Positions 1 to 39,504 of a stretch of 39,504 bases of DNA are shown here, piece after piece. Both the position numbers and the translations under genes were made by a program. The notes under the pieces were generated by a model. It did no database searches. It saw only the letters and a list, made by a program, of their open reading frames with translations, and was not told where the DNA came from. The DNA is from a bacterium (GTDB taxonomy: Bacteria; Bacillota; Clostridia; Lachnospirales; Lachnospiraceae), in the NCBI GenBank assembly GCA_028727105.1, contig JAQYOU010000045.1, positions 1-39,504 on the forward strand. The letters run 5' to 3'. Within the stretch, counting starts at the first letter, position 1; the number at the start of each line of letters is the position of its first letter.

Positions 1-216
1 ATTTGCAAGCGCCAGCGAATCCACTTCCTTCAGGAAAGAATGCTCCTTCTTATACATAGCCGGTGTGTTCTTTAACATCTTTCCGGTTGTTTTATACTCA
101 CTGATCTTATCGGACAACATGGCATTATACAGAAATCTGCAGCAGCCAAATGTTTTAGACAGCAGGACTACCTGATCTTTATTCGGATAGATTCTGAATC
201 TATATGCCTTGTTCAA
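1..216 (-). CDS. tnpB: TnpB-like RNA-guided nuclease/transposon protein, N-terminal part (runs off left edge)
   Basis: The reverse strand reads without stops from a TTG at 216 to the window edge, 72 codons. The start is preceded by GGGAGG at good spacing. The protein begins LNKAYRFRIYPNKDQ and continues with TFGCCRFLYNAML, which is the characteristic N-terminal helix-turn-helix region of IS200/IS605 OrfB/TnpB. TnpB proteins are omega-RNA-guided DNA nucleases carried by these elements. The RuvC catalytic residues and zinc ribbon would lie outside the window, so activity cannot be judged. The ORF track missed it because it lacks an ATG and is open at the edge. Confidence 0.85.
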   Translation of the reverse strand, partial: MNKAYRFRIYPNKDQVVLLSKTFGCCRFLYNAMLSDKISEYKTTGKMLKNTPAMYKKEHSFLKEVDSLALAN

Positions 217-273
217 TGCTTTTCCTCCCTAACCAAAATTACCAATCAGCCAATACCTTCGTTCTTTGGCTAT

Positions 274-309
274 AGTATATCACATTTTTCCACATCGAAC
301 AAGTGTTCT
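274..309 (-). promoter_or_regulatory. tnpB promoter with overlapping LexA/DinR-like box
   Basis: On the minus strand a TTGTTC (297-302) and a TATACT (274-279) are 17 bp apart, upstream of tnpB. The -35 lies inside CGAACAAGTGTTCT (296-309), which fits the Gram-positive LexA (DinR) box CGAACRNRYGTTYC at 13 of 14 positions. The promoter is seen directly; SOS control of the element is inferred. Confidence 0.6.
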
Positions 310-343
310 ATTTCATTTATTTTGCATTAATTTTGCAATTCAT

Positions 344-366
344 CTCGCCACCTGCAGAGGTGGGAG
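344..366 (-). mobile_element. Subterminal hairpin at the left end of the IS200/IS605-type element
   Basis: CTC-G-CCACCT-GCAG-AGGTGG-GAG forms an imperfect hairpin 130 bp upstream of tnpB. IS200/IS605 elements end in such subterminal hairpins rather than inverted repeats, so the element boundary should lie close to 367-380, just after the stop of the remnant described next. The exact cleavage site cannot be fixed without an empty-site sequence. Confidence 0.5.
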
Positions 367-378
367 AATTCTTGCTTA

Positions 379-476
379 TTACATGTTAAATAACTTCTTA
401 TATGCAGCAAGCTTCTTCTTTGGCACTTTGATGGTGGTAGCCTTGGTAAAGTCCCTTAAAGAAGCGTCCCTAAAGT
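379..476 (-). pseudogene. C-terminal scrap resembling a BspA-type leucine-rich-repeat surface protein
   Basis: One minus-strand frame reads RDFTKATTIKVPKKKLAAYK and ends KLFNM followed by TAA at 379-381. This VPKKKLxAYKKLF pattern is common at the C-terminus of Lachnospiraceae LRR_5/BspA-like cell-surface proteins. Nothing of the repeat region precedes it, since the reading frame runs into the LuxR gene end. It is most simply a leftover 3' end next to the transposon insertion. A chance resemblance cannot be excluded at this length. Confidence 0.35.
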
Positions 477-482
477 TTGAAC

Positions 483-2903
483 CTATATCAGCCCTCTCCG
501 GTAGGCTTCCGCTACAGCGCCGGATTTGTCCTTGACGCCGAGCTTCTGGTAGGTCTGAGAGCTGTGGTATTTGACAGTTCCCTCCTGAATGTGGAGCCGT
601 TTGGCAATCTGTGCCACAGAAAATCCCTCTGCCTGGAGCTTTAGGATTGCCAGTGCATTCTCACCGAGCACCACTTCCTTCGCTCCGGTCTTCAGATAAG
701 CGGGATAGAGTTTCTCCATACGCCCTGCTTCCTCCAAAAGCTCCTTATAAAAGGTCTTATCCTGCGGCTTCCATGCAGTCATCTTGAGCAGCTTATAAGC
801 TGCTCCGGCCTCCCTTGTGACAAGCCGCACAAAATGATACTCCTGTGCCTCATCAAGACACCTTTGCAATGTTTCATCCCATCCGTCATAACCCATTCTC
901 TGCTGCGTGATGGCGAGCAACAGCTCGCACTCCATCCTGACGAAGGTGCGCTTCATGACTTCCGTATAATACAAAAGCTTTTGCAAAAGATCCACCGCAA
1001 GCTCATATTTTCCGGTGCACAGATAGATACGTACCTTTGTCAAATAATGGAACCGGTAAATGGATATAAACTCTACATTTTCGTCGGGAGCACTTTCCAT
1101 CCAGCGAAGTGCGACCGCGATATTACCGCTGTAAAGTTCAAGTCGTACCAGAAACGTTTCAATATTCGGAATCAGCTTTTCCTCACGTTCTGCCTCAGCC
1201 TTTTTATAGAAACTCTCCAATCGGTCTTTCGCGAATGTCAGTTTTCCATCAAAAACAGACTGCCATGCCATCAGACCGTCCGCCACAAAAACCTGCTCCA
1301 GCTTTCCCCCGCTGTCAGCCTGCATTCTGCCGTTCGCAAGCAGCGTAGCCACCTCATAGCGGTCTGCTCCCTTTTCAAAAAAGCTCTCCGCCAGTGCCAG
1401 ATTCACAAGTCCCTTGCCGTATTTTCCGAGCACGAAAGACACAACCTTACCGATGCTGCGAGCAAGCTGTACATCACTTTTGGACCACTCACAAAAATCC
1501 TTGCCACCGTTCATCATCGAGGGCAGATTGGAGGTCACCGAAAACTCCGGTAATACAACCTTTCTGCATTCTAGGAGCGTTCCGGCATGCTTGATTATCT
1601 CAATCAAATCAAAAGTGCCGCGATGAGGCAGTCCGATATCCAGATAGAGAATCAAGGATTTTGTATATCGCAACAGGCTGCCCGTCTGCTGCTGTGCAAA
1701 TGCTTTCAATTCCCCATACCAATACTCACTCTCCTCCTGATCGAGGAGCAGAGAATTGAGCATACTCATTCCGCACATCAGATCGGGATTTTTTCTGATA
1801 TCCTCCCTTGGCAATGCCAGATAAAACTTGCGCAGTTCAAAATAATGCCCTGACCCCGGATCAAGTCTTGCATTTTCGACCAGCAGACAAAGCATTCGAT
1901 CATTTGCCTGCCCCTTCTGATACATCTCAAGCGCCCTAAGCGGTTCATTGTTCATCTCATAGTACAAACCGGCATTACAATACAGCGTTCTGATTCTTTC
2001 TTCATCATATTTTTTATACATCCATCTGCGCAGGGATAAAAGCAATGTCCTTCGCATTTCGTAAGAGACTGAAGCAGGATCGTTTTCACAAATACCGCCC
2101 TCCACATGCTCAATCAAAAAATTGCCGATCTCCATAGCTTGACGCAGCAGATATTCCGCATCATTCTTTCCTGTAATCATTCTGGCCATCGGAACTGTAA
2201 AGCGCTCCACGATCGAAAGCCTGAGCAGAAAATCCTGCATCTGCGGCTCCCACTGTTCATAGACATGCAGCTCCAGATAATCCCAAAACTGCTGCTGCAC
2301 CACCTTCAGAAGCGACGTCTTATATTCCTCCCCCTTTGACAGATGCGCCAGTGTCAGACTGATAAAATAAGCATTGTGCAACGCACTTACACTAAGCGCT
2401 GTCACCTGCTCCTTTGTAAGATGGACTTCCCACTTCTGAATCAGCTTCTCAATTTCGGCATCGGATAATTCCAGATCCTTCTCCTCAATGACCGTAAAAG
2501 GATGCTTGATAAAAGTGCCATGCAACCACTTCGGGATTTTTCCTCGCGAAATTAAAATAAGCCATGCATCTTCTTTCATGACAAGCTTTTCTATGGCTTT
2601 CCAAATATCCTGACAGATATCCGGACACAGCAAGGTCTGCAGATCGTCGATCACAATGGTACCACGCAACTCCTCCGAAGTGATCAGATCTGCCTCCTGC
2701 AACTGATTTGCCGAAAAATATGTGATATGACGGTTCCCAAAATAGGAATTGATGAAGCTGGTCTTTCCATAACTGGTCGCGCCATACAGCCATACAGTTT
2801 TCCCGCTCTCTTCCGCCAGCTTCATCTTACTGTAAGCCAGATGCGGTCTCACATAATGTTTTTGGTCAAAGCTCTCCATCCGTTCTTTTCTTGAAACGTG
2901 CAT
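483..2903 (-). CDS. MalT-like LuxR-family transcriptional regulator (STAND ATPase)
   Basis: 806 residues with the MalT-like layout. A P-loop GATSYGKTS lies at about residues 41-49 and a Walker B-like strand IVIDDLQT at about 83-90. A long helical middle region follows, consistent with winged-helix and TPR-like repeats. The last 60 residues are a LuxR/GerE DNA-binding domain (AEGFSVAQIAKRLHIQEGTV). Such STAND regulators bind nucleotide and an inducer, oligomerise and activate transcription. The ATG at 2903 has AGGTGG seven bases upstream; a second ATG eight codons later is possible. The gene lies 160 bp downstream of the BMP protein gene on the same strand and ends in TAG. It probably responds to, or controls, the neighbouring binding protein and HD-GYP sensor; the inducer is unknown. 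Confidence 0.88.
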   Translation of the reverse strand: MHVSRKERMESFDQKHYVRPHLAYSKMKLAEESGKTVWLYGATSYGKTSFINSYFGNRHITYFSANQLQEADLITSEELRGTIVIDDLQTLLCPDICQDIWKAIEKLVMKEDAWLILISRGKIPKWLHGTFIKHPFTVIEEKDLELSDAEIEKLIQKWEVHLTKEQVTALSVSALHNAYFISLTLAHLSKGEEYKTSLLKVVQQQFWDYLELHVYEQWEPQMQDFLLRLSIVERFTVPMARMITGKNDAEYLLRQAMEIGNFLIEHVEGGICENDPASVSYEMRRTLLLSLRRWMYKKYDEERIRTLYCNAGLYYEMNNEPLRALEMYQKGQANDRMLCLLVENARLDPGSGHYFELRKFYLALPREDIRKNPDLMCGMSMLNSLLLDQEESEYWYGELKAFAQQQTGSLLRYTKSLILYLDIGLPHRGTFDLIEIIKHAGTLLECRKVVLPEFSVTSNLPSMMNGGKDFCEWSKSDVQLARSIGKVVSFVLGKYGKGLVNLALAESFFEKGADRYEVATLLANGRMQADSGGKLEQVFVADGLMAWQSVFDGKLTFAKDRLESFYKKAEAEREEKLIPNIETFLVRLELYSGNIAVALRWMESAPDENVEFISIYRFHYLTKVRIYLCTGKYELAVDLLQKLLYYTEVMKRTFVRMECELLLAITQQRMGYDGWDETLQRCLDEAQEYHFVRLVTREAGAAYKLLKMTAWKPQDKTFYKELLEEAGRMEKLYPAYLKTGAKEVVLGENALAILKLQAEGFSVAQIAKRLHIQEGTVKYHSSQTYQKLGVKDKSGAVAEAYRRGLI

Positions 2904-3063
2904 CCTGCCACCTTTTTCTTTTTAAGATATTTTTTGTCATCACAGCTTTTGTTTCCATTTTTCTGTTCTGACAAGACCACATACCCAGCTATGCCTTGCG
3001 AACAATGTACAACCTTTGCAGTCAGATTTGCAGCCCTGTTATTCTCCGCATGCCCCAAGTCGC

Positions 3064-4269
3064 CTACTCGATCGTGATCACATCCTGCAAAATATAGTGA
3101 AAGGTTGGAGCCGAGCTTGTTTCATTCTCAACATATCCTTCGCTCAGATCAATCCTGTCATCCGGATGCTCCGGGTCTACACCGATATAGTCTCCCTGAA
3201 AGACGGTGATCTTGTTCTGCCGAAAGTCATGTATCAGTTCCTCGATCCGCTGCGCTGATCCCTTTGCAGCCACGAATTCATTCAGCTCAAGCATCTGTAC
3301 CCATCCCTGCTCAAAGCCTGCTCCGGCATCATTTCCGTTAATCGTTGCCCCTACGCACTTCTCAATCGCTTTATCCGAAAGAACAGCCTCTGTCGCCTGC
3401 ATGATATAGGGTTCCCAGTCAATCTTTGAACCTGTCAGATAGGTAGTGGGAGCGATATCCCGCATACTTTCATTGTAGCTGACATAATAGACGATCTGTG
3501 TACGTTCCGTCTCCTCGCAGGCCATCGCCGGACCTGACGTATCGGAATGCTGCGAAATAATGATACACCCCTCCTCGATCAGCTGCTTCGCACACTGCTT
3601 CTCGAGATGAAAATCCTCCCAGGAATTTGTATACTTCACTGTCATGGTAGCCTCCGACACTACAGACCGGACACCAAGAAAGAAGGCCGTATACCCCGAA
3701 ATCACTTCCGCATACGGATATGCACCGACATATCCAACTTTTGCCTGCTTGGGCGTAATTTTTTCTGTATCGATAAGCTCCTGAAGTTTCATACCCGCAA
3801 CAACACCGCTGATATATCTCCCCTGATATATTTTCCCCATATAGGTATGATAATTGGCAAGGTGCGGCTCTTCATTGGCATTGCTGCAGGTTGCCTGACA
3901 GAACTGGATATCCGGATATTTCGCGGCATATTCCTTTGCCTTTACGCCGTATCCGTAGCTCGTTGTGAAAATAACATCACAGTCTGCGTCAACCAGCTCC
4001 TGCAAGGAGCCTTCCACCTCATCCTCCGGCACATTGAATTTGGAAACAGTCTCCACGCGTCCCTCATATGCTTTTTCTACTGCGTTCTGCGCATTGACAA
4101 AATTGTTGGTATAGCCGCTGCTGGTATCACCCACGTAGATAAATCCGACCTTGACAGTCTTCCCTTCATCCCTGCCATGTAGGAAATAATGGAGCACAAA
4201 TGCAAATAAAATGACAACGACTGCACTCATTATTGTAATTACATAGTTTCGTTTATTCTCAGCCTTCAT
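3064..4269 (-). CDS. Membrane-anchored BMP/PnrA-family solute-binding protein
   Basis: I chose the ATG at 4269 (MKAENKRNYV), which has GGGAG upstream; the longer ORF start at 4332 lies deep inside the preceding gene. This gives 401 residues. An N-terminal hydrophobic segment (ITIMSAVVVILFAFVLHYFL) is followed by a BMP/Med-type periplasmic-binding fold: VGFIYVGDTSSGYTN, VIFTTSYGYG, KVGYVGAYPYAEVISGYTAF and the hinge region near YLTGSKIDWEPY. BMP proteins usually bind nucleosides and serve ABC importers. Here there is no lipobox, so the protein is held by an uncleaved membrane helix, and no permease or ATPase gene is adjacent. The gene overlaps the HD-GYP gene by 11 bp, so the two are translationally linked. 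I infer a role as extracellular sensor partner rather than importer subunit. Confidence 0.85.
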   Translation of the reverse strand: MKAENKRNYVITIMSAVVVILFAFVLHYFLHGRDEGKTVKVGFIYVGDTSSGYTNNFVNAQNAVEKAYEGRVETVSKFNVPEDEVEGSLQELVDADCDVIFTTSYGYGVKAKEYAAKYPDIQFCQATCSNANEEPHLANYHTYMGKIYQGRYISGVVAGMKLQELIDTEKITPKQAKVGYVGAYPYAEVISGYTAFFLGVRSVVSEATMTVKYTNSWEDFHLEKQCAKQLIEEGCIIISQHSDTSGPAMACEETERTQIVYYVSYNESMRDIAPTTYLTGSKIDWEPYIMQATEAVLSDKAIEKCVGATINGNDAGAGFEQGWVQMLELNEFVAAKGSAQRIEELIHDFRQNKITVFQGDYIGVDPEHPDDRIDLSEGYVENETSSAPTFHYILQDVITIE

Positions 4270-7200
4270 CTTTCGTCTCCCTACTGTCACTTGTCTGATA
4301 CATGCGCTTGACATCAATTGTGCCATCTTCAATCAGTCCGAGCAAAATATCCACAAGCTTTGGATCAAACTGTGTTCCTTTTCCCTTTTCCATTTCAGAA
4401 AGCACATGCGAAAAATCAAGCTTTTTGCGGTAAACACGGTTAGCAGTCATCGCATCAAATGCATCGGCAATTCCGATAATCCGCGCATTTATAGGAATTT
4501 CTTCACCCTTGAGGCCATGCGTATAACCTCGACCGTCATACCGCTCATGGTGGTATAGGACACCCTCCTCCACATGGTCGATCAGCGTAAAGTTTTTAAG
4601 GATCTCCGCGCCTCTTTCCACATGTGATTTCATGATGACATATTCCTCATCCGTCAGTTTTCCCGGTTTATTCAGTACGCGGTCCGGTATTCCGATCTTT
4701 CCGATATCATGCAGGATTGCCGTCCGTCGCAGCTGCTCACACGCCTCATCGTCATAGCCGAGCCTGCGCGCGATCATCACTGAGTATTCCGATACGCGGA
4801 CGGAATGCTGGCTGGTATTTTCGTCCTTTGCATCGACCGCCTGCGCGATAGTCATAATCGTCTCATTGCCCATCTGCACCTGGCGCGTTGTCCACTCCAG
4901 TTCCATCCGCTGCATACGGAGCGTTTTCTGGATCTGTGTCCGGAAAAACAGCCATGTCAGATACGCTATGAACAATACGGCCACGCAGCCCACGTAGAGA
5001 CGGAACCACCAGTTATCGTAGATTTCTTTTACCTTAATAATCTGATAAGAGTTTTCTGCGATCACACCACCTGTCTTACTGTCAAGCACCGCAATGTGGA
5101 ACCGGTACTCCCCGGAAGGCAGATTCGTGTAAATGATGTGCTTCATTTCGCTCTTCAGCATACTGCGCCCCATTTTGTCAAACCCTTCCAGATAGATGCG
5201 GATTTCAGGATCATGAATCGAGAAATTAACAATCTCGGGCGTTATATCAATCTTCTCCGCACCCCGTGGAATATGGATGGCCTCTCCCTTTTCCACGGGA
5301 TAGACTTCCCCATCCACCTCAATCTGCGTAAGCAGCATGCGATAGGATCTCTCGGTGATATCATACTGGTTCAGATTAATGCAAACCACTCCTCTGTCAC
5401 CACACAGATACAGTTCGTCCTCCTCATCCATATACGGAAAGGAATTTGGTGTCAGTCCGAGACGCAGACCTTTTCTGGCATCCAACAGTTCGTAGCTGAG
5501 CTGACCGCCCGCCAGGAGTTCCTCCTTGTCAACCACATAGATTCCTGCAGAACTGAGCACAAACAATTCACCGTTGTTTCCCTCAATGACATCAAAGTTA
5601 TTGTAATACGGAAAATTGTCCAAAATACGGATGCTACCATCCTCCTGCGCGTAGCACAATCCGTTCGATGTTACAATAAACAAACCGTTATCATCAGAAT
5701 TGGGGACAATCTTCAAAATGATATCTGAACTGAGCCCGTCCTCCTGCCTGATTGTATCTGTCACACGACCATCCTTGATCACTGCAACGCCGTTCCCATC
5801 CGTTCCCGCCAGAATACTGCCGTCCGCACACTCATACAGTGTCAGTACCTTTGGATTTGCAAGCCCTTCCGCAGAGCCGATCGTATCTGTCACAACACCG
5901 TCTTTGATAAATGAAATTCCGGAATCTCCTGCCACAACAATGGTTCCGTCCGCAGTCTCCATGGCAGAACGCATTTTGTCTCCCCGCATACCTGTTTTGC
6001 TGTCATAGATTTTTACCTCTCCATCCTCAGACACTTCACAAATTCCCTTACCCGAGGTACAAATCCACAAATGGTTTGCAGAATCCACCATCAGACAACG
6101 TATTCTGACACCGGAGAGCATCTGTGTAATCGCATTCTTCTTTGCAATCAGAAACTTTGCGCTCATCGCATCCAGCCCGCTATCTGTTCCAAAATATAAA
6201 TCTCCCTGCCATTTGGTAATCGTGTTCACCACATTCTCTTCAAGCCCGGCTTCTTCATATATCTCCGAAAAAACAGACGGACACATACGAAGCAGCCCAA
6301 GTCTGGAGGAAGTAAACCACAGATTGCCCTGATAATCAATCAGCATATGGTCAATAGAGCTGTTAAAGCTGTCCGAATCAATGGAACAGTAATTTCCCCT
6401 TGTCCGAAGATACCCGATACCGTTATCCGCGCAGACAAAGATGACATGATCTTCCGATATGGTAATGGAATTGATATCCTTCAGCTTGCCGCATACCAAC
6501 GTTGTCTGTTTTTCTATTCTGTTTTCAGCAATCTCGTAGACCTCTATCCGGTTTGAAGAAGTACCAAGGTACAGCCTTCCCTCTTCGTCAAAAGCACAAC
6601 AGTTGTAGAATTCTCCCGCTTTTTCGGCCGTCATGCATGTGACAATCTGCGTACCGTGCAAAAGATAGAAGTCACCCTCGTTTGTAACCGCCGCAACATT
6701 ACCGCTTTGATCGGCGCTGATACTGTCAGCATACACAATTTCCGGTATCGTCTCATACACCTTCAAACCGCCGAGCAGCGTCATGACGACAAGACTGTCT
6801 GTTGTGCCGACATAGTAATACCCCTCCGAGCTCTCCGTGATACAACGGACAGAATCTGAAGGAAGCCCTTCCTTGCGACCGACCACATTGACAATCTTCT
6901 GGTTGGTGCAGATGGCAATTCCGTTGTCATTCGTCCCAATCCATAATCTCCCTGCTTCATCCGTATAGAGACAATTCACTGTCTTTACTGCCTCAAATTC
7001 GTTCATCCACTTAAAGTCGTTTCCGCTGTAACGATACAGACCACCATAGGTACCGATCCACAGAACACCATCCTTTGTCTGCGCAATATCATTGGACGCG
7101 CCGCCTGGCAGTCCGTTTTCCCCATTGTAAACAGTCTGGATATAACGACTGAAATCAGACTGCACTGTTTTCCCGTCTAAATCACTGTTCTCGGCATAAG

Positions 7201-7861
7201 CCGTAGTACTTGTCAAAAACATCAAAAATGCAGGCAGTAAAAGTAACAGCCTTGCAACACTTTTTTCCGTCCCATCGGCACTACTCTTATGCCCTTTTTC
7301 CGTATCCGTCTCGCCCTTGTGCTTTCTCACTCTAATCAAGCGAACCGCAAAAAATAATAAAAGGAGCGTTAGCACCTTATCCAAAAAATCCGTATAAAAC
7401 TCTCCCACGATATTGCTGATCACAGTATGACATCCCATCTCCTGCAGCATTTTTGACACGCCGTCTCCCCATATATTCCCAGTCATGCCGTCTGCAAGGA
7501 TATAATTTAGGGGTGTGGAAATTGCAACCGAAAGCACAGTGACAACAAATGCAGTGGATAGCACCCCAAAAACGCTCCGCAGAAACCCTTTTCTTGCACA
7601 AATTCCTACCGTGACACCGACAGCAATATTGGTAAGGCAGTATAACAACGCAATCGGAGCGTGCAGGCTGTAAATGATATTGGCAGTCGTCCCCACAATC
7701 GCGCCACATACCGGTCCAAACACATATGCCGTAAAAACGGTTCCGACCGAATCCAGCCAGATAGGCAATGCCAGTTTTTCAGCTACCATCTTTCCCGCAT
7801 AATTCATGAGAATGCATCCCACAATAAAAAAACTGATTTCAAAATCTTTTTTCCGCTTCAT
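4259..7861 (-). CDS. ECF-S-like membrane domain / propeller / Y_Y_Y / HD-GYP sensor phosphodiesterase
   Basis: 1200 residues. Residues 1-175 hold about six membrane helices with the ECF transporter S-component look (ALPIWLDSVGTVFTAYVFGP). A second signal-like hydrophobic stretch ending AYAEN lies at about 202-224. Residues 240-800 contain many two-component-type propeller repeats (GLPGGASNDIAQTKDGVLWI, LWIGTNDNG), then a Y_Y_Y-type beta domain and a membrane helix at about 956-972. An HD-GYP domain fills 1000-1195, with HD at 1051-1052, an HHE at 1104-1106 and IADAFDAMT. HD-GYP enzymes hydrolyse c-di-GMP. The name-giving motif reads GYT instead of GYP, while metal ligands look intact. Topology is consistent: propeller outside, HD-GYP inside. 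It is the first gene of the operon with the BMP protein and LuxR regulator. Confidence 0.85.
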   Translation of the reverse strand: MKRKKDFEISFFIVGCILMNYAGKMVAEKLALPIWLDSVGTVFTAYVFGPVCGAIVGTTANIIYSLHAPIALLYCLTNIAVGVTVGICARKGFLRSVFGVLSTAFVVTVLSVAISTPLNYILADGMTGNIWGDGVSKMLQEMGCHTVISNIVGEFYTDFLDKVLTLLLLFFAVRLIRVRKHKGETDTEKGHKSSADGTEKSVARLLLLLPAFLMFLTSTTAYAENSDLDGKTVQSDFSRYIQTVYNGENGLPGGASNDIAQTKDGVLWIGTYGGLYRYSGNDFKWMNEFEAVKTVNCLYTDEAGRLWIGTNDNGIAICTNQKIVNVVGRKEGLPSDSVRCITESSEGYYYVGTTDSLVVMTLLGGLKVYETIPEIVYADSISADQSGNVAAVTNEGDFYLLHGTQIVTCMTAEKAGEFYNCCAFDEEGRLYLGTSSNRIEVYEIAENRIEKQTTLVCGKLKDINSITISEDHVIFVCADNGIGYLRTRGNYCSIDSDSFNSSIDHMLIDYQGNLWFTSSRLGLLRMCPSVFSEIYEEAGLEENVVNTITKWQGDLYFGTDSGLDAMSAKFLIAKKNAITQMLSGVRIRCLMVDSANHLWICTSGKGICEVSEDGEVKIYDSKTGMRGDKMRSAMETADGTIVVAGDSGISFIKDGVVTDTIGSAEGLANPKVLTLYECADGSILAGTDGNGVAVIKDGRVTDTIRQEDGLSSDIILKIVPNSDDNGLFIVTSNGLCYAQEDGSIRILDNFPYYNNFDVIEGNNGELFVLSSAGIYVVDKEELLAGGQLSYELLDARKGLRLGLTPNSFPYMDEEDELYLCGDRGVVCINLNQYDITERSYRMLLTQIEVDGEVYPVEKGEAIHIPRGAEKIDITPEIVNFSIHDPEIRIYLEGFDKMGRSMLKSEMKHIIYTNLPSGEYRFHIAVLDSKTGGVIAENSYQIIKVKEIYDNWWFRLYVGCVAVLFIAYLTWLFFRTQIQKTLRMQRMELEWTTRQVQMGNETIMTIAQAVDAKDENTSQHSVRVSEYSVMIARRLGYDDEACEQLRRTAILHDIGKIGIPDRVLNKPGKLTDEEYVIMKSHVERGAEILKNFTLIDHVEEGVLYHHERYDGRGYTHGLKGEEIPINARIIGIADAFDAMTANRVYRKKLDFSHVLSEMEKGKGTQFDPKLVDILLGLIEDGTIDVKRMYQTSDSRETKDEG

Positions 7862-8087
7862 CCTGTGTTCCTTCTGTGTCCTTCTCTTCTGCTTACGAAA
7901 AAAGCCATGTCATCCAAATTTTTTCAGTTCCATGAGATATCTGCGTAAGGTGCAACTCTCGGATGCAGATTATATGACCCTGCCGAATATAAGAAAGCAC
8001 TTTTACAGAAATCTCATCTTATCTGAACCATAATAACATACACAGATCCAAAATAGAACTAGACGAAAGTATAGTCTTGGCCATTAT

Positions 8088-8123
8088 TTTAGGAGAAGCC
8101 TTTAAGAAAGCTTCTCCCTAAAA
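8088..8123 (-). terminator. Hairpin overlapping the esterase stop codon
   Basis: TTTTAGGAGAAGC and GCTTCTCCCTAAAA pair with one bulge and enclose the TAA stop of the esterase gene in the loop. There is no clean U-run after the stem on the minus strand, so it may be a weak terminator or a 3'-end stabilising stem. Confidence 0.4.
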
Positions 8124-8950
8124 AATGAAATGATTTCATCCCAAACTTCCTGCTGGAAGAAACGGATATCCGCATGCTCTGCGCCTGTCAGTTCCAAAAG
8201 GGCAGCATCGCAGCCTTTCTCCTGCAGTCTCTCATATAAGACTTTCCCTTGTGCAAACGGCACTGTACGATCCTGCGTTCCATGAATGATCAGAAATGGC
8301 GGAGCCTCCTTCGTCACATAAGAAAGAGGTGAAATCCTGATGGCATCCTCCTTGTGACGGGCAATGTTTTTGCCCAGCAATAAAGATTCCGGAGCACCCG
8401 CTGCCTCCTCGGGAGACACGCGCGTAAACCCTTCCGGGTCAGTAGGCGGATACCACGGACATGCCGCCTGCACACTGCTGTCAAAATCTGTATAATCGCC
8501 CACATCATAAACCGGATCATCGACCAGAGCTGCCATAGCAGAGAGGTATCCGCCTGCCGACTCGCCCATCACGCCAACTCTGTCCGGATCGATCCGGTAT
8601 CTTTCCGCATGCGCTCTCAAATATCGGATCGCAGCTTTCACATCCTGCAATTGTGCGGGAAACACAGCTTCATTTGATGTACGATATTCCACGCTTGCTA
8701 CTGCAAACCCGGCTCGGGCAAGCTGCGAAAGATAGAAAAGATGCGCCGATTTGTCCATTGTCAGCCACGCTCCCCCGCAAATCCATACAATACAGGGATA
8801 TTTCTTTCCTGTCATATCCTCCGGATAGATCAGATCCAGCTTCAAGTCTCTTCTGGTATGTCCATACCACGCATCCATCTGCGCAAACGCCACATCTGTT
8901 GCCACCACGTACTGCGGCAAATCCACCTTTACCTCCAACTTCCGTATCAT
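8102..8950 (-). CDS. Alpha/beta hydrolase, carboxylesterase of the HSL/BD-FAE-like group
   Basis: I chose ATG 8950 (MIRKLEVKV) because AGGAGGG lies nine bases upstream; the ORF track start at 9037 has no such site. The 282-residue protein has the oxyanion-hole strand IVWICGGAW (usually HGGGW), a nucleophile elbow GESAGG, a late Asp in GTQDRTVP and a His in AEHAD, which together make a full Ser-Asp-His triad. This family removes acyl groups such as acetyl from sugars or small esters in the cytoplasm; there is no signal peptide. The gene appears monocistronic. Deacetylation of hemicellulose fragments would suit this genome, but the substrate is not shown by the sequence. Confidence 0.8.
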   Translation of the reverse strand: MIRKLEVKVDLPQYVVATDVAFAQMDAWYGHTRRDLKLDLIYPEDMTGKKYPCIVWICGGAWLTMDKSAHLFYLSQLARAGFAVASVEYRTSNEAVFPAQLQDVKAAIRYLRAHAERYRIDPDRVGVMGESAGGYLSAMAALVDDPVYDVGDYTDFDSSVQAACPWYPPTDPEGFTRVSPEEAAGAPESLLLGKNIARHKEDAIRISPLSYVTKEAPPFLIIHGTQDRTVPFAQGKVLYERLQEKGCDAALLELTGAEHADIRFFQQEVWDEIISFFREKLS

Positions 8951-9096
8951 AATATTCTCCCTCCTGGCGGGTGACAATTCGGCTACCTTGACTGATACCG
9001 TTTCGTTACTTTTTTCGTTACTTTGTTTTCTTACCATACCCTATCGCAATCCGTCGTCATTGCATCCATCCGAAACGAGACAAAGGGACACTCATT

Positions 9097-9120
9097 GTGA
9101 CAAAAGAAACGTCCCCGGGA
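9097..9120 (+). repeat. Dispersed repeat motif, copy 1
   Basis: GTGACAAAAGAAACGTCCCC followed by GGGA. It matches copies at 13068-13093 and 24576-24600 in the same orientation; the shared core is GTGRCAAAAGRAACGYCCC. Confidence 0.55.
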
Positions 9121-9221
9121 TGGCAATTAAAACAGAGTTCCGGCAATGCGACAGAGCTCTTCGTGGAATCGGCGCGATACATTTCGGATACCGGTAATTC
9201 ACTTAACTGAATAGTTTTTTT

Positions 9222-9247
9222 GACAGATGATTGTCATCTGTCTTTTT
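9222..9247 (+). terminator. Plus-strand intrinsic terminator without an obvious gene
   Basis: A perfect 9-bp stem, GACAGATGA-TTG-TCATCTGTC, is followed directly by TTTTT on the plus strand. Both flanking genes are on the minus strand, so this terminator has no clear client. Confidence 0.6.
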
Positions 9248-9369
9248 GGCGTGCCAGAAAGTCAATTTACTGCTCCGTTTTTCCTGCTTTCATAGTTTTT
9301 TTTCGAAAAATATCTTGTCGAACACTTTATCGAACATCTAGCTTAATGGCATTGCTAACAGCTACCCCC

Positions 9370-10377
9370 TTATATTAATAAATACTGAAACGCATTGAAG
9401 AAATATCCAACAATGATAATTCCGATCGTGCAGATTGCAATAAATATTCCAAGTAGCTTCGGCTTTACTGCTTTCCTTAACATGATCATTGACGGAAGCG
9501 ACAGCGTGGTAACACCCATCATAAAAGAAAGTACAACGCCTAACCTTGCTCCTTTCGCAAGCAGCGCTTCCGCGATTGGAATACAGCCAAAGATATCCGC
9601 ATACATGGGCACTCCGGCGATTGTGGCAATAATAACACCAAAGGGATTGCCTGTGCCGAGTATTTTTACAATGATCTCCTCCGGTATCCAGTTATGAATA
9701 ACTGCACCGATACCGACACCGATCAGCACATAAGGAGCAACCTTTTTTGCTGTTGACATGACCTTTTCCCACGCATATTTCAGGCGATCCTTTTTTGTAA
9801 GTTCTTCCTGCGGAAGATCGATCACTTTTCCATTCCGGATAAATTCCTCTACCTGATCCTCCAGATGCATTGTTTCAATAAAAGTTCCACCAATGACCGC
9901 GATCACAAGGCTGACGATCACGTACACGATCGCTACCTTCCATCCAAAAATACTCATCAGCAGCACAAGCGAACCCAGATCCACCATCGGTGAGGAGATC
10001 AGAAATGAAAAAGTGACGCCCAAGGGCAGCCCCGCACTGGTAAACCCCATGAATAATGGTATGGATGAGCAGGAACAGAACGGAGTTACTGTTCCAAGGA
10101 GGGCAGCGATAATATTCGCCCAGATCCCTTTAAATCTCCCCAGTATTTTCTTGGCCCGCTCCGGTGGAAAATAGCTTTGAATATAGGAAATCAGCAAAAT
10201 CAGGAAGCCAAGCAGTACCATGATCTTGATCGTATCATAAATAAAAAACCGTATGCTTCCACCCATTCTGCTGCCCATATCCAATCCGGCTGCTTCCAGA
10301 CCACTGCCAATGAGTCTGTTCAGCCATTTCATTCCCAGAATCTCATTTTGGAAAAAATCCCAAATATTTTTAAACAT
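9370..10377 (-). CDS. ArsP/DUF318-family (YraQ-like) permease
   Basis: 335 residues with about eight membrane helices and the family signature TPFCSCSSIPLFMGF at about residues 98-112; the second half carries PMYADIFGCIPIAEALL, the internal repeat counterpart. Members of this family include ArsP, an exporter of trivalent organoarsenicals, and related permeases of unknown cargo. The ATG at 10377 overlaps the ArsR stop by 8 bp and is preceded by GGAGG, so the two are translationally coupled. The partner ArsR-type repressor makes metal, arsenical or thiol-reactive toxin efflux the likely job. No arsenate reductase, ArsB/Acr3 or ArsD is nearby, so arsenic is a plausible but not demonstrated substrate. 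Confidence 0.8.
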   Translation of the reverse strand: MFKNIWDFFQNEILGMKWLNRLIGSGLEAAGLDMGSRMGGSIRFFIYDTIKIMVLLGFLILLISYIQSYFPPERAKKILGRFKGIWANIIAALLGTVTPFCSCSSIPLFMGFTSAGLPLGVTFSFLISSPMVDLGSLVLLMSIFGWKVAIVYVIVSLVIAVIGGTFIETMHLEDQVEEFIRNGKVIDLPQEELTKKDRLKYAWEKVMSTAKKVAPYVLIGVGIGAVIHNWIPEEIIVKILGTGNPFGVIIATIAGVPMYADIFGCIPIAEALLAKGARLGVVLSFMMGVTTLSLPSMIMLRKAVKPKLLGIFIAICTIGIIIVGYFFNAFQYLLI

Positions 10378-10642
10378 TTTTCAATTCCTCCAGATAACGC
10401 ATGGCATCCCCGATACCATCCTCTGAAATGGAATAATGCATCCACTTTCCTTCTTTCCTTCCAACCACAATACCGGAATCACACAGGATCTTCATATGAT
10501 GCGACAATGTCGGCTGCGTAATCTTCATTTCCTCCAGCAGCCTGCAGGCACACCGCTCTCCGTCCCGCAGCAGTTCTAAGATCTGTATTCTGTTTTCATC
10601 GCCAAATGCCTTGAACATTGCCGCCATTTTTTTATTATTCAT
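10370..10642 (-). CDS. ArsR/SmtB-family metalloregulatory repressor
   Basis: 90 residues from the ATG at 10642. The track start at 10648 leaves only two bases after GGAG, whereas 10642 gives eight. The fold is a winged helix with recognition helix TQPTLSHHMKILCDSG. A CxC pair in ERCACRLL sits where ArsR-type As(III)-binding cysteines lie (ELCVCDL in the classical proteins); the third cysteine of that motif is replaced, but another Cys lies in ILCDSG. ArsR proteins repress their own operon and let go on metal binding. The gene is first in a two-gene operon with the permease and is preceded by a promoter and palindromic operator. Confidence 0.88.
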   Translation of the reverse strand: MNNKKMAAMFKAFGDENRIQILELLRDGERCACRLLEEMKITQPTLSHHMKILCDSGIVVGRKEGKWMHYSISEDGIGDAMRYLEELKNV

Positions 10643-10658
10643 CAGCATGTCTCCATAT

Positions 10659-10718
10659 ATTGAAATTCATCAATGTGTTTTCATGAGTCCATTATAACAT
10701 CATATAGATATTTGTCAA
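10659..10718 (-). promoter_or_regulatory. arsR-permease promoter and operator
   Basis: On the minus strand a consensus TTGACA (10713-10718) lies 16 bp from a consensus TATAAT (10691-10696). Between this and the ArsR start is the inverted repeat ATTGA-TGAATT-TCAAT (10659-10674), a typical ArsR-type operator position for blocking transcription start or escape. Confidence 0.8.
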
Positions 10719-10750
10719 TCTTTTTCTGAAGCCGATTACATTTCCGGTGA

Positions 10751-12169
10751 TTAAGCAAATAGATCCTCTCCTGTTATCTCATTTTGGAGAATTCCTGCAT
10801 AGTCGTTATGAGCTACTCCATTTACAGCTATCATCGTTAGATGCAATGCTTTTTTACATGAGGTTTCATTTATAAATGCATTCAGTTTATTTCGAAGTAC
10901 TTTCTCATAATCGGCATCTATCACAAAAGGTGCCATCGTATATTGCGATTCGCATATGTTAATGACGCCATCTTTTCGGTCTATCAAAAGATCAATCTGT
11001 GCACCCGGCTGAGAAACGCTACTTCTCCATGCATACTCTACTGTTTCTACTCCGGATATACCAAGTGCATTCTTGATCTGATTTACATGCAGCAAACATA
11101 CCAATTCAAACGCATTTCCAGCCCATGAAAAATAACCGGGAGAATTTATATATGACATCCAGCTTTCATGTTCACGATTTTTTATAAAATGGAAACAGAA
11201 AAACATAAACGGATCTATGAGCTGAAAATAAAAACTTTGCTTTTGCTTTGCATAATTTTTATATTTTCTGATGAATCCGCTCTGTTCCAACTCATTCAAT
11301 GCTTTTGTAAGTGGTTCTCCGTCCCCTACCACTGGTATTTTGGCTAACTCAACCCGGGTCATTCCTCCCTTTCTGTGAGAGACAGCGTCTATGATGGCAG
11401 CATGACGTTCATAGTGTTTGAATAATGAACCCAACAACCGGTCGTATTCATAATATAACTGCCCCGTCTGTTTAAATAAGAGTTCCTCCACATTCTGCGC
11501 CAGGCTCAATCGATGGTCAAAGCAATTCAAGTAATATGGAATTCCACCAAATATCATATAACTCTCTATCATCTGCTGTCTTGTCAAGCGGATGTTATTT
11601 AACTCATACAGTTCCTTGCATTCGCCTAGCGTGAATGGAAGCAAATGGATCTGCCTAGTGATTCTATTATAAAGTCCGCCTCTGTTACCCAGCAGATTGT
11701 CAATGATCCATGATGTTGCTGAGCCGCATACAATTAGTAAGAGGTCATTTTGTGACGATCCCCAACTGTTCCAGAAGAATTCTAATGCACTTTTAAAATC
11801 AGATCTGGCCGTGTCCATCCATGGAAGTTCATCCAAAAACACAACCCTCTTTCCGCTGACCGGATCTCTTGTTACATCACTCATCTGCAACAAAGCTTTT
11901 AGCCTCATAAAAGCCTCGTACCAGTCTTTAGGCACTTTCTTCTCTGTGGAACCATATTCCAAAAGGCTTCCATTAAAAACTTTCAGTTGCTCTTTCGTTT
12001 TTGCGTTCGAAAGTCCAGTTGCAAAAAATGAAAATGAATTGTTAAAATACTCTTTGATCAAAAATGTTTTTCCAACACGTCGTCTCCCATAGACTACTAG
12101 AAATTCAGCACGGGATGACTGCAAACAATTTTTCAATGTATTCTGTTCTGTTTTTCTACCAACCATCAT
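10751..12169 (-). CDS. AAA-type ATPase with C-terminal DUF234/nuclease-like domain
   Basis: 472 residues. The N-terminal ATPase has a P-loop GRRRVGKTF at about 28-36, Walker B VVFLDELPW, and an arginine-bearing segment ITRQIHLLPFTLGE. A winged-helix region (GGMTRVELAKIPVVGDG) follows, then a C-terminal DUF234 domain with AQIDLLIDRKDGVINICESQ, matching the D-x(n)-E-x-Q core of PD-(D/E)XK nuclease folds. This family is scattered in bacteria and archaea, usually single, and is of unknown function; defence or mobile-element roles have been suggested. Two adjacent ATGs (12169, 12166) follow a GAGGT. Three copies of a 15-bp motif lie right upstream. Confidence 0.8.
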   Translation of the reverse strand: MMVGRKTEQNTLKNCLQSSRAEFLVVYGRRRVGKTFLIKEYFNNSFSFFATGLSNAKTKEQLKVFNGSLLEYGSTEKKVPKDWYEAFMRLKALLQMSDVTRDPVSGKRVVFLDELPWMDTARSDFKSALEFFWNSWGSSQNDLLLIVCGSATSWIIDNLLGNRGGLYNRITRQIHLLPFTLGECKELYELNNIRLTRQQMIESYMIFGGIPYYLNCFDHRLSLAQNVEELLFKQTGQLYYEYDRLLGSLFKHYERHAAIIDAVSHRKGGMTRVELAKIPVVGDGEPLTKALNELEQSGFIRKYKNYAKQKQSFYFQLIDPFMFFCFHFIKNREHESWMSYINSPGYFSWAGNAFELVCLLHVNQIKNALGISGVETVEYAWRSSVSQPGAQIDLLIDRKDGVINICESQYTMAPFVIDADYEKVLRNKLNAFINETSCKKALHLTMIAVNGVAHNDYAGILQNEITGEDLFA

Positions 12170-12178
12170 TTATACCTC

Positions 12179-12255
12179 ATAATTCTCTAAAACAGCATAT
12201 TAATTATCGTTTTTAGAGAATTATATGCTATATTTTATATATAATTCTCTAAAAC
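12179..12255. repeat. Three copies of TAATTCTCTAAAAC upstream of the ATPase gene
   Basis: ATAATTCTCTAAAAC occurs at 12179-12193 and 12241-12255, and its reverse complement with one extra T at 12209-12224. The first and second copies also carry flanking AGCATAT/ATATGCT arms, so the first pair can fold as a long hairpin. The block starts ten bases before the ATPase start. It could be a set of operators or recognition sites for the encoded protein. Confidence 0.7.
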
Positions 12256-12360
12256 CCACAAATTTATATTATCATTAAATTTCCACTCTGACAAGTCACT
12301 TAACTGTTCCACATCCCACGTTTACAATATATATCCTCATCCTCGGTTACTTTTCGTGCG

Positions 12361-12385
12361 GTAGCCAGCATTTACTGCGGGCTAC
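12361..12385 (+). repeat. Inverted repeat upstream of the DUF2935 promoter
   Basis: GTAGCC-A-GCA-TTTAC-TGC-G-GGCTAC is a 9-bp stem with one mismatch and a 5-nt loop, twelve bases before the possible -35. No U-run follows. It could bind a regulator or be the remnant of a terminator. Confidence 0.5.
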
Positions 12386-12396
12386 GTGCCTTGTGA

Positions 12397-12423
12397 ACAG
12401 TCACCAAATCGCCACATATATTA
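12397..12423 (+). promoter_or_regulatory. Possible sigma-K-type sporulation promoter
   Basis: AC at 12397-12398 and CATATATTA at 12415-12423, 16 bp apart, fit the loose sigma-K consensus AC-N16/17-CATANNNTA. The start of transcription would fall near 12430, 25 bp before the DUF2935 ATG. The consensus is short and the region AT-rich, so this is only suggestive. Confidence 0.35.
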
Positions 12424-12455
12424 TAAAGACAATAAACTAAAAGGTATGTGCAACC

Positions 12456-13469
12456 ATGAAGAATTATGCATCTTTATCAATAGAGACCCATTTATTTTTT
12501 GCAAGGATCATGAAGGAGCATGCGCTCTTCCTCCAGGCTGGCTTCCCCTGCAAGGATCAGGACTGGATACAGACAGCCGACCGGTTCCGCAGGCAGTTTG
12601 AAGAGCTTCTCGCTGAAGTGATCCGGATCAGTGATGGCAATGTCAACGGGAGAATCCTCAGTTCCGATGAACTGACGACCCGGTTTACGCTTCCGGCTGA
12701 AAGAAAAACACAGCGCCTGAGCGGCATTCCGATCAACACCCGTCTTACCGTGATGGAACAGAATCTGCGCCCAGACACTGACATGAGGGAAAACCGCGCA
12801 CTGAACCGGACGATTTCTTCCATCAACCAGCGTGCGCTCCGCCTGTTGGACGGACTGATCACCTTCAAGGGAAACATCCTGCAGGCTGTGGAAAACGGTG
12901 CACTGTTCACCGCGAACTATCCGCTGTTGATCAAGCACATCATCCGCGAAGCCGAGCTGTACCGCGACACCATCGCCTCATTGGAGCGCGATGATCGAGG
13001 CGCCTCTGCAGATAGATCGGAGCGTGACAGAAGAAACTCTCTTGCAGATATGTCCGAAACGATCAATCGTGGCAAAAGGAACGTCCCTGCGAACATGTAT
13101 GGCAGTGAAAATTTCTGGAACCGGATCATGATGGAGCATGCGCTATTTATCCGCGGTCTTTTAGATCCGTCTGAGGATGCGCTTGTGAGCACGGCAAACG
13201 ACTTTGCCGGAGACTACAAAAAGCTCCTGGCACTGGCCGAAAGACCGGATGTTCCGGGCAGCCAATCCTTAACAGAGCTCTCACTGGCCGAGACGTTAAA
13301 ATACCGCGAATTCAAGTCTGCAGGTGCACAGGGTATTCTGAACAACACGATCGCCTCCATCATTCTTCCGCTCCTCGCGGACCATGTTCTGCGTGAGGCA
13401 AATCACTATATCCGTATTTTAGGCGACCGGCAGGACGATCCTGTACCTTCTCCTTACCAATACAAATAA
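12456..13469 (+). CDS. DUF2935-domain protein with two repeats
   Basis: 337 residues made of two DUF2935 copies. The first starts with ETHLFFARIMKEHALFLQAG, the second, at about residue 220, with SENFWNRIMMEHALFIRGLL. Each copy keeps the (F)xxRIMxEHALF pattern and ends in a helix with RE(A/S)xxY. DUF2935 proteins are all-helical, with conserved His and Glu that suggest a ferritin-like or HHE-like metal site; no biochemical function is known to me. The linker (about 178-218) is polar, low in complexity and contains a copy of a dispersed DNA motif. The ATG at 12456 has only a distant AAAGG. It lies 21 bp before the multicopper oxidase gene, and the two clearly form one plus-strand operon, richer in GC than the surroundings. 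Confidence 0.82.
   Translation: MKNYASLSIETHLFFARIMKEHALFLQAGFPCKDQDWIQTADRFRRQFEELLAEVIRISDGNVNGRILSSDELTTRFTLPAERKTQRLSGIPINTRLTVMEQNLRPDTDMRENRALNRTISSINQRALRLLDGLITFKGNILQAVENGALFTANYPLLIKHIIREAELYRDTIASLERDDRGASADRSERDRRNSLADMSETINRGKRNVPANMYGSENFWNRIMMEHALFIRGLLDPSEDALVSTANDFAGDYKKLLALAERPDVPGSQSLTELSLAETLKYREFKSAGAQGILNNTIASIILPLLADHVLREANHYIRILGDRQDDPVPSPYQYK
13068..13093 (+). repeat. Dispersed repeat motif, copy 2 (inside the DUF2935 gene)
   Basis: CGTGGCAAAAGGAACGTCCC lies in the linker between the two DUF2935 domains and matches the intergenic copies at 9097 and 24576. It reads in frame as RGKRNVPA. Confidence 0.5.
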
Positions 13470-13490
13470 TGATATCCGGAGGACATTACC

Positions 13491-16400
13491 ATGGAATTAT
13501 GCCGTTATCCCACACCCGAAAAGAAACGCTTCTACGAAATCGAAACGATAGAGATTCCGATTGTATATAACAAATACGGCGACCACGATCCGAACGGTCT
13601 CTTATATGTGCTCAAAAAAGACGCCGACCACGTCCGCGAATGTGCCATGCAAAACTTTTTGCAGGATATTCCCCAGCCCTGTGATGAAGTAAAACCGCTC
13701 GTCATCCGTGCAAATAAAGGTGACACCGTTGTCATCACATTTACCCACTCCTTAAACCGCCCACTCTCTATCCACGTGCAGGGTCTGGCGTATGACGTTC
13801 AGACCTCGGACGGTGCAAGCGTGGGTTATAACAAGGATTCTACCACCTTCCACCGGATCACCTACACCTGGTACGCCAAACATGAGGGAGTTTATATCTT
13901 CCACGACATGGGAGATCCGACAGGCAATGAGGATGGTACAAATGTGCATGGTCTGTTCGGTGCGATCATCGTGGAAGCTCCACAGTCGCGCTGGCTGGAT
14001 CCCGAGAACGGAAAAGAGCTGGAAAGCGGTCTGTTTGCAGATATCTACCACCCCACAAACCCTGCCTTCCGTGAATATGCCGTGTTTTTCCACGACGAGC
14101 TGGAGATCAAGGACAAAAACGGCAATCAGCCGCTGGATCACCACACCGGTCTGCCCTCTGCCACCACCGGCATCAGCTACCGCTCAGAACCGATGCGAAA
14201 CCGGCACCCGCTGTCCCACAACCCGGCAGATTCCGGCGAGGACATCTCCATGAGTTCGTGGGTATACGGCGATCCCGCGCCTCCGATCCTAAAAGCGTAC
14301 GTCGGCGATCCGTCCAAGATCCGCCTGATCCACGGCGGCATCAAGGAAACTCATGTGTTTCATCTCCACAATCACCAGTGGCGTCTGGAGGGCGAAAATC
14401 CAAATTCCACGATCATCGATTCCATCTCCATCAGCCCGCAGGAGTGCTACACGCTCGACATTCTCCACGGCGCGGGAAGCCTGAATGGAATGATCGGTGA
14501 CGCGATCTTCCACTGCCACCTCTACCCGCATTTTCACGAGGGCATGTGGACGCTGTGGCGGATCTACGACCGTCTGGAGGACGGCACCGGACGCCTGCCG
14601 GACGGAACTGTCATTCCCCCGCTGATGCCGCTTGCAGACCGGAAAGCGCCCCCGAAGAAAGACAAAAAGCACCCGGGCTATCCAAACTTTATCAATGGAA
14701 CCTTCGGGGAAGCGCCTCTGCAGCCGCCCCTTGGCATTCTGGACGCAGACGGAGAAAACAAGATCGAGCCCACAGATCTGGAAGTAAACAATTTTGTGCC
14801 GAACTTTGAGCCGGGCGCGCTCTACACCGACACCTGCCCGTGTCACACAGACGCGAAACACGGTTGTCCGTGTCCTCCGAATGGAAAACCTCCCTATCCG
14901 CATGAAGATGAATTTCCGGTAAAGGTTTTTGAGATAGCAGTTGTCCAAGCAAAAATCACCTATAACCGCTATGGCTGGCACGACCCCCAGGGAAGATTTT
15001 TCGTATTGAAGGAAGAACTGGAACGCCACGGCGGGCTGGATGCCTATATCAAAAAAGTTGAGAGCTGCAAGCTCCGCGTGGAGCCCCTTGTCATCCGCGC
15101 AAACGCAGGGGACTGCATTGAGATCCGTCTGACGAATCTCCTGCCGGAATATATAGAGGAAAGCCCCTTCCAGATGCGCACACTCACAGACATTGTGGGA
15201 TATCATATCCACCTCGTCAAATTTGACACGATCGTATCAGACGGCGCTGCCAACGGCTGGAATAACATCGCAGGCGCCAGACGCTACGAGACACTGATCG
15301 AGCGATTTTTCGCAAATACAGAGCTGAAAACCGTCTTTTTCCACGATCACCTGTTTGCAAATTCCCATCAGCAGCACGGCGTGTTCGGTGCACTGATCAT
15401 AGAGGAAGCCGGAGCCACCTTCCACAACATCCGAAACGGCAAAAAACTGAACTTCGGCACAAGAGCCGTCATCAAGCGAAGGGACGGCACCTCCTTCCGT
15501 GAATTCGCCCTGTTTGTGCACGACTTTGCCCTCCTGTTTGACAGAGACGGGAACGCACTGAATCCGCCGGAGGTTCCCGGCGCGCATGATGACCCGGGCG
15601 TGATGGGCATCAACTACCACTGTGAACCGATGCGCGAGCGCTTAAAGTGCGGTGACGATCCGGCCTATATATTCAGTTCCTACGTGCATGGCGACCCGGC
15701 AACACCAATCCTTGAGACATATCCCGGAGATGAACTGATGATCCGACTGCTGGATGGTGCCCACGAAGAACAGCACTCGTTTAACCTGACGGGTATGACA
15801 TGGAAAAAGGAGATTGACGACGTGTTTTCACCGGATACCGCCTCCCAGACTCTGGGTATCTCGGAGGCATTCAATATTCACGTCACCAAGCCCTACGGCC
15901 CTGGTGACTACCTCTACTATTTCGGCGGAATCGACGATGCATGGCTCGGTCTGTGGGGGATCATCCGGGCATATGCGCGCCCGGATAAGCGCCTGAAACC
16001 GCTCTGCAAGGGCAAGGATCAGATCCTTCCGCTGCCGCCGTGTCCCGGCAAGGATGCCGTAATCCGCAAATATGAGATTGCAGCCGTACAGAAGGATATC
16101 CCGTACAACTGCCACGGAGACCATGATCCCGACGGATTGCTGTTCGTTCCGATCGAAGATCTCGATCGCTGCAAGCATAATGATTACAAGCCGAAGCCAC
16201 TGATCCTGCGCGCCAACGCCGGAGAATGGATCGAGGTCACACTGCACAACCTGTTCGACCCGAAAAATCCGGTTCCCTACTTTGACTATCCAAGTGTTCC
16301 GTTAGACATGAAACACAAGCCATCCATGCGCGTCTCCCTCAACCCGCAGTACCTCCACTATGATCCGGTCTGCGACTCCGGCATCAATGTGGGATACAAC

Positions 16401-17201
16401 AACAGAGAGCAGACCGTCGGTGTCGGTGAGAGCAAAAAATACCTCTGGTATGCGGATCAGGAATACGGTCCCTGCATCATACAGTCCTTCGGCGACATGC
16501 GAAACCACCGCTATCACGGTCTCTTCGGTGCGATTCTCATCGAACCGCCGGGGGCAAAATGGTATAAAAGCTGTTCACTGACAAAAGCTGTATATGAGGA
16601 GGAAGCGGTGATCGCCGCACCCGGAACCGACACCTTCCGCGAATGTGTCCTGCTCATTCAAAACGGCATCCGCATGCTGGATAAAGATGGGGAACTGGTA
16701 AAAACCGCAACAGATGACGGCGAGGAAGTCGACGATGAGGACACCGGCGAAAAGGGCTACAACTATCGCTCGGAGCGCTTCGCCAACAGACTTCACAAAG
16801 ACCCTCGAGTCTCCAAGGTTTTCAGTAGCCGCGTGCACGGGGATCCCGCCACCCCTGTTTTTACAGCGTATCCGAATGAACGGGTCATCTTCCGCACAAT
16901 GATGCCTGCGGATAAGCCGCGCAATGTTGGTTTTACCATCCACGACCACGAATGGCGGCAACAACCGGAAGACTCGCACTCCCGGATCATTCCCCTGCAA
17001 GGTGCCGTCAGCATCGGAAATACGTTCAACATGGAGCTGATGGACGGCAGTACCTGTCCCGGCGACTACCTCTACCGCTCCGGCAGCTTCAGATGGGATG
17101 TTGAGTCCGGCATGTGGGGCATCTTCCGTGTCCTGCGCAATGGTTTCGGTCACAAGTGCAAAAACGCATGCCGGAAACTGTTTGAAAAAATATGCAAATA
17201 A
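13491..17201 (+). CDS. Six-cupredoxin multicopper oxidase, MnxG/ceruloplasmin-like
   Basis: 1236 residues built of three repeats of about 370-400, each a pair of cupredoxin domains. Repeats open with IPIVYNKYGDHDPNGLLYV (~20), ITYNRYGWHDPQGRFFV (~485) and IPYNCHGDHDPDGLLFV (~865). Repeat 1 ends with both C-terminal copper motifs: HVFHLHNH (H288, 291, 293, 295) and HCHLYPHFHEGM (H341-C342-H343 ... M352), giving type 1 copper plus trinuclear ligands. Repeat 2 opens with HIH (572-574) and HDH (618-620), the missing half of the trinuclear site. Repeat 3 lacks a full set. A CPCHTDAKHGCPCP linker (449-461) may bind metal. There is no signal peptide. Size and six-domain layout resemble MnxG, the spore Mn(II) oxidase of marine Bacillus; the substrate is inferred. 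GGAGG precedes the ATG. Confidence 0.85.
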   Translation: MELCRYPTPEKKRFYEIETIEIPIVYNKYGDHDPNGLLYVLKKDADHVRECAMQNFLQDIPQPCDEVKPLVIRANKGDTVVITFTHSLNRPLSIHVQGLAYDVQTSDGASVGYNKDSTTFHRITYTWYAKHEGVYIFHDMGDPTGNEDGTNVHGLFGAIIVEAPQSRWLDPENGKELESGLFADIYHPTNPAFREYAVFFHDELEIKDKNGNQPLDHHTGLPSATTGISYRSEPMRNRHPLSHNPADSGEDISMSSWVYGDPAPPILKAYVGDPSKIRLIHGGIKETHVFHLHNHQWRLEGENPNSTIIDSISISPQECYTLDILHGAGSLNGMIGDAIFHCHLYPHFHEGMWTLWRIYDRLEDGTGRLPDGTVIPPLMPLADRKAPPKKDKKHPGYPNFINGTFGEAPLQPPLGILDADGENKIEPTDLEVNNFVPNFEPGALYTDTCPCHTDAKHGCPCPPNGKPPYPHEDEFPVKVFEIAVVQAKITYNRYGWHDPQGRFFVLKEELERHGGLDAYIKKVESCKLRVEPLVIRANAGDCIEIRLTNLLPEYIEESPFQMRTLTDIVGYHIHLVKFDTIVSDGAANGWNNIAGARRYETLIERFFANTELKTVFFHDHLFANSHQQHGVFGALIIEEAGATFHNIRNGKKLNFGTRAVIKRRDGTSFREFALFVHDFALLFDRDGNALNPPEVPGAHDDPGVMGINYHCEPMRERLKCGDDPAYIFSSYVHGDPATPILETYPGDELMIRLLDGAHEEQHSFNLTGMTWKKEIDDVFSPDTASQTLGISEAFNIHVTKPYGPGDYLYYFGGIDDAWLGLWGIIRAYARPDKRLKPLCKGKDQILPLPPCPGKDAVIRKYEIAAVQKDIPYNCHGDHDPDGLLFVPIEDLDRCKHNDYKPKPLILRANAGEWIEVTLHNLFDPKNPVPYFDYPSVPLDMKHKPSMRVSLNPQYLHYDPVCDSGINVGYNNREQTVGVGESKKYLWYADQEYGPCIIQSFGDMRNHRYHGLFGAILIEPPGAKWYKSCSLTKAVYEEEAVIAAPGTDTFRECVLLIQNGIRMLDKDGELVKTATDDGEEVDDEDTGEKGYNYRSERFANRLHKDPRVSKVFSSRVHGDPATPVFTAYPNERVIFRTMMPADKPRNVGFTIHDHEWRQQPEDSHSRIIPLQGAVSIGNTFNMELMDGSTCPGDYLYRSGSFRWDVESGMWGIFRVLRNGFGHKCKNACRKLFEKICK

Positions 17202-17255
17202 TTGCCTATCATACTGAGGCATACAGGCAAGAGGATAAGCAGTAATACAAACACA

Positions 17256-17302
17256 GAGAGCCGACTACTTTTCAAAGTAATCGGCTCTCTAGTCCGGTTT
17301 TT
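17256..17302 (+). terminator. Terminator-like hairpin after the oxidase gene
   Basis: GAGAGCCGACTACTTT pairs with AAGTAATCGGCTCTC around a short loop. A TTTTT run follows about eight bases after the stem, so termination may be imperfect. It lies 55 bp after the oxidase stop and fits the end of the plus-strand operon. Confidence 0.55.
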
Positions 17303-17305
17303 CCA

Positions 17306-17476
17306 TTATAGATCCAATGAATCTGTATTTAACAAAAGGTCATACACATTCATTATCAATATACCATCCTCATTATAAAATGGCTTCGGTGTATCTGATG
17401 TAATGACAATCCAAGGCAAGATTGTCAGCTAATCCCAATTGCATATTATCACTCACTCGGTGCTTCTCCAATCTTT
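17306..17476 (-). pseudogene. Short coding remnant, possibly frameshifted
   Basis: Minus-strand frames between the DUF3800 stop and the oxidase terminator look coding in two pieces. One reads EYVKRLEKHRVSDNMQLGLA, and a second frame continues IVITSDTPKPFYNEDGILIM and ends in TAA at 17306-17308. Read across one frameshift they would form a smooth C-terminal domain. I do not recognise the family; a PIN-like or nuclease tail is only a guess. No start or ribosome binding site is evident. Confidence 0.3.
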
Positions 17477-18172
17477 TCACATATTCTTATGTTTGCATAT
17501 TAATTCTTTTTTTGCCAAAGGTTTAAGATAATTCTTCTTCAGTGTTCTTTCATCTCCAAAGAAAAACCTTTCCGATTTGGATAATGTATGATTTTCTACT
17601 TTCAATTCGGTAAGTTTTAATGTACAAATGAGATCTGCAACTTGAAACAGCCTATAATCTGCCGGAATCACCTTGCGAAATTCCACATTCTCCAACAATG
17701 CATTAAAAACAGATGATAAAATTCTGGTCACTTCAATCTGTCCATTATCATAATAAACCTTTATAACGTCAAAACTGCAAAAGTAATTGTAATTATCACG
17801 AATAAATGCAGACAACTGTTTACTAACCTTCCCTGCAGCTTCAACAGAACCCTCAATGTGCTTTTTCTCGATATATATCGATTTAAAGCTAATATCCATG
17901 TGCCTAATGAATGCCATCATCTTCATCAGAATCTTCTGTCTATCCTTTACTGCATATCCACGATATTCTTCCTCTGATCTTATTACTGGGCCAGCATGTA
18001 CACAATGATTTGACCATCCAATGTTATTAAGTTCTCCCTCCAGTGCTTTCAAATCATCTGAAATATCTACATTCTGTTCATGCATTACCATAGAAATAAT
18101 ATAATATGGCGTTCGAAAATCATATTGTCCAAAATCACCGGATTCATCTACAAATATGCTTGGTTCGTTCAT
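17477..18172 (-). CDS. DUF3800-domain protein
   Basis: 231 residues from the ATG at 18172, which has GGAG five bases upstream; the track start six codons earlier overlaps that site. The protein opens with the DUF3800 hallmark IFVDESGDFG, keeps a middle acidic segment (FDVIKVYYDNG) and the late motif FQVADLICTLKL. These acidic positions lie as in RNase H-like folds, and the family is suspected to be a nuclease, but activity is unproven. Genes of this family in Clostridia are often scattered and preceded by conserved RNA structures, and here a three-hairpin leader ending in a terminator-like stem sits just before the start. The gene probably travels as a mobile or defence-type unit. Confidence 0.85.
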   Translation of the reverse strand: MNEPSIFVDESGDFGQYDFRTPYYIISMVMHEQNVDISDDLKALEGELNNIGWSNHCVHAGPVIRSEEEYRGYAVKDRQKILMKMMAFIRHMDISFKSIYIEKKHIEGSVEAAGKVSKQLSAFIRDNYNYFCSFDVIKVYYDNGQIEVTRILSSVFNALLENVEFRKVIPADYRLFQVADLICTLKLTELKVENHTLSKSERFFFGDERTLKKNYLKPLAKKELICKHKNM

Positions 18173-18194
18173 ACTTTCTCCATAATACAAAAAT

Positions 18195-18284
18195 GGCGGG
18201 TGTCTTACCCGCCGTTTGGTGGACCCGGGTCTTTCGACCAGCCCAAATATTTTATGCGTTTACACGCAACAGATTCATATCTGT
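18195..18284 (-). ncRNA. Structured 5' leader of the DUF3800 gene (DUF3800-motif RNA candidate)
   Basis: Reading the minus strand from the predicted start near 18284 there are three stems in a row. The first is TGCGT-GTAA-ACGCA, with a GNRA loop. The second is GGTC-GAAA-GACC, also with a GNRA loop. The third is GGCGGGT-AAGAC-ACCCGCC followed by ATTTTT, which is an intrinsic terminator form. The DUF3800 ATG comes 23 bp later. Published comparative work by Weinberg and colleagues described several DUF3800-motif RNAs upstream of such genes; which class this would belong to I cannot say. Confidence 0.6.
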
Positions 18285-18290
18285 GCCTTT

Positions 18291-18319
18291 ATTATATGCT
18301 ATTATTTTCAAAAAATCAA
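18291..18319 (-). promoter_or_regulatory. Promoter of the DUF3800 leader RNA
   Basis: TTGATT (18314-18319) and a consensus TATAAT (18291-18296) are 17 bp apart on the minus strand, placing the transcript start just before the first leader hairpin. Confidence 0.7.
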
Positions 18320-18499
18320 TATGAGCTCCAAAAAAATTCTTTCAATCATATACCTAATAAAAAATCGCTGTCTAAGGTAAAACATGCCCTGCCTATATTC
18401 TGACGCAGCCAGAACAAATCTGCTCTCATTCAATAAATCCATCGTTGTTATTTTTCCGGAACTGATCAATACCTCCACAGCTCCGGTTCCTACTGACAT
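18308..18499 (-). CDS. Unrecognised 63-residue ORF fused to the 75-bp repeat
   Basis: The ORF starts MSVGTG inside repeat copy A and has AGGT just before the ATG, as does the truncated GNAT gene at 22037 behind copy B. The remainder (VEVLISSGKITTMDLLNESR) is not recognised and ends in a hydrophobic tail overlapping the DUF3800 promoter. It is probably a fragment whose start is supplied by the repeat, and may not be a functional gene. Confidence 0.3.
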   Translation of the reverse strand: MSVGTGAVEVLISSGKITTMDLLNESRFVLAASEYRQGMFYLRQRFFIRYMIERIFLELILIF

Positions 18500-18560
18500 T
18501 CTACCTGTGAATCCACCCTGCGTATAGGTATTTTTTCAACGATATGTGTCAATTTTTCAG
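18486..18560 (-). repeat. 75-bp repeat, copy A, carrying a start codon
   Basis: It matches 22024-22099 closely: the first 27 and last 33 bases are nearly identical, with a variable centre. On the minus strand it begins CTGAAAAATTGACACATATC and ends with AGGTAGA-ATG-TCAGTAGGAAC, so it brings a ribosome binding site and ATG. Confidence 0.85.
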
Positions 18561-18566
18561 CCAGAC

Positions 18567-18809
18567 CTAAACAGTCAGATTGATATCTCCATAAATCATA
18601 ACACGCAGAATTCCTAACAAAATCAGATGAGTCGGATAATACAGATAGAAAAACCACTTCATCCATTTTGCTTTTCCACGCTCGCCATTGTAAAAATACA
18701 ACACCGGATACACCATCAGAACACCAACCAACTCTAACGCATAGGTTTTGCTCACAAACAGGAATGAAACCAGTCCGTACCAGAAGGTCCACTGGATAAT
18801 CTGCCACAC
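18567..18809 (-). pseudogene. C-terminal fragment of a TraX-family protein
   Basis: 80 codons from a GTG. The sequence FYNGERGKAKWMKWFFYLYY followed by PTHLILLGILR is the conserved C-terminus of TraX-family membrane acetylases, which were named from F-pilin acetylation but occur widely in Firmicutes. Full-length proteins are about 220-250 residues with several membrane helices, so roughly the first two thirds are missing. The fragment is bounded by repeat copy A on its 3' side and the ACT gene on its 5' side. Confidence 0.7.
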
Positions 18810-18826
18810 TCCTCGTTTTCGTATTG

Positions 18827-19195
18827 TTATTCCGTAATCTGATACCCCGACCTGTTTAATACATCAATCGCTTTATCGTAGTTCTCTTTCTTTGTCAGTA
18901 TGTAATCCGTATTGAAGGTTGATATTGCAAAAATACCAATCTCATTCTCTGCTAAAAGACTTGAGATCTTCGATAATATTCCGATCAGAGAAAAATCCAA
19001 AACACCCTGAATACGAAAAGCCTTCCAACCGTCATCCCGGTCTGTTACATTACCGGGAACATCGCAAGTCAGGCAAACAAGCGACATTTCCTCATCCGTT
19101 TTTCCAACAAAGCAATACTCTGCATCCAAATTAATGAGGGAATAATCTTCAACCTTACAAACACTAAAATCATATGCAATCTTTTTTATTTCCAT
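18827..19195 (-). CDS. ACT-domain protein (CASTOR/ACT_7-like)
   Basis: 122 residues with two ACT-like halves. The second is clearest, from VLDFSLIGILSKISSLLAEN through GIFAISTFNTDYILTKKENY to the C-terminus. Stand-alone proteins of this kind bind small amino acids or similar ligands and are otherwise uncharacterised in Firmicutes. The ATG overlaps the stop of a short upstream reading frame. It follows the broken racemase gene, so the two may once have formed an amino-acid-related operon. The reading frame is intact, unlike most of its neighbours. Confidence 0.75.
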   Translation of the reverse strand: MEIKKIAYDFSVCKVEDYSLINLDAEYCFVGKTDEEMSLVCLTCDVPGNVTDRDDGWKAFRIQGVLDFSLIGILSKISSLLAENEIGIFAISTFNTDYILTKKENYDKAIDVLNRSGYQITE

Positions 19196-19284
19196 TTACA
19201 TTCGCGCCTTCCTCTGAAATTCTGATACTGCTTTCTCAATCTCATCCGCACGCTTGCTTCGCCTGCGCAAATGAATGACCAATT

Positions 19285-19974
19285 TTATCGAATCAGTTCC
19301 ACCAATCTATCAATATGTATTTCCATGATGTCAATGCACGGAACCGGTGAATTCTCATCATTTAGAGCCAGCGGAAGCTCAGTACATCCCAATATGACAG
19401 CCTCTATTCCATGCTCGTTTTTCATATACGAGATCTCCTGTTTTAATTCTTCAACAGTCGTCTCTTTTACAATTCCGTATTCCAACTCTTTCGAGATCCG
19501 TTCATTTACCAACACACGCGTGGCAGGATCAGGAACTACAACCTCGATTCCCCGGCTGATAAACGCTTTGCTTAGATAATCTTTCTCCATCGTGAAGATC
19601 GTGCCCAAAAGCCCAACCCTATGATAACCTTTTGAAGCAGCGTATTCCGCTGCTGTCTCAGGAATACTGATAAACGGAGTATGTACCTTCTGCGCGACCA
19701 TATCATAGATAATATGCATGGTAGCTGCGGTAAGAGCTATAACCTATGCACCACCCTTCTTAAGATTGCAGATAGCCCGAGATACATACGCAGCCAGCTC
19801 TTCGTATTGCTCACTTTCTACATACCCAAGTGCACGATTGAGATTCAGACTCTCTATGGAAATTTCAGGAAAATCAGTCCCGCCGCTTCGTTCATTAATC
19901 CTTCTGTTCAGTTCCTTGTAATAAATCAGAGTGGATTCCGGACCGGTTCCACCGACTAAGCCAAGCTTTTTCAT
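19285..19974 (-). pseudogene. Aspartate/glutamate racemase family, broken by an in-frame TAG
   Basis: The ORF track shows two pieces, 19744-19974 and 19285-19719, but they are in the same frame: GGA, then TAG at 19744-19746, then VIALTAATMHIIYD. Together they make 229 codons, the usual family length. The N-terminus has KLGLVGGTGPESTLIYY and the C-terminal half has the catalytic-cysteine motif ILGCTELPL. The position of the stop usually holds Glu or Asp in relatives, so a single G-to-T change of GAG would explain it. The first catalytic position (TAATMH) lacks Cys, as in YgeA-like racemases that use Thr there. No frameshift is present, so decay seems recent unless the stop is read through. Confidence 0.82.
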
Positions 19975-20102
19975 CTGAAACTATCCCCTTTTTCTATTTA
20001 TATTTTCTCTCCATTTATATCGGATTTATTTTCTTTTTTAAAGTTTCTTCCTTTCACACTCGATTTTTTCAAGTCTGACAACGCCGAATCCATCCGCAGG
20101 TG

Positions 20103-20408
20103 TCAAACATAATCAAAAATGCCCTGAATCGCGTCCGTAATATTCATAATGTCCGGCATATGTATGTGATCGATTTTAGAATAACCTCTGGCTCTCAGAT
20201 CCAGTAATGCCAGCTTTTCACAATGAACGTATCCATCCATACTTCCTGCCTTCACAAAAATACGTAACGCACCGTCTTCTCCATTTTTTGAAATTGGACA
20301 TCCGATAACCTCGCCCGTCTGATTGAAAAAGTCCTTGCTTGTAACAAGCACAGGACTTTTTATATTTTCCACTTTTATAATATCTCCCTGATGTATCGGT
20401 TCCTTCAT
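20103..20408 (-). CDS. mazF: MazF/PemK-family toxin (endoribonuclease)
   Basis: 101 residues with the MazF/PemK barrel order: HQGDIIKVEN at the start, SPVLVTSKDFFNQTGEVIGC in the strand that carries the usual catalytic region, and the C-terminal helix. MazF toxins cut mRNA at short sequences and arrest growth when the labile antitoxin is lost. The start overlaps the antitoxin stop by four bases (ATGA), a standard toxin-antitoxin coupling. Confidence 0.75.
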   Translation of the reverse strand: MKEPIHQGDIIKVENIKSPVLVTSKDFFNQTGEVIGCPISKNGEDGALRIFVKAGSMDGYVHCEKLALLDLRARGYSKIDHIHMPDIMNITDAIQGIFDYV

Positions 20409-20650
20409 TCCCAGACCTCTCTTCCCATCTGCTCGCCCCAGTCATATTCGCCGTCTAAGTCTAACTGTCCTCCAAACTCAGCAGCTCTTTCTTCCAATGT
20501 TTTATGTCTGAATGGTTTCATCAGAATAATCATTCCATCAGAAATCTGAACATCCAAAATATCATCGATCGCTATGTTTGCTTTCTGCAGATCATCTTTC
20601 GAAATCCGGATCCCCTGACTATTCCCCCAAGGTTTCACCTGTGCCTGCAT
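20405..20650 (-). CDS. mazE: MazE/AbrB-family antitoxin
   Basis: 81 residues from the ATG at 20650, which has GGAGG seven bases upstream. The longer ORF in the track (to 20806) has no ribosome binding site and crosses the promoter region. QVKPWGNSQGIRISKDDLQK is the typical MazE/SpoVT-AbrB DNA-binding hairpin, and the acidic C-terminus (DLDGEYDWGEQ) would wrap the toxin. It should bind the palindromes just upstream together with MazF and autorepress the operon. Confidence 0.85.
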   Translation of the reverse strand: MQAQVKPWGNSQGIRISKDDLQKANIAIDDILDVQISDGMIILMKPFRHKTLEERAAEFGGQLDLDGEYDWGEQMGREVWE

Positions 20651-20669
20651 ATAAACACCTCCATTTTCA

Positions 20670-20688
20670 GTATATACATAGTATATAC
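20670..20688 (-). promoter_or_regulatory. mazEF operator
   Basis: Two copies of the self-complementary octamer GTATATAC, separated by ATA, lie 20 bp before the mazE start and just downstream of a TTGACG (20689-20694) that can act as -35. This is a likely binding site for MazE or the MazEF complex. Confidence 0.65.
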
Positions 20689-20829
20689 CGTCAAATATAC
20701 AAATGCAACTTTGAATTTGTTCCCTTTTCCAAACATACCTTACGATCAGCATAATGCAAATTGCTGTAAGCCAAACAGCAATCTTGATCAAAGGGATCAT
20801 TACCAAAAATCCCCCTGTTGCTACATTTA

Positions 20830-21286
20830 TCAGAGGCTTGTTTTCCGTATATCGTAAGCTTTTGAACTATTACAATACTTCTCTATGGTTCCTTGTTCTA
20901 TTACTCTTTTTCCAAGTAGCGTAATTGCCTGCTTCGGACAAGTATTGACACACCGATAGCACATCGTACAGCGGTCTTTTGCCACTGCAACTTTGTTCTC
21001 GATACGAATATTTTTTGTTGGACATGCGATCTCACAACGACCACAGCCAACACATCTCCTTGGATCGACCTTCAATTACTTTCACGATTTTCGGAACATT
21101 GCTGTATTGTACCGGATAGCCAAATACGATTCTCCCGGCAGCTTTTATGTGGTGCGTGACATCCGAATCTTCTATGGAATACACCATGGCAGCTTTGTCA
21201 TATGTTTTCACAAAATGCTCAACAGCATATCTGCTGTTTCCTGTTCCGCTAAAATAAACTCCAATCATCGTCTGATTATCATTCAT
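20830..21286 (-). pseudogene. EFR1-type flavodoxin/ferredoxin fusion, collapsed by internal deletion and frameshift
   Basis: The first part (21286 to about 21065) reads MIGVYFSGTGNSRYAVEHFV and VFGYPVQYSNVPKIVKVI, the FMN-binding start of an EFR1-family flavodoxin domain. It then changes frame into DPRRCVGCGRCEIACPTKNI and CTMCYRCVNTCPKQAI, two 4Fe-4S clusters of 2[4Fe-4S] ferredoxin type. EFR1 proteins are usually about 250-270 residues, so about 90 residues between the two parts are missing and the frame is shifted. The ferredoxin half could still be made from a TTG at 21075, but without its partner domain the electron-transfer protein is broken. Confidence 0.7.
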
Positions 21287-21376
21287 CTGATTCTGCTTCC
21301 TTCTATTCTTATACTTCTCCTATACTTTGTCCGGCTTCTCACCTATGCGGAATGACTTTCTATATTCTACTGTAGT

Positions 21377-21709
21377 CTATCCCCTCAGATTTTTTAACGC
21401 CTCAGGATTCGTGGAGATGATCGTTGCAACAGCCTGACATTTTTCTATGTCCGGGCAATCACCACATGTTGCCACGCCTTTTTTCAATGCACACTGACGA
21501 ATATCACAAAGACTATCGCAGAATACAGTTTTTATCCCATCCATACGGCAGCCTTGACAGTTGATGTGTTCAGGTAGAATGGGCGCATTATTTAACTCCG
21601 CCCACAGTTTTGCGGTTTTTTCGCGCAGTGCCTGATCATCATTGATTGTTGCAAGATATGCGTCGCATGTTTCACAATCCAACCCGCAGTATGCAATCAT
21701 ATTTCTCAT
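21377..21709 (-). CDS. DUF3795-domain cysteine-rich protein
   Basis: 110 residues from the ATG at 21709 (MRNMIAYCGLDC), chosen for GGGAGG nine bases upstream. The protein has the family layout: IAYCGLDCETCDAYLAT at the start, a middle INCQGC, then CDSLCDIRQCALKKGVATCG and a final CPDIEKC. About ten cysteines in CxxC-like pairs suggest a metal or iron-sulphur site. DUF3795 proteins are common single-domain proteins of anaerobic Firmicutes and have no known function. The gene overlaps the 3' end of the truncated GNAT gene by 38 bp. Confidence 0.8.
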   Translation of the reverse strand: MRNMIAYCGLDCETCDAYLATINDDQALREKTAKLWAELNNAPILPEHINCQGCRMDGIKTVFCDSLCDIRQCALKKGVATCGDCPDIEKCQAVATIISTNPEALKNLRG

Positions 21710-22037
21710 TCTTATGTACCTCCCCGGTCTCAAAATTTAGCGGCAATTCATAATATAGAAAATCCGTCCAACAGGTATTCTCTGCATATAGGTTCTGCTT
21801 TCCCCGATACGCAAACCCAAGTTTTTCATACATATGCTGCGCCGGAATGTTTGATGCCAGCGTATCCAGCCGGATCGCTCTCTTTCCTTTTTCCATTGCC
21901 AGCGAAACGATTGCTTCCATCATTCTTTTTGATATACCTTTTCCCTGATATTCAGGAGTTACTGTAAGAAGATGCAAGGAAGCCACCTCCTCATCATTCA
22001 GATTCTGACTCCTCACATTTCCTGTTCCTACTGACAT
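21672..22037 (-). pseudogene. GNAT N-acetyltransferase, N-terminally truncated and fused to repeat copy B
   Basis: 121 codons. The CoA-binding motif LHLLTVTPEYQGKGISKRMM and the late strands SNIPAQHMYEKLGFAYRGK are typical of GNAT acetyltransferases. The first 60-70 residues of the fold are missing. Instead the ORF begins MSVGTG, encoded by the end of the 75-bp repeat, exactly as in the ORF at 18499. The truncated product could be translated but probably cannot fold as a full enzyme. Confidence 0.65.
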
Positions 22038-22099
22038 TCTACCTGTGAATTCTTACCATGTATAGACATATTTTTCAACGATATGTGTCAATTTTTCAG
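22024..22099 (-). repeat. 75-bp repeat, copy B, carrying a start codon
   Basis: The partner of copy A at 18486-18560 in the same orientation. The last bases supply AGGT and the ATG of the truncated GNAT ORF. The other end stops 20 bp from the ilvB stop codon. Confidence 0.85.
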
Positions 22100-22117
22100 G
22101 TACGCATTCCCCGTTTT

Positions 22118-23839
22118 TTAACTTTCTAAAATCATATCACTCAAAGCATTTCCCGGTGGAACGATCGGCAGGACATTGATTTCTCTATCAATGATAAATT
22201 CAATCACGGTAGGAGTTTTCAAATTCCGCTTTGCGATTTCAAATGCTTTTTCCATATCTTCAGGCCTCGTAACACGAATACCTTTCGCCCCATAGCTTTC
22301 TGCCAGCCTGACAAAATCAGGCGTATATTCCGGGCAATCGCAGGTTGGCTGATTGCATCCGATTTCACAGCTTTTGCGATAACGCATACAAGAACCGGAA
22401 TAATGCCTGTGGTAAAACATTTCCTGCCACTGTCGCACATTTCCCAGGTATCCATTGTTTAAAATACAGACAATCACAGGAATTTCATAGACAACCGCTG
22501 TTGCCATTTCCTGGATATTCATCTGCATGCCACCATCTCCGGAAATCACGATGACACGTTTTCCGGGATTACCGATTTTTGCCCCGATCGCTGCCGGAAA
22601 ACCATATCCCATCGTTCCCAATCCACCGGAAGTCAGCATCTGTTTCTTATGATCAATGGCAAGGAACTGTGTAGCCCACAACTGGTTTTGGCCTACATCC
22701 GTTACAATCACCGCCTCATCAAATAGTCGATTGATCGCTTCCATGATCTTTTTCGGCGTTAATCCATCTTCCTCCATCATAAGCGGATGTTTCTCCTGCC
22801 AAGACCTGATTTCCGTCACCCATTTTGAAACAGAAAGCGGTTCTGCCTTTTCAAGCAATGCGCGGAGTGCCTGTTTTGCATCTGCTACGATCGGAATATC
22901 TGCCACAACATTTCGAGAAATACATTCCGGATGAATGTCAATGTGGATCACTTTTGCATGAGCTGCAAAGCTTTCTATTTTTCCTGTAATCCGGTCATTG
23001 AACCGTGTTCCTATGGCAAACAGGACATCGCAATTGCTGATCGCGGAATTCGCAGCAAAGCTTCCGTGTATACCGAGATTCCCAACATACAACTCATGTT
23101 TCGTAGGAATCGCCCCCTTCCCCATGATCGTTGTGATCACCGGAACACCTGTCAATTCTGCCAACCTCGTCATCTCCTGATTGGCATGGGCAATATTTAC
23201 TCCGCCACCTGCCAAAAAAACAGGTTTATGGGCATGATGTAATATTTCCAACGCCTGATCGATCTGCCCCATAGGTACGGCTGTGTTCATAGTATCATTT
23301 TTTATGGATAGTTCTTTCGGGTAGAAAGCGCTTCCATAAGCCCTCTGAATATCCTTCGGCAGATCTACAACAACAACCCCCGGCTTCCCTGTCTTTGCAA
23401 TAACAAAAGCCTTCTTAATGGCATTCGCCAAATCCTCCCTTTTTCGTACCGTTACAGCATATTTGCATATACTCCGCGTAATACCAACAATGTCCACTTC
23501 CTGAAACGCATCATTTCCCATCAGGTGTGTCGGCACCTGCCCTGTAAAACATACCAGCGGAACACTGTCATAGGTTGCCGTAGCAATACCCGTGACGAGA
23601 TTCGTCGCCCCCGGTCCGCTTGTCACAAGGCATACTCCTACTTTTCCTGTAGAACGGGCATATCCATCTGCTGCATGGACTAACCCCTACTCATGACGTG
23701 GTACGATAACCTCGATTTCTTTTTCTCCATAAAGAGCTTCAAATAAATCCATCGCCTGTCCGCCCGGATAAGCAAACAGCGTTGTAACGTGTTCTTCCTT
23801 TATGGCTTTTACAAATAATTCTGCACCTGTTATTTCCAT
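22118..23839 (-). pseudogene. ilvB: Acetolactate synthase large subunit, interrupted by an in-frame TAG at codon 51
   Basis: With an ATG at 23839 (GGAGGTGAT eight bases upstream) the gene is 573 codons, full length for this ThDP enzyme of branched-chain amino-acid synthesis. The N-terminus reads FAYPGGQAMDLFEALYG and VPRHE, then TAG at 23687-23689, then GLVHAADGYARSTGK. Relatives have PRHEQG, so CAG-to-TAG explains it; the stop follows the catalytic Glu. The rest is intact: TSGPGATNLVTGI, and the ThDP motif GDGGMQMN with ILNNGYLG. A Cys-rich insert (SCMRYRKSCEIGCNQPTCDC) is present, as in some clostridial IlvB. No ilvN is adjacent. The 502-codon remainder in the ORF track is not a native start. 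Confidence 0.88.
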
Positions 23840-23858
23840 AATGATCACCTCCAGAATT

Positions 23859-23881
23859 GAATGCGTGTACTCGCTTGCATG
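23859..23881 (-). promoter_or_regulatory. Putative TetR operator in front of ilvB
   Basis: On the minus strand CATGCAAGCGAGTACACGCA continues TTC; 19 of 23 positions match the site in front of the TetR gene. The core GCGAGTACACGC is nearly palindromic. It lies 20 bp upstream of the ilvB start. Confidence 0.6.
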
Positions 23882-23925
23882 CTGTCTATTTTTTTGGCAC
23901 TGCCTTCCGACAGCGCCAAATTTTA

Positions 23926-24498
23926 CTACTTTAGTCCTTCTACAAACATACTCACACTGTTTTTTATGTACACATCCTTTCCCACATCCACCAGCTCTTT
24001 CCCGAAAGATGCCTGAAGAAATGTATATCCAAATGTCGCAGAAAAAAACGTCATTGCAAGAGAATCAAAATCCATCCTGGGCAGCTTCCCTTTCTCACAC
24101 ATCTGATTCAGATATCCGATCAATGCCTCCAAAAAAGCCTGCGGAACTTTCATAATAAGAGGAGCGGTTTCATCATATAGCTGCGGAGCACGCAAGCCGA
24201 TGGACAAATTGACAAAATCCGGTGTCATCCTGTCCATATAAGCTCGCATAAACATTTCGAGATCCGACTGTAGATCCCATGTTACATTTTCAAAAATCTC
24301 CGGCGTGACATTTGCCCGCCATTGCGCCTGACTGACGCCCTGCAAGACGATATCTTTTTTATTTTTAAATTTGCGAAACAGGGTACATTCATTCACACCC
24401 GCGACCTGTGCAATTTCTTTGGTAGTGGTTGCCACATATCCCTTATCTCTGACCAGCAGCATCGCCGCATCTACGATCTTTTGGCTTGTTTCGTCCAA
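23926..24498 (-). CDS. TetR/AcrR-family transcriptional regulator
   Basis: 190 residues from a TTG at 24498, which lies behind GGAGGTGATAAC; the track ATG at 24516 falls before this site. The N-terminal helix-turn-helix reads KEIAQVAGVNECTLFRKFKN, followed by an all-helical ligand-binding domain with no family-specific hallmark. It lies 87 bp upstream of ilvB on the same strand. Near-identical 23-bp sites precede both genes, so it probably represses itself and ilvB. The ligand is unknown. Confidence 0.85.
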   Translation of the reverse strand: MDETSQKIVDAAMLLVRDKGYVATTTKEIAQVAGVNECTLFRKFKNKKDIVLQGVSQAQWRANVTPEIFENVTWDLQSDLEMFMRAYMDRMTPDFVNLSIGLRAPQLYDETAPLIMKVPQAFLEALIGYLNQMCEKGKLPRMDFDSLAMTFFSATFGYTFLQASFGKELVDVGKDVYIKNSVSMFVEGLK

Positions 24499-24509
24499 GT
24501 TATCACCTC

Positions 24510-24532
24510 CATGCAAGTGAGTGCTCTCATTC
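24510..24532 (+). promoter_or_regulatory. Putative TetR operator in front of its own gene
   Basis: CATGCAAGTGAGTGCTCTCA continues TTC on the plus strand and contains the near palindrome TGAGTGCTCTCA. It matches the ilvB site in 19 of 23 positions but in the opposite orientation relative to the downstream gene, and overlaps the region just before the ribosome binding site. Confidence 0.6.
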
Positions 24533-24575
24533 TATCAGACAAATTGTCCACCGTCAATCCCTAATGGCGATGTTC

Positions 24576-24600
24576 GTGGCAAAAGAAACGCCCCCGGACT
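24576..24600 (+). repeat. Dispersed repeat motif, copy 3
   Basis: GTGGCAAAAGAAACGCCCCC followed by GGACT. It abuts the anti-sigma stop codon and matches copies at 9097 and 13068. Confidence 0.5.
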
Positions 24601-25970
24601 TACTGTCCCAAAAAATATCCGTCCTTTGCGTTTCCTGAAAGATTCAGTTTGTATCTATTTCCCCAGTACAGGTCAGCGTACACCTCCCCCTGTACCTCGT
24701 GTTCATTTCCGTCCTGATCCACGACGCTCAGCCGTATCGTCGCCTGAGAGCCATCTTCGATCTCTGATGCAAAGTCTTCCGGTATCAACTGGAAATTTAC
24801 ATTTAATCCACTCTGCAATGCCTCTCCATTTGCCTCACGCATGGACTGATGCCCGGATATTTTTCCGCAATCTACTTTTAGCCCCATTCCATAGACCGCA
24901 TCCTCTGCGAAGTTTATGACTGTAAATTCCATGAAATCCTCTGTTTTATCTATATACGAAACATCCACCTGTGCATTGGACTCCACAGACGCGCCGCCTA
25001 AGACTACATTGGAGAGCCCGGTCTTTCTGACTAACTTTTCAAGCCGGTTGACATCCCTTCCAACAGACTTGATATCTTCGCCTGCAAACTCAGATGCTTC
25101 ACTGCTTGTAACGGAAAGCGTCTTTGTCTCGCCGTCCACTTTATATTCATAGATCACTTCATTCAGATTTCCAACCTCTGCAAGGTAAATGTAAGCATAC
25201 AGCTTCAATCTCTCTTCAAACACATCCTGCCTATCGGCTGAAAAATCATTCTGAAAGACCATTTTCCAGGAATAGGGTTCCTCTGATGTTTGAAGTTCAT
25301 TGGTAAAGCCGCCGGTGTAGGCAGTCATATTCAGTACATTGACGATCTTTCCATTGGAAGGCATATTTCCGATGTAAGGATTGTAGACCGCATACAGCCG
25401 GGAAGTCAGCGGCGAGATCATCTCTCCGTTTGCCCACACGATCCGGTCTCCGATCCAGACCTGACGGATCGGTTCCGATGCAGTATAACTTGCGTCAGCA
25501 GTTGTCTGATAGAAGATACTCTTGGGAACACCACGGACAGTTATGTCTACCACACCCTCTGATTCATTGATCTCTATCCGCTGAATTCCCTGATCCGAAG
25601 TACTGTTTACCGCAACTGCCAGTTCCGTCCCCCAGACATCCAGATTGTACGAAAGATATTCTGTATTCAAATACTGTCCATCCAAATAATATCTTGCACA
25701 AAAAAACCCCACCGCGATCGCCCAGACAACCGCCACGCACAGGATCAGATTTCTCCGGTGTTTCTTTTTTGTTTTTTTCAAAAAATCTATCTCTTTTTCT
25801 TCGTTTTCTGCCATCTCGATATCCGGCGCCTTCATCTGCCGGAATACATTTCTGCATTGTTCACACCCTTCCATATGTGCTTCCACTTCCCGATTGGTCA
25901 CATCACTGGTAAGTTCATCAATATAAGACGGCAACAGGTCCTGTATGATCTCACACGGAATTTTACTCAT
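24600..25970 (-). CDS. Zinc-finger (zf-HC2) anti-sigma factor with large extracellular domain
   Basis: 456 residues. The cytoplasmic start holds a zf-HC2 domain, IPCEIIQDLLPSYIDELTSD and HMEGCEQC, giving Cys6, His32, Cys36 and Cys39. A single membrane helix lies at about 75-92 after a basic KKTKKKHRRN stretch. The remaining ~360 residues would be outside and contain beta-rich segments that I cannot assign. Such proteins hold an ECF sigma factor at the membrane until an envelope signal releases it. The start overlaps the sigma gene end by 8 bp. The extracellular part is unusually large for an anti-sigma factor, suggesting direct ligand or stress sensing. Confidence 0.82.
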   Translation of the reverse strand: MSKIPCEIIQDLLPSYIDELTSDVTNREVEAHMEGCEQCRNVFRQMKAPDIEMAENEEKEIDFLKKTKKKHRRNLILCVAVVWAIAVGFFCARYYLDGQYLNTEYLSYNLDVWGTELAVAVNSTSDQGIQRIEINESEGVVDITVRGVPKSIFYQTTADASYTASEPIRQVWIGDRIVWANGEMISPLTSRLYAVYNPYIGNMPSNGKIVNVLNMTAYTGGFTNELQTSEEPYSWKMVFQNDFSADRQDVFEERLKLYAYIYLAEVGNLNEVIYEYKVDGETKTLSVTSSEASEFAGEDIKSVGRDVNRLEKLVRKTGLSNVVLGGASVESNAQVDVSYIDKTEDFMEFTVINFAEDAVYGMGLKVDCGKISGHQSMREANGEALQSGLNVNFQLIPEDFASEIEDGSQATIRLSVVDQDGNEHEVQGEVYADLYWGNRYKLNLSGNAKDGYFLGQ

Positions 25971-26445
25971 GCTCTTCCATCTCCTTTTTTAATCTTTCCT
26001 TGGCTCTATAAAAGTTCACTCTTGCCCAGTTTTCCGTCCTTCCCATGATCTCACCGATTTCACGAAAGGATAGATTTCCGAAAATCCGAAGATATAGGAT
26101 CTCCCGATAAGGTTCCGGGCAAAAATGCAGTTTTTTCATCAGATCCACGCGTTCAATCTGACTGAAGATCTCCGCTTCTACACTTGTTCCGGTCAGATCT
26201 TCATGATCATCGATCGATTCTTTGACCGGATGCTTTCTTTGATATGCCCGCAGCTGATTTTTTGCAATGGCACAAAGCCACGTAGACAGCTTACAGCTGC
26301 CATCAAACCGGTGGATACACCGGACTGCCTGATAGAACGTCTCCTGTGTTAATTCTTCCGCAAGATCTACACTGCGTGTCTTTGACAACAGGTATTTATA
26401 GACGGTCCTGGCATATGTCTGATAAATCTCATCCATGGACTGCAT
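25963..26445 (-). CDS. ECF-type RNA polymerase sigma factor
   Basis: 160 residues from the ATG at 26445, chosen for GGAGG seven bases upstream; the track start at 26487 precedes this site. Region 2 reads ELTQETFYQAVRCIHRFDG and STWLCAIAKNQLRAYQRK. Region 4 reads EPYREILYLRIFGNLSFREI and WARVNFYRAKERLKKE. There is no region 1 or 3, as in all ECF factors. It is coupled to the anti-sigma gene. A perfect inverted repeat upstream contains TGTAAC elements that may be its own -35 recognition site. Confidence 0.88.
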   Translation of the reverse strand: MQSMDEIYQTYARTVYKYLLSKTRSVDLAEELTQETFYQAVRCIHRFDGSCKLSTWLCAIAKNQLRAYQRKHPVKESIDDHEDLTGTSVEAEIFSQIERVDLMKKLHFCPEPYREILYLRIFGNLSFREIGEIMGRTENWARVNFYRAKERLKKEMEEHE

Positions 26446-26507
26446 TCCTTCGCCTCCTTCCCGTTTGTTTTTCTGTTCTCTATCCATTCATGCTTTTTAT
26501 ATGTGAT

Positions 26508-26539
26508 TTGTTACAGTATTTTACAAAAATTTGTAACAA
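26508..26539 (-). promoter_or_regulatory. Inverted repeat TTGTTACA...TGTAACAA upstream of the sigma operon
   Basis: Perfect 8-bp arms with a 16-bp spacer, 63 bp before the sigma start. TGTAAC-type -35 elements are common for ECF promoters in clostridia, so this could be an autoregulated promoter or a dimeric regulator site. Confidence 0.4.
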
Positions 26540-26548
26540 GAAAACAAG

Positions 26549-26575
26549 GAGGGGGCAAAAAAGCCCCCTCTTTTT
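26549..26575 (-). terminator. Terminator between acyltransferase and sigma operons
   Basis: GAGGGGGC-AAAAAA-GCCCCCTC is a strong 8-bp stem just after the acyltransferase stop. A TTTTT run follows on the plus strand and a weaker TTGTTTTC on the minus strand, so it can act in both directions. It isolates the sigma operon from upstream transcription. Confidence 0.75.
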
Positions 26576-26592
26576 CAATCCTGTATCTCCAT

Positions 26593-27582
26593 TTACCTTC
26601 GTATGGATCCCCGCTGCCTCTGCTGTTTTGTAACCAGTATACGGCGCCTGATACAACAGAAGATCGCCTGATACAAATAATGAACGAATACTGCTGCTGC
26701 TATCAGTATGATCACCGTTGCAATATCGGTGACCAAAATGCTTTTTGTTTTACTTAATAATTGATTTGCCCAGGTGTATCCGAAGACCATCTGCATCGCA
26801 TAAAGCTCCAGCGAGGAAGACCCGATCGCCCGGATGAGTTTGTTCTCCTTGATCAGACTGACCAGATACGCGATTCCGATCGCTAACGGAATCACAAGAA
26901 TGTAAAACATATCCTCAATGGGCTGATTTAATTTCATCTTGTACGCATAACGATATGCCAGTATGATATCTGCGGCAACTATGAGCGCAAAGCCTGAGAG
27001 ATAAGCAGCTCTATGACCGGTGATCCTGCGGTTTGTATGAAATCCTGCAAGATAATATCCAATAAAAAATATCGGGATCCGATTCCACCAGATCGCAATC
27101 GGAACCGTTTTTACACCGTATGTAAACAACAGTGCGATGATGATCCACACGATTGCCAAGGTGAAAACCGCGATCATACGATTCTTCTCGTCGAATTTCT
27201 TATATAGCGGAACGATCAAATAAAACAGCATGATCGCCGGCAGAAACCACAGAAACGCCTTCCCGCCATTTTGTATCAGATCGATTCCAAAAATCACCTT
27301 CAGCACATATACCATATCCCATTTGTTTAACCATGCAGCGATGAGTACAAAAAGAATAAATTTACAGTACACATTTCGAAACCGATTGCCGATAAATTGA
27401 AAATAATTTCCGGTATCACTGCGGTATAACGAATATCCCGACAGGAAAAAGAAGATATCTACACCGATATAAGAGATCTGCTTGATAAAATTCTCAATCT
27501 CACTGCTTGATAGGTTGATCCATAAATGAAAGATCAAGATCTGCAGCGCGGCAAATGCCATGATAGATTTTTTGTTTTTCAT
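26593..27582 (-). CDS. Acyltransferase-3 family membrane protein
   Basis: 329 residues with about ten membrane helices. The N-terminal FAALQILIFHLW carries the conserved His of the family, and GVDIFFFLSGYSLYRS is the second signature. Members O-acetylate or otherwise acylate extracytoplasmic sugars, including exopolysaccharide, teichoic acid or peptidoglycan. The ATG comes two bases after the lipoprotein stop, so translation is coupled. A basic C-terminus (CCIRRRILVTKQQRQRGSIR) stays in the cytoplasm. The substrate cannot be told from sequence. Confidence 0.8.
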   Translation of the reverse strand: MKNKKSIMAFAALQILIFHLWINLSSSEIENFIKQISYIGVDIFFFLSGYSLYRSDTGNYFQFIGNRFRNVYCKFILFVLIAAWLNKWDMVYVLKVIFGIDLIQNGGKAFLWFLPAIMLFYLIVPLYKKFDEKNRMIAVFTLAIVWIIIALLFTYGVKTVPIAIWWNRIPIFFIGYYLAGFHTNRRITGHRAAYLSGFALIVAADIILAYRYAYKMKLNQPIEDMFYILVIPLAIGIAYLVSLIKENKLIRAIGSSSLELYAMQMVFGYTWANQLLSKTKSILVTDIATVIILIAAAVFVHYLYQAIFCCIRRRILVTKQQRQRGSIRR

Positions 27583-27584
27583 AC

Positions 27585-28475
27585 TTAGTTATTCCCAAAT
27601 GAATCCGGTGACATGACAAAGAATACGTAGTTACCCTTTTTCTGTACAAACATCTTATCCGCCGATGTGCAGATATTCCAGTTGAGTTTATGCTCTTTCT
27701 TTAAAGTGGCAACCAACTCGTCCGGTGTATCTGTCTTAAAAATATATCCGACGAAAGGAATGGTACCGATCATCGGACCAAATGTCACACCCTTCTGAAA
27801 TCCCTTGATCTCTACCTCAAAACCTGCCAGATAGCCCTCTTCCACAGGCATGGTACCCATCATAACTTCTCCGAAATTACCTGTTTCTACGATCTTAGCA
27901 GCAACCTGTTCGATGTCATCCGTTTTTTCTATCTCTGTTTCAAAGATCTGATATAACGAAGCTGCAAAATCACCATTGTCTGCAGCTGCATCATTTTTGT
28001 CTGTCTCATCCGTTTTGTCCGGTTTTGTCGGTTTGTCCGTTTTGTTCGGCTTGTCTGTCTGCGCAGGCTTATCTGTTTTGTTCGGTTTGTCTGTCTGAGC
28101 CGGTTTGTCCGGTTTGGCTGGTTTGTCCGTTTTGTCTGTCTCGCCTTGATTCGGGGCAGTATCTGCGTTTGTATCCGAACCCTCAACGGTTTGCTCCGGT
28201 TGGTTCGTGTTTTCATCATCAGAAGACTCCTCCGGCGCTGCCTCGGGCTCGTCAGATTTCTCCTCATCCGTCGTTTCTGATGCATGGTTGTCCTGCACAG
28301 ATTCAGGTTCAGCCGGTGCATCCGGCATACTCTCCGTATCAGTGACAGCAGAAGCACTCGTGTCCGTAGTCTCCGATATACCATTATCAGAAACCGGTGC
28401 AGTGCCTCCACAGCCGGTCAATAATGCTGCCGAGACAGTAATCGATAAAATAAGCGTCAGTAATTGTTTTTTCAT
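27585..28475 (-). CDS. Lipoprotein with Thr-Asp-Lys-Pro repeat linker
   Basis: 296 residues. A lipoprotein signal peptide ends LLTGC, with Cys22. Residues 23-170 are an acidic, then Thr/Asp/Lys/Pro-rich linker with near-exact PAQTDKPNKTDK repeats, which would span the cell wall. The C-terminal domain (about 170-296; FEVEIKGFQKGVTFGPMIGT, VATLKKEHKLNWNICTSADK) is small, folded and not recognised; related lipoproteins in Firmicutes have no known function. It heads an operon with the acyltransferase and is preceded by a promoter and a ~130-nt structured leader. The protein ends GNN followed by TAA. Confidence 0.75.
   Translation of the reverse strand: MKKQLLTLILSITVSAALLTGCGGTAPVSDNGISETTDTSASAVTDTESMPDAPAEPESVQDNHASETTDEEKSDEPEAAPEESSDDENTNQPEQTVEGSDTNADTAPNQGETDKTDKPAKPDKPAQTDKPNKTDKPAQTDKPNKTDKPTKPDKTDETDKNDAAADNGDFAASLYQIFETEIEKTDDIEQVAAKIVETGNFGEVMMGTMPVEEGYLAGFEVEIKGFQKGVTFGPMIGTIPFVGYIFKTDTPDELVATLKKEHKLNWNICTSADKMFVQKKGNYVFFVMSPDSFGNN
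27996..28139 (-). repeat. Coding tandem repeats of the lipoprotein linker
   Basis: A run of TDK/PDK tri- and tetrapeptides encoded by alternating GTCTGTTTTGTCCGG-type DNA. A 12-codon unit (PAQTDKPNKTDK) occurs twice in a row. Such arrays change length by slippage. Confidence 0.75.
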
Positions 28476-28602
28476 AATGTTATCCTCCGTGGTATTCAGT
28501 ATTGCTAAAAATAAGTAACCTTTGTTTTCTCCTCTGCGTGCCCGCTGCGGTTGTCACCACAGTTCTTTTGAGGGTACTTACATAAAACCAAACGTAAGTG
28601 AT
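28476..28602 (-). promoter_or_regulatory. Structured 5' leader of the lipoprotein operon
   Basis: The transcript expected from the promoter at 28610-28638 would have about 125 nt before the lipoprotein start. It holds CTTAC...GTAAG at 28577-28598 and the stem CTGTGG-TGACAA-CCGCAG at 28545-28562, followed by an AG-rich stretch and GGAGG. No terminator stem follows. I see no known riboswitch core. Confidence 0.4.
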
Positions 28603-28609
28603 CAATATA

Positions 28610-28638
28610 ATACTACACGCAAATACCAGTTTTGTTAA
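28610..28638 (-). promoter_or_regulatory. Promoter of the lipoprotein-acyltransferase operon
   Basis: TTAACA (28633-28638) and TAGTAT (28610-28615) are 17 bp apart on the minus strand. Confidence 0.5.
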
Positions 28639-28665
28639 TAAGTAAATACGTCAGCTCATGATTAT

Positions 28666-28731
28666 TCATTCACAAGCTGACGCAAATTTTCCGACAAAAT
28701 TGCCACATGTCTCACATACATAAAACTTCAC
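28666..28731 (-). CDS. 21-residue ORF matching the desulfoferrodoxin N-terminus
   Basis: A GTG at 28731, preceded by GGAGAAGG, opens a 21-codon frame: KFYVCETCGNFVGK then FASACE and TGA. This is the start of the rubredoxin-like domain I of desulfoferrodoxin (MKFYVCExCGNxV), with the first CxxC. The normal domain needs two more cysteines, and the remaining ~100 residues are absent. It may be a truncation remnant, or an unusual one-knuckle mini-protein, since start and ribosome binding site survive. It is too short for the ORF track in its true form. Confidence 0.4.
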   Translation of the reverse strand: MKFYVCETCGNFVGKFASACE

Positions 28732-28948
28732 ACTAGTCCTTCTCCTCCAATAAATAGTTTTCTTTGGCAGATACGTAATCTTATTATACTTCTTATCTTT
28801 TTTTCTGTAAAGGATAGAAAGATCATTTTGATCGTTCTGCCTTTTATTTGTTGTGCTTCTCCGAATATGATATGCACTTCTATTATTCACTGCATTTCAT
28901 ATGACCCTTTGCAATACCAAATTTTTTATCTGCTAACAGTATAGCAAA

Positions 28949-28977
28949 AGAGACAGATCTCAAAAAGACCTGTCTCT
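28949..28977 (-). terminator. Terminator of the GH8 gene
   Basis: AGAGACAG and CTGTCTCT form an 8-bp stem eight bases after the GH8 stop, followed on the minus strand by TTTT. Confidence 0.75.
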
Positions 28978-28984
28978 CAAAGAT

Positions 28985-30124
28985 TTACCAGATCCGGTAA
29001 TTGCCGCTGAGTGCCAGCATTGCAAAAAGATACAGACAGTTGTCATAATAACGCCGTTCTCCGGTGCGCAGCGGTGTGTTCCAGAATTTACGCACACATG
29101 CAAGCGCATATTCACCTTTTGAAGCCAGAGATGCCTGTGCATTGACCGCAGTCATTGCCACCGGGTGGAGTGCATCCATATCAAGAATCTCTCCCTCGAT
29201 CGTGTAGACAGCCCGGTCTTTTTCCCCGACGATCTCCTCAAAAAAGGTCTGCAGATGGTCTGCGGTCTGCTCGCACCATATTCCGTACTCCGTGCCCTTT
29301 ACGAACCACTCGTAATCCAGTGCGAGATTGGCGATCGTGCGATATGCATCGCTGTAGTACCAGTCATGTCGCCCGAAGATCTCCTGATCTCCGCTGTAGG
29401 GCTGCCCCTCAAAGGTACTGTACTCTGCACTTAAGCCCGTCACCGGATGACATGCCTTTTGCAGATATGCACGGCTCGCCTGAGCAGCCTGCTGCCAAAA
29501 CTCACGATCCTCCTCATTTGCCCACTGTGCAAACAGCTCATAAAAATGCGGCAGATGGTAGGATGGGTCGGTAAAGTCACATTCCGTAATAAAGCGGATC
29601 AGATGATTATCGGGATCCCACATGGCGCGTCCGATCCCATCCTCGCCCTTGTGTACACACGTATGTAAGAGATCACGTGCCTCTTTGGAATAGTTGAAGA
29701 TTCCTTCGCCATCACCCCAGCGGTGCGATGCAAAGAACAATGCCATTGCAAAAAATTCCTCACCATCCGGAGCCGGCCCGTAGGCATTCTTTTCACCATT
29801 CGTTGCCACCGACCATGCGAAATATCCGGCATTTTCACCGGTTTCCATGTACATGTAAGTACGCGCCCATTTCCACAACGCATCAAACTCCTTTTTGTGG
29901 TCTGTCTGGACACACATCATCATGCCATAGGACATGCCCTCCGTGCGTGCATCATGGTTTCCGGTATCCTCCATATATCCCATCGTATCATCATCCGGAG
30001 AGAAGAAGAAAAACCGGTCTTCTCCGTAAAATACTTCATCGAACGTATCCTGTACACGTTTTGTGATCTCTTCCTCAGACAGACCCAGTTCCAAAAAGAC
30101 ATTGCGATAAGCTTTTGTTTCCAT
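28985..30124 (-). CDS. GH8 reducing-end xylose-releasing exo-oligoxylanase (Rex-like)
   Basis: 379 residues with the GH8 (alpha/alpha)6-barrel motifs. TEGMSYGMMM carries the expected general acid (Glu62), GPAPDGEEFFAMALFFA follows, and HDWYYSDAYRTIANLALDY supplies the aspartates near 254-259 expected for the base. There is no signal peptide, and length fits Rex enzymes (EC 3.2.1.156), which remove single xylose units from the reducing end of xylo-oligosaccharides in the cytoplasm. GH8 also includes chitosanases and endoglucanases, but those are usually secreted. The gene lies downstream of a two-component system, ABC permeases and two solute-binding proteins, and is separated from them by a terminator and a long inverted repeat. 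Confidence 0.88.
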   Translation of the reverse strand: METKAYRNVFLELGLSEEEITKRVQDTFDEVFYGEDRFFFFSPDDDTMGYMEDTGNHDARTEGMSYGMMMCVQTDHKKEFDALWKWARTYMYMETGENAGYFAWSVATNGEKNAYGPAPDGEEFFAMALFFASHRWGDGEGIFNYSKEARDLLHTCVHKGEDGIGRAMWDPDNHLIRFITECDFTDPSYHLPHFYELFAQWANEEDREFWQQAAQASRAYLQKACHPVTGLSAEYSTFEGQPYSGDQEIFGRHDWYYSDAYRTIANLALDYEWFVKGTEYGIWCEQTADHLQTFFEEIVGEKDRAVYTIEGEILDMDALHPVAMTAVNAQASLASKGEYALACVRKFWNTPLRTGERRYYDNCLYLFAMLALSGNYRIW

Positions 30125-30145
30125 CTCATGCTCCTCCTATTTCCG

Positions 30146-30208
30146 ATCAGGACATGCTTCACGATCCAGACAGCAAGTACTTCTTTCGGTCACGAAGCAT
30201 GTCCTGAT
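30146..30208 (-). repeat. 15-bp perfect inverted repeat in the GH8 leader
   Basis: ATCAGGACATGCTTC (30146-30160) and GAAGCATGTCCTGAT (30194-30208) are perfect arms around 33 bp, and end 21 bp before the GH8 ATG. No U-run follows, so it is not a terminator. It may be an RNA stabiliser, processing site or operator. Confidence 0.75.
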
Positions 30209-30240
30209 TCTCATCATCTCGTGCGTACAGCCATCATAAC

Positions 30241-30267
30241 AAAAAAACACCCGCCTTTCAGCGGGTG
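30241..30267 (-). terminator. Terminator of the second solute-binding protein gene
   Basis: CACCCGC-CTTTCA-GCGGGTG with seven T residues after the stem on the minus strand, 45 bp past the gene. Confidence 0.85.
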
Positions 30268-30311
30268 AAATTATAGAAAATATATGGAAAATATTTATGA
30301 AGTGGTATGTA

Positions 30312-31952
30312 TTATTCCAAGCCAGCCCGACGCTCCAGTTCCCTCTGCATCGCATCAAAAAAGATCTCCGGCTCACAGGACTCATACATTTGCATGTACT
30401 CATCCCATGCCTGCTCAAAATCATCTGATAAGATCAGTTTTGGAAGCTGATCCTGCTTGATAGCGTTCATTTCTTTCCAGACACTTCCGGCCTGTGAGGA
30501 ATAGGTCAGCTGGTCAGAATAGGAGTACATCGGATACCATTTTCCGGGCTTTTCATTATTGCCCAGCATATCCACATAGTTTTTACAACCATAGGCATCC
30601 AGACATTCGATCACATCCGACGGAAGATTCCGGTATGCCTCGTTCTGCTGATCCTCCGAAATATAGGCATTGATACCGTCCTTCATCAGTCCCTCTTTTC
30701 GGGGAAAATAGGCATAATAGCAGTAATGGGAGCTGATCAGCCCGGTATCATTCATCCGCTGCTGCTGTGTTTCATTTCGGTAGTACTGCCCATTTTCATC
30801 AGTCTCATAATCTACCCCTTCAACACCCCAGAAACGCAGCTTTAGAATATCCTCTTCTAACAGATCATTGAGGAACTGAAAGGCACCGTCCACGTCATCA
30901 CAGGATACTGTCACCGATATACCGGAGGATATATCAAACTCGCTGCCCCGGCTGACGTGCCATTTATTTTGTACATCCCGCGAGACCGTGACCGGAAGCG
31001 GCACATAATTGTAACCCAGTTGCGCCGCATCGATCTTTTCAAAAGCCGGACTGATATCATAGGCGAATTGCCACCACTGATCCACCAGGCCAAGCACTGC
31101 TCCTGTGGAGAGCTTTTCCAGATATTCTTCATAGGTACTGGTAAAGAATTCCGGATCGATCATTCCTTTGTGATATTCCTCGTTCAACTTTTTAAAATAG
31201 TATTTTGCAGTAGGCGTTGTATTATAGTCCATGACCAGCATCGTCTCCGGATCCACCATACAGCTGCCGTCATTCGGGTATCCGTCCAGAAACTGAGGCA
31301 CATTTTCAAGCACAAAATACCGCCAGTCATCACAGAGAATCGTGTAGGGAATATTCGGTGTCCCATCCTCCATCACAGGATTTGCCGCCACATAACGCTC
31401 CAAAAGGTCAAAATATTCATCCAGTGTACGGACATCCGGATAATCTGCCCATTTTAATACCCTTGTCTGGATCCAAAACGCTTCCCCGGTATGTATGACC
31501 TCCGCATCCTCATTGCTGATCACGCCAAACTGCGGCATCCAGTAAATATGCCCATCCTCCTGGCGAAGCGTATCCCATTCCTCTTCGCTCAGATAATTGT
31601 AAATATTCGGATAATCCTCCCAGTACTCATCGATCGGAAGCAGTGCACCCGCCTCATACAATTCCCGCCCGCCGGAAATGAAATCAGGATACTCTCCATT
31701 CGCGATATATTCATTCACCGTATCCTCCACCGACTGCCCCGAAAGCCAGTATTCCTCACAGCGCGCTCCGATCCGTTCCGCGATCAGCTCCTTTATGTCA
31801 TTGTCATCATCCCTTGCATCCCCATTGGAAGAGAAAAAAGCCGTAAACGTTTTCACGTCACAGCTCTTTTTCTCTTCCGCTGACCTTGCATTTATCCAAA
31901 GTCCTGAGAGTACAGCTATTAAAATTATGCTCAAAAAACATCTCTTTTTCAT
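30312..31952 (-). CDS. Second extracellular solute-binding protein (family 1), without lipobox
   Basis: 546 residues, a clear paralogue of the protein at 34021. They share motifs along the whole length: FWIQTRVLKWADYP, NIPYTILC(D/E)DWRYF, FLDGYPNDGS, GY/CSYVPLP(V/I)T. Binding proteins of this LplA-like group capture oligosaccharides for ABC import. The N-terminus MKKRCFLSIILIAVLSGLWI ends NARSAEEKK and has no lipobox cysteine, so the protein should be cleaved by signal peptidase I and released, or be anchored by its helix. It has its own promoter with a cre-like site. Sequence divergence suggests a different preferred oligomer or a decoy/sensing role. Confidence 0.85.
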   Translation of the reverse strand: MKKRCFLSIILIAVLSGLWINARSAEEKKSCDVKTFTAFFSSNGDARDDDNDIKELIAERIGARCEEYWLSGQSVEDTVNEYIANGEYPDFISGGRELYEAGALLPIDEYWEDYPNIYNYLSEEEWDTLRQEDGHIYWMPQFGVISNEDAEVIHTGEAFWIQTRVLKWADYPDVRTLDEYFDLLERYVAANPVMEDGTPNIPYTILCDDWRYFVLENVPQFLDGYPNDGSCMVDPETMLVMDYNTTPTAKYYFKKLNEEYHKGMIDPEFFTSTYEEYLEKLSTGAVLGLVDQWWQFAYDISPAFEKIDAAQLGYNYVPLPVTVSRDVQNKWHVSRGSEFDISSGISVTVSCDDVDGAFQFLNDLLEEDILKLRFWGVEGVDYETDENGQYYRNETQQQRMNDTGLISSHYCYYAYFPRKEGLMKDGINAYISEDQQNEAYRNLPSDVIECLDAYGCKNYVDMLGNNEKPGKWYPMYSYSDQLTYSSQAGSVWKEMNAIKQDQLPKLILSDDFEQAWDEYMQMYESCEPEIFFDAMQRELERRAGLE

Positions 31953-31978
31953 ACAAAAAAAATCCTTTTTTATGTATG

Positions 31979-32016
31979 ATTATACCTTCTTACTCATTTC
32001 TTTTCAAGCGTTTTAC
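31979..32016 (-). promoter_or_regulatory. Promoter of the second binding protein with cre-like site
   Basis: TTGAAA (32002-32007) and TATAAT (31979-31984) are 17 bp apart. GTAAAACGCTTGAA (32003-32016) overlaps the -35 and fits the CcpA cre consensus TGWAARCGYTWNCW at 11 of 14 positions, suggesting carbon catabolite repression. Confidence 0.6.
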
Positions 32017-32061
32017 CATTGTCTCACACGCCTGTAAGATGTTTTTTAATCATCAAAAACC

Positions 32062-32967
32062 TTATTCCTTAACACCGCCAAGTGTCAGTCCGGCTACAAA
32101 ATACTGCTGCAGAAACGGATAGATACAGATGATAGGCAGCATCGTAATGATGGTTGCCGCTGCACGTACAGAGGTCGGCGTTACGGTTCCTGTAGCATTC
32201 TTCATTGCCTCTGCGGAAGTACCCTGATTGGTCACGGAGGACAGCAGCTTCATCAACTCATACTGCAATGTTGTCAGCTTGTCACTCATTCGGTTGTACA
32301 GCATTGCATCAAACCAGGAGTTCCACTGGCCGACTGCCACAAACAGCGCGACAGTCGCATAAACCGGTTTACAAAGAGGAGAAATGATCTTCGTAAAGAT
32401 CGTTGTATAACCGGCTCCATCCAACTGTGCGGATTCTTCCAGACTGTCCGGTATTCCGTTCATATAGGTTCGGATGACAAGCATGTTAAATGCATTAACC
32501 ATTCCTGGAATGACGTATACCCAGAAGCTGTTTGTCAGATGCAGTCCCTTAAACAGCAGGAAGGTCGGGATCAGTCCACCATTTACATACATTGTGATCA
32601 CCCAGAACAAAGACAGCTGCTTTTTAAACAGGAAGTTCTTGCGGCTGACAACAAATGCCAGTATCGCGTTGCTGACCAGTGCCAGCAGTGTTCCGACCAC
32701 GGTACGTGCAACAGTTACGATCGCTCCGGTGATCAGATTATCCTTCTGAAGCACCGTTATGTAGTTTTTCAAAGTAAATTTGCGGGGGAGCAGATAAATA
32801 CCACCGCGCAGTGCATCGGTTCCATCGTTAAATGAGATTGCCAGTGTATTTAAAACCGGATAAAGAGTTACGACCACAAAGGCAATCATGAAAATCGTAT
32901 TGCAGATCACAAAGATCCGGTCTGACAACGATTTTTTTCTTTTATGTGTGTTGCTTAAAATCTTCAT
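32062..32967 (-). CDS. Carbohydrate ABC transporter permease (LplC-type)
   Basis: 301 residues with six membrane helices. The conserved cytoplasmic EAA loop reads EESAQLDGAGYTTIFTKIIS and the end is the typical YPFLQQYFVAGLTLGGVKE of LplC-like permeases. With the LplB-type subunit it forms the membrane channel for an oligosaccharide importer. There is no ATPase gene in the cluster, so a shared MsmX-like ATPase must serve. AGGAGGG precedes the ATG. It follows the partner permease by 9 bp. Confidence 0.9.
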   Translation of the reverse strand: MKILSNTHKRKKSLSDRIFVICNTIFMIAFVVVTLYPVLNTLAISFNDGTDALRGGIYLLPRKFTLKNYITVLQKDNLITGAIVTVARTVVGTLLALVSNAILAFVVSRKNFLFKKQLSLFWVITMYVNGGLIPTFLLFKGLHLTNSFWVYVIPGMVNAFNMLVIRTYMNGIPDSLEESAQLDGAGYTTIFTKIISPLCKPVYATVALFVAVGQWNSWFDAMLYNRMSDKLTTLQYELMKLLSSVTNQGTSAEAMKNATGTVTPTSVRAAATIITMLPIICIYPFLQQYFVAGLTLGGVKE

Positions 32968-32976
32968 ACGCCCTCC

Positions 32977-33930
32977 TTAGAATAACCGTTCTTCGCCGTT
33001 TTTCTTAGCAATCTGGTTTGCGACCAGGATCAGTACGATACTAACCACACTCTTGAAAATACCTGCGGCAGTTCCGAGTGCGTAATCGCCCTGGCTGATA
33101 CCCCATTTCAAAACGTAGATATCAATCGTCTGGGAAACCTTCTGTACAAGACCGTTTCCTAATAAGTACTGAATCTCAAAACCTGCATTTAATACATTTC
33201 CGACATTCATCAGAAGCAGAATAATAATTGTCGGCTTGATTCCCGGAAGCGTCACATGCTTGATCTTTCCCCATCTTCCGGCTCCATCGATGGCTGCCGC
33301 CTCATAAAGGGAAGGATCAATAGATGTAATTGCTGATAAATATATGATCGCGTTCCAACCGGTCTCCTTCCATACATTTGCAAAAGCAACGATGGGCCAG
33401 AAATATTTCTCATGTGCGAAGAAATTGATGGGCTGGCTGATCAGATGAAAATTCATAAGTAACTCATTGATGATACCGGTTCCTGACAATGCATCATGTA
33501 AGATACCGGTAACGATGATCCATGATAAAAAGTGGGGAAGGTAAGAGATCGTCTGAACGGTCTTCTTTCCTTTTTTGCTTACGATCTCATTTAAGAGGAT
33601 CGCAAAGGCAATAGCGGTAACGAAGGTCACCACAAGATTGATCACACCCATTGCCAGCGTGTTTCGAATAACGCGGATAAACGCCTCATCCGAAAACAGC
33701 ATCTTGAATTTTGCCAGTCCGACAAACTGGGAATGAAGTAATCCGTCCTTCGGTTTATAGTTCTGAAATGCCATCAGCCATCCTGCTAAGGGGAGATAGC
33801 AAAAGATCACACCATAAATAAAGATCAATCCGCCCCAGATCAACAGCGCCTTCTGCTTTTTTACTTCTGCCCATGTGATCCGTGGCTTTGCCTGCTGTAT
33901 TGTTGTCTTTGTTTTCCTTGCAATAGCCAT
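32977..33930 (-). CDS. Carbohydrate ABC transporter permease (LplB-type)
   Basis: 317 residues with six membrane helices and EAA loop YEAAAIDGAGRWGKIKHVTL. The N-terminal FCYLPLAGWLMAFQNYKPKD is typical of LplB-like permeases of oligosaccharide importers. AAGGAG precedes the ATG. It is the middle gene of binding protein - permease - permease and separated from the binding protein gene by a leaky hairpin. Confidence 0.9.
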   Translation of the reverse strand: MAIARKTKTTIQQAKPRITWAEVKKQKALLIWGGLIFIYGVIFCYLPLAGWLMAFQNYKPKDGLLHSQFVGLAKFKMLFSDEAFIRVIRNTLAMGVINLVVTFVTAIAFAILLNEIVSKKGKKTVQTISYLPHFLSWIIVTGILHDALSGTGIINELLMNFHLISQPINFFAHEKYFWPIVAFANVWKETGWNAIIYLSAITSIDPSLYEAAAIDGAGRWGKIKHVTLPGIKPTIIILLLMNVGNVLNAGFEIQYLLGNGLVQKVSQTIDIYVLKWGISQGDYALGTAAGIFKSVVSIVLILVANQIAKKNGEERLF

Positions 33931-33955
33931 ACCTGTACTCCTTCTTAGAAAAACA

Positions 33956-33995
33956 GGCAGATGAAATCTGACTTACATCCTGACTTACATCTGCC
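33956..33995 (-). terminator. Intra-operon hairpin with 12-bp tandem repeat
   Basis: GGCAGATG and CATCTGCC pair around a loop made largely of CTGACTTACATC twice in tandem (33968-33991), followed on the minus strand by TGTTTTTC. It lies between the binding protein and the permeases, where partial terminators commonly give more binding protein than permease. Confidence 0.6.
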
Positions 33996-34020
33996 CGTCT
34001 ATAAATTTCATTTTATGATT

Positions 34021-35718
34021 TTACTCGTATTTTGCTGCCTCTGCGATTCTTCTCTCTAACTCTGTCTGCATCTCAGCGATAAATGCATCGGGATTGCACG
34101 CATTGTATGCATCCATGTACTCAGCCCAGCCTGCATCGAAATCGTCAGCCATTACAACCTTCGGCAGATACTCATGTTTTACCTCTGCCATCTTAGCCCA
34201 TGCAGTACCACCCTCGGTAGCAGTAGTCATTGTAGATGAGTAAGTATACATCGGATACCAGGGTCCCGGTGCGGGGCTGGTTCCAAGCATATCTACATAG
34301 GTCATTACACCATAGGCGTTAAAGCACTCTTTGACATCATCGGTCAGACCATCAAAGAACTCCTGAGGCTGTCCATCGGGCTTCATTGCATTGATACCAT
34401 CGCGGCTTGTTCCGAGCCACTGAGGGAAGTAAGAATAAGTACACAGGTGAGATGCCTTGTAGGCAGAATCAGATGCTTTCGTTCTCATATCTACTGTCTT
34501 ATAATAGGTACCGTCACCATTTACCTCATAATCAACGCCCTTTACACCCCAGAAACGCAGATCATGAATTTCCTGTCCTAACAGGTCGTTGACAAACTGT
34601 AATGCACCCTCAACATCCTCGCAGCTGGTCGTTACTGCCAGACCGCTGGATACGTTTAATACTCCGCCGGAGTTGTGCCACTGGTTCTTCACGCTTCTGT
34701 CAATGGTGATCGGAAGGGGAACGTAGCTGCATCCCTGCTTGTCCAGACCTGCTGCCTTGATGGCGTCATATCCGGTGTAAGCAAAATCCCACCACTGGTC
34801 GATCATACCAAGAACACGTCCGGAAGAAATCTTTGCGATGTACTCATCATATGTCTGTGTAAATGATTCAGGATCAATGATACCCTTCTTGTACTCATCA
34901 TTGAGCTTCTTGAAGTAAGCTACAGCGGTATCTGTTGTGTTGTAGTCGATAACTGTCTCTGTCTTCGGATCTACGATGACAGAACCGTCATTGGGATATC
35001 CATCCAGAAACTCCGGTGCGTTCTCCAGACAGAAGTATCTCCAGTCCTCACACAAGATGGTGTAGGGGATGTTTGCTGTTCCGTCTTCCATCGTAGGATT
35101 TGCCTCATTGTATGCCTCAATCAGATCGAAGTACTCATCCATGGTACGGATTTCCGGATAGTCAGCCCACTTTAATACTCTTGTCTGGATCCAGAATGCC
35201 TCATCATTATGTGTACACTCTTTCTCCTCACCGTAGATATTGCTGAACTGGGGCAGCCAGTAGATATGACCGTCATCCTGTCTTAACTGATCCCACTCCT
35301 GCTCGGTAAAGAGCTCTTTGATATTCGGGTATTTCTCTATATAATCATCCAGTGCCACCAGAGCGCCTGCCTCGTAGAGCTGAACAGAACTGCTTCCGCC
35401 CTCGATAAAATCAGGATACTCGCCGCCGGCGATCAATGTTCCGATCGCTTCCTCCTGTGTCTGTCCGGTCAGCCAGGTCTCTTTTACCTTTGCTCCGGTC
35501 TTCTCTGCGATCATCTGCTGGATCTCATTATCATCGTTAATCTCAGAACCAGGTACTGCAAAGAATGCGGTAAACTCTTTAATCTCACCGTCATCTGCTG
35601 CGTCTGCATCTGTACTTGTGTCTGCACCTGACTCCTTCTTGCTGTCACCGCATCCGGTAAATACAGATGCTGCCATGACTGCTGCCATAAGCAAACATAA
35701 CAATTTCTTTTTTTTCAT
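34021..35718 (-). CDS. Extracellular solute-binding lipoprotein (LplA-type)
   Basis: 565 residues. The signal peptide MKKKKLLCLLMAAVMAASVF ends TGC at Cys23, a good lipobox, followed by a short acidic linker. The body has the family-1 binding-protein fold and matches the protein at 30312 over its full length. It should capture xylo-oligosaccharides, judged from the GH8 neighbour, and deliver them to the two permeases. GGGAGG precedes the ATG. The paralogue is presumably a duplication of this gene. Confidence 0.9.
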   Translation of the reverse strand: MKKKKLLCLLMAAVMAASVFTGCGDSKKESGADTSTDADAADDGEIKEFTAFFAVPGSEINDDNEIQQMIAEKTGAKVKETWLTGQTQEEAIGTLIAGGEYPDFIEGGSSSVQLYEAGALVALDDYIEKYPNIKELFTEQEWDQLRQDDGHIYWLPQFSNIYGEEKECTHNDEAFWIQTRVLKWADYPEIRTMDEYFDLIEAYNEANPTMEDGTANIPYTILCEDWRYFCLENAPEFLDGYPNDGSVIVDPKTETVIDYNTTDTAVAYFKKLNDEYKKGIIDPESFTQTYDEYIAKISSGRVLGMIDQWWDFAYTGYDAIKAAGLDKQGCSYVPLPITIDRSVKNQWHNSGGVLNVSSGLAVTTSCEDVEGALQFVNDLLGQEIHDLRFWGVKGVDYEVNGDGTYYKTVDMRTKASDSAYKASHLCTYSYFPQWLGTSRDGINAMKPDGQPQEFFDGLTDDVKECFNAYGVMTYVDMLGTSPAPGPWYPMYTYSSTMTTATEGGTAWAKMAEVKHEYLPKVVMADDFDAGWAEYMDAYNACNPDAFIAEMQTELERRIAEAAKYE

Positions 35719-35766
35719 TTTTTAATACCTCCCGTGTTCTATTTTTGTGTGTTTGTTTATGATTCT

Positions 35767-35794
35767 ATTTTAATAAAATCCACGTCTGAAACAA
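35767..35794 (-). promoter_or_regulatory. Promoter of the transporter operon
   Basis: TTGTTT (35789-35794) and TAAAAT (35767-35772) with 16 bp between, downstream of the terminator at 35814. The AraC-type regulator would be expected to bind just upstream. Confidence 0.55.
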
Positions 35795-35813
35795 TCGGGG
35801 GAAATATATATAA

Positions 35814-35855
35814 AAAGGGGAGAAACTATAGACACCGCTATAGCTTCTCCCCTTT
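35814..35855 (-). terminator. Terminator after the response regulator gene
   Basis: AAAGGGGAGAA and TTCTCCCCTTT enclose an inner CTATAG/CTATAG stem. A TTTTTATATAT run follows on the minus strand. It separates the kinase/regulator operon from the transporter operon. Confidence 0.88.
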
Positions 35856-35868
35856 GTCCCATTCCGGT

Positions 35869-37476
35869 CTAATCTTCTCCAGCCGGATTCTCAGCTGACT
35901 GCTTTCTAAACTTCGCCGGAGTGCATCCTTTCACCGAGATAAAACGGTTGACAAAATAGTCCACATCCTTAAAACCCACCTCTTCCGCGATTTGATAGAT
36001 CTTCTGGTCTGTGCGCAGAAGAAGCTTCGCCGCCTCCTCCATGCGATACTGGTTCAGGTAATCCTTAAAGGAACAGCCATACTTTTTCCGGAACAGCTGT
36101 CCCAGATACGCGCTGTTGACAAAATAGCGTTCACTGAGCTCCTTCAACGTAAGGTTCTGGGCATAATTTTTCCGGATCTCCTTTTCCACCTCGCCAAGCA
36201 CACCTCTGGATACATTTTTTCTCAGCTGTGCCAGATAGTCACCATACTCACAGGTCATACGCACCAGATGGGTCTTACTGCCCCGCATCACGCCCTCCTC
36301 AAAGGTGCTTTCCCCGATCAGTCGCAGGATTTCCTCCTGATTCACATCATTATCCTGCTCACTGGCCAGATGGATCAGCTGGAACAGTAAATAATTGATA
36401 TTCAGATTCATGGTCTCTCCGGTGACACCGATCGTCTGCATCTCCATATAAAATGCATCCACCTTCTGACGAATCAAAAGATGGTCATTCTGCTCAATTG
36501 CCGCGATCAGCTCATCAATGCTCTTTTTGCACAGGAGAATACCGCCATCCGTAACCTGCGCCTCCTCCTCATAATAATAGATCTCCTTTTTCTTCCGAAA
36601 ACCCTGCAGGGAACGCAGCATATACGCGGTTCCATAGGATTTCGGTATCGCCTCCACAGCCGTGACCGTCTTTCCCACCAGCATGATGACCGGAAGCTTT
36701 GTGACCTCCTTGAGATACTTCAAAAATGCTTCCAGATACGCTTTTTCTGACAGCTGACGCTGCTTTGCCATATAATCACAATACAGAAAACCGACATTAT
36801 AGATCTTTTCATTGCCTGCCACATCAATGACACAGTAATTCGCATGCTCCTTTAAAAAGTCTATACAGGCCTCATAGAGCTTACGCAGGTAACCACGCTT
36901 TTCCTCGTCTGAAAAATCCTCCGTTGCCGTCTCCGTATCCAGCTGCACTTCGATATAACGCATCTCATCAGAAAAATCCATATGCTTTTGCAGATAATCC
37001 AACACTTTCTGGTCATACTTTCCAAGGACAAGTGCGATCAGGTTGCGGTCCAGATAAGCCTTTTTGTTCTTTTTTCCCTCCTCCGTCTCCTGATCCATCG
37101 ATTTTTTCATTGCTGACACCTTACGCAGCAGGGAGATGAGGACATCCTTTTCCACCGGCTTTAAAATATAGTCCGTACAGTCATAGCGCATCGCTTCCTG
37201 CGCATAGGAAAACTCTGCATAACCACTTAAGATCACAAACCAGGTATCCAGTGTATGTACCTGACGGATCTGACGCAGCAGTTCAAGCCCCGTCATCACC
37301 GGCATATTGATATCTGCGATCACCAGATCCACGTGCTGTTCTAACAGGATGTGAAGCGCTTCCTCACCATTTGCAGCAGTAAGAGGCATCTCGTAGCCCT
37401 CCTTTTCCCAGTCCACAAGCACCTGCAGTCCCTGTAAGATAAAAGGTTCATCATCTACCAATAATACTTTCAGCAT
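35869..37476 (-). CDS. YesN-type response regulator with AraC DNA-binding domain
   Basis: 535 residues. The receiver domain opens KVLLVDDEPFILQGL, with the phospho-acceptor Asp in DLVIADINMPVMTG (about 55) and the conserved Lys in DYILKPVEK. A long middle region follows, then two AraC helix-turn-helix units at the C-terminus (LTLKELSERYFVNSAYLGQL, KIYQIAEEVGFKDVDYFVNR). It is phosphorylated by the overlapping histidine kinase and should activate the transporter/GH8 genes. GGAGGAG lies in front of the ATG, which sits inside the kinase gene, 26 bp before its end. Confidence 0.92.
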   Translation of the reverse strand: MLKVLLVDDEPFILQGLQVLVDWEKEGYEMPLTAANGEEALHILLEQHVDLVIADINMPVMTGLELLRQIRQVHTLDTWFVILSGYAEFSYAQEAMRYDCTDYILKPVEKDVLISLLRKVSAMKKSMDQETEEGKKNKKAYLDRNLIALVLGKYDQKVLDYLQKHMDFSDEMRYIEVQLDTETATEDFSDEEKRGYLRKLYEACIDFLKEHANYCVIDVAGNEKIYNVGFLYCDYMAKQRQLSEKAYLEAFLKYLKEVTKLPVIMLVGKTVTAVEAIPKSYGTAYMLRSLQGFRKKKEIYYYEEEAQVTDGGILLCKKSIDELIAAIEQNDHLLIRQKVDAFYMEMQTIGVTGETMNLNINYLLFQLIHLASEQDNDVNQEEILRLIGESTFEEGVMRGSKTHLVRMTCEYGDYLAQLRKNVSRGVLGEVEKEIRKNYAQNLTLKELSERYFVNSAYLGQLFRKKYGCSFKDYLNQYRMEEAAKLLLRTDQKIYQIAEEVGFKDVDYFVNRFISVKGCTPAKFRKQSAENPAGED

Positions 37477-39247
37477 TGTTCTCCTCCTTTGTCACATAAT
37501 GTAACGGTATTTTGACAAGGATCAGCGTACCGACCCCCTGCTCTGAATCTACATCAAATGAAACTTCATCCTTTGAGACCATCTTCAGACGCAGACATGC
37601 GTTGACGATCCCCACCCGGCCCCTGCCCTTGAGCATCTCAATATTTGCATCTGCCATGCGCTGTTTTAAGCTTTCTGTCTCTTCCTCCTCCATACCATTT
37701 CCCGTATCCTCAATCTCCAGGCACAGCTGATCCTTCCTCTCATAGATCCGCACAAAGATCCACCCGGCTGTGGCCTTGCTCTCAATGCCGTGCACACAGG
37801 CATTCTCCACAAATGTGACGATTGACAGCTTCGGGATCACATAGCCTTTGCACGCTTCCTCCACATCCAGCTCAAAGGAAAGCTTATCCCCGAAGCGGTA
37901 TTTCTGCAGCTCGAGATAGGTTTCTACAAAATCCATTTCCTTATCCACCTGCACCGAATCATCCTGCCATTCCACATACTGCCTCTGGAGCACTGCAAGA
38001 CGCTCCACCATATCGGCAGTCTCCATCTCATGCTTGATGATACTGTGCATGCGGATGCTTTCCAGTGCGTTGAACAGAAAATGGGGATTGATCTGACTGT
38101 GGAGCGCTAACAGCTCTGCATTCTGTCTGGCAACGATCATTTCCTGCTCTTTGATCTTGTTTTTGTACATGTTCTGGATCAGATCGTTCATGCGTCGTAC
38201 CATTCTGTTGTAATTGCGCATCAGGCCTCCGATCTCATCCGTTCCTCTCACATTCCAGATCTCCACCAGCTTGTCGTCATCCACCCGGTCAAACACCGCA
38301 GAGAGTTCTCCGATACGCGCCGTAAAAGAATGATTGATACAAGATACCATCAAAAAGGGCAATAACACGTTCACAAACAGTAACAGCAGAATAAACGGAA
38401 AATGCCTGACCATCGCCTGCACGATACCGGTCTTTGGCTTCATGACATAGAGCTCCAGTTCCTGTCCATAGACACTCATATGCTCCGCATATCCAATCCC
38501 GTCATAATCTGTAAATGTCTCAAAATCCTTTGCGACACTTCCTTGCTTTCCATTGGATAAAATGATCTTATCACCCTGGCAGATAAAAATATCCGTATCA
38601 TAATTCATTTTTTCCAGTCTTCGCACCAGACTGCTGTAATCAATTTCAAGCCGGAGCACATTGTCAGTCTCGCCGTAAAAATTGAGCCGCTGCAAAAAGA
38701 AAATCTTGCGGCTTGACCGGCTCCCTGAATTACCACTCTCTTCAAAGCCTACATAAAGGGTTCTCTTCATCTGACTGTCCAAAAGATATGTATACCACGC
38801 TTCCCCCCTCACCTCACTCACCTTTTGAAACTCTGAGCCGCTGATAATCGTATCATTATCTGCATAGAGCGTCAGCTGCATATTGTTTTGTCCGATTCCC
38901 GCCTGCAGCAGCGCATCCTTAAAAAAACTCTGATACTTTGTATAGTAGTCAAGGGGAGTGTCGTATTCATGCTTTAAAAAGTCATCAATATATTTATTCG
39001 TATAAATGCTTTTCGCATATCTTGACGCACTGTCGATCTCATTGGACAGGTTATACTGCACTGCACTGGCAATATTCTCCATCTCATGCTTCTGACGCTC
39101 CTTTTCCCACTGGTATGTAATCCCACCCACCACGCTATCTGTGATGATCAGCGGCATGATCACGCAGAAAATATAAAGAATGATCAGCTTGCGCTTGATC
39201 GTAAAGTTGTCCATTTTTGACTCAATCCATTGAAGAAATCCTTTCAT
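37451..39247 (-). CDS. YesM-type sensor histidine kinase
   Basis: 598 residues. A membrane helix (LIILYIFCVIMPLIITDSVV) is followed by an extracellular dCache-like sensor of about 240 residues, a second helix (FPFILLLLFVNVLLPFLMVS), a HAMP segment, and the His_kinase module. The phospho-histidine lies in INPHFLFNALESIRMHSI near residue 390; the ATPase has N-box FVENACVHGIES and G-box EDTGNGME and GRGRVGIVNA. Kinases of this group sense extracellular oligosaccharides, often through a binding protein. It is first in an operon with the response regulator. Confidence 0.92.
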   Translation of the reverse strand: MKGFLQWIESKMDNFTIKRKLIILYIFCVIMPLIITDSVVGGITYQWEKERQKHEMENIASAVQYNLSNEIDSASRYAKSIYTNKYIDDFLKHEYDTPLDYYTKYQSFFKDALLQAGIGQNNMQLTLYADNDTIISGSEFQKVSEVRGEAWYTYLLDSQMKRTLYVGFEESGNSGSRSSRKIFFLQRLNFYGETDNVLRLEIDYSSLVRRLEKMNYDTDIFICQGDKIILSNGKQGSVAKDFETFTDYDGIGYAEHMSVYGQELELYVMKPKTGIVQAMVRHFPFILLLLFVNVLLPFLMVSCINHSFTARIGELSAVFDRVDDDKLVEIWNVRGTDEIGGLMRNYNRMVRRMNDLIQNMYKNKIKEQEMIVARQNAELLALHSQINPHFLFNALESIRMHSIIKHEMETADMVERLAVLQRQYVEWQDDSVQVDKEMDFVETYLELQKYRFGDKLSFELDVEEACKGYVIPKLSIVTFVENACVHGIESKATAGWIFVRIYERKDQLCLEIEDTGNGMEEEETESLKQRMADANIEMLKGRGRVGIVNACLRLKMVSKDEVSFDVDSEQGVGTLILVKIPLHYVTKEENNAESIIGR

Positions 39248-39360
39248 CTATATAATTCCCTTTCTAACACCGTATCGGGTAAAGATAGCCTGCCCCTGCA
39301 TCCATGTGCTCATTTTAGTTTACCATATCATTTTCAAAAAAAGTATCCCAACCTTTAAAA

Positions 39361-39504
39361 ACAGCAATCAGCACCACCAGCTTAGCTGGTGGTTTGCTCT
39401 GTCCCTGTAAGGGACTATTGCCGGCTTGGGCCTCAAAGGCCCCACGAAAATAAGAGCCCCAACCGCACCTTATTTTCCGGCTAGTCCTTACAAGGACTTT
39501 TTAT
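39361..39504 (-). ncRNA. Omega-RNA/right end of an IS200/IS605-type element (partial)
   Basis: Five stems in 145 bp. ACCACCAGC-TTA-GCTGGTGGT (39373-39393) resembles a terminal hairpin. GTCCC-TGTAA-GGGAC (39401-39415) follows. GCCGGC/CCGGC (39420, 39477) closes a branched unit with GGGCCT/AGGCCC and AAAATAAG/CTTATTTT inside, and GTCCTT-AC-AAGGAC (39484-39497) lies at the edge. In these elements the guide RNA overlaps the tnpB 3' end and runs to the element end. That places a minus-strand tnpB just beyond the window. I cannot see that gene, so the assignment rests on structure alone. Confidence 0.55.

What the first reader, a model, noticed from the sequence alone, without database searches (positions are those of the whole stretch)
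18195..18319. Three-hairpin RNA with GNRA loops and a terminator stem directly in front of a DUF3800 gene
A clean promoter starts an approximately 90-nt leader with stems capped by GUAA and GAAA loops and a final GC-rich stem plus U-run, just before the start codon. DUF3800 genes are known to be accompanied by several classes of conserved RNA motifs of unknown role. Control could work through termination, or the RNA could be a partner or target of the DUF3800 protein, as in an RNA antitoxin or selfish element.
Basis: partly seen in the sequence, partly recalled or inferred. Interest (0 to 1): 0.72.

Follow-up and report, generated by a model that had tools for sequence, protein, structure and literature searches.

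The report
RNA partner of DUF3800, borrowed by phages
A short folded RNA made just in front of a DUF3800 gene belongs to a catalogued but unexplained RNA family, and the same RNA without the gene turns up inside the tRNA arrays of many large phages, which suggests it is the RNA half of a toxin-antitoxin-like bacterial defence that phages copy to disarm it.

Summary
Window 18245-18198 is the Rfam family DUF3800-XI (RF02975), 68.5 bits against a cut-off of 37.8. A sigma-70-like promoter (18319-18291) precedes it; a GC stem with U-run (18213-18187) follows, just ahead of the DUF3800 start codon (18172). The RNA family is known; its function is not. New here: (1) DUF3800 genes found by protein alone carry the RNA directly upstream in 79 of 80 loci (the last is cut by a contig end). 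Both hairpins covary: 97.7% of cells paired, 77 double-change cells against 13 in shuffles. (2) DUF3800 is predicted to have an RNase HII-like fold. (3) Promoter-RNA-gene moves as a bare cassette; RNAs without the gene are common. (4) The RNA without DUF3800 occurs in about 19 large-phage lineages, in 14 of 20 cases within 600 nt of a tRNA gene (4 of 80 for bacterial units). There the second hairpin is kept with changed sequence, but the terminator U-run is mostly lost (4 of 20 against 72 of 79), so the RNA probably acts in trans. Best reading: RNA antitoxin/partner of a DUF3800 nuclease, as in type III-like AbiF, with phage copies as decoys. No function was tested.

The parts
18291..18319 (-). 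sigma-70-like promoter TTGATT-17-TATAAT for the RNA; transcription start expected near 18284
   Evidence: 10 of 12 matches; such sites also occur by chance, 8 found against 5.2 expected; upstream homology between close units begins at the promoter region
18255..18284 (-). two variable 5' stems (ACAGAU-AUGA-AUCUGU and UGCGU-GUAA-ACGCA)
   Evidence: fold; a 5' hairpin of 6 bp or more within 26 nt of the core occurs in 54 of 79 bacterial units, 9.0 expected; its sequence is not conserved
18198..18245 (-). DUF3800-XI RNA core (RF02975): bulged P1 hairpin with GNRA loop, linker, 5' part of P2
   Evidence: cmscan 68.5 bits, cut-off 37.8, E 2.9e-13; own model R1 83.9 bits (the window is in the training set)
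18187..18213 (-). P2 stem GGCGGGU-AAGAC-ACCCGCC plus U-run: intrinsic terminator in bacteria, second hairpin of the RNA in phages
   Evidence: covariation in 6 of 7 pairs; U-run in 72 of 79 bacterial units but 4 of 20 phage copies
17477..18172 (-). DUF3800 gene, 231 aa, ATG at 18172 behind GGAG; predicted RNase HII-like fold with invariant D9, E10, D142, D180
   Evidence: Pfam PF12686 39.4 bits; alignment A1; AlphaFold2 pLDDT 91; best solved fold 1eke RNase HII, Z 8.2, rmsd 4.0 over 164 residues; Foldseek 2dfh E 5e-5

Best explanation
The locus is a two-part RNA-protein module. A promoter makes a ~95-nt structured RNA. Most transcripts stop at the P2 terminator; the leaky remainder reads into the DUF3800 gene, so the RNA is in excess over the mRNA. 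The RNA is not mainly a cis switch: its two hairpins bind the DUF3800 protein, an RNase HII-fold nuclease, and hold it inactive (or form its working RNP), as the antitoxin RNA does in type III and AbiF systems. The module spreads as a bare promoter-RNA-gene cassette and most likely serves phage defence. Large phages carry the two-hairpin RNA alone, often inside tRNA arrays, as a decoy antitoxin. Shown here: RNA family, order of parts, covariation, fold prediction, cassette boundaries, phage copies and their tRNA context. Inferred: protein binding, toxicity, neutralisation, defence, decoy role.
For: RF02975 match. RNA upstream of 79 of 80 protein-found DUF3800 genes, 67-111 nt before the start with two at ~160 nt; also upstream of the two family members with no RF02975 call, one diverged (L114) and one split by a contig end (L263). 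Covariation 0/500 shuffles. No conserved antiterminator: z -0.32, terminator stem stronger by 5 kcal. Asymmetry: 32 of 62 RNAs in the family have DUF3800 downstream, 8 of these truncated; other RNAs stand alone or with internal deletions. Genomes exist with solo RNA and no DUF3800. RNase HII-like fold. Phage solos: 20 sites on contigs up to 193 kb, most near or inside tRNA arrays, no DUF3800 in the 15 viral records tested, P2 of at least 6 bp in 13 of 20 with 1.3 expected, terminase, tail and RNA ligase genes beside them. Precedents read: AbiF RNA antitoxin with the same order (PMC12373285) and phage pseudo-ToxI decoy (PMC3475682).
Against: No tandem repeats in the RNA, unlike classical type III antitoxins. 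No toxicity, binding or defence data. Flanking genes are mostly housekeeping; only a few are defence genes. PADLOC has no model for it. The hosts of the phages are unknown; nearest isolates infect Bacillota such as Bacillus and Listeria, and isolated phages lack the RNA. Phage copies were found by a pattern that fixes part of P1, so P1 conservation there is partly by construction.
Confidence: 0.58

Rival explanations
1. Cis-regulatory attenuator: the RNA senses something (its own protein, a ligand or a phage signal) and sets readthrough into DUF3800.
For: A conserved intrinsic terminator ends shortly before the start codon in nearly all units; a conserved bulged hairpin could be an aptamer or the protein's operator. 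AbiF RNA combines cis termination and trans neutralisation (PMC12373285).
Against: No conserved alternative pairing with the terminator. The RNA is kept without the gene and without the U-run in phages. One solo next to a tRNA-Leu site (L256) has lost a core pair, but many other solos are intact.
Confidence: 0.17
2. Mobile genetic element in which the RNA is an end, guide or scaffold for DUF3800 acting as transposase/nuclease.
For: Near-identical units (e.g. L061/L063, 98%) with unrelated flanks, homology limited to promoter-RNA-gene; internal-deletion copies keeping both ends of the gene; absent at the matching site in congeners; RNase H-like fold.
Against: No terminal repeats or target duplications; 1-4 divergent copies per genome; transcript starts inside the unit, so no guide from flanking DNA; deletions L038 and L060 are out of frame, i.e. 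pseudogenes; phage tRNA-array copies are not explained.
Confidence: 0.12
3. The RNA is originally a phage RNA that the DUF3800 module senses or cuts; the bacterial copy is a mimic that keeps the protein quiet until phage RNA titrates it.
For: Phage copies are more diverse in P2 and sit in tRNA arrays; cow-rumen-3 and drum RNAs of phages end in or abut the same hairpin.
Against: Many phage lineages keep the RNA, which is unexpected for a trigger of host defence.
Confidence: 0.1

Closest known systems
Rfam RF02975 DUF3800-XI RNA (described in the 2017 survey of 224 candidate RNAs; that paper is not held here)
   Same: Sequence and structure over the full 48-nt model, gene order with DUF3800
   Different: The Rfam model stops inside P2; the full RNA includes the terminator stem and a variable 5' hairpin. 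Phage tRNA-array copies are not described in the papers held
AbiF RNA (RF03085) / RCd22-AbiF of Clostridioides difficile (PMC12373285)
   Same: SigA-type promoter, short structured RNA, intrinsic terminator, then the protein gene; RNA from the same survey; horizontally mobile
   Different: AbiF is an Abi_2 (AbiD/F) protein linked to ancestral Cas13, not RNase HII-like; its RNA has two repeated motifs; function was shown experimentally there, not here
Type III toxin-antitoxin systems ToxIN, CptIN, TenpIN
   Same: RNA gene upstream, terminator between RNA and protein gene; phage decoy RNA known (pseudo-ToxI, PMC3475682)
   Different: Antitoxin made of tandem pseudoknot repeats; ToxN-fold endoribonuclease
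Rfam RF03083 cow-rumen-3 and RF02958 drum RNAs
   Same: cow-rumen-3 ends in a hairpin like P1; drum directly abuts a P1-P2 element in two phage lineages; both lie in phage genomes
   Different: Longer 5' domains; no DUF3800 gene; the window scores only 25.4 bits for cow-rumen-3

Membership tests
Rfam RF02975 DUF3800-XI | Covariance-model score above the curated cut-off | tested here: met
   68.5 bits against 37.8, full model 1-48
Rfam RF02975 DUF3800-XI | Bulged hairpin with GNRA loop, stems kept by compensatory changes | tested here: met
   A2: P1 5 pairs and P2 6 pairs with double changes, 0/500 shuffles
Rfam RF02975 DUF3800-XI | DUF3800 gene directly downstream on the same strand | tested here: met
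   PF12686 at 17477-18172
Type III toxin-antitoxin system | RNA gene upstream of the protein gene with an intrinsic terminator between | tested here: met
Type III toxin-antitoxin system | Antitoxin built of tandem repeats | tested here: not met
   one core per bacterial unit (alignment A2)
Type III toxin-antitoxin system | ToxN-type endoribonuclease fold | tested here: inconclusive
   best matches are RNase HII-like; ToxN-type chains were not listed, which does not exclude them
Type III toxin-antitoxin system | Protein toxic alone, neutralised by direct RNA binding | not testable with these tools
   needs expression and co-purification
Riboswitch / transcription attenuator | Conserved antiterminator competing with the terminator | tested here: not met
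   z -0.32 over 79 sequences; competitor within 3 kcal in 5
Insertion sequence / transposon | Terminal repeats and target-site duplications, multiple similar copies | tested here: not met
   boundaries compared in 8 groups, none visible; 1-4 divergent copies per genome
OMEGA RNA of TnpB/IscB | Guide sequence read from DNA flanking the element | tested here: not met
   promoter and RNA ends lie inside the conserved unit; flanks unrelated while RNA ends are conserved
Rfam RF03083 cow-rumen-3 | Score above the curated cut-off | tested here: not met
   25.4 bits against 86.7

The most novel reading that the evidence does not exclude
DUF3800-XI is the antitoxin RNA of a phage-defence module with an RNase HII-fold effector, and large rumen and gut phages routinely carry decoy copies of it in their tRNA arrays. 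Parts of the unexplained drum and cow-rumen-3 RNAs would be the same decoy. Phage tRNA arrays would then also be arrays of RNA counter-defences.
Probability: 0.42. Interest if true: 0.82.

Novelty: new variant of a known kind. Interest (0 to 1): 0.63.

Why it matters
Eleven DUF3800 RNA classes are catalogued (own knowledge of Rfam), and no function for them was found in the papers held here. Free-standing copies in phage tRNA arrays, with the terminator tail mostly gone but both hairpins kept, separate the RNA's own function from gene control. They also supply natural reagents (bacterial unit, solo RNA, phage RNA) for a direct test of the antitoxin/decoy model. If right, a DUF becomes an RNase HII-fold toxin or effector held by RNA, several orphan phage RNAs gain a role, and phage tRNA arrays gain a second class of counter-defence.

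Tried and rejected
cow-rumen-3 as the identity of the window RNA: below cut-off, and no match in 196 genomes of the order (nothing rang in the control genomes, so this is not proof of absence). Riboswitch-type antitermination: no conserved competitor pairing. Transposon ends: none in eight groups of near-identical units. Mini-protein from deletion copies: joints in L038 and L060 are out of frame (and reading). Solo RNAs as terminators of upstream genes: only 4 of 31 lie within 60 nt of a same-strand stop. Defence-island partner gene: none recurrent. Other DUF3800 subfamilies in the same genomes carry no Rfam RNA at E 0.1, so the association is specific to this protein subfamily. Empty-site searches gave presence/absence but no clean junctions. 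A first viral pattern missed one base and found nothing; the corrected one is. Pattern hits L290, L291 and L302 are judged chance (weak pairing or no P2).

Full report
What is there. On the minus strand, a sigma-70-like promoter (18319-18291) is followed by a ~95-nt stretch folding into four stems. The last is a GC stem with U-run that is the only terminator-like site in the 1.2-kb region scanned. The DUF3800 gene starts at 18172, 15 nt after the U-run, behind a ribosome site. cmscan names the core DUF3800-XI, RF02975, 68.5 bits against a cut-off of 37.8.

Is the association real and general? RF02975 occurs in 44 of 299 genomes sampled from the window's family, at 62 sites (the family is probably Lachnospiraceae, judging by the named relatives). 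To avoid bias I searched public genomes with the protein alone (A1). Of 80 DUF3800 loci, 79 show the RNA directly upstream, usually 67-111 nt before the start codon (two at ~160 nt), and in the 80th the contig ends inside the terminator. Hosts named in the records include Lachnospiraceae, Treponema, Fibrobacter, Saccharibacteria and Acidaminococcaceae, mostly gut and rumen assemblies, so some assignments may be binning errors. On the unfitted MAFFT alignment of 79 RNAs both hairpins covary: 97.7% of cells paired, 77 cells with changes on both sides, 13 expected, 0 of 500 shuffles. The U-run follows P2 in 72 of 79. Other DUF3800 subfamilies in the same genomes have no Rfam RNA.

The protein. 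AlphaFold2 gives a confident model (pLDDT 91) whose best matches are RNase HII (1eke, Z 8.2, rmsd 4.0 over 164 residues; Foldseek 2dfh E 5e-5). Z near 8 is modest, but RNase HII/H2/H3 chains fill the top of both lists. Invariant D9-E10 (DESGD), D142 (YYDNGQ) and D180 (QxAD) are in the places expected of an RNase HII-type DE..D..D site (alignment; the comparison with the RNase HII active site is from general knowledge). PMC10910872 independently described DUF3800 near Cas12a2 as an RNase H fold.

How it moves. Units up to 98% identical sit in unrelated flanks, and homology covers only promoter, RNA and gene, about -80 to a few tens of bases past the stop in most groups. No terminal repeats or target duplications were seen. 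In the window's own genus the searched relatives (several incomplete) show no such unit at this place; it sits in a rearranged copy of a peptide-autoinducer promoter region, and relatives have other units or a solo RNA elsewhere (naming of the autoinducer genes is by inspection). In another genus the unit lies beside a tRNA-Leu; three congeners lack it, and one keeps the RNA but not the gene, with a broken core pair.

RNA without the gene. In bacteria 30 of 62 RNAs have no intact DUF3800 behind them. Some are cut by contig ends (L047, L051; the rest of the L051 unit is L263), some are internal-deletion remnants (L038, L060, L065, L067) and others show no remnant. Eight further units have a shortened or shifted DUF3800 frame, which may include assembly errors. 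The window's genome itself has a second, solo copy between fliD and an AbiE pair (gene names by inspection). Some of these genomes have no DUF3800 match at all. Protein without RNA was not seen in this subfamily.

The phage copies. An exact core pattern in IMG/VR found, besides ordinary units, solo RNAs on large viral contigs: about 19 independent contig groups giving 20 sites. The contigs reach 193 kb and carry terminase, tail, RNA ligase and other phage genes. None of the 15 viral records tested (13 with the solo RNA, 2 with cow-rumen-3) encodes DUF3800 in the sequence held. In 14 of 20 sites a tRNA gene lies within 600 nt, against 4 of 80 bacterial units; in L284 and L294 the tRNA begins within a few nt of the RNA. 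Rfam itself calls DUF3800-XI at most of these sites. P2, which the pattern did not constrain, is kept: a stem of at least 6 bp in 13 of 20 with 1.3 expected, with very different sequences, yet the U-run is mostly gone (4 of 20 against 72 of 79). The free positions of P1 covary. So in phages the two-hairpin RNA is maintained without the gene and mostly without a terminator, perhaps processed out of tRNA-array transcripts. ROOL lies in three of these arrays; drum RNA abuts the element in two lineages; cow-rumen-3, also in phage tRNA arrays, ends in a P1-like hairpin.

Mechanism. A cis-only switch does not explain copies that have neither gene nor terminator, and no antiterminator is conserved. 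The order promoter-RNA-terminator-gene, RNA surviving without protein but not the reverse, and phage-borne RNA alone match RNA-antitoxin modules. The close precedent is the C. difficile AbiF RNA, shown to neutralise AbiF by direct binding (PMC12373285). Phage decoys of an RNA antitoxin are known for ToxIN (PMC3475682). I therefore take the RNA as antitoxin or obligate partner of an RNase HII-fold DUF3800 nuclease, and the phage copies as decoys. The first step is about 58% likely; the decoy step is less certain (about 42%) because phage hosts are not assigned. Their nearest isolates infect Bacillota. Binding, toxicity and defence are untested.

Noticed in passing
L092 (G000:C82) around 15708-15755: Second, solo DUF3800-XI RNA in the window's own genome, 16 nt behind the fliD stop and convergent with an AbiEi/AbiEii pair (names by inspection).
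   Followed up: partly
window 18425-18560 and 22014-22099: Repeated promoter region of a small autoinducer-like peptide gene (MEKKS...LDEQTA) seen intact in congeners; in the window the DUF3800 unit replaces the peptide gene.
   Followed up: partly
L300:2972-3134 and L274:11384-11548: drum RNA (RF02958) directly abuts a DUF3800-XI-like element in two unrelated phage contigs.
   Followed up: partly
L269:694-821 and L270:1023-1157: cow-rumen-3 RNA lies in phage tRNA arrays and its 3' hairpin resembles DUF3800-XI P1; no DUF3800 gene.
   Followed up: partly
L303:6888-8105 and L301:1210-1857: RNA ligase genes in the same phage tRNA/RNA regions, typical of repair after host anticodon nucleases.
   Followed up: no
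L063:6159-6266, L073, L064, L225, L226, L227: A ~100-bp repeat (TAAATACTGGAAAGTTGAGAAAATACACGAG) follows the DUF3800 gene in three loci and also occurs elsewhere in other genomes.
   Followed up: partly
L043:8358-8598 and over 100 places in its genus: Highly repeated, self-complementary dispersed repeat.
   Followed up: no
window 20103-20806: PemK/MazF-like toxin with an AbrB-like small gene just upstream (the second by inspection).
   Followed up: no
window 13491-17201: 1236-aa protein with repeated multicopper-oxidase-like modules.
   Followed up: no
L114 upstream of DUF3800: Diverged RNA (UGUCUUGGGC-GUUA-AGCUC...) below the Rfam cut-off, so RF02975 undercounts.
   Followed up: partly
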